Assembly: GCA_021841865.1 (NCBI GenBank)
Contig: JAKCDM010000005.1
Location: 8,822-60,071 of the forward strand
Direction of reading: 5' to 3'
Length of the DNA: 51,250 nucleotides
Origin: Pseudomonadota bacterium
Lineage (GTDB): Bacteria; Pseudomonadota; Gammaproteobacteria; Burkholderiales; Burkholderiaceae_C
The position numbers and the translations under genes were made by a program. Under the pieces are notes generated by a model. It saw only the letters and a list, made by a program, of their open reading frames with translations. It was not told the origin of the DNA and searched no databases. Position 1 is the first letter of the stretch; each line of letters opens with the position of its first letter. This document shows, piece after piece, positions 1-51,250 of this stretch.

Positions 1-33
1 GGCGCGTCGGTCATACCCCGCGCCGCGCAGTGC

Positions 34-975
34 TCAGGCCGCCGGGCGCGGTGCCTCGGTGGCGCCGAAGGTCTCGACCAGGAAGCCCTCGCCATGCTCC
101 AGGATGAAGGTACGGAAGGTCTCCGCGGCGGGCGACAGCAGCTTGGCCAGGCTGTTGACCGCGTGCCAGCGCCGCAGCACCGGCATGCCCTGGATGCGCG
201 GCACGGCGAGCAGGCCGTCGCGCAGCTCCAGGCCGATGGTGTGCAGCGACAGGAAGCTGATGCCCATGCCCGCCATCACGGCCTGCTTGATGCTCTCGTT
301 GCTCTGCATCTCGGTGAAGCTCTGCAGGTCCACGCGCTGCGCCTGCAGATACTCCTCGAACGTGGCACGTGTGCCGGAGCCCGGCTCGCGCACGATCACG
401 TTGAACTCGGCCAGCGCCTCGGCCGGGTGCGGTCCGCCGCGCGCAAGCGCATGATCGGGCGGCGCGACCACGCCCAGCGGATGCACGGCGAACGGCTCCG
501 CGCGGGTGTCCATCTCGCGCGGCGGACGCCCCATGATGGCGAGATCGAGTTCGCTGTTCTGCAGGTGGTCGATGAGCTGCGCGCGGTTGCCGACGAACAG
601 CCGCACGTCCAGGTGCGGATACTGCTCGCGAAACCGCGCGAGCAGGCGCGGCACGAAGTACTGCGCCGTGCTCACCATGCCGATGGTCAGGCGTCCGCCC
701 TTGATGCCGCGCAGCCGCGCCATCGCATCCTCGGCGTCTTTCAGCGTGCCGAGGATCTTGCGTGCGTAGACCAGGAAATACTCGCCGCCGAGGGTCAGCG
801 AGACGGTCTTGCCCTGGCGTTCGAACAAAGGCAGCCCGACCAGCGACTCGAGCTCGCGGATCTGGATGGACACGGCTGGCGGCGTCAGGTGCATTTCCTG
901 CGCGGCCTTGCCGAAATGCAGATGCCGCGCCGCCGCGCTGAACACACGAAGCTGCCGCAGGGTGACGCCTTTCAC
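34..975 (-). CDS. cbbR: LysR-family regulator, CbbR-like
   Basis: Predicted transcriptional regulator of 313 residues, the usual LysR length. The N-terminus carries the winged helix-turn-helix (LRQLRVFSAAARHLHFGKAAQEMHLTPPAVS in pieces, roughly residues 5-60), followed by a LysR substrate-binding domain (about 90-295). The opening LRQLRVF and the 'HLTPPAVS' recognition helix resemble CbbR, the activator of Calvin-cycle genes. I chose the GTG at 975 because AGGGGA sits just upstream and the helix-turn-helix begins directly after it. It lies on the same strand as the cbb operon but is separated from it by the 7.6 kb FDYSLQL cluster, whereas CbbR genes usually sit next to and divergent from cbbL. 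LysR identity is certain; the CbbR assignment is family resemblance plus context. Confidence 0.75.
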   Translation of the reverse strand: MKGVTLRQLRVFSAAARHLHFGKAAQEMHLTPPAVSIQIRELESLVGLPLFERQGKTVSLTLGGEYFLVYARKILGTLKDAEDAMARLRGIKGGRLTIGMVSTAQYFVPRLLARFREQYPHLDVRLFVGNRAQLIDHLQNSELDLAIMGRPPREMDTRAEPFAVHPLGVVAPPDHALARGGPHPAEALAEFNVIVREPGSGTRATFEEYLQAQRVDLQSFTEMQSNESIKQAVMAGMGISFLSLHTIGLELRDGLLAVPRIQGMPVLRRWHAVNSLAKLLSPAAETFRTFILEHGEGFLVETFGATEAPRPAA

Positions 976-1137
976 CTGTTCCCCTTGTCGTTCGAGAAGG
1001 ATGGTAAAGGTTTCGCCAGGCCTGGATCGTTCGCGAGCCCGAAGCTCGGCCGCCGGATCCGGTCCTGCGTTTCAGCGGCAGGGAGACTCGAAACGTGAAC
1101 GACCAAGGAGCAAGCGGCCGCTGCCGACGTGTCCCAA

Positions 1138-1185
1138 GGGCGTGGTGCATGTCGGGCGTGGTGGATGTCGGGCGTGGTGCATGTC
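1138..1185. repeat. Three tandem copies of a 16-bp unit
   Basis: The unit GGGCGTGGTGSATGTC occurs three times in a row (1138-1153, 1154-1169, 1170-1185), followed by a partial fourth (GGGCGTG). Only one base differs between units. It lies in the debris field between cbbR and the FDYSLQL cluster. Confidence 0.85.
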
Positions 1186-1221
1186 GGGCGTGTCGGGCGC
1201 CGCGTGGTGCTGATCGCGTGG

Positions 1222-1293
1222 GACGGCGGTGACATCGTCAGCGATGGCGGGGGCATGCTGCTGCGCCAGATCCACCAGCGTATCGGGCTGACA
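1222..1293 (+). pseudogene. Fragment of IS1380-like transposase N-terminus
   Basis: A short stretch reads DGGDIVSDGGG-MLLRQIHQRIGLT. This matches the conserved N-terminal segment of IS1380-family transposases (pattern S-D-G-G-x-L-L-L-R-x-x-D-R-x-L-G-L). Similarity stops after about 24 codons and the frame ends at 1356, so this is a remnant without catalytic region. The family assignment comes from a short motif only and is an inference. Confidence 0.5.
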
Positions 1294-1373
1294 CGCGCTG
1301 CAGCGGGAGGGCCTGAACTGCTCGATAAAGACTTCCACGCAATGACGCGGCCATAGACGATTACGCGGTCATA

Positions 1374-1400
1374 GACGATTTGGACGATTTGGACGATTTG
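1374..1400. repeat. Three tandem copies of GACGATTTG
   Basis: Three consecutive 9-bp units (1374-1382, 1383-1391, 1392-1400) lie immediately before the IS607-like fragment. A looser copy of the left flank (CATAGACGATT) occurs at about 1352-1362. They encode Asp-Asp-Leu in the frame leading into the fragment. Confidence 0.8.
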
Positions 1401-1403
1401 GGC

Positions 1404-1574
1404 ATGTCCCGCAAGCCCGTCCCGATCCATGAGGCCGCCGAGGCGCTCGGCGTCGCGGCGCTGACTCTGCGCCGCTGGAAGCGCGAAGAGCGGCTTGTGC
1501 CCGATGAGCGCACGGCCGGCGGGCGCAGGCGCCACGACCTCGCCCGGCTCGAGCCGGAGCTGTTTCGCTCGCAG
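1404..1574 (+). pseudogene. Fragment of IS607-type transposase (MerR-like DNA-binding domain)
   Basis: About 57 codons read as a MerR-type helix-turn-helix with the pattern IHEAAEALGVAALTLRRW...RTAGGRRRHDLARLEPELF. This is characteristic of the N-terminal DNA-binding domain of IS607-family serine transposases (TnpA). The serine recombinase domain that should follow (YARVSSxDQ) is absent. The frame stays open but becomes unrelated and runs antisense into the last gene of the FDYSLQL cluster. It is interpreted as the stump of an insertion sequence. Confidence 0.6.
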
Positions 1575-1644
1575 GCGGATGCTGCGCGAAGTCCGCGATG
1601 CCAGTCGCCTCGCGCTCGAGGCCACGCCCGACCACGATGGCGAA

Positions 1645-2313
1645 TCATGAAATATCCAGGCTGGTTCCTGTCCCACGGACAACCGTCATGTCGTTCGTGT
1701 GCCTGCCGGAACGATCGCCGGCTGCCGCCGGGCCCGGCGCTGCGATGCTCGACACGGGTCGCGGCGCGGCATCCGGCGGCGGCCCGACCCACATGCTCGG
1801 ACCGTAGCCCGGCGTCACGTCGAACAGGCAGTCTTCGGAGTCCGGAGTGTGCTCGACGAGTTGCAACTCGGTCTGCTCCGAACCGGGCTTCCAGTGCAAG
1901 GTGAAATTGAGCGATGCGCCCTCCCAGGACTGCGCCAGGGTGCAATAGTGGTAGTTGGTCTCGTTGCGCAGGCCGTAGCGGCTTCCGTCGGCCAGCAGCA
2001 TGTTGAAGGCGACGCCGTCGAAGCGCAACGCCGGCGCGATGGAGTACACCCCCAGCTCGCTGTGCTGTCCAGGACCGATGCGCGGCACCGTGCGCAGCGC
2101 CAGGATGTCCCTCGCACCCACGAACGAGCCGTGCGACACGTCGTTGCCGAGGCGGTTGGCCAGTTGCAGGCTGTAGTCGAACTGCAGGCCGGTCGCGTTG
2201 TAGAAGCGGTAATGGATGGCGCCTGCTTCGGCGGGCGTTGCGGCCTGGGCGAGCCACCATGCGGCGCCCAGTGCGCTCCAAGCGATGCGATGCGAATTCC
2301 TTGACGAGTTCAT
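1645..2313 (-). CDS. Exported single-domain FDYSLQL protein (copy A)
   Basis: 222 residues: a signal peptide (about 1-30, ...ATPAEA-G), one copy of the cluster's shared domain (about 33-175), then a Pro/Ala-rich tail. The domain shows YRFYNATGLQFDYSLQL (FDYSLQL at 45-51), VAFNMLLADGSRYGLR (about 101-115) and VTPGYGPS at its end. The two family cysteines are C124 and C162. This is the last gene of the minus-strand cluster, separated from copy B by a 290-bp spacer, so it may have its own promoter. The start follows the signal peptide; no good ribosome-binding site is visible. No known family recognised; export is supported, function unknown. Confidence 0.8.
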   Translation of the reverse strand: MNSSRNSHRIAWSALGAAWWLAQAATPAEAGAIHYRFYNATGLQFDYSLQLANRLGNDVSHGSFVGARDILALRTVPRIGPGQHSELGVYSIAPALRFDGVAFNMLLADGSRYGLRNETNYHYCTLAQSWEGASLNFTLHWKPGSEQTELQLVEHTPDSEDCLFDVTPGYGPSMWVGPPPDAAPRPVSSIAAPGPAAAGDRSGRHTNDMTVVRGTGTSLDIS

Positions 2314-2603
2314 GATCGAGATCCGGAAGGGGACGGGAGGATGCCGCGCGGCGCCGGCGTGGTTCGCCGCAGGCCTGCGCCGCCATGCTGACATCCCTGA
2401 GACCCACGGTCGGGATCCAGGTTCCCGCAGGGGCATGCCGGACCGGTCGATGCTTCAGCAGGCATGCTGCGCAGCAGCTGCGCAGCGTGGTCGCCGCGAT
2501 GCGCCGGCTCACGCACACCTGCCGCGGCCATGCCGACGGCCTGATGCGTGCCCCGGGCGTGCGTCATCGCGTCGCGACGTGCGAAGCGCGGCAGCGCTGC
2601 CGG
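2314..2603. other. Intergenic spacer A-B, rich in CATGC
   Basis: No gene is supported here. The spacer contains four CATGC words (2394, 2434, 2463, 2529), two within GCATGC-like palindromes, and many GC-rich short dyads. A promoter for copy A would lie here, but I see no convincing -35/-10 pair. Confidence 0.5.
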
Positions 2604-3590
2604 CTACAGGCTCGGGCCGAAACCGGGCGTCACGGTGAATACGCATTCATCGTCGTTCGGCAGTCTCTCGACCAGCACCAGTTTTCCGGCGCCGTGCTGC
2701 TCGAGCAGGAACATGATCCACTTGCCGTTCCAGTCCTGCGACAGCCTGCAGCCATGCTGGAAGGAGCCGCCCACGATGCCGCGCAGCCCCCACTCCTGGC
2801 CGTCCACGGTGACCATGTTGAAGGCCACGTGGTCATGCTCCAGGTAGGAGGCGATCGCGTAGCTCTTGTCGACGCTGTGGCCGTGCGCGGGCATGATCGG
2901 CTGATTCGTCAGTTCGACCAGGGAAGGCTTGCCGAAGCTGACGAACTGCCCCGGCTGGTACTCCATGTCCTCGCCGATGCTGTTGGCGAGTTGCAGGCTG
3001 TAGTCGAACCTCAGCGAGGTGTCGTTGCGGAACTCGACATGCACGCTCGGCATGTCCGGATGGGCCGGCGGCCTGAGCAACAAGCTCGGCCCGTAGCCGC
3101 GGACCACGCGAAAGCTGCAGCGCGCGCCGTGCGTCGATCGCACGACGAGTTCCAGGCGACTGCTGTCTCGCGCTTCAGGATGCAGGACGACGTGGATCCA
3201 GGCACCTTGCTGCGGCTCGCCGATCCTGCACACATGCTGGCCGCCGGGCTTCAGCTTGCGCAGGCCCCATTCGCTTCCGTCAGGCATGCGCAGGTTGAAG
3301 GCCACCAGATCGTTGCCGCCTGCGTCGTCGAGGCGATAGAACCGCTTGTGGCTGCGGCCGCGCGCAAAGATGATCGGTTCGTCCGTCAGGTCGCGCGTCA
3401 GCGGAGTGCCGAGGAACACCGTATTCCTGGGCTTTCCCTTGCCGCCTTCGTTGGCGACTTGAAGGGTGTAGTCAAAGCTCGAGGAGGTCTGGTTGTGAAA
3501 CTGCAGGTTCAAGGTTTCGGCATGTGCGCACGCCAGGCCCGGCGCCGTCATCAGGATGCCGAGAAATCGCCTCGTGAGCCATCGTCTCAT
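2604..3590 (-). CDS. Exported two-domain FDYSLQL protein (copy B)
   Basis: 328 residues with a clear signal peptide ending ...LACAHA at residue 24, followed by two tandem copies of the shared domain (about 26-170 and 183-328). Domain 1 has SSSFDYTLQVAN, AFNLRMPDGSEWGLR and RGYGPSL with cysteines C121 and C158. Domain 2 has LRFDYSLQLAN, AFNMVTVDGQEWGLR and PGFGPSL with C281 and C316. The protein ends exactly at the domain boundary. GGAGACTGCG before the ATG gives a good ribosome-binding site. It starts 12 bp after the decayed copy C. Family not recognised; predicted periplasmic or secreted, with one disulfide per domain inferred from the invariant cysteine pair. Confidence 0.85.
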   Translation of the reverse strand: MRRWLTRRFLGILMTAPGLACAHAETLNLQFHNQTSSSFDYTLQVANEGGKGKPRNTVFLGTPLTRDLTDEPIIFARGRSHKRFYRLDDAGGNDLVAFNLRMPDGSEWGLRKLKPGGQHVCRIGEPQQGAWIHVVLHPEARDSSRLELVVRSTHGARCSFRVVRGYGPSLLLRPPAHPDMPSVHVEFRNDTSLRFDYSLQLANSIGEDMEYQPGQFVSFGKPSLVELTNQPIMPAHGHSVDKSYAIASYLEHDHVAFNMVTVDGQEWGLRGIVGGSFQHGCRLSQDWNGKWIMFLLEQHGAGKLVLVERLPNDDECVFTVTPGFGPSL

Positions 3591-3602
3591 CGCAGTCTCC
3601 GG

Positions 3603-4061
3603 TCAAACAGGCTCCCGGGAAACGCCAGGCAAGCTTCGCCGCATGCCCTTCCCGTGCCGCGCTGCGGGCCGCGGCCTGCAAGGCGCGTGACAGCCCTGGC
3701 CCATGCTACGCAGCCAGCGCACGCGCGGGGCGCCCGAAGCGCGGGCTCGCAGCCGGCTGTCGTCAGCCTGACGCGCGGTTCGTGGCGCATGCACGGCGAC
3801 GAGCCGGCATGTGCAGTCGGCGCTGCCGGGTCGCCGTCGGCGTGTCAGCAGGCTGCGGGGCCGCTTGCCGATCGACGACGGATGCAGGAGGGTCCCACCT
3901 GGCAGTCCATGGCCCGGCTGCAGGCTGTAGTCGAAGCTCAATTCGGTGTGGTTCTCGAAACGGTAGCGGACGCTCGCCCCATGGGCCGCGCCGATGCCGC
4001 ACACCGCCAGCACCATGACGCACCAGCGCATGCCGGCCGCCGCCCGGCTCCGCAACGCCAT
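3603..4061 (-). pseudogene. Truncated FDYSLQL gene (copy C)
   Basis: An intact start and signal peptide (MALRSRAAAG... to ...GIGAAHGA) lead into VRYRFENHTELSFDYSLQ and SSIGKRPRSLLT, the first third of the shared domain. Similarity then stops at about 3843. The frame continues with unrelated Arg-rich sequence to a stop at 3603. The central AFNM motif, both cysteines and the GYGPS end are missing, and the remaining space is too short to hold them in any frame, so this is a deletion rather than a simple frameshift. An alternative start is the ATG at 4031. It lies between copies D and B in the same orientation. Confidence 0.75.
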
Positions 4062-4113
4062 CGCCCCACGCTCACGCACAGGGCTCGGGGTCTGGCCGTG
4101 CCTGGGGTGCGGC

Positions 4114-5232
4114 TCACTCGGGCAGCGGCGCCGGCAGCAGCGAAGACATGTGCTGAGGCATCGGCCCGAGCCACAGGCTGGGACCGAAGGTGCCGGGCTC
4201 CACGCCGAAGGTACAGCCTTTCCCGCCGGGCTCGCGCACTTGCAGTTCCAGCCCCTGCCCGACGCGGGTCGGCTGCAGAACGACGAGAATCTGCTTGCCC
4301 GCAGCCGAGCGCGGCAAGCTGCAGGAGCGGACTTCCGGCCGGATGCCGTCGCCCAGTCCATAGCGCCGGCCGGTCGGTGTGAGCATGGAGAACGCCAGCG
4401 CATCGCGCGCAAACCCGTTGCCGATCACGTACTGCGCAGCGCCGCTGCGGCCTCCCGGTCCGATGCCGGGCTTGGTCGTGAGCTCGCGGTTCGAGCTTTC
4501 ACCGCGAAACGAGGGGTTCCCGAGAAGGTCGTAGGTGCTGTCGGTGTTGCCCATCTGCAGCGTGTAATCGAAACGCAGGCGGGTCTGGTTCTCGAAGCGG
4601 TAACGCACCGTCAGCGGCGGCTCGCTCCAGAGTTGCGGGCCGTATCCCTGCGTCACCCCGAAGGTGCAGCGCTCGCCGTCGGGCAGTGCCTCGAGCAGTT
4701 CCAGGTCATTGCCCGGACCGTGGCTCGGCTGCAGCGTGAAGCTGATTCGCTCGCCGTTCCACTTCGGCGGCAACTGGCAGTAGTGCATGTCGTGCGCGGT
4801 CAGGAACATGCTCAGCAGATTGCTCTTGAAACGCAGGCCGAATTCCTCGCCGTCCGGCGTGCGCATGTTGAATGCCACCGCGTCGGATTGCCCGGGCTCG
4901 GCGATGTGATAGGGGATGTCCGGGCTGTCCCCGAACGCCGGGATGATCGGCTTGTCGGTCAACAGCGCGGATGACGCCTTGCCCGCGAACGATCGGTTGA
5001 GGACGTAGCTGAACCCGACATAGTTGCCGAGTTGCAGGCTGTAGTCGAAGGTCAGCCCGGTGCGGTTGTAGAGGCGGTAGTACACCATGCCGGCGCGCGC
5101 CGGCAGGATGCAGGCCGCGACCAGAGCCCCCTGCAGGAAGCTTCGCGTCGCGCGCGCCACGCGTCGCGTGCGCGTGCGCGGGCGCGGGCGCGCATGCCCC
5201 GGATACCCCGGGTACCCATCCGGCGTGACCAT
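4114..5232 (-). CDS. Exported two-domain FDYSLQL protein (copy D)
   Basis: 372 residues. A long, Arg-rich n-region precedes a hydrophobic stretch (SFLQGALVAACILPARAG, about 31-48), consistent with a signal peptide. Two domains follow (about 49-201 and 208-353): LTFDYSLQLGN, AFNMRTPDGEEFGLR, QGYGPQ with C152/C189; and LRFDYTLQMGN, AFSMLTPTGRRYGLG, GTFGPSL with C304/C340. The start overlaps the stop of copy E in a TGATG arrangement, which implies translational coupling and supports this otherwise unusual start. Domain 2 is more diverged than domain 1. Function unknown. Confidence 0.82.
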   Translation of the reverse strand: MVTPDGYPGYPGHARPRPRTRTRRVARATRSFLQGALVAACILPARAGMVYYRLYNRTGLTFDYSLQLGNYVGFSYVLNRSFAGKASSALLTDKPIIPAFGDSPDIPYHIAEPGQSDAVAFNMRTPDGEEFGLRFKSNLLSMFLTAHDMHYCQLPPKWNGERISFTLQPSHGPGNDLELLEALPDGERCTFGVTQGYGPQLWSEPPLTVRYRFENQTRLRFDYTLQMGNTDSTYDLLGNPSFRGESSNRELTTKPGIGPGGRSGAAQYVIGNGFARDALAFSMLTPTGRRYGLGDGIRPEVRSCSLPRSAAGKQILVVLQPTRVGQGLELQVREPGGKGCTFGVEPGTFGPSLWLGPMPQHMSSLLPAPLPE

Positions 5233-6329
5233 CAACGCACATGCTCGGGTGGCTCTTCGGTGTAGCTCGGACCGTAGCCCGGGGTGACGTCGAACCTGCA
5301 TGGATCGCCTTGCGGAAGATGTTCCACCAGTTCCAGGTCCTTGCCGTCGGAGCCGCGGGGCTTCAGCACGAAGAGCACGATCTTGCCATCCCATGACGAC
5401 TCCATGTCGCAGGTGTGCTGCCTGCCGTAGAACACCGACGAGGTTCGCAGGCCCCATTTCCGGCCGTCCGGGGTGCGCATGTTGAACGCCAGGGTGTCGG
5501 GGGCCGTGCCGCCGGAACTGGCGATCTCGTAGCGCACGCTGGGCGCCTGGCCGCCCGGGAACATGATCGGCGTGTCCGTCAACCGATCCGTGTCGGGCTT
5601 GCCGAGAAACGGAACCTGTTCGGGAATGTTCGGGTCGGCGTTCCTGCCGTTGCGCAACTGCAGGCTGTAGTCGAAGCTCAGCGAGGTGTGGTTCTGGAAC
5701 TGGATCCAGACGTAGGGTTGATCGGGATAGGTCACGCTCGGGCCGTACCCCTTCGTGATGTCGAAGTCGCACGGCGAACCCACGGGCGGCATCTCGCGCA
5801 GTTCCAGATGTCCGCCCTCGTACTGGCGCAGTATGAAGTGGACCAGCTTGCCGTCGGATGCCAGCGGAATGGAGCACACATGCATATCGCCGGGGAGCAC
5901 CGTGAAGCTTCGCATGCCCCATTTCTCGCCGTTCTGGGTGAGCATGTTGAAGGCCACCTCGTCCGCGTAATGCGGCTCTAGCGTGTACGTCTTTTCGGCG
6001 CTGGTCTGCCCCGGCCGGCTGCTCGGCCAGTGGCGGCTGAGTTCCGCGGTGGAAGCCCTGCCGAGAAACGTGACGCGGTCCTCGCGCTTGCGCAGCCTGT
6101 GGGCCTGGCCGAGCTGAAGGCTGTAGTCGAACGTCAGCGAGGTTTCGTTCGTGAAGTCGATGCGCACGGTTTCGGCATGCGCCAGGACGCTGCCTGCCAA
6201 GGCCATCACGAGCCCCGCGAACAGGTACTTCGCGCATTGCCACCGCGGCAGCGCCCGGCCGGGCAGGCAGGCTCCCGCGAGAAGCGCTCGACCGGCGCCA
6301 GGCGTCTCAACGCGTGTTGTCGTGATCAT
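5232..6329 (-). CDS. Exported two-domain FDYSLQL protein (copy E)
   Basis: 365 residues. GGAGG lies 8 bp before the ATG at 6329, inside the end of copy F. The long N-terminus ends in a hydrophobic segment (KYLFAGLVMALAGSVLAHA, about 34-52) that looks like a signal peptide. Domain 1 (about 55-198) has LTFDYSLQLGQ, AFNMLTQNGEKWGMR and KGYGPSV with C152/C187. Domain 2 (about 206-355) has LSFDYSLQLRN, AFNMRTPDGRKWGLR and PGYGPSY with C307/C344, and is close to the family consensus. F, E and D are spaced or overlapped tightly enough to be one transcription unit. Family not recognised. Confidence 0.85.
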   Translation of the reverse strand: MITTTRVETPGAGRALLAGACLPGRALPRWQCAKYLFAGLVMALAGSVLAHAETVRIDFTNETSLTFDYSLQLGQAHRLRKREDRVTFLGRASTAELSRHWPSSRPGQTSAEKTYTLEPHYADEVAFNMLTQNGEKWGMRSFTVLPGDMHVCSIPLASDGKLVHFILRQYEGGHLELREMPPVGSPCDFDITKGYGPSVTYPDQPYVWIQFQNHTSLSFDYSLQLRNGRNADPNIPEQVPFLGKPDTDRLTDTPIMFPGGQAPSVRYEIASSGGTAPDTLAFNMRTPDGRKWGLRTSSVFYGRQHTCDMESSWDGKIVLFVLKPRGSDGKDLELVEHLPQGDPCRFDVTPGYGPSYTEEPPEHVR

Positions 6330-6333
6330 GTGC

Positions 6334-6879
6334 TCAACCTCCGTGAATGCCGAGTCTGGCCAGGTTCAGCGTGGGCCTGCGATAGCCCATCCACAGACTC
6401 GGCCCGTACCCCGGCTCAAGCTCGAAACTGCAATGGGAACCGTCGGGCAGCCACTCGACCAGTTCCAGGCCCTTGCCGCCGCCACCCGCGGGTTGCAGCA
6501 CGAACACGACCCGCTTGCCGTCCCACCCCGCCCGCAGCGCGCAGTCGTGCACCGACTGCGCGCGGCTCAGACCGAATTTCTCGCCCGTCGTCGTCAGCAT
6601 GTTGAACGCGACACCATCGCGCTTCATGCCGCGTGCGATGACATAGCTGCGATCCAGGCTTTGTGCTCCGGGCCTGAAGTCGGGCAAAGGCTGCAACTGG
6701 TCGGTGTCGTAGGCGCCGAGGAAGGTCCGCGCAGTCGCGCTGCCACCCCGCACATGCGCAAGCTGCAGGCTGTACTCGAAGCTCAGTGCGGTACGGTTCT
6801 GGAACTGGCAGAAGACCAGCCCGGCGTGCGCCAGCACGAGGCAGAACGAACCCAGAACCAACACCACGACCTGTTTCAT
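6334..6879 (-). CDS. Exported single-domain FDYSLQL protein (copy F)
   Basis: 181 residues with a short, typical signal peptide (MKQVVVLVLGSFCLVLAHA, about 1-19) and one domain: LSFEYSLQLAH, AFNMLTTTGEKFGLS, CALRAGWDGK and PGYGPSLW, with C113 and C150. GGAGG stands 5 bp before the ATG at 6879, which decides against the GTG one codon upstream. The stop lies 4 bp before the start of copy E, so F, E and D should be translated from one mRNA. It is the minimal version of the domain and would be the simplest copy for structure prediction. Confidence 0.85.
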   Translation of the reverse strand: MKQVVVLVLGSFCLVLAHAGLVFCQFQNRTALSFEYSLQLAHVRGGSATARTFLGAYDTDQLQPLPDFRPGAQSLDRSYVIARGMKRDGVAFNMLTTTGEKFGLSRAQSVHDCALRAGWDGKRVVFVLQPAGGGGKGLELVEWLPDGSHCSFELEPGYGPSLWMGYRRPTLNLARLGIHGG

Positions 6880-7188
6880 CACATCCTCCGCAGAACGCGT
6901 GTGCGCCCATGCCGATCATCGGCGTGGGCGCGGCCCGTGCAGCAGGCCCGGCGTGCATCCACGACGCATGCTAGACATGCCGGGGCGGCATGTGGTGCTG
7001 GTGGCGCGCCGACTCACGCGGGCTTGCCGCCGCCTTGCCGGCTCGTTGATGCATGCGTCGAGGCAGGCACCCGCAGGCTTGCGCGCAGGCTCAACGCGGC
7101 GCCTGCGTCGGCAGCAGCGACGCCAGGTCTCAGGCGCGTTTGCCGCAGCGCTGCCGGAAGACTCACGCCCACGCGCGCATCGGAGGCC
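6880..7188. other. Intergenic spacer F-G, rich in CATGC
   Basis: No gene is supported in this 309-bp spacer. It holds CATGC at 6908, 6967, 6976 and 7052. On the minus strand, CTAGCATGC at about 6965-6973 carries a TAGCAT word that also occurs upstream of copy H and of the Sel1-repeat gene, and could be a -10 element for the F-E-D unit about 90 bp downstream. No convincing -35 box is visible. Confidence 0.4.
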
Positions 7189-8634
7189 TCAGTCGACGGG
7201 ATTCAACAGAAAGCTCCAGCTCGAGCCCGGGATCACATCGAAGCTGCAGTTGGTGCCGTCCGGCAGCCATTCGACCAGTTCCGCCTTGACGGCGGCAGTG
7301 CCGCGGGGTTGCAGCACGAAGGTGACGCGCTTGCCGTTCCAGTCCTGCGACAGCTGGCAATATTGCGGCATGATCAGGACCTGTTTGGGAATCAGACCCC
7401 AATACTTGCCATCCGGGGTCTGCATGTTGAAGGTCACGAAGTCCAAGGTGAACATTCGTGGAATCGCGAAGTACCCGACGATGCTCTGGCCCCCGGGAAA
7501 CATGATCGGTCGCGACGACAGATGGTCCACCGACGGCTCCCCGAGAAACACGAAGCCCTTGTGGAGCGGACCGCCCTGCTTGAGTTGCAGGCTGTAGTCG
7601 AAGCTCAGGGACGTGTGGTTGCGGAACTGGAAGGAGACCTCCGGCTGGCGCGCGAACACGGCGCTTTGGTCGAGCCCCGGCTTGAGGTGAAAGCGGCAGG
7701 GCCTGCCTTGCGCGGGCCGCTCCTCCAACTCGAGGTCGTCGGCATGCGGACCATGTGGCTGCAGGATGAACAGCACGGGCATGCCGTCGCGCGCCTGCGA
7801 CAGCTTGCAGGCATGGCGCACACCGCCTGCGCCGTCGCTGTGCAGGGCCCATTGCCGGCCGTCCGGCGTGAGCATCTGGAACACGACCAGGTCGCGGCCC
7901 GATTCCGGAGCGATCTCGTAGGCCTTCCCGGCGCTCTGCCCCTGTGGATGAATGATCGGATGCGTCGACAACGTGGCGATCGAGTGCGCTCCCAGGGTGA
8001 CGATCTGCCCGAGCAGCGGAACATGTCTGCCGGGCACGGCGTTGGCGAGTTGCAGGGTGTAATCGAAACTCCAGGAGCTGTTGTTGCGGAACCGCACGTC
8101 GACGATCGGACGTGGCGCTTCGGCGAACACCTCCGGTGCAAGGCTCGGGCCGTAGCCGGGGGTCATGGCGAAGCTGCAGCTTTGGTGCGTCGGCAGCAGC
8201 TCGAGAAGCTTCAGGCCCCTGCCGTCGGGGCCGTGCGGCTGCAGCACGAACGTGAGGTCTTCGCCGTCCCAATCGGGGGACAAGCTGCAGGTGTGCTGCG
8301 CCCCGGGCGCGAGTTTGCGCAGGCCCCACCGATGGCCGTCGGCGGTGCGCAGGTTGAAGGCCACCAGATCCCCGCCACGACCCGGTGCGATTTCGTAGTC
8401 CTTGACGATGCTCCTGCCGCCGGGCTCGATGATCGGCAGTGCGCTCAGGCGCGCGGCCGAGACCTTGCCCAGGTACACGCCGTGCGCGGGCGCACCCTGC
8501 TGGCTCGCGTTGGCGAGTTGCAGGCTGTAGTCGAAACTCAGCGCGGTGTTGTTCAGGAACCGGAATGGCAGCGTCGCGGCATGCGCCAGCGAGAAACTGC
8601 ACACGCTCAGCAAGGCCCCGAGGCTTGTTCTCAT
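7189..8634 (-). CDS. Exported three-domain FDYSLQL protein (copy G)
   Basis: The largest member, 481 residues: signal peptide (MRTSLGALLSVCSFSLAHA, 1-19) and three tandem domains (about 22-165, 177-325, 332-472). Domain 1: LSFDYSLQLAN, AFNLRTADGHRWGLR, GYGPSL, C116/C153. Domain 2: WSFDYTLQLAN, VFQMLTPDGRQWALH, no GYGPS (reads GLDQS), C276/C313. Domain 3: LSFDYSLQLKQ, TFNMQTPDGKYWGLI, end reads GSSWS, C426/C463. The cysteine spacing is exactly 37 residues in all three. AGGA about 9 bp upstream supports the ATG. The gene begins 36 bp after the decayed copy H. The domain copies differ enough that the duplications within the gene are not fresh. Function unknown. Confidence 0.85.
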   Translation of the reverse strand: MRTSLGALLSVCSFSLAHAATLPFRFLNNTALSFDYSLQLANASQQGAPAHGVYLGKVSAARLSALPIIEPGGRSIVKDYEIAPGRGGDLVAFNLRTADGHRWGLRKLAPGAQHTCSLSPDWDGEDLTFVLQPHGPDGRGLKLLELLPTHQSCSFAMTPGYGPSLAPEVFAEAPRPIVDVRFRNNSSWSFDYTLQLANAVPGRHVPLLGQIVTLGAHSIATLSTHPIIHPQGQSAGKAYEIAPESGRDLVVFQMLTPDGRQWALHSDGAGGVRHACKLSQARDGMPVLFILQPHGPHADDLELEERPAQGRPCRFHLKPGLDQSAVFARQPEVSFQFRNHTSLSFDYSLQLKQGGPLHKGFVFLGEPSVDHLSSRPIMFPGGQSIVGYFAIPRMFTLDFVTFNMQTPDGKYWGLIPKQVLIMPQYCQLSQDWNGKRVTFVLQPRGTAAVKAELVEWLPDGTNCSFDVIPGSSWSFLLNPVD

Positions 8635-8670
8635 GCGGCATGTCCTGCGGATGGCGGCGGCAGCGACCCG

Positions 8671-9278
8671 TCAGTCACCATCGTCCACCGGGGCCGCCGC
8701 GAACACGCAGGGCGGGCCCTCCGGCAGGTTCTCGACCAGGACCATCCGCGGGGCGGGCGTGGAGCCCGGGCGCGGTTCCAGCACGAAGCGCACGAGGCGC
8801 CCGTCCCATGCCGGCGACAGATCGCCGCAGCCATCCGAGCCCCGCATCTCGGCGTGATGTTTCGCGTGCGCGCCACGCTCGATGAAAAGCCGCCACCGCG
8901 CGCCGGCGGCGTGAGCATCCTGAAGCTCACCTTGTCATGTTCCGGCTGTCGGGGGAGCATGCACTCCTGCTGCGCGCTCCTGCCGCCGGGAAGCCTGGTG
9001 GGGGTCCTGAGCAGTTGACGGATCCGGCGCTTGCCGAGCCAGCTGGCCGGGTGGAGGTGATGAGCGCTTTCCAGGTCGTGGCGCAGCACCAGGCTGTGGT
9101 CGAAGCTCAGCGTCGTGTGGTTCTCGAACTCGTAGCGGATGACCGGAACACGGCGTCGAGAAACCAGGCCGCCGGCCTTGCCCGACACCGGATCAGGCTG
9201 CGTCGGCACGTGCATCGTTGCGCCCTGCGCGAGGTGCATGGCGAACCATACGCCGAGACCTCCGAGCCATCGCCGCAT
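8671..9278 (-). pseudogene. Frameshifted single-domain FDYSLQL gene (copy H)
   Basis: The start is good (AAGGA before ATG at 9278) and the signal peptide (MRRWLGGLGVWFAMHLAQG) is intact. The domain opens with VIRYEFENHTTLSFDHSLVL and proceeds to VSFRMLTP. Just after this, around 8902-8910, the reading must slip by one base. In the new frame it continues GARWRLFIERG...CGDLSPAWDGRLVRFVLEPRP...MVLVENLPEGPPCVF and stops at 8671, which is exactly what the family predicts. A single missing base within a GC run (between the CCG of TP and the GGC of G) explains it. Without a frameshift the product would be a 215-residue protein with an Arg-rich nonsense tail. A sequencing error is possible. Confidence 0.75.
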
Positions 9279-9334
9279 GCATCCGTCCTTGTGTCAGGCC
9301 AGCGGGTCGCAGGTCCGCATGCCTTGACCATGCT

Positions 9335-9502
9335 AGTCCACTGCGTCAGGGAAATGGCACCCCCCGTGTGGCCCCAGGCCTGCCCAATCAAGGCGCAGGG
9401 CACAGCCGGGTCGGGCACCCGGCGAAGACCTGCAACGCCGAGTGGGCAGGCCTGGGGCCGCACCCGCAGGGCCGAGGCGCCATTTCCCTGACGCAGTGGA
9501 CT
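9335..9502. mobile_element. MITE-like inverted-repeat element, copy 1 (168 bp)
   Basis: The element is bounded by perfect 24-bp inverted termini (left starts AGTCCACTGCGTCAGG, right is its complement ending CGCAGTGGACT). Inside lies a second dyad: GGCCCCAGGCCTGCCC near the left pairs with GGGCAGGCCTGGGGCC near the right, so most of the element could fold into one long hairpin. There is no coding capacity. A longer relative lies at 48886-49146. I see no clear target duplication around this copy. It sits between the FDYSLQL cluster and the end of cbbO. Confidence 0.8.
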
Positions 9503-9555
9503 GGGGATTCCAGCCAGCCCTGGCGGCTCCCGCGGGCCTGATGCATGCCCGACTG

Positions 9556-9573
9556 GCGCCGGCCTGCCGGCGC
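9556..9573. terminator. Possible terminator hairpin after cbbO
   Basis: GCGCCGGC-CT-GCCGGCGC forms an 8-bp stem 35-52 bp downstream of the cbbO stop on the minus strand. The 2-base loop is tight and there is no T-run, so an intrinsic terminator is only possible, not shown. Confidence 0.35.
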
Positions 9574-9607
9574 AATGACGCCGCGCTGACAGAGCGTCGG
9601 CGGCGCA

Positions 9608-11965
9608 TCAGCGCGTCAGGCTCATATACAGCAACGGCAGCCTTTCCGGCAGGCGCTCGACCTTGTCGATCACGCTGAAATTGCGCGCGCCGAAGATCCG
9701 CGACACGTACAGGTCGGCATGCGGATCCAGCGACAACGCATGCACGGTGACACCCTGGCGTGCCAGCGTCTCGACGGCGTGGCGCGTGTCATGGCGCAGG
9801 TATTGCGGGTCGCGCACATCGCTGTCCGCCGGTTCGCCGTCGGTCACCACCAGGCACAGCCGGCGCCGCCTGGCCTGCCGTGCCAGCAACTGTCCGGCGT
9901 GGCGCAGCCCCGCACCCATGCGCGTGGAGTAGGCGCCGCGCATGCCCGCAAGGCGCGCCCTGGCCAGTTCGCCGTAGGGTTGCTCGAAGTCCTTGAAGCG
10001 GTAGTAGTGCACGTCGTGGCGGCCGTCGGAGCAGAAACCGTGGATGGCGAAGGGATCGCCGATGCGCTGCAGCGCCTCGGCCAGCAGCACGGTGGCCGAG
10101 CGCGTCAGGTCGAGCACGCTGTAGTCGCGGCCGCGCACCTTGTCGTTGGAGGACTCCGACAGATCGAGCAGCACCATCACCGCGAGGTCGCGCTGCGCGC
10201 GCTCCAGGCGCACCATGCAGCGCGGGTCGGGCTGCGTACCCATGCGCAGGTCGCTCATCGCGCGCACCGCGGCATCGAGGTCGATGTCGTCGCCGTCCTG
10301 CCGGTGCCGCAGGCGCTGCAGGCCCTGCGGGATCATGGATTCGATGAGCCGCTTCAGGCGCGATACCACCGGCTTGTGCTCCGCCAGGATGGCATCGATG
10401 CGCGCCCGATCTCCGAGCGGGGGATGGCGCTCGAGCACGGTGGCCCAGCTCGGGCGCTCGAGCTGGATCTGGTAGTCCCACTCCGGATAGTGGTACGGCT
10501 CGGACACCGGCGCCCGCCCTTGCAGCGAATTGATGGTCACCTGTTCCTGGTCGAGATGGAACTCCGTGGGCAGCACCCAGACCTCCTGCGCGTCGTCGCC
10601 AGCGAACTCGCAGTCGATCTCGTTGACCATCTCCATCACGTTGACCTTGCGCCGGACCTGCTGGCGCGCCTGCCACGTCGCCTGCAGCGCCTGCGCCTCG
10701 TCGTAGGCCTCGAACTGCCAGACCACGCGGTTGTCGTCGCGGTACAGCGCGCGCTGCCCGTCCAGGCGACGGTGGAATTCGGGCAGGCCCAGCGCCTGCA
10801 GGCCATGGCCCAGCTCCACGCCGAGCTGCCAGCTAAGCCGGTTGTCGCGCAGGTCGGGCTGCGCCCTGAAGGCCGCGACGCCCTGGCGAACCCAGGGGTG
10901 CGCATCGTCCGGCGCGGGCTCCAGCAACGCGCGCGCCAGGCGATGCAGCAGGTCGCCGGCGCGCCGCGGCTCGCTCGTGTCGGCCGGCCCGTGCAGCGCC
11001 AGCCAGGGTGCGCGCATGTTGGGAAAGCGCCGGATGGCCAGGGATTCGACGCGCGCATCCTCGATCAGCTCGACCAGCGCGATCTGCAGGGGAGCGAGCT
11101 CCTGCATGGACAGCGCGCGACGCGAGAACATCAGGTGTGCGGTGCAGTGGTTGACCGCGGCGCGATACAGCTCCAGCCCGCTGACCATCGGCTGCGCCGG
11201 CGTGGCGCAGCCGCCCGCACGCCAGTCGTCGTAGGCGTCGGCGATGTGCACCACGTGGTCTTCGATGAAGGGGCGCAGGCCTTCGCGATGCTCGTGGTCG
11301 CCGGACGTGGGGCGCAGGAACACGTCGCGCCCCCACATCGCGCGCAGGTAGATGTTGAGCCGACGCTGCACGTTGACCAGCAGGGTGCCCTTGCGCTCCT
11401 GCTGCAGCACCGCCTGTGCGTCGGGGCTGCGCAGCGAAAAATACAGGGCCTGCCCGTCGAAGTCGGCCTTGTAGGCCTGTGCGCCCCACTGCACCCAGCG
11501 TCGCAAGCCGCCCAGCGTGAGCTGCGACAGCAGTTCGTCCAGGTGCTCGAGCATCGGGCGCAGCGCGCGCGGCACCTGACCCAGCATCAGCGACAGCACG
11601 CCGAAGAACTGGCGCAGCAAGTCGTCGTCGCCGAGGCGCCGCGCTGCCTGCGGGGCGGTGGCGGCGATCAGCGCCAGCACGGCGCCCGAGGTCTTCGACG
11701 CCATGGCCAGCAGGAAGTTCACCAGCTCCGGCAGCATGTCCTCGCCCACCGCGCGCGCCGTCTCGGGCATGGCCTGCAGGTAGGTCACGACGAGCTGCTC
11801 GCCACGCCCGAGCCGGTGCAGCGCCAACGCGCCGTTCAGGTAGTTGTCCAGGCCGCGCGGCGAGAACGCCCGCGCGGCCTCGGCCCAGGTCGCGCGCAGC
11901 AGTTCCTGCGCGCCGCCCGGCAGGTCGTCGACGAGTTCCTGGAATTCCTCGAGATGGAGGGCCAT
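9608..11965 (-). CDS. cbbO: RuBisCO activation protein CbbO (von Willebrand A domain)
   Basis: 785 residues, the usual CbbO size. With the hexameric AAA+ ring CbbQ it removes inhibitory sugar phosphates from RuBisCO. The C-terminal third is a von Willebrand factor A domain with an intact metal-ion-dependent adhesion site (DLSESS, about residue 597, with later GMRGAYSTRMG and VVTDGEP segments). The N-terminal region is helical and typical of CbbO. It follows cbbQ after 24 bp and is the last gene of cbbLSQO on the minus strand. Confidence 0.93.
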   Translation of the reverse strand: MALHLEEFQELVDDLPGGAQELLRATWAEAARAFSPRGLDNYLNGALALHRLGRGEQLVVTYLQAMPETARAVGEDMLPELVNFLLAMASKTSGAVLALIAATAPQAARRLGDDDLLRQFFGVLSLMLGQVPRALRPMLEHLDELLSQLTLGGLRRWVQWGAQAYKADFDGQALYFSLRSPDAQAVLQQERKGTLLVNVQRRLNIYLRAMWGRDVFLRPTSGDHEHREGLRPFIEDHVVHIADAYDDWRAGGCATPAQPMVSGLELYRAAVNHCTAHLMFSRRALSMQELAPLQIALVELIEDARVESLAIRRFPNMRAPWLALHGPADTSEPRRAGDLLHRLARALLEPAPDDAHPWVRQGVAAFRAQPDLRDNRLSWQLGVELGHGLQALGLPEFHRRLDGQRALYRDDNRVVWQFEAYDEAQALQATWQARQQVRRKVNVMEMVNEIDCEFAGDDAQEVWVLPTEFHLDQEQVTINSLQGRAPVSEPYHYPEWDYQIQLERPSWATVLERHPPLGDRARIDAILAEHKPVVSRLKRLIESMIPQGLQRLRHRQDGDDIDLDAAVRAMSDLRMGTQPDPRCMVRLERAQRDLAVMVLLDLSESSNDKVRGRDYSVLDLTRSATVLLAEALQRIGDPFAIHGFCSDGRHDVHYYRFKDFEQPYGELARARLAGMRGAYSTRMGAGLRHAGQLLARQARRRRLCLVVTDGEPADSDVRDPQYLRHDTRHAVETLARQGVTVHALSLDPHADLYVSRIFGARNFSVIDKVERLPERLPLLYMSLTR

Positions 11966-11989
11966 GGCGGTGCGCGCCCGGTGCGGGAC

Positions 11990-12799
11990 TCAGAAATAGG
12001 TGGTGACGGCGGCGTCGAGGGCGTCGCGCATGTCCGGGTCGTCGGTGATCGGGCGCACCAGCGCCATGCGGCAGGCCTGCGCCGCGCCGATGCCGCGTGC
12101 GATCAGCGAGCCGGCGTGGATGAGCATGCGCGTGGACAGCCCCTCGTCCAGCCCGTGGCCCTTCAGGTTGCGCGAGCGCTCGGCGATGTGCACCAGGCTG
12201 GCGGCCACGTCGGGCGCCACGCCCGACTCGTGGGCCACGATCTCGGCTTCGACCTCGGCCTGCGGATACTGGAAATCCAGCGCGGCGAAGCGCTGCTTGG
12301 TGGACTGCTTCAGGTCCTTCATCAGGCTCTGGTAGCCGGGGTTGTAGGAGATCACCAGCTGGAAATCGGGGTGCGCCTGGAGCATCTCGCCCTTCTTCTC
12401 CAGCGGCAGCATGCGCCGCGCGTCGGTCAGCGGATGGATGACCACCGTGGTGTCCTGGCGCGCCTCGACGACCTCGTCCAGATAGCAGATGGCGCCGATG
12501 CGCGCCGCCATCGCGAGCGGGCCGTCCTGCCAGCGCGTGCCGGCCGCGTCCAGCAGGTAGCGCCCGACCAGGTCGCTGGCGGTCATGTCCTCGTTGCAGG
12601 CCACGGTCACCAGCGGGCGGGCGAGGCGATGCGCCATGTATTCGACAAAGCGCGTCTTGCCGCAGCCGGTGGGGCCCTTGAGCATCACCGGCATGCGCAC
12701 CGAATAGGCGGCTTCGTACAGCACCACCTCGTCGGCGACACTGCGGTAATAGGGTTCGCGTTCCACGCGGTGGGCATCGACAACGTGTTCGTGGCGCAT
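11990..12799 (-). CDS. cbbQ: RuBisCO activase AAA+ ATPase CbbQ
   Basis: 269 residues of the MoxR/NorQ AAA+ group. Walker A is GPTGCGKT (about 43-50), Walker B ICYLDEV (about 104-110), and the sensor/arginine-finger region follows in ISYNPGYQSLMKDLKQSTKQRF. It forms the motor of the CbbQO activase that remodels inhibited RuBisCO. I chose the ATG at 12799 because it begins just before the conserved 'EPYYRSVADEVVLYEAA' segment; an upstream reading would run through the end of cbbS in a different frame. The cbbS-cbbQ gap is 115 bp. Confidence 0.93.
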   Translation of the reverse strand: MRHEHVVDAHRVEREPYYRSVADEVVLYEAAYSVRMPVMLKGPTGCGKTRFVEYMAHRLARPLVTVACNEDMTASDLVGRYLLDAAGTRWQDGPLAMAARIGAICYLDEVVEARQDTTVVIHPLTDARRMLPLEKKGEMLQAHPDFQLVISYNPGYQSLMKDLKQSTKQRFAALDFQYPQAEVEAEIVAHESGVAPDVAASLVHIAERSRNLKGHGLDEGLSTRMLIHAGSLIARGIGAAQACRMALVRPITDDPDMRDALDAAVTTYF

Positions 12800-12914
12800 G
12801 GCGACTTCTCGCAGGCGGGAGAGGCGCCGCGCACGGCGGCGCCCTTCGGGGTGGACGATGCGCGGCCGCGCGGCGCGGGCGCGGCGCACGCCGGGGCGCG
12901 CGGGCGCGCCGGGT

Positions 12915-13244
12915 TCAGCGATAGACGACGAACGACGTGCCCTGGCTTTGCGCGAAGTTGTCGTAGGCGACGAAGCGCACCATGTGATCGGGGAATTCGC
13001 GGTGGCAGGCCTCGATCTCGGCGAGCACGGCGTCGACCGACTGCTCTCCGAACATGGGCAGCTTCCACATGTACCAGAAGCTGACCTTGGCCAGCGTCGA
13101 GCGCTCGGTGTGCTCGACCGCCGGGTTCCAGCCGCGCGCCAGCGCGAAGGAGATCTGGCGACGCACCTGCTCGGGGTCGAGTTGCGGCAGGTAGGAGAAG
13201 GTTTCGTACTTCTTGGTCGACGTGTAGGCCTGGACGATGGACAT
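12915..13244 (-). CDS. cbbS: RuBisCO small subunit, form I
   Basis: 109 residues with the signature opening [21 protein letters not shown] and the core [11 protein letters not shown], ending in [21 protein letters not shown]. It assembles with CbbL as L8S8. The short N-terminus without the insertion seen in carboxysomal subunits fits the form IAq type that is paired with cbbQO. It lies 55 bp downstream of cbbL. Confidence 0.96.
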
Positions 13245-13299
13245 GGTGATTTCCTGGAAAGGGGGGCTCGCGACGCCGGCGCGCCGGCGCCGGCATGGA

Positions 13300-14721
13300 T
13301 CAGCGATGGGCGACGTCGAGCTTGTCGACGGTGTCGAACTCGAACTTGATTTCCTTCCACGTTTCCATGGCGATCTTCAGCTCGGGCGAGTTCTGCGCCG
13401 CGGCGCTGAGGATCTCCTTGCCCTCGCGCTCGAGCTGGCGCCCCTCGTTGCGCGCCTGCACGCAGGCCTCCAGGGCCACGCGGTTGGCCGCCGCGCCGGC
13501 CGCGTTGCCCCACGGGTGGCCGAGCGTGCCGCCGCCGAACTGCAGCACCGAGTCGTCGCCGAAGATGCTCACCAGCGCCGGCATGTGCCAGACGTGGATG
13601 CCGCCGGACGCCACCGGCAGCATGCCCGGCATGGATCCCCAGTCCTGGTCGAAGAAGATGCCGCGCGAGCGGTCCTCCTTGATGAACTTGTCGCGCATGA
13701 TGTCGATCCAGCCCAGCGTCGCCTCGCGGTCGCCTTCGAGCTTGCCGACCACCGTGCCGGAGTGCAGGTGGTCGCCGCCCGACAGGCGCAGCGCCTTGCT
13801 CAGCACGCGGAAGTGGATGCCGTGATGCGGGTTGCGGTCCAGCACGGCATGCATGGCGCGGTGGATGTGCAGCAGCACGCCGTTGTCGCGGCACCACTGC
13901 GCCAGGCCGGTGTTGGCGCAGAAGCCGCCGGTCAGGTAGTCGTGCATGATGATCGGCGCGCCGATCGACTTGGCGTACTCGGCGCGCTTGAACATCTCGT
14001 CGGGGGTCGGCGCGGTGACGTTCAGGTAGTGGCCCTTGCGCTCACCGGTTTCCCGCTCGGACTTCTCGATGGCCTCCATGACGAAGTCGAAACGCTGCTT
14101 CCAGCGCATGAACGGCTGGGAGTTGACGTTCTCGTCGTCCTTCGTGAAGTCGAGGCCGCCGCGCAGGCATTCGTACACCGCGCGCCCGTAGTTCTTCGCC
14201 GACAGACCGAGCTTGGGCTTGATGGTGCAGCCCAGCAGCGGCCGGCCGTACTTGTTCATGATGTCGCGCTCGACCTGGATGCCGTGGGGCGGCCCGTTGC
14301 AGGTCTTCACGTAGGCCAGCGGAAACCGCACATCCTCCAGGCGCAGCGCGCGGATGGCCTTGAAGCCGAACACATTGCCGACCAGCGAGGTGAACACGTT
14401 GACCACCGAGCCCTCCTCGAACAGATCGATCGGGTAGGCGACGAAGGCGTAGAAGCAGGTGTCGTCGCCCGGCACGTCCTCGATGCGATAGGCGCGGCCC
14501 TTGTAGTAATCCAGGTCGGTCAGCAGGTCGGTCCACACCGTGGTCCAGGTTCCGGTGGACGACTCGGCGGCCACCGCGGCGGCGGCCTCCTCGCGATCCA
14601 CGCCGGGCTGCGGGGTGATCTTGAAGCAGGCCAGAATGTCGGAGTCACGCGGCGTGTACTCGGGCATCCAGTAGGTCTGCCGGTATTCCTTGACGCCGGC
14701 CTGATAGGTCTTCACTGCCAT
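13300..14721 (-). CDS. cbbL: RuBisCO large subunit, form IA
   Basis: 473 residues. It carries the carbamylated-lysine motif [13 protein letters not shown], the active-site TIKPKLGLS, loop 6 [10 protein letters not shown] and the C-terminal VDKLDVA. It fixes CO2 on ribulose-1,5-bisphosphate in the cytoplasm. The green-type sequence and the downstream cbbSQO identify the form IAq operon; no carboxysome shell genes are present in the window, so the enzyme is presumably free in the cytoplasm. AGGAG lies 8 bp before the ATG at 14721. It is preceded by an AT-rich control region. Confidence 0.97.
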
Positions 14722-14834
14722 GTCGATGACTCCTGGAGGATCACGCGCGATCCGTGGTGTGTCGTCCCTGCGCCGGCCGGCTGACGCGTTGCCGCCCCGG
14801 GACACGCCCGCGAAAAGCCGCGGGATGGGCGTAA

Positions 14835-14905
14835 CCATAAGCAGGCATTGAAATAAACACAATTTATATAATCAACATCTCAATTAAATTTTTTTCACCT
14901 ATTTG
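14835..14905 (-). promoter_or_regulatory. AT-rich control region upstream of cbbL
   Basis: A markedly AT-rich island in a GC-rich genome lies 115-185 bp before cbbL. On the minus strand it includes ATTTAAT, a 10-bp gap, then ATTATATAAAT, an imperfect dyad of the kind bound by LysR-type regulators such as CbbR. It is the only region between cbbL and the divergent protease gene able to hold the operon promoter. The exact -35/-10 boxes are not clear. Confidence 0.55.
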
Positions 14906-14961
14906 CCTTGCTGCCCCACTCCGGATCGCAGCCCTCGCAGGCTGGCTGCTACGCTGCCGGC

Positions 14962-15510
14962 ATGTCCATGATTCCCCCCGACCGCAACCGGCCACCTCCG
15001 CCCGGCGGCACGCCCGGGGCGCCGCGGCGCGCGCCGACGCTGTCGGGCATGATCGCGGCGTGGCTGCTGATCGGCGGCCTCGTCTACCTGGCGGTGCTGC
15101 ATCTCGTGCCGGGGCTCGCGCCGCCGCGCATGGCCAGCCACGGCGACTCCACGCTCACGCTGCGTGCCGACCGGGCCGGCAACTACGAGGTCGACGGCTT
15201 GGTCAACGGCGTTGCGGTGCGCTTTCTGGTCGACACCGGCGCGACCACGCTCGCGCTGTCCGAGGCCATGGCGCGGCGCATGGGCATCGACGGCTGCATG
15301 GCGGGCGTGGGCAACACCGCCAACGGCAGCGTGCCGGTGTGCATGGCCAGCGCGCGCAGCGTGCGCTTCGGCCCGTTCGAGGCGCGCGATGTCCGCGTGA
15401 CCGTGCTGCCGAACCTGCGGGGCCGCGCGCTGCTCGGCATGAATGTGCTGAGCCGTCTGCGCATCACGCAAAGCGACGGCCGCATGACCCTGCAGCTGCC
15501 GCCGCGCTGA
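14962..15510 (+). CDS. Membrane-anchored retropepsin-like aspartic protease
   Basis: 182 residues. After a Pro-rich cytoplasmic start there is one membrane segment (MIAAWLLIGGLVYLAVLHLV, about 31-50), then a periplasmic single-lobed aspartic protease domain with the catalytic motif FLVDTGATTLALS and the matching hydrophobic segment LLGMNVLSRL near the C-terminus. This is the clan AA family (TIGR02281 type) common in proteobacteria; the active enzyme would be a homodimer. Start at 14962 is chosen before the Pro-rich segment; an ATG two codons later is equally possible, and no ribosome-binding site is evident. It diverges from cbbL. Substrate unknown. Confidence 0.82.
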   Translation: MSMIPPDRNRPPPPGGTPGAPRRAPTLSGMIAAWLLIGGLVYLAVLHLVPGLAPPRMASHGDSTLTLRADRAGNYEVDGLVNGVAVRFLVDTGATTLALSEAMARRMGIDGCMAGVGNTANGSVPVCMASARSVRFGPFEARDVRVTVLPNLRGRALLGMNVLSRLRITQSDGRMTLQLPPR

Positions 15511-15521
15511 GGCGCGCAGGC

Positions 15522-15588
15522 TGTCGCGCGCCTGTCGCGCGACAGGGGCCGCGCGCCGGGCTGCGGCGAAATGCGACGCGTTGCGACA
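15522..15588. promoter_or_regulatory. Possible upstream activator sites (TGTCGC / GCGACA dyads)
   Basis: CCTGTCGC-GCGACAGG (15531-15546) is a perfect 16-bp palindrome. Further half sites are TGTCGC at 15522 and GCGACA at 15583. They lie about 55-120 bp upstream of the sigma-54 promoter, the usual place for an NtrC-family activator such as AcoR. The activator gene is not in the window. Confidence 0.5.
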
Positions 15589-15641
15589 GCTTGCGGCGCC
15601 TGCGGCGCCCGCGGCGCCCGGCGGGGCCGCCTGCCGGCGCC

Positions 15642-15657
15642 TGGTACGGGTGTTGCT
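15642..15657 (+). promoter_or_regulatory. Sigma-54 promoter of the aldehyde dehydrogenase operon
   Basis: TGGTACG-GGTG-TTGCT matches the sigma-54 consensus TGGCACG-N4-TTGCW at all invariant positions, with GG (-24) and GC (-12) correctly spaced. It lies about 60 bp before the aldehyde dehydrogenase start. Confidence 0.8.
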
Positions 15658-15717
15658 GGAGAGATGCTCCGCAGGTGCGGCACTTCGTCGCGCCGCATCA
15701 CATCTCTGGAGACTTGC

Positions 15718-17238
<1,521 letters not shown>

Positions 17239-17290
17239 CAGGCAGCCGGGGCACGCCGCGCGCGGCGTGCCCGCCGACCGGGACTCCTCC

Positions 17291-17704
17291 ATGACCTTGC
17301 CCATCGACGCCGTGGCGCGCGTCACCGCCACGCCGGCCGCGCTGCAGTTGCTCGAGCGCCTGGTGGCGCAGCACGGCCCCGTGCTGTTCCACCAGTCCGG
17401 CGGCTGTTGCGACGGCAGTTCGCCGATGTGCTACCCGCAGGCGGAGTTCCTGGTCGGCGATCGCGACCGTCGGCTCGGCAGCATCGGGCCGGCGCCGTTT
17501 TTCATCAGCGGGCCGCAGTTCGAGTACTGGCAGCACACCCAGCTGATCATCGACGTGGTGCCGGGGCGCGGCGGAATGTTCTCGCTGGAGGGGCCGCATG
17601 GCATGCGCTTTCTCACGCGCTCGCGCCTGTTCAGCGATGCCGAGTGGCAATGGCTGAGCGAGCACGAACCGCACGGACCGCCATGCGGCGCGCAGCAGCC
17701 CTGA
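17291..17704 (+). CDS. DUF779 family protein
   Basis: 137 residues of the DUF779 family, with the hallmark LFHQSGGCCDGSSPMC (about 36-51) and the segment FFISGPQFEYWQHTQLIIDV. The clustered cysteines suggest metal or cofactor binding, but no activity is established to my knowledge. These genes typically follow AcoD-type aldehyde dehydrogenases, as here, and are expected to be co-transcribed from the sigma-54 promoter. Confidence 0.85.
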   Translation: MTLPIDAVARVTATPAALQLLERLVAQHGPVLFHQSGGCCDGSSPMCYPQAEFLVGDRDRRLGSIGPAPFFISGPQFEYWQHTQLIIDVVPGRGGMFSLEGPHGMRFLTRSRLFSDAEWQWLSEHEPHGPPCGAQQP

Positions 17705-17762
17705 GCAGGCCGCGCGGCGCGCGCAAGCAGGCGTTGCAGCGGTAAGCCGATGTGATCGGGCA

Positions 17763-17792
17763 TTGACGCCGCGACCTTCGCAGCCCTAGCTT
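17763..17792 (+). promoter_or_regulatory. Sigma-70-type promoter of the cupredoxin gene
   Basis: TTGACG (17763-17768), 18 bp, then TAGCTT (17787-17792), ending 41 bp before the cupredoxin ATG. This is the best housekeeping-type promoter visible in the window. Confidence 0.6.
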
Positions 17793-17833
17793 GCAGGCCG
17801 AGGGCGACAGGGGTCGCCCGCGGGAGCCTGCAG

Positions 17834-18355
17834 ATGTCCGATTTCCTTTCCTGCCGTCGCCTCGCGACCGGCGCCGCGCTGTTGCTGCTGGCGAGTGCGG
17901 CGTGCGCCAAGCCGGCGCCGCTGCCGCCGGTGTACGTGCACATGAACGGCGCCAACGAGTTCCTGGAGGACGTGGTCGCCGTGCGCCCGGGCCAGCCCGT
18001 GGTGTTCGTCGACGAAGACACCGGCCCGCACACCATCGTCGGCTACGACCCCTCGACCGGCGCCACCAGCAAGCGTTTCGACGGCATGGTGCTGGGCACG
18101 CCGGGGCCGGGGCACGCGGTGCACACCTACACCATCCGCTTCGCGCACCCCGGGCTGAAGTTCTACTACTGCTCGATCCACGCCGAACTGGCGCGCGAAC
18201 CGGGCGGCGTCATCGATCCGAAGAAGCGCCCGACGGTGCACGGCTACGGCGACCCGATGGACGGCCTGATCATCGTCACCACCGACCCGCAGCTGCTGGC
18301 CGACAACCCGGCGAGTTCGCACCAGCGCATCCTGCCGCACTTCTTCGGCGGCTGA
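17834..18355 (+). CDS. Exported cupredoxin (type 1 copper protein)
   Basis: 173 residues with a signal peptide (…ALLLLASAACA, about 1-25) and a plastocyanin/azurin-like fold. The likely copper ligands are His in DTGPHTIVGY, then Cys and His in KFYYCSIHAEL; a methionine in GDPMDG could be the axial ligand. The loop between the Cys/His pair and the Met is longer than in plastocyanin. It probably carries electrons or binds copper in the periplasm. GGGAG about 7 bp before the ATG supports the start. The copper chaperone at 19778 is a thematic neighbour. Confidence 0.8.
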   Translation: MSDFLSCRRLATGAALLLLASAACAKPAPLPPVYVHMNGANEFLEDVVAVRPGQPVVFVDEDTGPHTIVGYDPSTGATSKRFDGMVLGTPGPGHAVHTYTIRFAHPGLKFYYCSIHAELAREPGGVIDPKKRPTVHGYGDPMDGLIIVTTDPQLLADNPASSHQRILPHFFGG

Positions 18356-18476
18356 GCCGCGCGCACCGGCTCAGCGCGCGGCGTCGCGGCGCCGCCGCCA
18401 GGCCCAGGAGCCTGGGCGGCAGAGGGTGAGCCTGCTGCAATTCGCCAGGGGTGGTCCATTCCGGCGCCGATCCGTC

Positions 18477-18498
18477 GCCCATAGTGGCCACTATGGGC
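18477..18498. repeat. Perfect 22-bp palindrome
   Basis: GCCCATAGTGG followed directly by CCACTATGGGC, with no mismatch and no loop. It lies in a 212-bp gap between the cupredoxin gene and the P-type ATPase fragment. It could be an operator, a recombination site or a transcription stop; nothing adjacent decides this. Confidence 0.7.
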
Positions 18499-18567
18499 TC
18501 CTCACCGCCCCCGAACTGTCCTCGCCCCTGACGAATTTCGCGACGGCTCCCTCTGCCGCCCAGGCTC

Positions 18568-18993
18568 CTAGTCGAGTTCGACCACGCAGGCCACGAGCAG
18601 CGCGCCGGCGGCGCTCGGCGCCAGCTCGCCGGCGCCGAGCGCCCGGGCGTGGAACACGCGCTGCAACGGCGCCCGGCAGACCACGGCGCGTTGCAGCAGC
18701 ACGGTCAGCGCGACCGCCGCGAGCAGCGGCACCGGCAGGCCGAGCAGCGGCGCCAGCACCAGCGCGCCGATCTCGCCGGTGTTGCCGGTCAGCGCATGGC
18801 GCACGAACTTGCGGATGTTGTCGTAGATGTTGTCGCAGATGCGTCGCCCCTCGCGCACCGCCGCGACGATGGTGGCGAAGTTGTCGTCCGGCAGCGCCAG
18901 CCCGCAGGCCTGGCGCGCCACCTCGGTACCGCCCAGGCCCATGGCCACGCCGATGTCGGCGGCGCGCAGCGCCGGCGCATCGACGACATCGCC
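18568..18993 (-). pseudogene. C-terminal fragment of a P-type cation ATPase
   Basis: The minus strand reads [29 protein letters not shown], the hinge motif of P-type ATPases (normally GDGVNDAPAL) with residues lost. It then reads [17 protein letters not shown]...[17 protein letters not shown] and [12 protein letters not shown], before jumping to [16 protein letters not shown] and a final membrane segment. The phosphorylation, nucleotide-binding and first membrane regions are missing, and the central part of the C-terminal membrane domain is deleted. It resembles the Ca2+/cation (PMA-type) branch. It meets an OmpA-like fragment head to head at about 18980. Confidence 0.75.
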
Positions 18994-19287
18994 TGGGCGC
19001 TGCGCGCCTGGCACGCGCGGCGCGTGCTGGTGCTCGGGCATGCCAGCAGCACCGGCGGCGCGCGCGCCAACGCGGCACTGGCGCTGGCGCGTGCCCGGCG
19101 CGTCGCCGAACGCCTGCGTCGCAGCGGCGTCGACGCCGCCGCGCGGGCCGACGATCCGGCGCCCGGACAGGCGCGGGCGCAGCGCGAGCGCGGGTTGCAG
19201 GCGCTGCGCAGCGCCGACGTGGATCTCGTGGCGTGGCCCGCGGGCGTCGACCCCGGCATGCCGCGTGCCCGCGCTCCGCGGCTATGA
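18976..19287 (+). pseudogene. C-terminal fragment of an OmpA-like domain protein
   Basis: The plus strand reads [38 protein letters not shown], which follows the OmpA C-terminal peptidoglycan-binding pattern (V-x-G-H-x-x-x-x-G-x-x-x-N-x-x-L-x-x-x-R-A-x-x-V-x-x-x-L-x-x-x-G-V). There is no plausible start: upstream the frame runs antisense into the ATPase fragment. It therefore looks like the 3' end of a lipoprotein or outer-membrane gene cut by the same event that cut the ATPase. The family assignment is by pattern only. Confidence 0.5.
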
Positions 19288-19298
19288 TGGCCCGGACG

Positions 19299-19679
19299 AT
19301 GAACCTGCTGCAGCGCCTGCGCACACCCGACCGTCGCGCCGCCACCCTGGCGTGGGTGCTGCTGCTGGCCGTCGCCTGCGCCCCGATGGCGCGCGCCATG
19401 GCGCCCACGCAGCGCACCGTGCTGGTGCCGTTCTGCACGGCGGGTGGTGGCGCCGCGCCGGGACACGGCGCGCCGCGCGACATCGCGCTGCGCTTCACCG
19501 CCTGCCTGAGCGTCGGCGCGCCCGGCGTGGGGCCGGCCCTGCCGCCGAGTTCGCACGCGGCGCCGCCGCGCCCGGCGGCCGCCGCGACGCGCGTCGGGCT
19601 GCAGCGCTCGGCGCCGGCGCCGGCGACGCCCATCGGGCGTCGCCCGCCGCCACGCGCACCACCGTCACGCCCGGCCTGA
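19299..19679 (+). CDS. Small exported DUF2946-like protein
   Basis: 126 residues: a signal peptide or membrane anchor (RRAATLAWVLLLAVACAPMARAMAP, about 13-37), then VLVPFCTAGGGA and DIALRFTACLSVG with two cysteines, and a Pro/Ala/Arg-rich tail. The short size, the V-P-x-C-T/S-A-x-G motif and the position next to a PCu(A)C chaperone resemble DUF2946 proteins, which often accompany copper genes. The start may be the ATG at 19299, 19287 or 19284; there is no clear ribosome-binding site. The tail is low complexity. Confidence 0.6.
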   Translation: MNLLQRLRTPDRRAATLAWVLLLAVACAPMARAMAPTQRTVLVPFCTAGGGAAPGHGAPRDIALRFTACLSVGAPGVGPALPPSSHAAPPRPAAAATRVGLQRSAPAPATPIGRRPPPRAPPSRPA

Positions 19680-19777
19680 CGGGCCGCAGCGGCGGCCGCC
19701 AACCCCAAGCCCCCTCTCGTCACGCCGCGCGTGGCGCCGCCTTCGGGCGGCGGCGCGACGCCACCAGGAATTTCGTC

Positions 19778-20317
19778 ATGTCCCTTTCCGATCACCTTCC
19801 CATGCTGTCCCGTCGCGCCTGCGGCACGCTGCTGCTCGGCGGCGCGCTGGGTCTCGTCTCAGGCGCGTTCGCCGTGCCCACCGCATCCGCCGGGCCCACC
19901 GCATCCCCGGTGCGCGTGACCGATGCGTGGATCCGCTGGCTGCCGGCCGGCCTGCCGGCCGGCGGCTACATGCACCTGCACAACGACGGCGCGCATACGG
20001 TGGCGCTGATCGGCGCGTCGAGCGCCGACTACGGCCGGGTCATGCTGCATCGCAGCGAAATGCAGCAGGGCACGATGCGCATGCTCCCTGTCAAAAAAGT
20101 GGACATTCCGGCGCACGCGGACGTGGTGTTCCAGCCCGGCGGCTACCACGTCATGCTGATGCAGCCGCGCAAGTCCATCGAGCCCGGCCAGCAGGTGCCG
20201 ATCACGCTGAAGTTCTCCGACGGCACGCAGGCGCGCGTGGAGTTCGCGGTACGCAGACCCGACGCCAGCGGCGCCCCGCAGGGCTCCCACGGCATGTCGA
20301 TGCACCCGGCCTCCTGA
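19778..20317 (+). CDS. Periplasmic copper chaperone PCu(A)C
   Basis: 179 residues with a signal peptide (about 1-38, RRACGTLLLGG... to ...TASA) and the PCu(A)C (DUF461) domain. The copper-binding pattern H-x-n-M...H-x-x-M is present as MLHRSEMQQGTMRM and GGYHVMLMQPRKSIEPG. It delivers Cu(I) in the periplasm, classically to the CuA site of cytochrome oxidase. The His/Met-rich tail (SHGMSMHPAS) may add binding. AGGAA 8 bp before the ATG supports the start. The DUF2946-like gene lies 98 bp upstream on the same strand. Confidence 0.9.
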   Translation: MSLSDHLPMLSRRACGTLLLGGALGLVSGAFAVPTASAGPTASPVRVTDAWIRWLPAGLPAGGYMHLHNDGAHTVALIGASSADYGRVMLHRSEMQQGTMRMLPVKKVDIPAHADVVFQPGGYHVMLMQPRKSIEPGQQVPITLKFSDGTQARVEFAVRRPDASGAPQGSHGMSMHPAS

Positions 20318-20335
20318 CGCGGCGCCAACGCCGGC

Positions 20336-20659
20336 TCAGCGCGCGCGGTCGGCGGCTGCCGGCGCGCGCGCGGACGCGCCGCGCGGCGGGTACCAACCCA
20401 GTTCGCGCCGGCGATCGTGGGCGCGCAGGCGCTGCAGCGTTGCCGGCTCGTCGCGCGGCCGGGTACGGCGCTCCAGGCCGAGTTCGGCGATCACCTGGTG
20501 CGGGCGCGGGGCCCGCCGCGTGCTCATGTGCGCCGCGGTCAGGCGGATCAGCGTCGCATCCGCACGCTCGATCAGCCAGCGCAGTTGCGCGACATCGCGC
20601 GCGTTCTGCACGCGCACCCCGAACTCGAGCAAGTCTGCGGGCGCAGGGGAACGGTGCAT
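20336..20659 (-). CDS. Hypothetical protein, 107 residues
   Basis: A charged soluble protein with no signal peptide or membrane segment: LLEFGVRVQNARDVAQLRWLIERADATLIRLTAAHMSTRRA in pieces, followed by an Arg/Glu-rich stretch and an Ala/Arg tail. The mixed composition of the first 70 residues looks like genuine coding. I do not recognise a family. It is convergent with the PCu(A)C gene and lies downstream of the GlxA-type regulator. Confidence 0.5.
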   Translation of the reverse strand: MHRSPAPADLLEFGVRVQNARDVAQLRWLIERADATLIRLTAAHMSTRRAPRPHQVIAELGLERRTRPRDEPATLQRLRAHDRRRELGWYPPRGASARAPAAADRAR

Positions 20660-20707
20660 CGCGGATCTCCCGCCGACAAGGCCGTCGGCAATGCGCCCCA
20701 GCTTACG

Positions 20708-21799
20708 TCATCGGCGTGGCGTTGCGGCCGACGTGGTCCATGCCACGGCGTCGAATGCGCCGCTTGTTGATCCAGGACACAACTCGTCAATAGGGTCGCC
20801 GACAGGCAGACCGGCGGGCGGGGCGCGTAGCGAGGAGGGTCGCCCGCCGCCCCCCAGCCGGCCCCAGGCGCGTCGCAACTGCACGTCCGAGCTGAACCCG
20901 GCCAGCGCCGCGGCCTGGCCCACACGGGCTCCGGCCCGCAGCGCCGCCTCGGCCGTGCTCAGGCGGATGCGCTGCAGGTACTGCAGCGGCGTGATGCCGG
21001 CATGCTCGCCGAACAGGCGGCTCAGGTGGCGCGGCGACAGGCAGGCGAGCCGCGCCATGTCGTCGACCGACCAGGCACGCTGCGGCTCGCGGCAGATCGC
21101 GTCCTGCAGGCGATGCAGCGCCAGGTGCAGATGCCCACGATGCGCCAGGAACGGCGACAACTCCGGGTCGGCCGGGCCGCGGCGCAGCGCCACGACCATC
21201 GCCTCGGCCACGCGCGCGGCGACCAGCGCGCCGCTGGCGTCGGCGATGCGGTGCAGCATGAGGTCGATGCCGGTGGTCACGCCGGCGCTGCTCCACACCG
21301 CGCCCGACGCGACGAACACACGGTTGGCCAGCACCTGACAGCGTGGCGCGACGCGCCGCAACTCCTCGAGATGCTGGTGATGGGTCGTGGCTTCGATGCC
21401 GTCGAGCAGGCCGGCGTGCGCGGCCAGCACGCTGCCGGCGCAGATGCACACGAGTTCCACGGCGCCGCGCCGCACACGCAGGCGACGCAGCCATCGCAGC
21501 GCGGCCCGGGTTGCGTCGGGCGTCACGTCGGCCACGGCACCGGTCTGACCGGGCAGCACGATCCACGTCGTGCGCGACGCGTCGAGCGAATCGGGAAGCG
21601 GCGCGACACCGCGCAGCCCGAGACCGACCGACGACACCGGCTCGGCCAGCGGACCGACGAACTCGAGCTCGAAGCCCGCGGCCCGTCCCTGGGCGCCGAG
21701 AACCTGGTTGGCGATGCGCAGGGCCTCGGCCGGGCCGGCCCAATCCAGCGCCAGCGTGCCCGGCAGCAGCACGAACAGCACGCGCACCGGCGGGCTCAT
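20708..21799 (-). CDS. GlxA-family transcriptional regulator (DJ-1/PfpI + AraC domains)
   Basis: 363 residues. The N-terminal DJ-1/PfpI-like domain (about 1-195) has the nucleophile-elbow type segment ELVCICAGSVLAAHAGLLDG. The C-terminal AraC/XylS DNA-binding domain (about 215-315) has VDDMARLACLSPRHLSRLFGEHAGITPLQYLQRIRLSTAEAALR and a second helix-turn-helix ending near FSSDVQLRRAWGR. A short unrelated tail follows. The start lies 13 bp downstream of the isochorismatase-like gene, so the two are probably one operon. The effector is unknown. Confidence 0.85.
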   Translation of the reverse strand: MSPPVRVLFVLLPGTLALDWAGPAEALRIANQVLGAQGRAAGFELEFVGPLAEPVSSVGLGLRGVAPLPDSLDASRTTWIVLPGQTGAVADVTPDATRAALRWLRRLRVRRGAVELVCICAGSVLAAHAGLLDGIEATTHHQHLEELRRVAPRCQVLANRVFVASGAVWSSAGVTTGIDLMLHRIADASGALVAARVAEAMVVALRRGPADPELSPFLAHRGHLHLALHRLQDAICREPQRAWSVDDMARLACLSPRHLSRLFGEHAGITPLQYLQRIRLSTAEAALRAGARVGQAAALAGFSSDVQLRRAWGRLGGGGRPSSLRAPPAGLPVGDPIDELCPGSTSGAFDAVAWTTSAATPRR

Positions 21800-21812
21800 C
21801 GCGCTGCGCGCA

Positions 21813-22379
21813 TCAGCCCGCCGCGACGGCGCGCTCGAGCGCCTGCTCGACGCCGCAGATGGTCGCGAATCGATCCCGCAGCACCACCTCGCTGCGCAGC
21901 ACGATGTCGTCGGCCGCCAGGATGCCGCCACCCGGAATATCCATGTCGAAGCTCAAGGTCGCCGGGCTGACGAAATCGACCTCCCAGCCCATGTCGGACG
22001 CGTGGCGCGCGGTGGTCTCGCAGCACTGCTCGGTGCGGATGCCGCTGACCATCAAGCGGCGCACGCCATGGCGTACCAGCCACACCGACAGCCCGGTACC
22101 GACCAGCGCGCTGTGGCGCGACTTGACGAACTCCGCCGCCGGCTCGAAGGCCTCGAGACCGTCGATCGCACGCACCTGGCCGGAGCAGCGGGCGAACGGA
22201 TTGTCCGCGCGCTCCGGGCCGTCGCTGTGCAGGATGCGCAGCAGCGGCACGCGCGCGGCGACGCAGCCCCGGATCAGCGCGTTCTGCGCCTGCAGCCACA
22301 GCTGCGCGCGCCTGGGGTCGAAATACGGACGCAGCGCGAACGACTGTTGCGCATCGATCACCAGCAGACAGGTCTGCAT
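21813..22379 (-). CDS. Isochorismatase-family cysteine hydrolase
   Basis: 188 residues with the D-K-C catalytic triad of the family: D9 in LLVIDAQQSF, K86 in FVKSRHSAL and C119 in GIRTEQCCETTARHA. Members cleave amides or isochorismate; the substrate here cannot be told. GAGGAGAAGG immediately upstream of the ATG is a strong ribosome-binding site. It is paired with the GlxA-type regulator downstream, a frequent arrangement suggesting a nicotinamidase- or carbamoylase-like catabolic role under that regulator's control. Confidence 0.85.
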   Translation of the reverse strand: MQTCLLVIDAQQSFALRPYFDPRRAQLWLQAQNALIRGCVAARVPLLRILHSDGPERADNPFARCSGQVRAIDGLEAFEPAAEFVKSRHSALVGTGLSVWLVRHGVRRLMVSGIRTEQCCETTARHASDMGWEVDFVSPATLSFDMDIPGGGILAADDIVLRSEVVLRDRFATICGVEQALERAVAAG

Positions 22380-22484
22380 GCCCTTCTCCTCGTGGCGAAG
22401 GCCTGATTGTCGCCCTGCCGCGACGCGCACGGCCATCCATTGCCAGACGAAAACGCGACAGATCCGGACAACGCAAGCGGCGCA

Positions 22485-22964
22485 TCAGCGCGACACCGGC
22501 AGGTACGTCGACTCCTTGACCTCCTCCATCACGATCGAACTGCGCGACTCGGCCGCGACGGGCAGGCGCTTGAGGATGCTGCCGAGCAGTCCGCGGTACT
22601 CCCGCATGTCGCGCAGGCGGAACTTGAGCAGGTAGTCGAACTCGCCGGACACCAGGTGGCACTCCAGCACCTCGGGCATGTGCAGCAGTTCGTCGCGCAC
22701 GGCATCGAACACGTCGGCGCCCTTGGCCGCCAGCTTGATCTCCACGAACACCAGCAGGCTCTTGTCGACGGCCGCCGGGGAGACCAGCGCGCAATAGCCG
22801 GTGATCACGCCGTCGCGCTCCATGCGCTTGACCCGCTCGGCGCACGGCGATGTGCTCAGGCCCACGCGCTGCGCCACCTCGGTGATCGGCAGGCGTCCCT
22901 CGCGCTGCAGGATGTCGAGGATCTTGCGATCCATGCGGTCCAGGGGGTGTTTTTCACGTTCCAT
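22485..22964 (-). CDS. Lrp/AsnC-family regulator
   Basis: 159 residues: winged helix-turn-helix (about 9-60: LDRMDRKILDILQREGRLPITEVAQRVGLSTSPCAERVKRME in pieces) and a C-terminal RAM ligand-binding domain (about 70-150, with ECHLVSGEFDYLLKFRLRDM). It is divergent from dadA, 119 bp apart, so it most likely controls D-amino-acid dehydrogenase in response to an amino acid such as alanine, as Lrp/DadR do elsewhere. The intergenic region holds small dyads (TTCCGGAA and CCTTC-G-GAAGG). Confidence 0.88.
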   Translation of the reverse strand: MEREKHPLDRMDRKILDILQREGRLPITEVAQRVGLSTSPCAERVKRMERDGVITGYCALVSPAAVDKSLLVFVEIKLAAKGADVFDAVRDELLHMPEVLECHLVSGEFDYLLKFRLRDMREYRGLLGSILKRLPVAAESRSSIVMEEVKESTYLPVSR

Positions 22965-23083
22965 GGCAGGTTCCGGAAGTCGTGTCCCGTGATCCTACCT
23001 TCGGAAGGATTGAAAAACAGGGAAATTTGCCGCAGGGTCGCGCCTACAGTTCATGACACCTTTACGTAATCAGGGGTTTGGGC

Positions 23084-24376
23084 ATGAAAGTCATCGTTCT
23101 CGGCGCCGGGGTCATCGGAGTCACCACGGCCTACTACCTGGCGCGCGCCGGTGCCGACGTGACGGTGCTGGAGCGCCAGCCCGGCCCGGCGCTGGAGACC
23201 AGCCACGCCAATGCCGGCCAGGTCTCGCCCGGCTACTCGACGCCGTGGGCGGCGCCGGGCATTCCACTCAAGGCCCTGAAGTGGATGTTCCAGCGTCATG
23301 CGCCGCTGGCCATCCGCCCCGACGGCACGCTGTGGCAGTTGCGCTGGATGCACGCCATGCTGCGCAACTGCACGGCCACGCGCTACGCGATCAACAAGGA
23401 ACGCATGATGCGCCTGGCCGAATACAGCCGCGACAGCCTGCGCGCGCTGCGCGCCGAGACCGGGCTGCAATACGAACAGCGCAGCGCCGGCACGCTGCAG
23501 GTGTTCCGCAGCCAGTCCCAGTTCGACGCGGCGCAACGCGACATCGCGGTGCTGCAGGAATGCGGCGTGGCCCACGAGTTGCTGCGCGCCGACCAGCTCG
23601 AATCGGTGGAGCCGGCGCTGGCGCGGGCGCGCGACCGCTTGGTCGGCGGACTGCGCCTGCCCAACGACGAGACCGGCGACTGCCGGCTGTTCACCGACGG
23701 CCTGGCGCGCCTGGCCGCCGGGCTCGGCGTGCGCTTCGAATACGGCCGCCAGGTGCGCGCGCTGCACCACGACGGACGACGCATCACCTCGATCGACGTC
23801 GACGGCGAGCGCGTGCACGCCGACGCCTACGTCGTGGCCTTCGGCAGCTATTCGCGCCAGTTGCTGCTGCCGCTGGGCATCGACCTGCCGGTCTACCCGA
23901 TCAAGGGCTATTCGCTGACCGTGCCGCTGGTCGACGAGTCGCTGGCGCCGCGTTCGACGGTGCTCGACGAGACCTACAAGATCGCCATCACCCGCTTCGA
24001 CCAGCGCATCCGCGTCGGCGGCATGGCCGAGATCGCCGGCTTCGACCTGCGCCTGAACCCGCGGCGACGCGAGACCCTGGAAATGGTCACCGGCCAGCTG
24101 TTCCCCGGTGGCGACCTGGGAGCGGCCGAGTTCTGGACCGGGCTGCGCCCGATGACCCCGGACGGCACGCCGATCGTCGGCCCCACCCGCTTCGCCAACC
24201 TGTCGCTCAACACCGGCCACGGCACGCTGGGCTGGACCATGGCCTGCGGCTCGGCGCGCGTGCTCGCCGACCAGCTCAGCGGACATCGCTGCGACATCGA
24301 GGCGCGCGACCTGGCGCTCGACCGCGGCGCCGCGCCGCACGCGTCGCACAGCCCCGGCGCAGCGCTGCCGGTCTGA
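23084..24376 (+). CDS. dadA: D-amino-acid dehydrogenase DadA
   Basis: 430 residues. The FAD-binding GxGxxG motif stands at the very N-terminus ([29 protein letters not shown]). The DadA-typical [28 protein letters not shown] stretch and the end [25 protein letters not shown] are present. It oxidises D-amino acids, chiefly D-alanine, to 2-oxo acids, passing electrons to the respiratory chain at the inner membrane. AGGGG precedes the ATG at 23084. No alanine racemase (dadX) follows; instead there is a tandem repeat. Confidence 0.93.
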
Positions 24377-24390
24377 GCCGGCTCGGGCCG

Positions 24391-24460
24391 GGCCTGGTCG
24401 GGCCTGGTCGGGCCTGGTCGGGCCTGGTCGGGCTTGGTCGGGCCGGGTCGGGCCGCGTCG
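24391..24460. repeat. Seven tandem 10-bp units after dadA
   Basis: GGCCTGGTCG occurs four times without change (24391-24430), then three decaying versions (GGCTTGGTCG, GGCCGGGTCG, GGCCGCGTCG). It begins 14 bp after the dadA stop. The order, with perfect copies first and decayed ones last, suggests slippage growth from the left. The rest of the 369-bp gap up to the Rrf2 gene holds an unusual AT-rich spot at about 24480-24500 (ACGTAATATATTCC) that could be promoter sequence, and no gene. Confidence 0.85.
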
Positions 24461-24745
24461 CGGCGCGCGCGGCACAAGATTCACGTAATATATTCCTTCA
24501 AGGCGCCTGCCACCGCGCCGCTGCGCGGGCCCCGGCCGCGCGCGCGTCCCGCCGGGGCGCGCGCGTGTGGCGGCGGCTCGCGGCGCGACACAAGGCCTGG
24601 CGCATGGGTGCGGCGGCGTGCGCGCATGCGGCGCACAGCGCACGCCGGCCCACGCACGGCATGCCGCGGCACTGCCGCAGCACCTGGGCATGCTGTACGC
24701 TCGCGTGGTTCGTCGTTGAATTCTCCGAATAAGCGGCTACCGACC

Positions 24746-25225
24746 ATGCGCCTGACCACGATGACCGACTACGCGCTGCGTCTGCTGATGTACGTCGCGC
24801 AGTACCCTGACCGTCTTTGCACCATCGCCGAGGTGGCTGGCGCCTACCGCATCTCGGAGGCCCACCTGATGAAAATCACCCAGCTGCTCGGCCAGTCGGG
24901 CTGGCTGGAGACGGTGCGCGGCAAGGGTGGCGGCATGCGGCTGGCACGGCCGCCGGCGCAGATCAACATCGGCGCCGTGGTACGCGACATCGAGCCGGAT
25001 TTCTACCTGGTCGAATGCATGGGCGCGAACGACCACTGCCTGCTCACCGGAGCGTGCCGCCTGACCGGCGTCATCAACGGCGCGCTGCGCAGCTTTCTCG
25101 AGCAGCTCGACGCGCGCACGCTGGCCGACCTGCTGCCGCCCGATCCCGGGCGCGGCATGCCGATGCGCGCGCCGCGCTCGCGCGCCGCGGCCCGGCCCGG
25201 CGGGCCCGGGCGCGGCAGCGCCTGA
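24746..25225 (+). CDS. nsrR: Rrf2-family regulator, NsrR type
   Basis: 159 residues. The opening MRLTTMTDYALRLLMYVA and the wing RGKGGGMRLARPPAQINIGAVVRDIEP are typical of NsrR. Three cysteines in the cluster-binding loop (ECMGANDHCLLTGACRL, about 91-107) would hold an Fe-S cluster that senses nitric oxide. A 25-residue Arg/Pro/Gly-rich tail is additional and looks nonessential. NsrR usually represses NO-detoxification genes; none is adjacent, so its targets lie elsewhere. The gene ends 11 bp before the convergent Sel1-repeat gene. Confidence 0.82.
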   Translation: MRLTTMTDYALRLLMYVAQYPDRLCTIAEVAGAYRISEAHLMKITQLLGQSGWLETVRGKGGGMRLARPPAQINIGAVVRDIEPDFYLVECMGANDHCLLTGACRLTGVINGALRSFLEQLDARTLADLLPPDPGRGMPMRAPRSRAAARPGGPGRGSA

Positions 25226-25236
25226 CGCGCCGCGGC

Positions 25237-26037
25237 TCAGCTGCGGGCCAGCGCGGCGGGCCACGCCAGCGGCGTGCGAGCCTCGCCGTAGTCGAGCGCC
25301 TTGCGGCGCCAGCTCTGCAGCGCCGCGCGGCCTTCGGGCCACTGACGCAAGGCCTGCTCGTGCAGGCGCGCCAGCGCGAACTGGGCCGGCCACCAGCCCT
25401 GCTCGGCGGCCTGTCGAAACCAGTCGACGGCCTGCTCGGGATCGCGGCGACAGCCGTCGCCGAGTTCGTGCAGGCGACCCAGCTCATACTGCGCCGCCGC
25501 CGCGCCGCCGTCGGCCGCCGCGCGCAGCCAATGCATGGCCGCGGCAGGCGCACGCGCGATCTGGCCGCCCGCCTGGTAGAGCATGCCCAGCTGGTATTGC
25601 GCCCCGCTCAGCCCGTGCGCGGCCGCCAGTCGCAGCCAGTTCATGGCCATGATGTCGTCGCGGCAGGCGCCGCGTCCGGTGGCATGGGCGAGCCCGAGAC
25701 GGTACATGGCGCGCGCATGCCCGCGGCGCGCCGCGCGCACGAAATGCTGCATCGCGCCGACCGTGTCGCGGCGCATGCCGCGACCTTGCTCGAGCAGGCG
25801 CCCGAGCTGGTAATGGGCACACGGCAGCAGGTCCGCGCGGCCGCGCAGGGCCTGGCGAAAGCAGCTGGCAGCGGCGGCATACTCATGCTGCGCCTGCAGG
25901 CTCATGCCGCGCGCGAATGCGTCGCGCGCATCGCCGGCGGCCTTCGCGTCGCGGCGGCGTTGGCCCACCGTGCCTGTGCCTGGCGTGGCCGCGGCTTCGA
26001 CAAACGTATTCAAGACAAACCTATTCAAGTCAAGCAT
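25237..26037 (-). CDS. Sel1-repeat (TPR-like) protein
   Basis: 266 residues with at least five tandem Sel1-like repeats from about residue 70 to 240 (pattern A-x-x-x-L-G-x-x-Y/H-x-x-G-x-G-x-x-x-D-x-x-x-A-x-x-W-x-x-x-A-A). Clear examples are AMYRLGLAHATGRGACRDDIMAMNWLRLAAAHG in pieces and AQYELGRLHELGDGCRRDPEQAVDWFRQAAEQG. No signal peptide is visible, so it is probably a cytoplasmic scaffold for protein contacts. GAGGAGACCGAG before the ATG at 26037 sets the start. A TAGCAT word lies about 55 bp upstream. Confidence 0.82.
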   Translation of the reverse strand: MLDLNRFVLNTFVEAAATPGTGTVGQRRRDAKAAGDARDAFARGMSLQAQHEYAAAASCFRQALRGRADLLPCAHYQLGRLLEQGRGMRRDTVGAMQHFVRAARRGHARAMYRLGLAHATGRGACRDDIMAMNWLRLAAAHGLSGAQYQLGMLYQAGGQIARAPAAAMHWLRAAADGGAAAAQYELGRLHELGDGCRRDPEQAVDWFRQAAEQGWWPAQFALARLHEQALRQWPEGRAALQSWRRKALDYGEARTPLAWPAALARS

Positions 26038-26246
26038 CTCGGTCTCCTCGTGCTCCCCCCGGATGCTGAATCGTCGAGAGGCCATGCTAGAAACATGGTT
26101 GGCTGCTGCCCATCGGGGCCTCACCGATCATGAGGCCGCGCTGCGCGGGCCCGCGCACGGCCCGCGCAGCGAGCCGCCGATGCGGCGAAAATGCGGCCTG
26201 CGAGGCCGCCGACGGCCGATGCGCCATTGCTCACCAAGGATCCCCC

Positions 26247-29745
<3,499 letters not shown>

Positions 29746-29764
29746 GCGCGCGGGCCGCGGCGCG

Positions 29765-30400
29765 TCAACGCCCGGCCAGCGCCTGCCAGGCCAGGTGCAG
29801 CCCGAAGCCGCCGACCAGCACGGCGACGACGCGCAGCAGCAGCGGGCGGGCGCGCGCGTAGCCGCGCCGCACCGCGGGATGCGTGAACAGCGTGGCCAGG
29901 CCGAGATGCCAGGTGGTCGACAGCACGCAGATCGCGGCCACCGCGGACAGGCGATCGGCGCGCGTGGCGGCGGGGCCGAGCAGCGCCACGAACAGGGTCG
30001 AGAAGAACACCAGGGCCTTCGGGTTGGTCAGGTTGGTGAACAGGCCGACGCGGTAGCAGGCGGCGAGCGACGCGCGTACCGGCGCGGCCGCGGCGGTGGG
30101 CGCCGCGCCGGCGCGCGCCTGGCGCCACATCGACCACGCCAGGTACGACAGGTAGAGGCTTCCACACAGCGCCACCAGACGCAGCCACAGGCCGGCCCCC
30201 GCGAGCAGCCAGCCGACCCCGGCGGCCGCCACGGCAGCCTGCAGGGTGCTGCCGCTGGACACGCCGAGCGCGGTGGCCAGCCCCTGGCGCCGCGACGCAT
30301 CCAGCGACGCGCGCGTGACGGCGAGAAAGTTCGGTCCGGGCAAAGCGAGCGCCGGCAGATACACCGCGACCAGCGCGGCCAGAGCATTCCAGGGGTGCAT
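29765..30400 (-). CDS. LysE/RhtB-family exporter
   Basis: 211 residues with about six membrane segments. The family motif near the N-terminus is PALALPGPNFLAVTRASLDASRRQGLATALGVSSGS in pieces, with FTNLTNPKALVFFSTLF in the middle. Members export amino acids or their analogues across the inner membrane. It starts 35 bp downstream of the hydroxylase-like gene on the same strand and converges with the CoA-transferase gene. Start chosen at MHPWNALAALVAVYLPAL; no good ribosome-binding site is visible. Substrate unknown. Confidence 0.85.
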   Translation of the reverse strand: MHPWNALAALVAVYLPALALPGPNFLAVTRASLDASRRQGLATALGVSSGSTLQAAVAAAGVGWLLAGAGLWLRLVALCGSLYLSYLAWSMWRQARAGAAPTAAAAPVRASLAACYRVGLFTNLTNPKALVFFSTLFVALLGPAATRADRLSAVAAICVLSTTWHLGLATLFTHPAVRRGYARARPLLLRVVAVLVGGFGLHLAWQALAGR

Positions 30401-30435
30401 GGAGGGGCGAGAACGAAACGAAAGCGCGGGCGGGC

Positions 30436-31038
30436 TCAGCGCAGGCTGCGTGCCTGCGCGCGCGCCGGCTGGTGGCGCGCCCTGGCCCCGCCGGTGCGCA
30501 GCAGCACGTCGGCGAGATCGTTGGTGATACCCCACCAGTAGTTAGGGTTGTAGTGGTGGTGCAGCATGTGGGCGCGCCGCAGACGCCGGCCATAGCGGGT
30601 GCGGGCAACGTAGCCGGGGTCGTGGTGCGAGAAGTGCATCCACTCGTAGAACACGAAATAGGCCACGCTGGCCGCCATGGGCACCAGCGCCGCGGCGACG
30701 CCGAACACCAGCGCATAACCGGCGTAGGTCAGCAGGCCCAGCGGCGCCAGGGCCCAGGCCGGCCAGAACAGCCGTGCCACGCAGCGCGGATCGGCGTGGT
30801 GGGCGTGGTGCAGGTCGACCTGCAGGCGCCTGCGCAGGCCGTCGCCGGCCGGCAGGCGTGCATGCAGCACGAAGCGATGCAGCGTGAACTCGACGAACGG
30901 CGCCAGCACCACCGGCAGCAGCAGCAGCGGCCAGGCCGTGCGCAGGCTGCCGAGCCACCACGCGGCGAACAGCAGCAGCGGCAGCAGCGCGAGCATGCCC
31001 ACCACGCTGGGGTGGGTCCAGAGGTCGCGGCGATGCAT
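30436..31038 (-). CDS. Fatty acid hydroxylase-superfamily membrane protein
   Basis: 200 residues with four membrane segments and the histidine boxes of the integral-membrane di-iron hydroxylase superfamily: HRFVLH (about 54-59), HHAHHADP (about 77-84), HFSHHDP (about 141-147) and HMLHHHYNP (about 163-171). Enzymes of this type hydroxylate or desaturate lipids, sterols or carotenoids using O2. The short length and box spacing resemble carotenoid/fatty-acid hydroxylases, but I cannot assign a substrate. It probably forms a unit with the LysE-type gene. Confidence 0.75.
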   Translation of the reverse strand: MHRRDLWTHPSVVGMLALLPLLLFAAWWLGSLRTAWPLLLLPVVLAPFVEFTLHRFVLHARLPAGDGLRRRLQVDLHHAHHADPRCVARLFWPAWALAPLGLLTYAGYALVFGVAAALVPMAASVAYFVFYEWMHFSHHDPGYVARTRYGRRLRRAHMLHHHYNPNYWWGITNDLADVLLRTGGARARHQPARAQARSLR

Positions 31039-31192
31039 GGCCGATGGGGTGCGCGAGGTCGGAGCGTGAGCCGGATTGTCGCACCGGGCATGAAAAACCG
31101 CACCCTGCCCGATGGGCGGGGTGCGGCCGGATTCCAGGGCCGTCACGCGGGCGCTCGCCGTGCCGTGCCGCGGCGCGCGGCCCGCCGCGGCC

Positions 31193-31792
31193 TCAGATGG
31201 TCAGGTGCGCGCCGATCGACAGATTCAGCACGATGCCGTAGGTCAGGTACATCAGCAGCAGCCCGGTGACCGTGTGCACCAGTCCGAGCATCTTCTTGCT
31301 GAAGGGCATGGCGAGCCCGAAGCAGTACAGGAACTCGAAGAAGTACACCGCCATCAGGCCGATGAACAACCACGCCACGGGCATGTCGCCGACCGTCCAG
31401 AAGACGATCAGGCCGAGCAGCGCGACGAGGAAGAAGGCCACGCACATGAAGCCGTTGGGCACGATCGAGCCGCCGCGTATGCGACTCAGGCCCATGGCCA
31501 GCCAGTGGATGCCGAACACCGTGGTTTCGATGCCGGCGCAGTACAGCGGGGCACCCTTGAACACATGGAACCATGTCAGGCCGACGAGGATGTAGGTGCC
31601 GCACAGGAACTGCAGCATGCCCGGCATCCAGAAGCCCCACCAGCCATTCGTGATGTCGGTGGCTTCACTCTTGCCTGGAAAATCGAACAACTCCTGCGGT
31701 CCGAAGATCAGGTAACCGGTACCCAGTCCGAAGAACGCAAGCCCCAGCGGCACGTAGGCCGAGGTCGGGAAGCTGAACACAGTCGGTGTCAT
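31193..31792 (-). CDS. GPR1/FUN34/YaaH (acetate transporter) family protein
   Basis: 199 residues with six membrane segments and the layout of the SatP/GPR1/FUN34/YaaH acetate transporter family. The family signature near the first helix is normally N-P-A-P-L-G-L; here it reads AYVPLGLAFFG, so the Asn-Pro is missing. The rest is recognisable (GWWGFWMPGMLQFLCGTYILVGLTWF, GPQELFDF). GAGGAG 8 bp before the ATG supports the start. It could move acetate or another small weak acid; the changed signature makes the substrate uncertain. Confidence 0.68.
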   Translation of the reverse strand: MTPTVFSFPTSAYVPLGLAFFGLGTGYLIFGPQELFDFPGKSEATDITNGWWGFWMPGMLQFLCGTYILVGLTWFHVFKGAPLYCAGIETTVFGIHWLAMGLSRIRGGSIVPNGFMCVAFFLVALLGLIVFWTVGDMPVAWLFIGLMAVYFFEFLYCFGLAMPFSKKMLGLVHTVTGLLLMYLTYGIVLNLSIGAHLTI

Positions 31793-31836
31793 GCAGTGGT
31801 CTCCTCTTGGTTTGTCGTCAGGCAACCATGACGGCG

Positions 31837-31851
31837 GGAATCCCGGATTCC
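31837..31851. promoter_or_regulatory. 15-bp dyad upstream of the acetate-transporter-family gene
   Basis: GGAATC-CCG-GATTCC is a perfect dyad 45-60 bp before the gene start on the minus strand, in the promoter-proximal region, and could be an operator. The remaining gap up to dabA (to 32034) shows no gene. Confidence 0.4.
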
Positions 31852-32034
31852 TTGTCTTGTGCAAGGTTCGATCCGCCCCCTGGAAGCCCTGGAATGATCC
31901 TAAGGGGCGCCGGCCCTTCCCATTCACAGCGTTCGGTAACAGCGCCTTCCAGTGTGTGACTTCACCTTCCCATCAGGAATCGTTGCGTAACAGAAACATC
32001 CACATGCTCCACGAACCCGCCGCCGCGCGCCGGC

Positions 32035-34572
32035 TCAGGCCTCGATCCAGCGCTGCGGCGCGATGCGCCGCCTGACGCCGCCGTCGGGATCGAGGCACAA
32101 CAGATGCAGCCAGGCGTTGTCGGCGAGTTGCCGCAGCGTCTCATGGCGCTGCAGCACGCGCTCGACGCTGCCCGTGCCCGCCTCGATCAGCACGCTCAGG
32201 CGCAGCGGCTCGTGCACCCACTGCGTGCCGTCGTGCAGCGACTGGCGCGACAGGCCGAGGCGCAGGTCCCCGCCGTTGCCCTCGAACACGCCGATGCTGC
32301 CGCCGACCACGTTGTGCAACAGCTTGTTGCCGCTGCCCATGCGCAACGGGTCGCAGGTGGATGCGTGGTATTGCCAGTTGATCCAGTGCGCCACCAGCAG
32401 CGGCGCGGTCATGAGCGCCTCGAGCAGGCTGCCGTCGGGGTCGCGCGCGGCGTCGTAGTCGTGCAGGAAGCAGCGCCCGTCGAGCAGCACGCCGCGGGTG
32501 CGCGCGCGCGGCGCGAGGATCAGCGCGGCATTGCCGGCAAGCCCCCACTCCGGGCGCGTCTGCGCGCCGTCGTTGGCGCGTATGCGCAATTGACGCAGCA
32601 GGTCCGGCTGCGCCAGCCGCGGATCGACGCCGAGCCGGGGCGCGCGCTCGCGCCGCACCTGGTCGCAGGCGTGGTCGAGCACGCCGCACAGGCGCTGCCA
32701 GCGCGCGCGCGCGTGCTGCGGCAGCAGATCGAGGTCGAAGGCCTCCACCTCGTCGGTGGTGGTGTTGTGCAAAGCCGCGACGAACACGGTGTCGGGCGCG
32801 ATCGCCACACCCTGTGCGCGCAGTCCCTCGCGCACCTGCGGCTCGTTCAGCAGGTGCGCCAGCGCGCGCGCATTGACCTCGCCGCTGTTGCCGCAGCAGG
32901 CGCCGCAGTCGAGCGCCGCGGCATGCGCGTTGTTGCTGCTCTGGCTGGCGTGCCCCACCAGCAGCACGATCGGCGCCTGCGCGGCCTGCAGTCCCATGGC
33001 GCGCAGCACGCGCGCCGCCAGCTCCACCCTGGCCTCGGCGGTCAGGCCGCTCAGGCGCGGCCGGCACACGGCGCGCCAGCGCGTGGGCAGCCCCGCCAGG
33101 TCGTCGTTCACGCGCGCGCCGGAGGGCGTGCGCAGCCAGCGCAGCAGCGAGCCCAGGTAGGCCGGCCCGGCCGCCTCGACGTAGGAGAACGCGGCGGCCG
33201 GCCAGCGGCTCGCGCCGCGCGCCTGTTCCGACCACGCGAAGCTGCGCCAGCGCGCGCGCCCGAGACCGTCCAGCCCCCCCGGCGGGAGCTCCGGCGCCGT
33301 GCCGGGAGCCGGCTCGAGCGCATCCGCGAGTTGCAGCGCCGGCGCGAGCAGCCCCGGCAATTGCGCGCGGCTGAGCGTGCTGGCCAGCGGCGTGTAGGCC
33401 GCCGGCAGGCCGAAGAACCCGGCGAATCCGCTGGTGCGCACGGCCGGCCAGACCGTCTCCAGCGCGCGCCGCAGCGGCTCGCTGCGCACATCGATGCAGA
33501 ACACCGCATGCACCTCGACCGCCGCGGGCTCGGCCCGGCCGCCGCCGGCCAGGCGCTGCAGCAGCGCGCGCTGGTAGCCGAGGTCGGCGGCGAGCTGCCA
33601 GACCTCGTCGGGCAGCAGGGCCTGCTCGGCCGCGGCCAGCGCCGCGTCGGCGGCGGCCCACGCCGCCTGCACCTCGGCGAAGGCGCGCTGCGTCGATGCC
33701 CGCTGCTTGCACTCCAGCAGGATCGCCCCCCAGGCCAGGCGAATGGCCAGCAACTCGCGCAGGTGCGGGTCGCTGCCGCCCTGCAGGCGCGCCTGCCAGC
33801 CGAGATAGGCGCACCACGAGGCCCAGCCCTGCACGGTCAGCAGCAAGGCCTCCAGATAGGCCGGCCACGCCGCCTCGGGCAGGCCCAGGCGCTGCAGCAC
33901 CCAGCGCTCGGCGTGCTCGCGCGTCGGTGGCAGCGCACGCAGGCCCTCGTGCAGGCCGGGCAGCCCCATGAGCAGGCCGATGCCGTGATCGTGCGTCAGG
34001 GTATCGCGCCAGAACGCGTAGAGGCCTGCGCCGCGCTCGGGCTGCCAGTCGGCCTGCTGGCGGTCGAAATAGGCGGCGCAGGTCTGGCTCACCTGGTAGG
34101 TGATGGCCTCGCGCCACGACAGCCGCGTGTGGCGCAGCGGATCGTCGTCGAGCACGTCGATGAGCAGCGGCAGGCGCGACGTGGACGCCGGCAGGTGCAG
34201 CGCGTCGACACAGCGCGACGTGTTCCATCCGGCAGCGCGCGCCGCCGGCAGGCGGGCCAGCGCGGCGTCGACATCGGCGGCGGCGATGCGCCCGCGCTGC
34301 CAGGCCTCGCGCCAGGTGTCGCGCGGCGCCAGCACCTGGATGCCGGCAAGCACGCCGAGCCGCGCCGCGACCTCGCGCACGCCGCGACCGATGCGCTGCC
34401 AGTGCGGATTGACGGCGATGGAACGGTCCAGCGGCCACGCCGGGGCGATGCTGGCGCAGGCCTGCTCGCACGCGGCGTCGATGCGCGCGGCTTCGGCCTG
34501 TCCTGCCGGAGACGGCGGCGCCGTGTCGCATGGCGGCAGGCTGGTCGCGCCGCGGCTGAGATCGGGATTCAT
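32035..34572 (-). CDS. dabA: Inorganic carbon uptake protein DabA (DUF2309)
   Basis: 845 residues. DabA is the zinc-binding, carbonic-anhydrase-like subunit of the DAB complex that converts CO2 to bicarbonate vectorially at the inner membrane. The zinc/catalytic residues are visible: C359 and D361 in FCIDVRSE, H541 in VGHASQSSNN, C556 in LDCGACCG. The gaps (2 and 15 residues) match the C-x-D...H-x14-C layout of characterised DabA. Its ATG overlaps the dabB stop by 4 bp (ATGA), so the two are translationally coupled. It complements the RuBisCO operon 17 kb away. Confidence 0.93.
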   Translation of the reverse strand: MNPDLSRGATSLPPCDTAPPSPAGQAEAARIDAACEQACASIAPAWPLDRSIAVNPHWQRIGRGVREVAARLGVLAGIQVLAPRDTWREAWQRGRIAAADVDAALARLPAARAAGWNTSRCVDALHLPASTSRLPLLIDVLDDDPLRHTRLSWREAITYQVSQTCAAYFDRQQADWQPERGAGLYAFWRDTLTHDHGIGLLMGLPGLHEGLRALPPTREHAERWVLQRLGLPEAAWPAYLEALLLTVQGWASWCAYLGWQARLQGGSDPHLRELLAIRLAWGAILLECKQRASTQRAFAEVQAAWAAADAALAAAEQALLPDEVWQLAADLGYQRALLQRLAGGGRAEPAAVEVHAVFCIDVRSEPLRRALETVWPAVRTSGFAGFFGLPAAYTPLASTLSRAQLPGLLAPALQLADALEPAPGTAPELPPGGLDGLGRARWRSFAWSEQARGASRWPAAAFSYVEAAGPAYLGSLLRWLRTPSGARVNDDLAGLPTRWRAVCRPRLSGLTAEARVELAARVLRAMGLQAAQAPIVLLVGHASQSSNNAHAAALDCGACCGNSGEVNARALAHLLNEPQVREGLRAQGVAIAPDTVFVAALHNTTTDEVEAFDLDLLPQHARARWQRLCGVLDHACDQVRRERAPRLGVDPRLAQPDLLRQLRIRANDGAQTRPEWGLAGNAALILAPRARTRGVLLDGRCFLHDYDAARDPDGSLLEALMTAPLLVAHWINWQYHASTCDPLRMGSGNKLLHNVVGGSIGVFEGNGGDLRLGLSRQSLHDGTQWVHEPLRLSVLIEAGTGSVERVLQRHETLRQLADNAWLHLLCLDPDGGVRRRIAPQRWIEA

Positions 34573-36164
34573 GGTTTCGGACTCGACAGGTTGGCAGACT
34601 GTTTCCAGCTCGCGCCGTGCGAGACGACGGCGGCCGCGTGCGCAGCCGGCGGCGGCGTCCAGCGCGCCGGCCACCAGCGCAGCGCCACACGCGTGTAGGC
34701 CTCGTCGACGTAGAACCCGGCATAGCTCCAGCGGCGCCACCCGGCCAGCGTGCGCGGGCGCAGCTGCAGCAGCACCAGCACCATGTAGAGCAGCGCCAGC
34801 CCGGCCAGCGCGACCAGCCCGGCCGCGCGCCACGGCGCATCGTGGACGCCCAGGCGCAGCCAGTGCGCAAGCTGCATGGCACCGCCCAGCAGCGCGAGCA
34901 GGCCGACGCCGCACGCGGCATGCCACGCCAGCGGCGCGCCCGGCCGCCGGCGCGCGCGCGGCAGCCACAGCAACGGCGCCCAGGCCAGCGCCAGCACGGC
35001 GCTCCACCACCACGGCCAGCCTGCGCCGGGCAGCGCGCGCTGCACCAGCCAGAGCACGGCGGCGGCCAGCAGCGGCGCGGCCAGCAGGCTGGGCGCGGCA
35101 AAGCCCTGCGCCTCGTGCAGCGCGCGCAGCCGCGCGTCGCGCACGGCCGAGGAAGCCGACAGGAAGGCCTGCGCCTTGTACAGCGAATGCCCGAGCAGGT
35201 GCAGCGCCGCGAGCGCGTACAGGCCGAGCCCGCACTCCAGCACCATGAAGCCCATCTGCGCCACGGTCGACCACGCCAGGCGCACCTTCACGCTGACGCG
35301 CGTCAGGCTGACCATGCCGGCCAGCGCCGCGCTGGCCAGGCCGCCGGCCACGAGCACGGCGCGCGCGGCCGGCGCGGCCTGCAGCAGGGGCGCGAAGCGG
35401 ATGAGCACGAAGCCGCCGAGATTGACGACACCGGCGTGCAGCAGCGCCGACACCGGGGTCGGCGCCTCCATCACCTGGATGAGCCAGCCGTGCATGGGCA
35501 GCAGCGCGGTGCGCAACAGCACCGCCAGCGCCAGCAGCAAGGCGCTGGCCTGCAGCGCCGGCGACGCCGGCGCGTGCGCCAGTTGCGCCGACAGCGCCGA
35601 CAGCGAACCGCTGCCGGTGCTCCACCATGCCAGCGCGGCGGCGCCGAGCATCGCCGCGTCGGCCAGCCGGTCGGCGATGCGCTTCTTGTGCGCAGCCAGC
35701 AGCGCGAACGGGCGCTCGGGGTAGAAGCACAGCAATCGATGCAGCGCGGCGCCGACGGCGGCCCAGGCGACGATCAGCGGCAGCCAGGCGTCGGCCAGCA
35801 ACAGCAGCTGCACGGCGGCCAGCACGCCGGCAAACGCCGTCACATAGCCGCGCTGCCGCGCCTCGCCCTGCAGATAGCGCGACGAGAAGGCGCCGATCAC
35901 GCTGCCGAGAAACTGCACCAGCAGCGCCATCCACGCGCCGAAGCGGGTCAGTACCAGGCCCGGCAGCACGCTGGCGCCAGCGCCGTGCACCAGGCGCCAG
36001 GCCAGTTCGGCGCCGGCGCCGAGCACGGCCGCGCCGGACAGCACCAGAAAGTTCCGCCAGGCGACGGCGGGGGCCACGCCGCGCAGCCTGGAAAGCAGCG
36101 CGGCGGTGGTCATGGCGAGCACCGGAGCGAGCGGTACGAGCCTGCTGATCTGAGCAATGGTCAT
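34569..36164 (-). CDS. dabB: Inorganic carbon uptake protein DabB (NuoL/MrpA-like)
   Basis: 531 residues, about 13 membrane segments, of the proton-conducting membrane transporter family (NuoL/Mrp type). It has the conserved lysine/histidine helix TALLPMHGWLIQVMEAPTPVSALLHAGVVNLGGFVL in pieces and HLLGHSLYKAQAFL. DabB couples the proton gradient to DabA. The start at 36164 gives a typical first membrane helix. It is followed by dabA with a 4-bp overlap and is divergent from a LysR gene 97 bp away, the likely regulator. Confidence 0.92.
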   Translation of the reverse strand: MTIAQISRLVPLAPVLAMTTAALLSRLRGVAPAVAWRNFLVLSGAAVLGAGAELAWRLVHGAGASVLPGLVLTRFGAWMALLVQFLGSVIGAFSSRYLQGEARQRGYVTAFAGVLAAVQLLLLADAWLPLIVAWAAVGAALHRLLCFYPERPFALLAAHKKRIADRLADAAMLGAAALAWWSTGSGSLSALSAQLAHAPASPALQASALLLALAVLLRTALLPMHGWLIQVMEAPTPVSALLHAGVVNLGGFVLIRFAPLLQAAPAARAVLVAGGLASAALAGMVSLTRVSVKVRLAWSTVAQMGFMVLECGLGLYALAALHLLGHSLYKAQAFLSASSAVRDARLRALHEAQGFAAPSLLAAPLLAAAVLWLVQRALPGAGWPWWWSAVLALAWAPLLWLPRARRRPGAPLAWHAACGVGLLALLGGAMQLAHWLRLGVHDAPWRAAGLVALAGLALLYMVLVLLQLRPRTLAGWRRWSYAGFYVDEAYTRVALRWWPARWTPPPAAHAAAVVSHGASWKQSANLSSPKP

Positions 36165-36261
36165 CGGGTTGATCCGGAAAACGTTCCGGGTGAAATGTTG
36201 CTTGGCAACCAGAATTCTGTAAATTACATTGATACGAACGTTTCGTTCTTTAAAAAAGAAC
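36165..36261. promoter_or_regulatory. Divergent control region dabB / lysR with three dyads
   Basis: This AT-rich 97-bp region holds three perfect dyads: CCGGAA-AACG-TTCCGG (36174-36189), GTTGC-TTG-GCAAC (36197-36209) and GAACG-TTT-CGTTC (36236-36248). The spacing is right for a LysR regulator that controls dabBA and itself. AAGAA just before the lysR ATG is a weak ribosome-binding site. Confidence 0.65.
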
Positions 36262-37185
36262 ATGAACCTGGAACGCCTGAATTTCCATCATCTGCTGTAC
36301 TTCTGGCGCGTAGCCAGGCTCGGCCACCTGACGCGGGCGGCGCAGGAATTGCATGTCTCGCAATCGGCGCTGTCCACGCAGATCCGCCAGCTCGAGCAGC
36401 GTCTCGGCGAAGCGCTGTTCGAGCGTGACGGGCGCAGCCTGGTGCTCACCGAGACCGGGCAGCTGGTGCTGTCGTACGCCGAGAGCATCTTCGGGCTCGG
36501 CCAGGAAATGCTCGGCCGGCTCGCCGGGCGCGGCGAAGGCATGCTGCGCGTGCGCGTGGGCAGCGTGGCCACGCTGTCGCGCAACTACCAGGAAAACTGG
36601 ATTCGTCCGCTGCTCGCCGACCCGACGGTCACGCTGAGCCTGGAGTCGGGCATGCTGGAAGAGCTGCTGGAGCGCCTGCTGCAGCATCGCCTGGACGTCG
36701 TGCTGGCCAACGAGGCGGTGGCCGCGGATGCCGAGCGCCCGTTCCACTGCCGCTTCATGGGCAGCCAGTCGATCTCCCTGGTCGGCCCGGCCGCGGCGTG
36801 GAGCGGCCAGCGTCTGCGCGTGCCCGAGGATCTGCACGGGCGCGAGGTCGCACTGCCCGGCCCGCGGCATGCGCTGCGCGGACAGTTCGATGCGCTGTGC
36901 CTGGCGGCCGACGTGCGCCCGCGCCTGCGCGCCGAGGTCGACGACATGGCCATGCTGCGCCTGATCGCGCGCGACAGCGGCTGGCTCACCGTGCTGCCCG
37001 AGGTGGTGGTGCAGGACGAACTGCGCACCGGAGTGCTGGTCAAGCTCGGCCGCTCCGAGAAGCTGCAGGAGCGCTTCTATGCCATCACGACCACCCACCG
37101 TCACCGCGTGGAACGGCTCGAGCACCTGTTGTCGGGCTCGTCGCGGGCGCTGCGCCCGGCGCGCGCGGCCGCCGCCGCACGTTAA
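36262..37185 (+). CDS. LysR-family regulator (NhaR-like) of the dab operon
   Basis: 307 residues. The opening LNFHHLLYFWRVARLGHLTRAAQELHVSQSALSTQIRQLE places it in the NhaR-like LysR branch, followed by a LysR substrate-binding domain (about 90-290). It diverges from dabB across a dyad-rich control region, so it probably controls inorganic-carbon uptake. Its stop lies 7 bp from the end of the convergent diguanylate cyclase gene. The effector is unknown; it is distinct from the CbbR-like protein at 34-975. Confidence 0.87.
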   Translation: MNLERLNFHHLLYFWRVARLGHLTRAAQELHVSQSALSTQIRQLEQRLGEALFERDGRSLVLTETGQLVLSYAESIFGLGQEMLGRLAGRGEGMLRVRVGSVATLSRNYQENWIRPLLADPTVTLSLESGMLEELLERLLQHRLDVVLANEAVAADAERPFHCRFMGSQSISLVGPAAAWSGQRLRVPEDLHGREVALPGPRHALRGQFDALCLAADVRPRLRAEVDDMAMLRLIARDSGWLTVLPEVVVQDELRTGVLVKLGRSEKLQERFYAITTTHRHRVERLEHLLSGSSRALRPARAAAAAR

Positions 37186-37192
37186 CTGCCTG

Positions 37193-39724
37193 TTAGTGTC
37201 CTGGTGTGCCATCCCGCGCCGACGACTCGGCCACGGTCTGCGCCGCGGCGTTCGCGGGCGCCACGCCGTCGCCGAACCACCAGCCGGAGCGTCGACCCGG
37301 CGCGCTCTTGGCGCGGTACATGGCGGCATCGGCCTTGCGCAGCAGGGCATCCAGGTCGTCGCCGTCGCGCGGCCACATCGCCACACCCATGGTCATGTCG
37401 ACCTCGACCGGGCGCCCGACGCCGACGTCGAACGGCCTGTCGACGGCGCCGCGCAGACGCTCGAGCAGGCTGCCCAGCGGCGGCGTCGACGCCGCTTGCG
37501 CGAGATCCTCCAGCACGACCACGAATTCGTCGCCGCCCAGCCGGGCGAGGAAGTCGCTCTCGCGCAAGCAGGCGCGCAGGCGCGCGGCGAACTGGCGCAA
37601 CAGGGCATCGCCCACGGCATGGCCGTAGGTGTCGTTGACCTGCTTGAAACGATCGAGGTCGATCAGCCCGACGGCGAGCCGGCTGCGGCGACGCCGCGCG
37701 CCGGCGATGGCCTGCGGCACGGCCTGCTCGAGCCCGAAGCGATTGGGCAACTGGGTCAGCGTGTCGTGGCGCGCGCGATGCGCCGTGCGGCGCTGCAGTT
37801 CGGCGAGCTGGCGCCGGCGATCGAGCTCGTCGAGTCCGTGCCCGAGCAGTTCGCTGATGCGCTCGCACAGCGCAAGGGTCTTGCTGTCGAAAATGCGCGG
37901 GCTCGGCGACACGAACACCAGCACGGCCCACAGTCGCGCGCCACGGAACACCGGCGCGGCCAGCGCCGCGCGCCAGGCGTGCCGCTGCAGGAAGTCGCGC
38001 CACGGCGCCATCTCCGGATCGGCCAGGTGGTCGTTGTTGTAGGCCATGCGCTGGCTGCGCCAGGCGCGCACGATGAGCGGCCCGCCGCGCCCCTGCTGCA
38101 GGCTGGCCGGCACCTCCGGCAGCGCGTCGGCGCCGCGCCCGGCCTGCGCCAGCACGCGGAAAATCCCGGCGTCGTCCGGCCTGCCGATCCACGCCGCGTG
38201 GAACGGCGTGCCGCGGACCAGCTGCTCGCAGGTGCCGCGCAGCATGCCCGGCTCGTCGCGCGCCCCGAGCAGCAGGTCGGCGGCCTGCGCCAGCGCCTGG
38301 TACAGGCGCTCGAGCTGGCTCACGCGTCGGCGCTGGCGCAGCGCGTCGAGGCCCTGCTCGATGTGCGCGGCGAGGTCGACCACGATGCCGCGCGACTCCG
38401 CGTCCCACACCGCGACATCGCGGCAATACAGGGTCAGCACCGCGCTCATGCGTTCCTGCTCGTGCAGCGGCACCGCGGCGAACGCGCCCAGCCCGTGGCG
38501 CGCGCCCTCGCCGGCCCACGGCTCGCCGACCTGCGGCCCGCGGTGGCGCTGCACGAACACGGCCACCGCGTCGCGCCAGGCCTTGCCGGTCGGCCCGCGG
38601 CCGCCCGGCAAGGCCGCGTCGGGCGAGATCGGAACCTTGCGCAGGTACTCGGTGGCGCCGGCCGACGCCAGCACCTCGAACGAACGCTGCGACGCATCCG
38701 GCCGGCCCACCCAGAGCAGCGGCAAGCGTGCCGCGTCGACGCCGGCGCGACACACCGCATCGAGAAACTCCGGCTCGCTGCCGCAGCGCTGCGCCGCCTG
38801 CACGATTTCGGCGCGCAGCGCACTGAAGCGCGCCAGGCGCAGCAGGCGGGCGCCGTCGCGCGCGCGCCGCTCCAGCAACCCGCCGATGAGCCAGGCCGCC
38901 AGCGCGAGCAGCACGATGCTGGCGGCCTCGAACAGCCAGCGCAGCCAGGCACCGCGCAGGTACAACGCGCGCACCAGGGTGCCGGACCAGGCGCCCTGCA
39001 CCAGCAACGGGAACCCCGGAACCGCCACGCTGACGCGCACGGGCTGCGACGCGCCGGTCGCGAAGCGCACCTGGCCGTGGCGCAGGCTGCCGAGCAGGCT
39101 GCCGTCGCGCTCGTCGCGCACGTCGAAGGACCAGGGCATGCGCATCGACGCGGCGCCCGCCCCGCGCAGCAGGTCATCCACGCGGTACGGGGTACCCACC
39201 AGGTAGCGCGTGCTGCCGTCGGGGCCCCGCACGCGATAGCGCATGGTCAGCACATGGGCCTCGACGCGGCCGGCGAAGCGCTGCCGGCCCAGCAGGAAGT
39301 CCGGCCTGCCGGGCAGCGTGGTGAAACCCTGCGCGCGGGTGATTGGCCGCGTCGCCTGCGGGCGCGTCGACCAGACGATGGCCTGGCCGTCCGCGGACTG
39401 GATGTTGAAGGCGTACAGGCTCGGGTGCAGGGCCATGAAACGGCGCAGCGCGCGCACCACGGCCGCATCGGGATGCACGGCGTCGGCATGCGGCCCGAGC
39501 AGCGCCAGCGCGGCGAACTGCAGCGCCGTGAACTGGGTGTCGAGCCGATCCGCGAGCACCGACGCGAAGCCGGCCGCGGCATGCCGCCCGCTGGCGGAGA
39601 CGGTCGCCGCGGCCACCCGGTATTGAACCCGCTCCGTCCATACGCTCCACAGCAGCATCAGCGCCACGGGCAGGACGAGCAGCGCGATGCGCAGCATCCT
39701 GCGCATCGCGCGCGACGGAATCAT
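37193..39724 (-). CDS. Membrane diguanylate cyclase with periplasmic sensor and GAF domains
   Basis: 843 residues. Two membrane helices (MLRIALLVLPVALMLLWSVW near the start, and WLFEAASIVLLALAAWLIGGLL at about 260-285) enclose a periplasmic sensor of the Cache type. Two GAF-like segments follow (about 290-450 and 460-620), then a GGDEF domain. The active site is GGDEF (730-734) and the product-inhibition site RESD lies five residues before it (721-724), so the enzyme should make c-di-GMP and be feedback-inhibited. The start is uncertain: ATG at 39724 is used; 39784 and 39706 are possible. The 3' end abuts the LysR gene. No EAL domain. Confidence 0.88.
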   Translation of the reverse strand: MIPSRAMRRMLRIALLVLPVALMLLWSVWTERVQYRVAAATVSASGRHAAAGFASVLADRLDTQFTALQFAALALLGPHADAVHPDAAVVRALRRFMALHPSLYAFNIQSADGQAIVWSTRPQATRPITRAQGFTTLPGRPDFLLGRQRFAGRVEAHVLTMRYRVRGPDGSTRYLVGTPYRVDDLLRGAGAASMRMPWSFDVRDERDGSLLGSLRHGQVRFATGASQPVRVSVAVPGFPLLVQGAWSGTLVRALYLRGAWLRWLFEAASIVLLALAAWLIGGLLERRARDGARLLRLARFSALRAEIVQAAQRCGSEPEFLDAVCRAGVDAARLPLLWVGRPDASQRSFEVLASAGATEYLRKVPISPDAALPGGRGPTGKAWRDAVAVFVQRHRGPQVGEPWAGEGARHGLGAFAAVPLHEQERMSAVLTLYCRDVAVWDAESRGIVVDLAAHIEQGLDALRQRRRVSQLERLYQALAQAADLLLGARDEPGMLRGTCEQLVRGTPFHAAWIGRPDDAGIFRVLAQAGRGADALPEVPASLQQGRGGPLIVRAWRSQRMAYNNDHLADPEMAPWRDFLQRHAWRAALAAPVFRGARLWAVLVFVSPSPRIFDSKTLALCERISELLGHGLDELDRRRQLAELQRRTAHRARHDTLTQLPNRFGLEQAVPQAIAGARRRRSRLAVGLIDLDRFKQVNDTYGHAVGDALLRQFAARLRACLRESDFLARLGGDEFVVVLEDLAQAASTPPLGSLLERLRGAVDRPFDVGVGRPVEVDMTMGVAMWPRDGDDLDALLRKADAAMYRAKSAPGRRSGWWFGDGVAPANAAAQTVAESSARDGTPGH

Positions 39725-39963
39725 GCCATCGAGCCGTCGCTCGAATCCAGGCATCCAGCGCTGAGGCGCTACTCGCATCGACATCCGATCCGCGCAACGG
39801 GCGTGCCCACCCAGCCGCTTCCAACCCGGCGCGCGGTGGGCCGCCCCGGGTGGGTCGCGGGCCGGCAGCGGCCCCGACGCCGGATAGTGCGCGCCTGCCG
39901 CCATGGTAGTGCGCGGCGCGGCGCTACGGCGGCGCCGGAAGGCGCGCAGGCGCGGGCCGGCGT

Positions 39964-41640
39964 TCAGCCCGGGCGCGCGCCCTGCGCCGCGCCGCGCGCG
40001 GCGCAGCGGCAGCGCACGCTGGTGCCGGCATCGGGCGCCGAGACGATTTCCAGCGTGCCGCCGACAAGGGCGGCGCGATGGCGCATCGTGAGCATGCCGA
40101 GCCCGTCCGTGCGCGAGGCCTCCAGGCCCACGCCGTCGTCGCGCACGAGCAGGCTGGCGCAACCGCGACGCACCTGCAGCTGCACCTCGATCCGGCGCGC
40201 CTGCGCATGCTTGACGGCGTTGTGCAGCGCCTCCTGCACGATGCGATACAACTGCGTGGCGACCTCGTCGTCGACCTCTCCCGGCTCTCCCTGCAGGTCG
40301 AGCCGGCAGGCCAGCCCGCTGCTGCGACCGACGCCCTCCACCAGTTCGCGCAACGCCACGCCGATGGAGCCGGTTTCGAGGCGGATCGGCGACAGCCCGC
40401 GCGCCAGGTCGCGCGCCTCGGTGGTGGCCTGCTGCAGATCCTGCAGCAGGCGCCCGGCGGCCTGCGCGTGCTGCGCCTGACCGGCGCGCGTCAGGCTGCG
40501 TTGCAGGGCCGCGCAGGCCAGACCCAGCGCGGTCAGGCGCTGCCCCAGGCCGTCGTGGATTTCGCGCCCGATGCGCTCCTGCTCGGCGCCGGCCGCCTCC
40601 ACCACCTCGCGCTCGAGGCGGCGGCGCTCGCCGAGATCGCGCAGGATGACGTGGAGCTTGCGCGCGCCCCCGCTGAGATCGGCGCTGGCCACGCTCTCGA
40701 CCTCGACCTCGGCGCCGTCCAGGCGCAGCATGCGCACGGTGCTGGCCGGCACCGAGGCCTGCCCGGCCTGCAGCATGCCCATGCGCTGCGCGACGCGCGC
40801 GCGCGACGCAGGCGCCACGATGTCCAGCACCGGCACCCCGAGCAGCTGCTGCGGCGAGCGCGCGCCGAGCAGCGCCACGCCGGCCGGGTTCACCAGCGCG
40901 ACACGCGCGTCGGCGTCGATCAGCAGGATCGCGTCATGCGCGTGCTCGACCAGGTTGCGATAGCGCGACTCGCTGTCGCGCAGGCGCCCGGCGGCATCCC
41001 GCGCCTCGGTCACGTCGACGCCGAGGGTCACGAGGTAGCGCACCTGCCCGTCGGCGTCGCGCAGCAGCGAGTTGTGCCATTCGAACATGCGCTCGCGCCC
41101 CTGCCGATCCACCCAGGGGTTGTCGTAGCGCGGCATCGCGTCGCCGTCGAGCAGGCGCCGGAACACGCCGACGACCTCGTCGCGGCAGGCCGGCGGAAGA
41201 AAGCGGATCCAGAACATCGGTCGCTCGCGCACGGCGTCGAAGCCATGCCCGACGAACTCCTGCGCGGCCCGGTTGAAGCGCACGATGCAACCCTCGCGAT
41301 CGAGCACCATGAGCATCGCGCCGACGGTATCGAACAGCGCGCTGCTGAGTTCGGACAGGCCCTGCAGGCTGCGGCGCTGCCGCAGGTGCTCGCGCGCCAG
41401 GCGGGCCCAGGCCAGCGAGGCGGCGAAGGTCATCGCGACGGCGAGCGCCTCGAGGCCCCAGCGCAACGGCGCATGGCGCCCCAGGCCGGCCGCCTGCGGC
41501 AGCGCGTGCGCGGTGTCCAGGTAGGCCAGCGCCTCGACCCACAGCAGCCCGGCCAGCAGCGCCAGCGCCGGCAGGCTGGCGAGCGCACCCGGTGCATGGC
41601 TGCACCAGCGCGCGACGGTGCGCGGACAAGTCCAGGGCAT
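39964..41640 (-). CDS. Two-PAS sensor histidine kinase, NarX/HisKA_3 type
   Basis: 558 residues: two membrane helices (about 20-40 and 62-80), PAS 1 (about 95-212), PAS 2 (about 225-340), then a HisKA_3 dimerisation domain with the phospho-acceptor H362 in EQERIGREIHDGLGQRL and an ATPase domain (IVQEALHNAVKHA, RDDGVGL, GLGMLTMRHRAALVGG). The ATG at 41640 has GGAG 7 bp upstream and is preferred over upstream ATGs. Kinases of this class normally act with a NarL/FixJ response regulator; none is adjacent, so the partner is elsewhere. The 239-bp gap to the diguanylate cyclase gene shows nothing further. Confidence 0.88.
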   Translation of the reverse strand: MPWTCPRTVARWCSHAPGALASLPALALLAGLLWVEALAYLDTAHALPQAAGLGRHAPLRWGLEALAVAMTFAASLAWARLAREHLRQRRSLQGLSELSSALFDTVGAMLMVLDREGCIVRFNRAAQEFVGHGFDAVRERPMFWIRFLPPACRDEVVGVFRRLLDGDAMPRYDNPWVDRQGRERMFEWHNSLLRDADGQVRYLVTLGVDVTEARDAAGRLRDSESRYRNLVEHAHDAILLIDADARVALVNPAGVALLGARSPQQLLGVPVLDIVAPASRARVAQRMGMLQAGQASVPASTVRMLRLDGAEVEVESVASADLSGGARKLHVILRDLGERRRLEREVVEAAGAEQERIGREIHDGLGQRLTALGLACAALQRSLTRAGQAQHAQAAGRLLQDLQQATTEARDLARGLSPIRLETGSIGVALRELVEGVGRSSGLACRLDLQGEPGEVDDEVATQLYRIVQEALHNAVKHAQARRIEVQLQVRRGCASLLVRDDGVGLEASRTDGLGMLTMRHRAALVGGTLEIVSAPDAGTSVRCRCAARGAAQGARPG

Positions 41641-41770
41641 GCGCAATCTCCGCGGGATCATGACACCGCAAGAGTATCCGATCGCGGCCTGCACGCCGGC
41701 CGCGCCCCCGCGCAGCGGCGGGTCATGCGCAGGCCCGCATAGCGGCCACTGGCGCCCCGGCGCGCCGCCG

Positions 41771-42568
41771 TCAGGCGGCGCCGAGCTCGGCGAACAGGCC
41801 CTGCTCCTCGCGCGCGAAGTGGTGCTCGAGCACGTGCCGCAGCGGCAACGCGGCGTCGATCAGCTGCAGGCGCTGGCGCGCGCCGCGCAGGTGCGCCGGC
41901 GCGGCGGCGAGGCGCTGCTGCAGCTCGCACAGCGTGTGCGCCGCCTTCGCGTGCTCCGCCTCGTAGGTACGCGACGGCCAGCGCGCCGCGCGTGGCAGCC
42001 CCGGCAGGAGCATGGACTCCTCCAGCGCGGCATGTCCGCGATGCAACTGCGCCAGGCATTCGCAGGCGTCGCGCGCGGCGCCCGCATCGCCGCGCACCAG
42101 CGCCAGCCGCGCCTCGTCGACCAAGCCGAGCATGCGCGCGTGCTCGGCGCGCAGGCGCGCCAGCAGCCCCGCCTCGGGTCGGCCTGGCGACACCCCACCC
42201 GGCGCCTCGCGCAGGTACTCGCACAACACCGCGGCGTGGTTGTGCACGGGGTCGCGCGCGGCGTACAGCAGGGTCAGGCGGCCGTGCGCCCGCGCCAGCA
42301 GCGCCAGGCGCCGCACGCCCGCCTCGCAGGCGTCCAGCTCGGCACGATAGCGCTCGGCGAACTCGCGCCAGCGCGCCGGATCATGGCCGAACCAGCGCCG
42401 CAATGCCGGCGACGGAGCGATGTCCTTCATCCACAGATCGATCGCGGCGGCGTCGCGGCGCAGGCCGCGCGGCCACAGGCGATCGACCAGCACGCGACAG
42501 CCGTCCTGCGCCGACGCCGCCTCGTACACCCGGCGCGTGGCGACCGGCGGGGATGCGGCTGGATCCAC
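41771..42568 (-). CDS. DUF488 - hemerythrin (HHE) fusion protein
   Basis: 265 residues. The first half is DUF488 (VLVDRLWPRGLRRDAAAIDLWMKDIAPSPALRRWFGHDP and FAERYRAEL...LTLLYAARDPVHNHAAVL in pieces, about 20-125). The second half is a four-helix hemerythrin-like HHE cation-binding domain with histidines and glutamates in HRGHAALEESMLLPGL, EAEHAKAAHTLCELQ and LRHVLEHHFAREEQGLF (about 140-262). No ATG is available; GTG at 42568 is the best start, 35 bp after the upstream hydrolase stop, without a clear ribosome-binding site. It may link di-iron O2/NO binding to DUF488, whose activity is unknown to me. Confidence 0.72.
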   Translation of the reverse strand: MDPAASPPVATRRVYEAASAQDGCRVLVDRLWPRGLRRDAAAIDLWMKDIAPSPALRRWFGHDPARWREFAERYRAELDACEAGVRRLALLARAHGRLTLLYAARDPVHNHAAVLCEYLREAPGGVSPGRPEAGLLARLRAEHARMLGLVDEARLALVRGDAGAARDACECLAQLHRGHAALEESMLLPGLPRAARWPSRTYEAEHAKAAHTLCELQQRLAAAPAHLRGARQRLQLIDAALPLRHVLEHHFAREEQGLFAELGAA

Positions 42569-42603
42569 GTCCGCGTCTGCGCAGGTGCGCGAGCCCGGCG
42601 CGT

Positions 42604-43446
42604 TCAGCCCATGGCGAGCTCGATCGCCGCGGCGAGCAGGGTGCCCTCGCGGCTTTCCAGCTGGGCCAGGATGGTGAAGTGATTCGCCTGCGCAACCCGG
42701 AGCAGGCGCACGCGCTCGCCGGCCGCGCGCAGCGCGTCGGCGTAGACCAGACTCTGGCGCTGCAGTTCCGGCAATTCGGCATCCCCGACCGCCACGAGCG
42801 TCGGCGCGCCGGGCCCGATGCGGTGCAGCGGACTGCAGGCGCGGGCCTCGTCGGAATCGAGGCGCAGTGCGTCGTTCAGCGCGCCCCGCCGTATCGGCTC
42901 GAGATCGAACAGTCCGCTGATCGCCACCACGCCGGCGAGCGCCGGATGGTGCCGATGCATGACCGCCAGGTGAGCGCCCGCGGAATGCCCGCAAAGCACC
43001 ACGCGGGGCGGCGCGTCGGCGCCGGCGCGGCCGAGCACCGGGTGCGCGTCCAGCGCGTCCAGCAGCATGCCGACCTCGGCCACCATGTCGCCGAGCCGTG
43101 CCTGCGGCGCCAGCGTGTACTCGCCCAGCACGACGTGCATGCCGGCCTCGCGCGCGCCGGCCGCCACGCAGCAGAACTCGCGCCGCGTGCGCGCCTGCCA
43201 GTAGCCGCCATGCAGGAACACCAGCACCGGGGCCGCCGCGTCGGCGCGACCGGCGGCATACCAGTCGTAGACCTGGCGCGGCTGGTCGCCGTAGGCGACG
43301 TCGACGGCGCATGCATGGGCCTCGTGAAACGCTTCGCTGCGCCCACGCAGCGAAGCCAGCACTTCGGCCGCATCCGGCACGGCCGCGGAATTGTCGTAGG
43401 CGGCGGTGAACTGTTCGCGGGTCTGGAGCTCGGCGGGAAAGGACAT
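42604..43446 (-). CDS. Alpha/beta hydrolase, arylformamidase-like
   Basis: 280 residues of the alpha/beta hydrolase fold. The oxyanion-hole motif HGGYW is followed by the nucleophile GHSAGAH; a C-terminal histidine is in VAQANHFTILAQL. The N-terminus (AAYDNSAAVPDAAEVLASLRGRSEAF) and HGGYWQ resemble kynurenine formamidases of the AFMID kind. It could act in tryptophan breakdown, but no other kynurenine gene is nearby, so a general carboxylesterase is equally likely. It precedes the DUF488-HHE gene on the same strand. Confidence 0.78.
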   Translation of the reverse strand: MSFPAELQTREQFTAAYDNSAAVPDAAEVLASLRGRSEAFHEAHACAVDVAYGDQPRQVYDWYAAGRADAAAPVLVFLHGGYWQARTRREFCCVAAGAREAGMHVVLGEYTLAPQARLGDMVAEVGMLLDALDAHPVLGRAGADAPPRVVLCGHSAGAHLAVMHRHHPALAGVVAISGLFDLEPIRRGALNDALRLDSDEARACSPLHRIGPGAPTLVAVGDAELPELQRQSLVYADALRAAGERVRLLRVAQANHFTILAQLESREGTLLAAAIELAMG

Positions 43447-43595
43447 GGCGGCGTGCAGATCGGGTACGGGCTGCCGGACAGTTTAGTGTGCTGCCCCGCG
43501 CGTCACGGCCATTTCGTGCAGGTGCCCGCAGGGGCTTCGGGCTGGGATGCGTGCCACGCGAGTGATCCGGCGCGCCACCACGCGCGACCTATGGG

Positions 43596-43655
43596 TATGC
43601 GTGCAAGCGCTATGCGTGCAAGCGGCATGCGTGCAAGCGGCATGCGTGCAAGCGC
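43596..43655. repeat. Four tandem copies of a 15-bp unit
   Basis: Units of the form YATGCGTGCAAGCGS occur four times head to tail (43596-43610, 43611-43625, 43626-43640, 43641-43655) with changes only at the first and last base. They lie in the 332-bp gap between the hydrolase gene and the methyltransferase remnant, which otherwise holds no gene. Confidence 0.85.
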
Positions 43656-43778
43656 ACGCTCGCGGCAAGCGCGGCCGCCGCCAGCCGGATGCACGTCGAG
43701 CGGGTGCGGGGAACCGGAGGCGACGCAACGTGTCCAGGCGACAGGCGGCAGCGAGCCGCGGCGCTCCAGGAGCCGCCC

Positions 43779-44129
43779 ATGCCGCCTGCAGACCCCGCCG
43801 CCAGCGACGAGCCGGCGACGCGCAGGCTGCGCGCGGGCGTGGTGCGGCGCAGCATGCCGGCCGAGCAGCCGCTCGCGCGTGCGCTGCGCGCAGGCGTGGA
43901 TCCGTACGTCGTGCTCGGCGCCGGGCTCGACAGCTGCGTCTGCCGCAACCCCCATGGGCCGGGGCGCCTGCGCGTGTTCGAGGTCGACATCGCGCCGACC
44001 CAGGCGTGGCAGCGCCGCCTGCTCGGGCACGCCGGGCGGGCCCCGCGCGGGGACGTCGCGTTCGTCGCCTGCGACGTCGAATCCACGCGCTGGGGCGACG
44101 CGCCCGGGCGTGCCAGCTTCGTGCGCGGC
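43779..44129 (+). pseudogene. N-terminal fragment of an LCM-type SAM methyltransferase
   Basis: An intact start (AGGAG 6 bp before the ATG) leads into about 117 residues resembling the leucine carboxyl methyltransferase family: RSMPAEQPLARALRAGVDPYVVLGAGLDSCVCRNP with the SAM-binding LGAGLD, then LRVFEVDIAPTQAWQRRLL and VAFVACDVE. After about 44129 the similarity is lost; the open frame runs on with no recognisable sequence and would overlap the DUF1800 gene by 400 bp. The C-terminal two thirds of the enzyme are missing, so it is probably non-functional. Confidence 0.65.
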
Positions 44130-44320
44130 CGTGGCGACGGCCTGCGCGCCAGCGCGCGGGTGATCTGCGCGCAGCTCCGAGCGCGGGCGGCGACACGACT
44201 GGTCACAGTCTCGACGCCGGGGGTGTCGGCAGGCGCGCGGGTGCCGACGTTGTGGCTGGCATCACGCGCCGGTTCCCGGCTTGCGCGTCCCAGGCATCGC
44301 CGCTTCCCTGCCGAGGATCC

Positions 44321-46033
44321 ATGTCCATCCGCCATCGTTTCGCCAGCGCGCCGGCCTCGCGCCTGCAACCGGCGTGCCTGCACCCCGCGCGCATCGCCGG
44401 GCTGCTCGCGCTGCTGCTCGGCGCCTGCACAGCCGCGCCGCGGCCGCACGCGGCGCCCGCGCCCGCGCCCGCGTCCGCGTCCGCAGCCGCAGCCGCAGCC
44501 CCAAGCGTGCTCCCATCCGCGCCGGCTCCGGCGGCGCTGCAGGCCGCCGCGCGCGCCCACCCGCAGGCCTTTCTCGATCGCATCGGCTGGGGCGCCGATG
44601 CCGCGCAACTGCGCCGCCTGCGCGAACTGGGAGCCGTGCGCATGCTCGATGCGCAGCTCGACGCTGCGCCGCATCCCGCGCTGCCCCCGGCCCTCGCGCG
44701 CAGGCTGGCGGAACTGCCCGTGAACCAGCCGCTGCAGGTGCTCATGCCGCCGCTGGTCGCCGAGCGTCGCGCCCTCCAGCGCATGCGCCACGATGCGGAC
44801 CCCGCCGACGCGGCGCAGGCGCGGCAGCTGCAGCGCACGCTGCACGCGCACCTGCTCGCGTTGACGCGCCAGGCCATGGCCCAGCAGCTGCTGCTGGCGG
44901 CCTGCGCGCCCGACTCGCTGCGCCAGCGCCTGACCTGGTTCTGGATGAACCATTTCAACGTGTTCCACAACGCGATGGTCGGCCCGATGCTGGCCGACTA
45001 CCAGCGACGGGTGATCGCGCCGCACGCGCTCGGACATTTCCGCGACCTGCTGCAGGCGACCATGTTCTCGCCGCAGATGCTGCTGTACCTGAACAACGCG
45101 CAGAACCGGCGAGGTCACATCAACGAGAACTATGCGCGCGAGCTCATGGAACTGCACACCCTGGGGGTCGGCGCCGGCTACACCCAGGCCGACGTCACCA
45201 ACCTGGCGCACGTGCTGACCGGGCTGGGCGTCGATCTCGCCGGGCGCCCGCCTCGCGTGCGTCCGGCGCTGCGTGGCCTGCTGTGGCAGCACGGCCTGGT
45301 GGTGTTCAACCCGGCACGCCACGATCCGCAGCCCGAAGTCGTGCTCGGCCGCACCCTGCAGGGCCGCGGCGTCGGCGAGCTCGAGCAGGTCGTCGATCTG
45401 CTCGCCGACGACCCGGCGACGGCACGCCACGTGAGCCTCGAACTGGCGACCTATTTCGTCGCCGATCACCCGGATCCGGCCATGGTGGCGGCGATGGTGC
45501 GCACGTGGCGGCGCACCGACGGCGACATCGCCGCCGTGCTGCGCACCATGTTCACCAGCCGTTCGTTCGCCGCCAGTCTCGCGCAGCCGCAGTTCAAGGA
45601 CCCGATGCGCTACCTGCTGTCGGCCGTGCGCGTCAGCTTCGACGGCCGCCTGCTGCGCAACCCGCAACCGCTGCTGGGCATGCTGTACGAGCTGGGCGAG
45701 CCGCTGGACGGGCGCACCACCCCGGATGGCTATGCACTGGCCGGCGGCAGCTGGGACAGCGCGGGCCAGCTGGGCACGCGCTTTCGGGTCGCGCAGCAGC
45801 TCGGCGCGGGAGCCCCGGCACTGTTCGCCGCACCGCCGCCGTACTGGCCGGACGTGGCGCCGCAGGCGCCGCGGCGACCGCCGCGCAGCGTGCCCGAGCT
45901 CGCGCATGGCGCGGTGTTCGAGGCCGCCGCGCCCACGTTGCACCCGGCCACGCTGCAGGTCCTGGCGAGCGCAGGCGCGCGCTGGCGCTGGAACGCGCTG
46001 TGGCTGGCGTCGCCCGACTTCATGAACCGTTAA
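44321..46033 (+). CDS. DUF1800 lipoprotein
   Basis: 570 residues. A signal peptide with lipobox (LLALLLGAC, Cys at about 36) precedes an Ala/Pro-rich linker and the DUF1800 domain (about 75-540). Typical segments are RLTWFWMNHFNVF, FSPQMLLYLNNAQNRRGHINENYARELMELHTLGVG, YTQADVTNLAHVLTGL and FTSRSFAASLAQPQFKDPMRYLLSAVR. The pair DUF1800-DUF1501 is widespread and exported, but its function is not established to my knowledge. GAGGA before the ATG supports the start. The next gene begins 39 bp downstream. Confidence 0.88.
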   Translation: MSIRHRFASAPASRLQPACLHPARIAGLLALLLGACTAAPRPHAAPAPAPASASAAAAAAPSVLPSAPAPAALQAAARAHPQAFLDRIGWGADAAQLRRLRELGAVRMLDAQLDAAPHPALPPALARRLAELPVNQPLQVLMPPLVAERRALQRMRHDADPADAAQARQLQRTLHAHLLALTRQAMAQQLLLAACAPDSLRQRLTWFWMNHFNVFHNAMVGPMLADYQRRVIAPHALGHFRDLLQATMFSPQMLLYLNNAQNRRGHINENYARELMELHTLGVGAGYTQADVTNLAHVLTGLGVDLAGRPPRVRPALRGLLWQHGLVVFNPARHDPQPEVVLGRTLQGRGVGELEQVVDLLADDPATARHVSLELATYFVADHPDPAMVAAMVRTWRRTDGDIAAVLRTMFTSRSFAASLAQPQFKDPMRYLLSAVRVSFDGRLLRNPQPLLGMLYELGEPLDGRTTPDGYALAGGSWDSAGQLGTRFRVAQQLGAGAPALFAAPPPYWPDVAPQAPRRPPRSVPELAHGAVFEAAAPTLHPATLQVLASAGARWRWNALWLASPDFMNR

Positions 46034-46072
46034 CAGGCTGTCAAGCCTGGACACCAACCGGAGATCCGCACC

Positions 46073-47278
46073 ATGCAACGACGTTCCCTGCTGCAAGCCG
46101 GCGCCGCCATGGCCCTGCCGCTGCGCGCGGCGTGGGCCGCCCCCGCGCGCGGTGGACCCAAGTTCATTCTCGTGTTCCTGCGCGGCGCCTACGACGCGGC
46201 CAACGCGCTGGTGCCCTACGCCAGCGACTTCTATTACGCCAGCCGCCCGCACATCGCGGTGCCGCGCCCGGGCAGCGGCGCCGACTCGGCCATCGCCCTC
46301 GACGCCGACTGGGCGCTGCATCCGGGCCTGGCGCGCGGGCTGCTGCCGCTGTGGCAGGCCCGCCAGCTCGCCTTCGTCCCGTTCGCGGGCACGCGGGACA
46401 TGAGCCGCAGCCACTTCGAAACCCAGGACCACATCGAGCTCGGGCAGGGCACGCGCAGCGTCGACTACACCGACGGCTTCCTCAACCGCCTGCTGCAGCA
46501 GATCGGCGCCGGCGCGCGGCCGATGGCCTTCAGCGCGCAGCTCCCGCTGTCGCTGCGCGGGCCGCTGCAGGTGCCCAACCTGGCGATCGCGCGGGCCGGC
46601 CAGCCTGGCATGCGCGCGGCGCAACAGCAGTTGCTGGAGCAGATGTGGAACAACACGCCGCAGGCCGCCTCGGTGCGCGAGGGCTTTGCCGTGCAGGCCA
46701 TGGTGCAGCGCGACATGCAGGCGCCGGGCTGGGCGGCCGAGATGCGCGCGGCCAGCCGCGGCGCCGTGGCGCCGCGCGGCTTCGTGGCCGAGGCGGTGCG
46801 CATCGGGGCGCTGATGCGCGACAGTTTCGACCTCGGTTTCATCGACGTGGGCGGCTGGGATACCCATGTCTACGAAGCCGGCGCGAATGGCGCCCACGGG
46901 CAGCTCGCCGACAAGCTGGGTGCGCTGGGCGACGGCCTCGCCGCGCTGGCGCATGCCATGGGACCGGCGTGGCGCGACACCACCGTGGTCGTGCTCAGTG
47001 AGTTCGGCCGCACGTTCCGCGAAAACGGCAACCGCGGCACCGACCATGGACATGGCAGCGTCTACTGGGTGCTCGGCGGCCGCGTGCGCGGCGGGCGCAT
47101 CGTCGGCGAGCAGGTCACGCTGGCGCCGGCCACGCTGAACCAGAATCGCGACTACCCGGTACTGAGCAACGACCGCGACCTGCTGGGCGGCGTGTTCGCG
47201 CGCCTGTGGGGTCTCGACGCGCGCAGGCTGCAGCAGGTGTTCCCGGGCAGCCGCCCGCTCGACCTGCAACTGGTCTGA
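46073..47278 (+). CDS. DUF1501 exported protein
   Basis: 401 residues. An N-terminal RRSLLQAGAAMALPLRAAWAA looks like a Tat-type signal (twin arginine). The DUF1501 domain follows, with FILVFLRGAYDAANALVPYA near the start, FIDVGGWDTHVYEAG in the middle and VVVLSEFGRTFRENGNRGTDHGHGS towards the end. These resemble metal-binding positions of the alkaline phosphatase/sulfatase fold. It forms the usual pair with the DUF1800 gene upstream. Substrate unknown. Confidence 0.88.
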   Translation: MQRRSLLQAGAAMALPLRAAWAAPARGGPKFILVFLRGAYDAANALVPYASDFYYASRPHIAVPRPGSGADSAIALDADWALHPGLARGLLPLWQARQLAFVPFAGTRDMSRSHFETQDHIELGQGTRSVDYTDGFLNRLLQQIGAGARPMAFSAQLPLSLRGPLQVPNLAIARAGQPGMRAAQQQLLEQMWNNTPQAASVREGFAVQAMVQRDMQAPGWAAEMRAASRGAVAPRGFVAEAVRIGALMRDSFDLGFIDVGGWDTHVYEAGANGAHGQLADKLGALGDGLAALAHAMGPAWRDTTVVVLSEFGRTFRENGNRGTDHGHGSVYWVLGGRVRGGRIVGEQVTLAPATLNQNRDYPVLSNDRDLLGGVFARLWGLDARRLQQVFPGSRPLDLQLV

Positions 47279-47292
47279 GTCCGCCCGCGGGC

Positions 47293-47499
47293 CTATGCCT
47301 CGTCGTCGTCGCGATAGTTGCGCCACATGGCGAAGGCATCGTGCATCACGCCGAGCTGGCGCTCGAAGCGCGGACACGCCTTGCATATGACGAAATGCAG
47401 GCGGATCGCGGTACGCTCCCACCAGCCCAGGTGGCGGTCCTCGCGGGCCAGCAGAAGCGCCGAGATGTCACGACACGAGCGCAGGGAAATACGTTTCAT
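47293..47499 (-). CDS. Small zinc-finger anti-sigma factor
   Basis: 68 residues. The segment LHFVICKACPRFERQL has the H-x3-C-x2-C layout of zinc-binding anti-sigma domains. It has no membrane helix, so it would act in the cytoplasm on the ECF sigma factor encoded just upstream. Its ATG overlaps the sigma gene stop by 4 bp (ATGA), implying coupled synthesis at matched levels. Its stop lies 14 bp from the convergent DUF1501 gene. Confidence 0.82.
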   Translation of the reverse strand: MKRISLRSCRDISALLLAREDRHLGWWERTAIRLHFVICKACPRFERQLGVMHDAFAMWRNYRDDDEA

Positions 47500-48068
47500 G
47501 AGGGTCTGCCGGCGAACCAGCGAAGCTGCAGGCACTCGCGCAAGCGCAGCCGCGCGCGCGAAAGCATCTGCCACAGATTGGTCGAGCTGATGCTCAATTC
47601 CTGACAGATGGCCGGGCTGTCGAGTTCGAGCCACTCGCGCATCAGGAACACCCGTCCGAGCTGGCCCGGCAAGGTTTCCATGCAGGCCTCCAGCACCTCG
47701 AAGAACTGCACGCGCTCGAGCGACGAAGCGGGCGTCTCCCATACCTGCGGCACTTCACGGAAATGCCCGTCGCTGGCATACACCAGATCTTCCACCGGAT
47801 CGTCGTCGCCAGGCGGATCGTAGACACATTCGCGCTGGCGCAGGCGCAGTTGATCCAGCACCTTGTGCTTGAGGATGCCGACCACCCAGGTCTGCAGCTT
47901 CGACTGCTGGGCGAAGCGCTGCGCTCCCTCCAGCGCGGCGAGCAGGGTCTCCGATACCGCATCCTCGGCCCACGCCGTGTTGCGCAACTGCAGTTGCGCC
48001 AGGCGCAGCAAGGTCGGACGCATGGCGTCCAGACGTATGCTCAGATCTTCCAGCGACTCATGGGCCAT
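47496..48068 (-). CDS. ECF RNA polymerase sigma factor
   Basis: 190 residues. Region 2 (about 18-85: LRLAQLQLRNTAWAEDAVSETLLAALEGAQRFAQQSKLQTWVVGILKHKVLDQLR in pieces) and region 4 (about 125-180: LEACMETLPGQLGRVFLMREWLELDSPAICQELSISSTNLWQMLSRARLRLREC in pieces) are intact, with an acidic linker. The pairing with a soluble zinc anti-sigma is typical of stress-responsive ECF systems. AGGAG 9 bp before the ATG supports the start. Two small exported proteins are encoded upstream on the same strand and may belong to its regulon. Confidence 0.9.
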   Translation of the reverse strand: MAHESLEDLSIRLDAMRPTLLRLAQLQLRNTAWAEDAVSETLLAALEGAQRFAQQSKLQTWVVGILKHKVLDQLRLRQRECVYDPPGDDDPVEDLVYASDGHFREVPQVWETPASSLERVQFFEVLEACMETLPGQLGRVFLMREWLELDSPAICQELSISSTNLWQMLSRARLRLRECLQLRWFAGRPS

Positions 48069-48101
48069 GCAGACGACTCCTGAACGAAGTCAGCATTCCC
48101 G

Positions 48102-48146
48102 GTGCAAACAGCTGCAAAGTCAAGGCGCCTTTACATCTGTTTGCAC
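48102..48146. promoter_or_regulatory. Inverted repeat upstream of the ECF sigma gene
   Basis: GTGCAAACAG (48102-48111) and CTGTTTGCAC (48137-48146) are exact complements 25 bp apart, covering the region where the sigma gene promoter must lie (about 35-80 bp before its ATG). It could be an operator pair; each arm also resembles a promoter-half sequence. Confidence 0.5.
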
Positions 48147-48201
48147 AAGTATTCAGCGAAAGGGCGCGTCCCCACGCTTCGCTGCCCGGCCGCGCCGCGG
48201 C

Positions 48202-48483
48202 TCAGGGGTGGTGGTGGTCGGCGTACCACACCGAAGCCCGGATCTGGCGCCGCGCCATATTCAGCAGGCGCAGCGCCTGATCGCGGTGTCCGCCGAAGGC
48301 CGCGGGTCCGTTGTTCGCCGTACGCAACTGCATCATCGCCTGGTAGGCGGCGCGGTCCGCGGCGGCCAGGTGCGGATGTTCGTCGAAGTCGGCGCGCGCG
48401 CTCGCGGCCAGGCCGAGGCCTAGCAGTGCGACCGCGGCGAGGGCTCGGGCGCTGCGCACGACACGGAAGGAAGGTTGCGGCAT
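48202..48483 (-). CDS. Small exported protein, 93 residues
   Basis: A signal peptide (SARALAAVALLGLGLAASARA, about 11-31) is followed by a mature part of about 62 residues: EHPHLAAADRAAYQAMMQLRTANN and GGHRDQALRLLNMARRQIRASVWYADHHHP. The paired helices and His-rich end suggest a periplasmic helical hairpin, possibly metal-binding. AGGAG about 9 bp before the ATG at 48483 sets the start. It lies between the small lipoprotein gene and the ECF sigma gene. Not recognised as a named family. Confidence 0.75.
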   Translation of the reverse strand: MPQPSFRVVRSARALAAVALLGLGLAASARADFDEHPHLAAADRAAYQAMMQLRTANNGPAAFGGHRDQALRLLNMARRQIRASVWYADHHHP

Positions 48484-48552
48484 GGGGCCTGCTCCTGGGA
48501 AGCGTTGACGAAGGGGAAAGGGAAACGGCAGAGGCAAAAGGGGAATCGGGAA

Positions 48553-48732
48553 TCAGCGATCGTCGTCACCGTGATACCAGCCGCCCGGGTGGAAGCCGTA
48601 GTAGCCCGGCCCGGGAAAGGCCGGTACGACATAGCAGCCGCCGAGGCTGAGCACCAGGGCCAGAGCCAGCGCGGCACCGGCGGCGCGGCGCAGCGGGCGC
48701 GTGCGGGACACGCGAACAGGGCGAGAATGCAT
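48553..48732 (-). CDS. Small lipoprotein, 59 residues
   Basis: A short frame with clear coding signs: GGAG 7 bp before the ATG, an Arg-rich n-region, a hydrophobic segment (GAALALALVLSL) and a lipobox LSLGGC with the lipidated cysteine at 33. The mature part of about 27 residues is rich in Gly, Tyr, Pro and His (YVVPAFPGPGYYGFHPGGWY in pieces) and ends in HGDDDR. It would sit on the periplasmic face of a membrane. It is followed 69 bp later by the small exported protein in the same direction. Function unknown. Confidence 0.75.
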   Translation of the reverse strand: MHSRPVRVSRTRPLRRAAGAALALALVLSLGGCYVVPAFPGPGYYGFHPGGWYHGDDDR

Positions 48733-48885
48733 GGGAGGACTCCGGAAAACGGGCGACGCGGGGTCGATGCGCCTGCCCCTGCGTGATCAACGTGTACCGG
48801 CGCGTCGCCGCCGACAGCGCCGGCGGCGCGCATGCAACATCGTGTAACCTGCGCCGACGCGGCGATCGCCCGCACGGTGGCGAGC
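48733..48885. other. Non-coding stretch before MITE-like copy 2
   Basis: Together with the element that follows, this gives 458 bp without a gene. The 153 bp before the element show no supported gene; the promoter of the small lipoprotein should lie here. Confidence 0.4.
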
Positions 48886-49146
48886 AGTCCACTGCGTCAG
48901 GGAAATGGCACCCCCCGTGTGGCCCCAGGCCTGCCCAATCAAGGCGCAGGGCACAGCCGGGTCGGGCACCCGGCGAAGACCTGCAACGCCGAGTGGGCAG
49001 GCCTGGGGCCGCAGGGCCGAGGCGCCAAGGGGCGCATCGCGTCGTTGCGCCGCTTGCCCAGGCGCCCAGCCTGGGCAAGCGGCGCGCCTGGCGCTGCACC
49101 CCTTGGCGCCTCGGCGGGGGGCGCCATTTCCCTGACGCAGTGGACT
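48886..49146. mobile_element. MITE-like inverted-repeat element, copy 2 (261 bp)
   Basis: It has the same perfect 24-bp inverted termini as copy 1 and an almost identical left 130 bp, including the inner GGCCCCAGGCCTGCCC dyad. It carries an extra segment of about 95 bp near the right end, itself a nested dyad: GCCAAGGGG...CCCCTTGGC around CCGCTTGCCCAGGC-GCCCA-GCCTGGGCAAGCGG. AGC stands on both sides and may be a 3-bp target duplication. No coding capacity. The next gene starts 45 bp downstream. Confidence 0.82.
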
Positions 49147-49190
49147 AGCATCGACACCAGGGGTCGCGTGGCGGCCCGCAAGGAGCGCGC

Positions 49191-49967
49191 ATGGAACGTT
49201 GGGCGGTGGTCACCGGAGCCTCCGGCGGGATCGGCCTGGAGATCGCGCGCGAGCTCGCCGCGCGCGGCCACGCGCTGGTGCTCAGCGCGCGCAGCGAGGA
49301 TCGGCTGCGCCAGCTGGCCGCCGAGCTGCAGCAGGCGCACGGCGTGCGCACCCACGTGGTGGCGCTCGACCTCGGGCAGCCCGGCGGCGCCGATGCGCTG
49401 GCCGCCCGCATCGCCGAAGCCGGCATCGAACCGGCGATCCTGGTCAACAATGCCGGCATCGGGCGCTTCGGCGAGTTCGCGCGCACCGAGCTCGCGGCGA
49501 CCCAGGAAACGCTGGAGCTCAACGTCACCGCGCTGACCCGCATCACCGCGCTGCTGCTGCCGGCGCTGCTGCGCCAGGCCCCCGCGCACATCCTGAACGT
49601 GGCCAGCACGGCCGCCTTCCAGCCCGGCCCGGGCATGGCCGTGTACTTCGCCACCAAGGCCTACGTGCTGTCGCTCGGCGAGGCGCTCGACGCCGAACTG
49701 GCGCCGCACGGCGTGCGGGTCACCACGCTGTGCCCGGGTCCCACACACAGCGGCTTCCAGGCGCGCGCGCAGGGCGAACGCTCGGCGCTGTTCCGCGGCG
49801 GCATGGCCAGCGCCGCCGCGGTCGCGCGCCATGGCGTGCGTGCCATGACGCGGGGCCGGCGCGTCACCGTGCACGGCCTGTTCAACCGCCTGCTCGCATT
49901 CGGCGTGCGGCTGGCTCCGCGCGCCCTGGCCACCGCGATGGCCGCCTGGAAGCTGCGCCGCATCTGA
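49191..49967 (+). CDS. Short-chain dehydrogenase/reductase
   Basis: 258 residues of the classical SDR type: cofactor motif TGASGGIG (about 8-15), NNAG (about 87-90), catalytic Ser in NVASTAAF and Tyr-Lys in YFATK (about 152-156). The C-terminal region after the Rossmann fold (RVTVHGLFNRLLAFGVRLAPRAL) resembles the DltE-like subgroup. Substrate unknown. The start follows immediately on AAGGAGCGC. The promoter probably overlaps the end of the MITE-like element, where a TAGCAT word abuts the terminus. Confidence 0.88.
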   Translation: MERWAVVTGASGGIGLEIARELAARGHALVLSARSEDRLRQLAAELQQAHGVRTHVVALDLGQPGGADALAARIAEAGIEPAILVNNAGIGRFGEFARTELAATQETLELNVTALTRITALLLPALLRQAPAHILNVASTAAFQPGPGMAVYFATKAYVLSLGEALDAELAPHGVRVTTLCPGPTHSGFQARAQGERSALFRGGMASAAAVARHGVRAMTRGRRVTVHGLFNRLLAFGVRLAPRALATAMAAWKLRRI

Positions 49968-50010
49968 ATCCACGCAGGGCCGCACGCGCCCGCATGACCC
50001 GGGACCACCC

Positions 50011-50589
50011 ATGACCGCCACGCCGCCCCCCAGGATCAGCCGCTTCCCGGTGCCCGAGATCGGCCAGCTGCCCGACGACATTCGCGAGCGCATTCTCGCC
50101 GTGCAGGAACGCGCCGGCTTCGTGCCGAATGTGTTCCTGGTGCTGGCCCACCGACCGGACGAGTTCCGCGCCTTCTTCGCCTATCACGACGCCCTCATGG
50201 ACAAGCCCGGGAACCTGTCGAAGGCCGAGCGCGAGATGATCGTGGTGGCCACCAGCAACGCCAACCAGTGCCATTACTGCGTCATCGCGCACGGTGCGAT
50301 CCTGCGCGTGCGCGCGAAAAACCCGTTGCTCGCCGACCAGGTCGCGATCAATTACCGCAAGGCCGACATCAGCCCGCGCCAGAAGGCCATGCTGGACTTC
50401 GCGATGAAGGCCTCGACGCAGGCGCATGCGATCGACGACGAGGATTTCGCGATCCTGCAGCGCCACGGCTTCGACCAGGAGGATGCCTGGGACATCGCGG
50501 CCATCGCGGCATTCTTCGGCCTGTCCAACCGCATGGCCAATCTCACCGGCATGCGCCCCAACGACGAGTTCTACGGCCTCGGGCGCTGA
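50011..50589 (+). CDS. AhpD-like peroxidase-related protein
   Basis: 192 residues of the carboxymuconolactone decarboxylase/AhpD superfamily, of the 'uncharacterized peroxidase-related enzyme' kind. The redox CxxC with following His is NQCHYCVIAHG (cysteines about 88 and 91). The N-terminal FPVPEIGQLPDDIRERI and the C-terminal AFFGLSNRMANLTGMRPNDEFY are typical. It probably acts in peroxide or thiol redox protection. It follows the SDR gene by 43 bp on the same strand and may be co-transcribed. Confidence 0.87.
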   Translation: MTATPPPRISRFPVPEIGQLPDDIRERILAVQERAGFVPNVFLVLAHRPDEFRAFFAYHDALMDKPGNLSKAEREMIVVATSNANQCHYCVIAHGAILRVRAKNPLLADQVAINYRKADISPRQKAMLDFAMKASTQAHAIDDEDFAILQRHGFDQEDAWDIAAIAAFFGLSNRMANLTGMRPNDEFYGLGR

Positions 50590-50633
50590 GCCCGGCGGCG
50601 GGCGCGGCATACCCCCGGCTCGCGCGGCATCCT

Positions 50634-50646
50634 CGGGTAATACCCG
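50634..50646. promoter_or_regulatory. 13-bp dyad upstream of the acyl-CoA ligase gene
   Basis: CGGGTA-A-TACCCG is a perfect dyad, followed at once by a related half (GGTAACCCGG). It lies about 115 bp before the ligase start and about 30 bp before a TAGAGT word that could be a -10 box, so it may be an operator. Confidence 0.4.
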
Positions 50647-50759
50647 GTAACCCGGCGCCTGCCCCGGACGCTAGAGTCGAAGGCCGAGGCGGGGCATGGC
50701 GGCCGATCGGGCGGTGGCCGGCCGGCGCCGGGCCGTCACCGGCCAGGGAGACGACCGTG

Positions 50760-51250
50760 ATGGGTTTGATGCAGCAGCACGGACTGCTGATCTCCGGCTT
50801 GATCGAATTCGCCGCGCGCTTCCATGGCGACACCGAGATCGTGTCGCGGCGCGTGGAGGGGGATCGTCACCGCACCACGTGGGTCGAGGTGCGCCGGCGC
50901 GCCATGCGCCTGGCGCACGGCCTGGACCGCTGGGAGCTGCGACGCGGCGATCGCGTGGGCACGCTGGCCTGGAACGGCTACCGCCACCTGGAGCTGTACT
51001 ACGCAGTGTCGGGCAGCGGGCGCGTGCTGCACACCATCAACCCGCGCCTGCACGCCGACCAGATCGCCTGGATCGTCAACCACGCCGACGACCGCGTGCT
51101 GGCCTTCGACATGAGCTTCGCGTCGATCATCCAGTCCATCGCGTCGCGCTGCCCCGGGGTGCGCCAGTGGGTGGCGCTGTGCGACGCCGACGCGCTGCCG
51201 GCCGCGCTGCAGGCCGGCGTGCCCGGGCTGCTCAGCTACGAGGCCTGGTT
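50760..51250 (+). CDS. Acyl-CoA ligase (AMP-binding), 5' part
   Basis: The first 163 codons of a fatty-acyl-CoA ligase of the AMP-forming family, cut by the window edge. It reads [31 protein letters not shown] in pieces, [77 protein letters not shown] in pieces. These are the typical N-terminal blocks of medium-chain acyl-CoA synthetases. The ATP-binding P-loop lies beyond the window. GGGAG 8 bp before the ATG supports the start. Confidence 0.87.

What the first reader, a model, noticed from the sequence alone, without database searches (positions are those of the whole stretch)
1645..9278. Eight-gene tandem cluster of an unrecognised exported domain family
Eight consecutive minus-strand genes encode signal-peptide proteins built only from one domain of about 150 residues: A (1 domain), B (2), C (fragment), D (2), E (2), F (1), G (3), H (1, frameshifted), so 12 complete domains and a stump. 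Every complete domain has F-x-N-x-T/S-x-x-x-FDYSLQL (or close), AFNM-x-TPDG-x-x-WGLR, a C-x-L-x-x-x-W-D/N-G-K segment, and an end near GYGPS. The pattern of alternating hydrophobic residues suggests a beta-sandwich. No enzyme, transporter or regulator is included. Inference: a diversified set of secreted or periplasmic binding, adhesive or membrane-active proteins.
Basis: partly seen in the sequence, partly recalled or inferred. Interest (0 to 1): 0.88.

Follow-up and report, generated by a model that had tools for sequence, protein, structure and literature searches.

The report
Thiomonas-only cluster of exported PUD-fold proteins
An environmental bacterium carries a row of duplicated genes for small exported proteins that match no known sequence family but are predicted to share the fold of a puzzling worm protein pair of unknown function (PUD-1/PUD-2).

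Summary

The family is in 7 of 28 genomes of the genus (Thiomonas, from named hits) and in no other genus in samples of 399, 398 and 349 genomes. All 25 domains compared keep the same two cysteines. The cluster sits between cbbO and cbbR of a RuBisCO locus. That gap is compact in 6 genomes; in a relative it holds one single-domain copy. A single gene probably expanded locally, with birth and decay of copies.

Best reading: diverging, disulfide-bonded, non-enzymatic envelope or secreted binding domains. Fold and lineage restriction are well supported; ligand and function are inference.

The parts
1645..2313 (-). gene A: signal peptide (ATG at 2313 likely), one domain at 1786-2226, C-terminal tail of about 46 residues
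   Evidence: ORF; domain E 7.8e-49; start candidates
2604..3590 (-). gene B: signal peptide, two domains (B1 3075-3521, B2 2607-3053)
   Evidence: ATG 3590 with an SD-like GGAG
3840..4061 (-). gene C remnant: signal peptide plus first ~47 domain positions only
   Evidence: positions 3-47, E 2.5e-7; start uncertain (ATG 4061, 4031 or 4016)
4114..5232 (-). gene D: two domains (D1 4624-5094, D2 4168-4617), start uncertain (GTG 5160 or ATG 5232)
5232..6329 (-). gene E: two domains (E1 5727-6176, E2 5256-5720), long N-terminus, start uncertain
6334..6882 (-). gene F: one domain (6388-6825), the copy whose structure was predicted
7189..8634 (-). gene G: three domains (G1 8134-8580, G2 7654-8112, G3 7204-7647)
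8631..9278 (-). gene H: signal peptide and a domain whose two halves lie in different frames (8892-9146 and 8698-8829)
   Evidence: frames scanned apart
34..975 (-). LysR-type regulator, CbbR-like (name by gene order and recall), next to gene A
   Evidence: Pfam HTH_1 and LysR_substrate; at least one hit at E<=1e-60 in 28 of 28 genus genomes
9608..11965 (-). CbbO-like VWA protein (name by gene order and recall) on the other side of the cluster
   Evidence: Pfam VWA; synteny with FB-6
9335..9502 (.). 168-nt inverted-repeat element between cbbO and gene H, dispersed in the genus

Best explanation
The cluster is a lineage-specific tandem expansion of a Thiomonas family of exported, disulfide-bonded beta-sandwich proteins with a PUD-1/PUD-2-like fold. 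A single-domain gene at the cbbO-cbbR junction, as kept in a related species, duplicated both as genes and as domains inside genes. This gave 11 diverging intact domains, and copies also die (C, H). The products are most likely non-enzymatic binding domains that act in the periplasm, on the outer surface or outside the cell. In one-, two- and three-domain chains they would present several variants of one ligand-binding scaffold. Shown: the sequences, the domain count, the lack of significant family matches, the distribution among the genomes searched and the synteny. Predicted: the fold (AlphaFold) and export (by eye). Inferred: the disulfide, binding as the role, and selection for diversity. 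Confidence by layer: exported PUD-like sandwich 0.85; local expansion from a single copy 0.8; binding domain rather than enzyme or structural filler 0.45; any particular ligand, including membrane lipid, under 0.25.
Against: Function is not tested. PUD-1/PUD-2 themselves have no known function, so the fold tells little. The PUD paper places its conserved surface patch in the beta6-beta7, beta4'-beta5 and beta2-beta3 loops (passage). In this family the beta2-beta3 and beta4-beta5 loops are among the least conserved elements (1.09 and 1.54 bits), so the same site is not obviously kept. No sequence profile links the family to PUD1_2. dN/dS among window copies (0.42-1.09) is not interpretable, because synonymous sites look near saturation at this GC content; it cannot prove selection for diversity. 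The window domains are not one clade apart from the single-copy relatives in the tree: the label needs 2 changes, 6% of bootstrap trees have 1, and 13 of 22 inner branches are open. No sigma-70-like promoter was found (0, against 0.9 expected by chance). The two models share input sequences and are predictions.
Confidence: 0.55

Rival explanations
1. Membrane-active effectors: the domains bind lipids of target cells, as aegerolysins and domain 4 of cholesterol-dependent cytolysins do, and serve in competition or defence against grazers.
Confidence: 0.2
2. Envelope stress or metal-handling proteins suited to metal-rich habitats, kept in several variants.
For: Export-like N-termini and a conserved H93-x-C95. 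[quoted passage not shown] Thiomonas strains are described as ubiquitous in arsenic-contaminated environments (PMC2720973, start of abstract in the listing).
Against: The two cysteines are better explained as a disulfide. No significant metal-binding family match. Only 7 of 28 genus genomes have the family, so it is not a general need.
Confidence: 0.15
3. Birth-and-death expansion with little or no current function: repeated unequal crossing-over at a permissive junction beside a dispersed inverted-repeat element.
For: Two of eight genes are broken. A dispersed repeat lies beside the cluster. Unclear promoters and starts.
Against: Eleven domains stay open and keep 18 invariant columns at 32-48% identity, which needs long purifying selection. 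Copies compared between relatives have dN/dS of 0.28-0.51, and 0.77-0.87 for pairs with g26b.
Confidence: 0.15

Closest known systems
PUD-1/PUD-2 (C. elegans, PDB 4jde; Pfam PUD1_2 PF18457)
   Same: Predicted fold, nine strands, domain size ~145 residues. In a/b-type relatives two adjacent genes and a longer beta5-beta6 hairpin, the element that PUD-1/PUD-2 use to dimerise.
   Different: No match to the PUD1_2 profile over its cut-off. Thiomonas proteins carry signal-peptide-like N-termini and an invariant cysteine pair, occur as one- to three-domain chains, and window copy F has a short beta5-beta6 hairpin.
Aegerolysins (Pfam PF06355; RahU, ostreolysin A)
   Same: Small single-domain beta-sandwich; ostreolysin A appears in the Foldseek list (E 0.27).
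   Different: Profile not met in the genus; weaker structural match than PUD.
Domain 4 of cholesterol-dependent cytolysins
   Different: No pore-forming core in the Thiomonas proteins; 3-11% identity, rmsd 4.1-5.7.

Membership tests
PUD1_2 (PF18457) | Sequence match to the Pfam profile above its cut-off (28.8 bits) | tested here: not met
   0 of 28 genus genomes over the cut-off; the only row at E<=10 is E 0.234 in G006, a genome without family members. No PUD1_2 row for six window proteins at E<=10 or for 21 members at E<=1
PUD1_2 (PF18457) | Nine-stranded PUD beta-sandwich fold | tested here: met
PUD1_2 (PF18457) | Heterodimer of adjacent gene products through beta5-beta6 (known for PUD-1/PUD-2; four C. 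elegans homologs are monomeric) | not testable with these tools
   a/b pairs with a longer beta5-beta6 hairpin are only suggestive; a complex was not predicted
Aegerolysin (PF06355) | Sequence match to the Pfam profile (22 bits) | tested here: not met
   0 of 28 genus genomes over cut-off, one row at E 0.408
Aegerolysin (PF06355) | Aegerolysin sandwich fold | tested here: inconclusive
   Foldseek E 0.27 for ostreolysin A; not among the 50 VIA rows shown
Cholesterol-dependent cytolysin | MACPF/CDC pore-forming domain in the same protein | tested here: not met
   No such Pfam row for six window proteins or 21 members
Anti-phage defence proteins (PADLOC) | Match to a PADLOC model | tested here: not met
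   At E<=0.1, 1 of 21 members matched one model at E 0.088 (type III methyltransferase), a chance-level row

The most novel reading that the evidence does not exclude
Thiomonas has invented a secreted, disulfide-bonded branch of the PUD fold and uses it as a repertoire scaffold. Tandem genes and in-chain domain duplication generate many ligand-binding variants, possibly pairing as heterodimers in the way PUD-1 and PUD-2 do.
Probability: 0.2. Interest if true: 0.75.

Novelty: new variant of a known kind. Interest (0 to 1): 0.52.

Why it matters
The PUD fold was published in 2013 without a function; [quoted passage not shown] A compact, exported, duplicated bacterial version, with relatives in a named strain (Thiomonas sp. 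FB-6), would give a simple system for finding out what this fold does. It is also a clear case of how a single exported gene turns into a diversified multi-domain array within one genus.

Tried and rejected
Sequence routes that led nowhere. Pfam on six window proteins at E<=10 gave one row, DUF5818 on G at E 0.011, 15.7 bits against a cut-off of 27, over 14 residues. NCBIfam on the same six gave none. On 21 members: PHROGs none at E<=0.1; Pfam seven families, one member each, best E 0.13; NCBIfam five families, best E 0.04, at most 2 members each; PADLOC one row at E 0.088. I take all of these as chance. PDB sequence searches with F and with profiles A1, A5, A3 gave best E values of 0.14, 0.96, 0.36 and 0.5 to unrelated proteins. 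tblastn in plasmids with an L044 protein and in phages with F: no match. Viral contigs with A3: 20 stretches, none a relative. The viral structure library gave no match at E<=1e-3, best 4.6e-3. Genome contigs with F alone found nothing. One search scanned only one strand and was replaced.

Considered and rejected: an aegerolysin (profile not met; I first recalled PUD-1/2 as aegerolysins, but that word has 0 occurrences in the held text of the PUD paper); a cytolysin (no pore domain); a phage or plasmid cargo (no matches). A link to carbon fixation because the cluster lies in a cbb locus was set aside: other family copies lie elsewhere (L044-L049), the products look exported, and the neighbour content varies. 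dN/dS as proof of diversifying selection was dropped because of saturation.

Literature: searches for Thiomonas with tandem and secreted, with carboxysome and genome (10 of 12 listed), with hypothetical protein/expanded/paralog/periplasmic (10 of 158 listed), for PF18457 (no paper), for PUD1_2 and Daf-2 domain (25 of 26 listed) and for PUD-1/PUD-2 with beta-sandwich and bacteria (10 of 12 listed) showed no listed title about this family. Only listings and abstract starts were seen for those, apart from PMC3683130 (abstract, passages, section 27), PMC7985367 (passages) and PMC12584700 (one passage).

Full report
WHAT IS THERE. The minus strand at 1645-9278 holds eight consecutive genes made of a signal-peptide-like N-terminus and copies of one ~148-residue domain. 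A profile from 25 family domains, searched in each frame apart, gives 11 full domains (E 1.1e-44 to 1.3e-55), the C stump (positions 3-47) and two H pieces in different frames. The 11 intact window domains are 32-48% identical to each other. Their alignment has 18 invariant columns; across all 25 domains eight remain: N10, Q21, G37, P48, D70, C95, C132, F134. Each of the 25 domains has the same two cysteines and 24 have no other. This is far beyond chance.

WHOSE GENOME. The window is contig C159, 8822-60071, of a 3.45-Mb, 212-contig assembly. The named hits are Thiomonas sp. FB-6 (two loci), one Thiomonas MAG and four loci from MAGs titled Proteobacteria bacterium (7 loci, from 51 stretches that matched a pattern). 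FB-6 corresponds to genome G026 of the same genus by position of its copies, so I read the genus as Thiomonas. The assembly (contamination 5.52%) also holds contigs C116 and C210 with three more domains. C116 is 89-92% identical to genome G005 over two long stretches, while the window and its left flank are 81-87% identical to it. C210 is 89% identical to L049. G000 has two close cbbR orthologs (100% and 90%); 11 other genomes have one full-length match at 77% or more each, and G007 a partial one at a contig end. So C116 and C210 may come from a second population; I do not count them as the same cell.

DISTRIBUTION. With the domain profile, 7 of 28 genus genomes match. In samples, 2 of 399 genomes of the family match, both from this genus, 1 of 398 of the phylum (the window's own), and 1 of 349 of the order (the own genome, with profile A5). 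These samples overlap and are not exhaustive, and the first look scored at most 8-9 candidates per genome in them. No match in plasmids (an L044 protein) or phages (F), nor in viral contigs (A3).

PLACE AND ORIGIN. On the minus strand the order is an ORF at 13300-14862 and one at 12915-13244, which align with the cbbL and cbbS region of FB-6 (cbbL, cbbS, cbbQ, cbbO and cbbR are named by gene order and recall), then cbbQ, cbbO (VWA), the cluster, then cbbR (LysR). On the other side lie a nodIJ-like ABC transporter (named by recall) and an EAL/protoglobin/GAF gene on the plus strand (Pfam run on the FB-6 ortholog). In FB-6 cbbO and cbbR are 56 bp apart. Of 13 cbbR loci from the genus search, 6 (G004, G026, G009, G022, G024, G012; G026 is FB-6) have cbbO within about 115 bp, and 7 (window, C116, G005, G010, G015, G018, G027) do not show it within 1.5 kb. 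In G010, G018 and G027 the gap holds two genes that look like the pair annotated BMC and trypsin-like in L009 (Pfam run on L009 only). In C116 and G005 there is in addition one family gene and a divergent exported-looking protein of 168-169 residues (my gene caller missed the trypsin-like gene in G005, though the DNA aligns). The G015 contig ended before cbbO. In the window the gap is 8.6 kb with the eight genes. A tree puts the 11 window domains and the C116 and G005 single copies on one side of a fully supported branch (100/99), mostly unresolved inside (13 of 22 inner branches of the whole tree open). The simplest history is one ancestral copy at this junction, expanded in the window's lineage by gene and in-chain domain duplication, with C and H decaying. 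A dispersed 168-nt inverted-repeat element lies between cbbO and gene H and could have helped recombination; this is inference.

SELECTION. Copies compared between relatives show dN/dS of 0.28-0.51, and 0.77-0.87 for pairs with g26b, so the proteins are constrained but evolve fast. Within the cluster values of 0.42-1.09 come with pS of 0.40-0.64, which I judge near saturation at this composition; they are not evidence of positive selection. The least conserved elements are the beta2-beta3, beta7-beta8 and beta4-beta5 loops; the most conserved is strand 2 (FDYSLQ).

MECHANISM. Export is judged from the N-termini; the disulfide follows from the invariant cysteine pair after strand 6 and at the start of strand 9, which are neighbours in the PUD sheet order (inference). 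With no significant catalytic family match, no partner gene in the cluster, and multiplication of one scaffold in one- to three-domain chains, the most likely role is binding, with the copies differing in what they bind. Lipid or membrane binding, metal or envelope stress, and no current function are the rivals. None is excluded.

VERDICT. The new facts are the PUD-like predicted fold, the restriction to Thiomonas among the genomes searched, and the probable expansion from a single copy at the cbbO-cbbR junction. Its function remains open.

Noticed in passing
window 9335-9502: Inverted-repeat element (27-nt arms 96% complementary, inner arms 24 nt, 92%). Pieces of it recur in the genus: 17 of 28 genomes match at E<=0.001, with near-full copies in several; another copy lies at C159:57707-57848. 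MITE-like by appearance.
   Followed up: partly
window 1138-1192: Short direct repeat with 16-nt spacing between gene A and cbbR (family D14).
   Followed up: no
L009:5672-6178 + and L089:7393-7902 +: Exported-looking protein of 168-169 residues beside the single family gene in C116 and G005, on the other strand; no Pfam match for the L009 copy and no similarity to the family profile.
   Followed up: partly
L009:6206-7667 -, L087:5462-6935 -, L088:5412-6884 -, L090:259-1711 +: BMC-domain and trypsin-like genes (Pfam on L009; the others by similar starts) between cbbO and cbbR in several relatives; not seen in the window, where the cluster takes that place.
   Followed up: partly
L045:7455-8021 +: Stand-alone Peptidase_C39 gene just upstream of the tandem a/b family pair; ORFs with a similar start sit near the family gene in L046 and L048.
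   Followed up: no
G000 contigs C116 and C210 (L009, L010): Second, 80-87% identical version of the cbbR-cbbO locus in the same assembly, closer to genome G005: the MAG probably mixes two populations.
   Followed up: partly
L044:6114-6866, L050:2594-3337 and other singletons: Conserved C-terminal tail (LDADYLRATGIDLRAVRAR type), predicted in L044 as confident helices, present in single-copy relatives and apparently missing from the cluster genes.
   Followed up: partly
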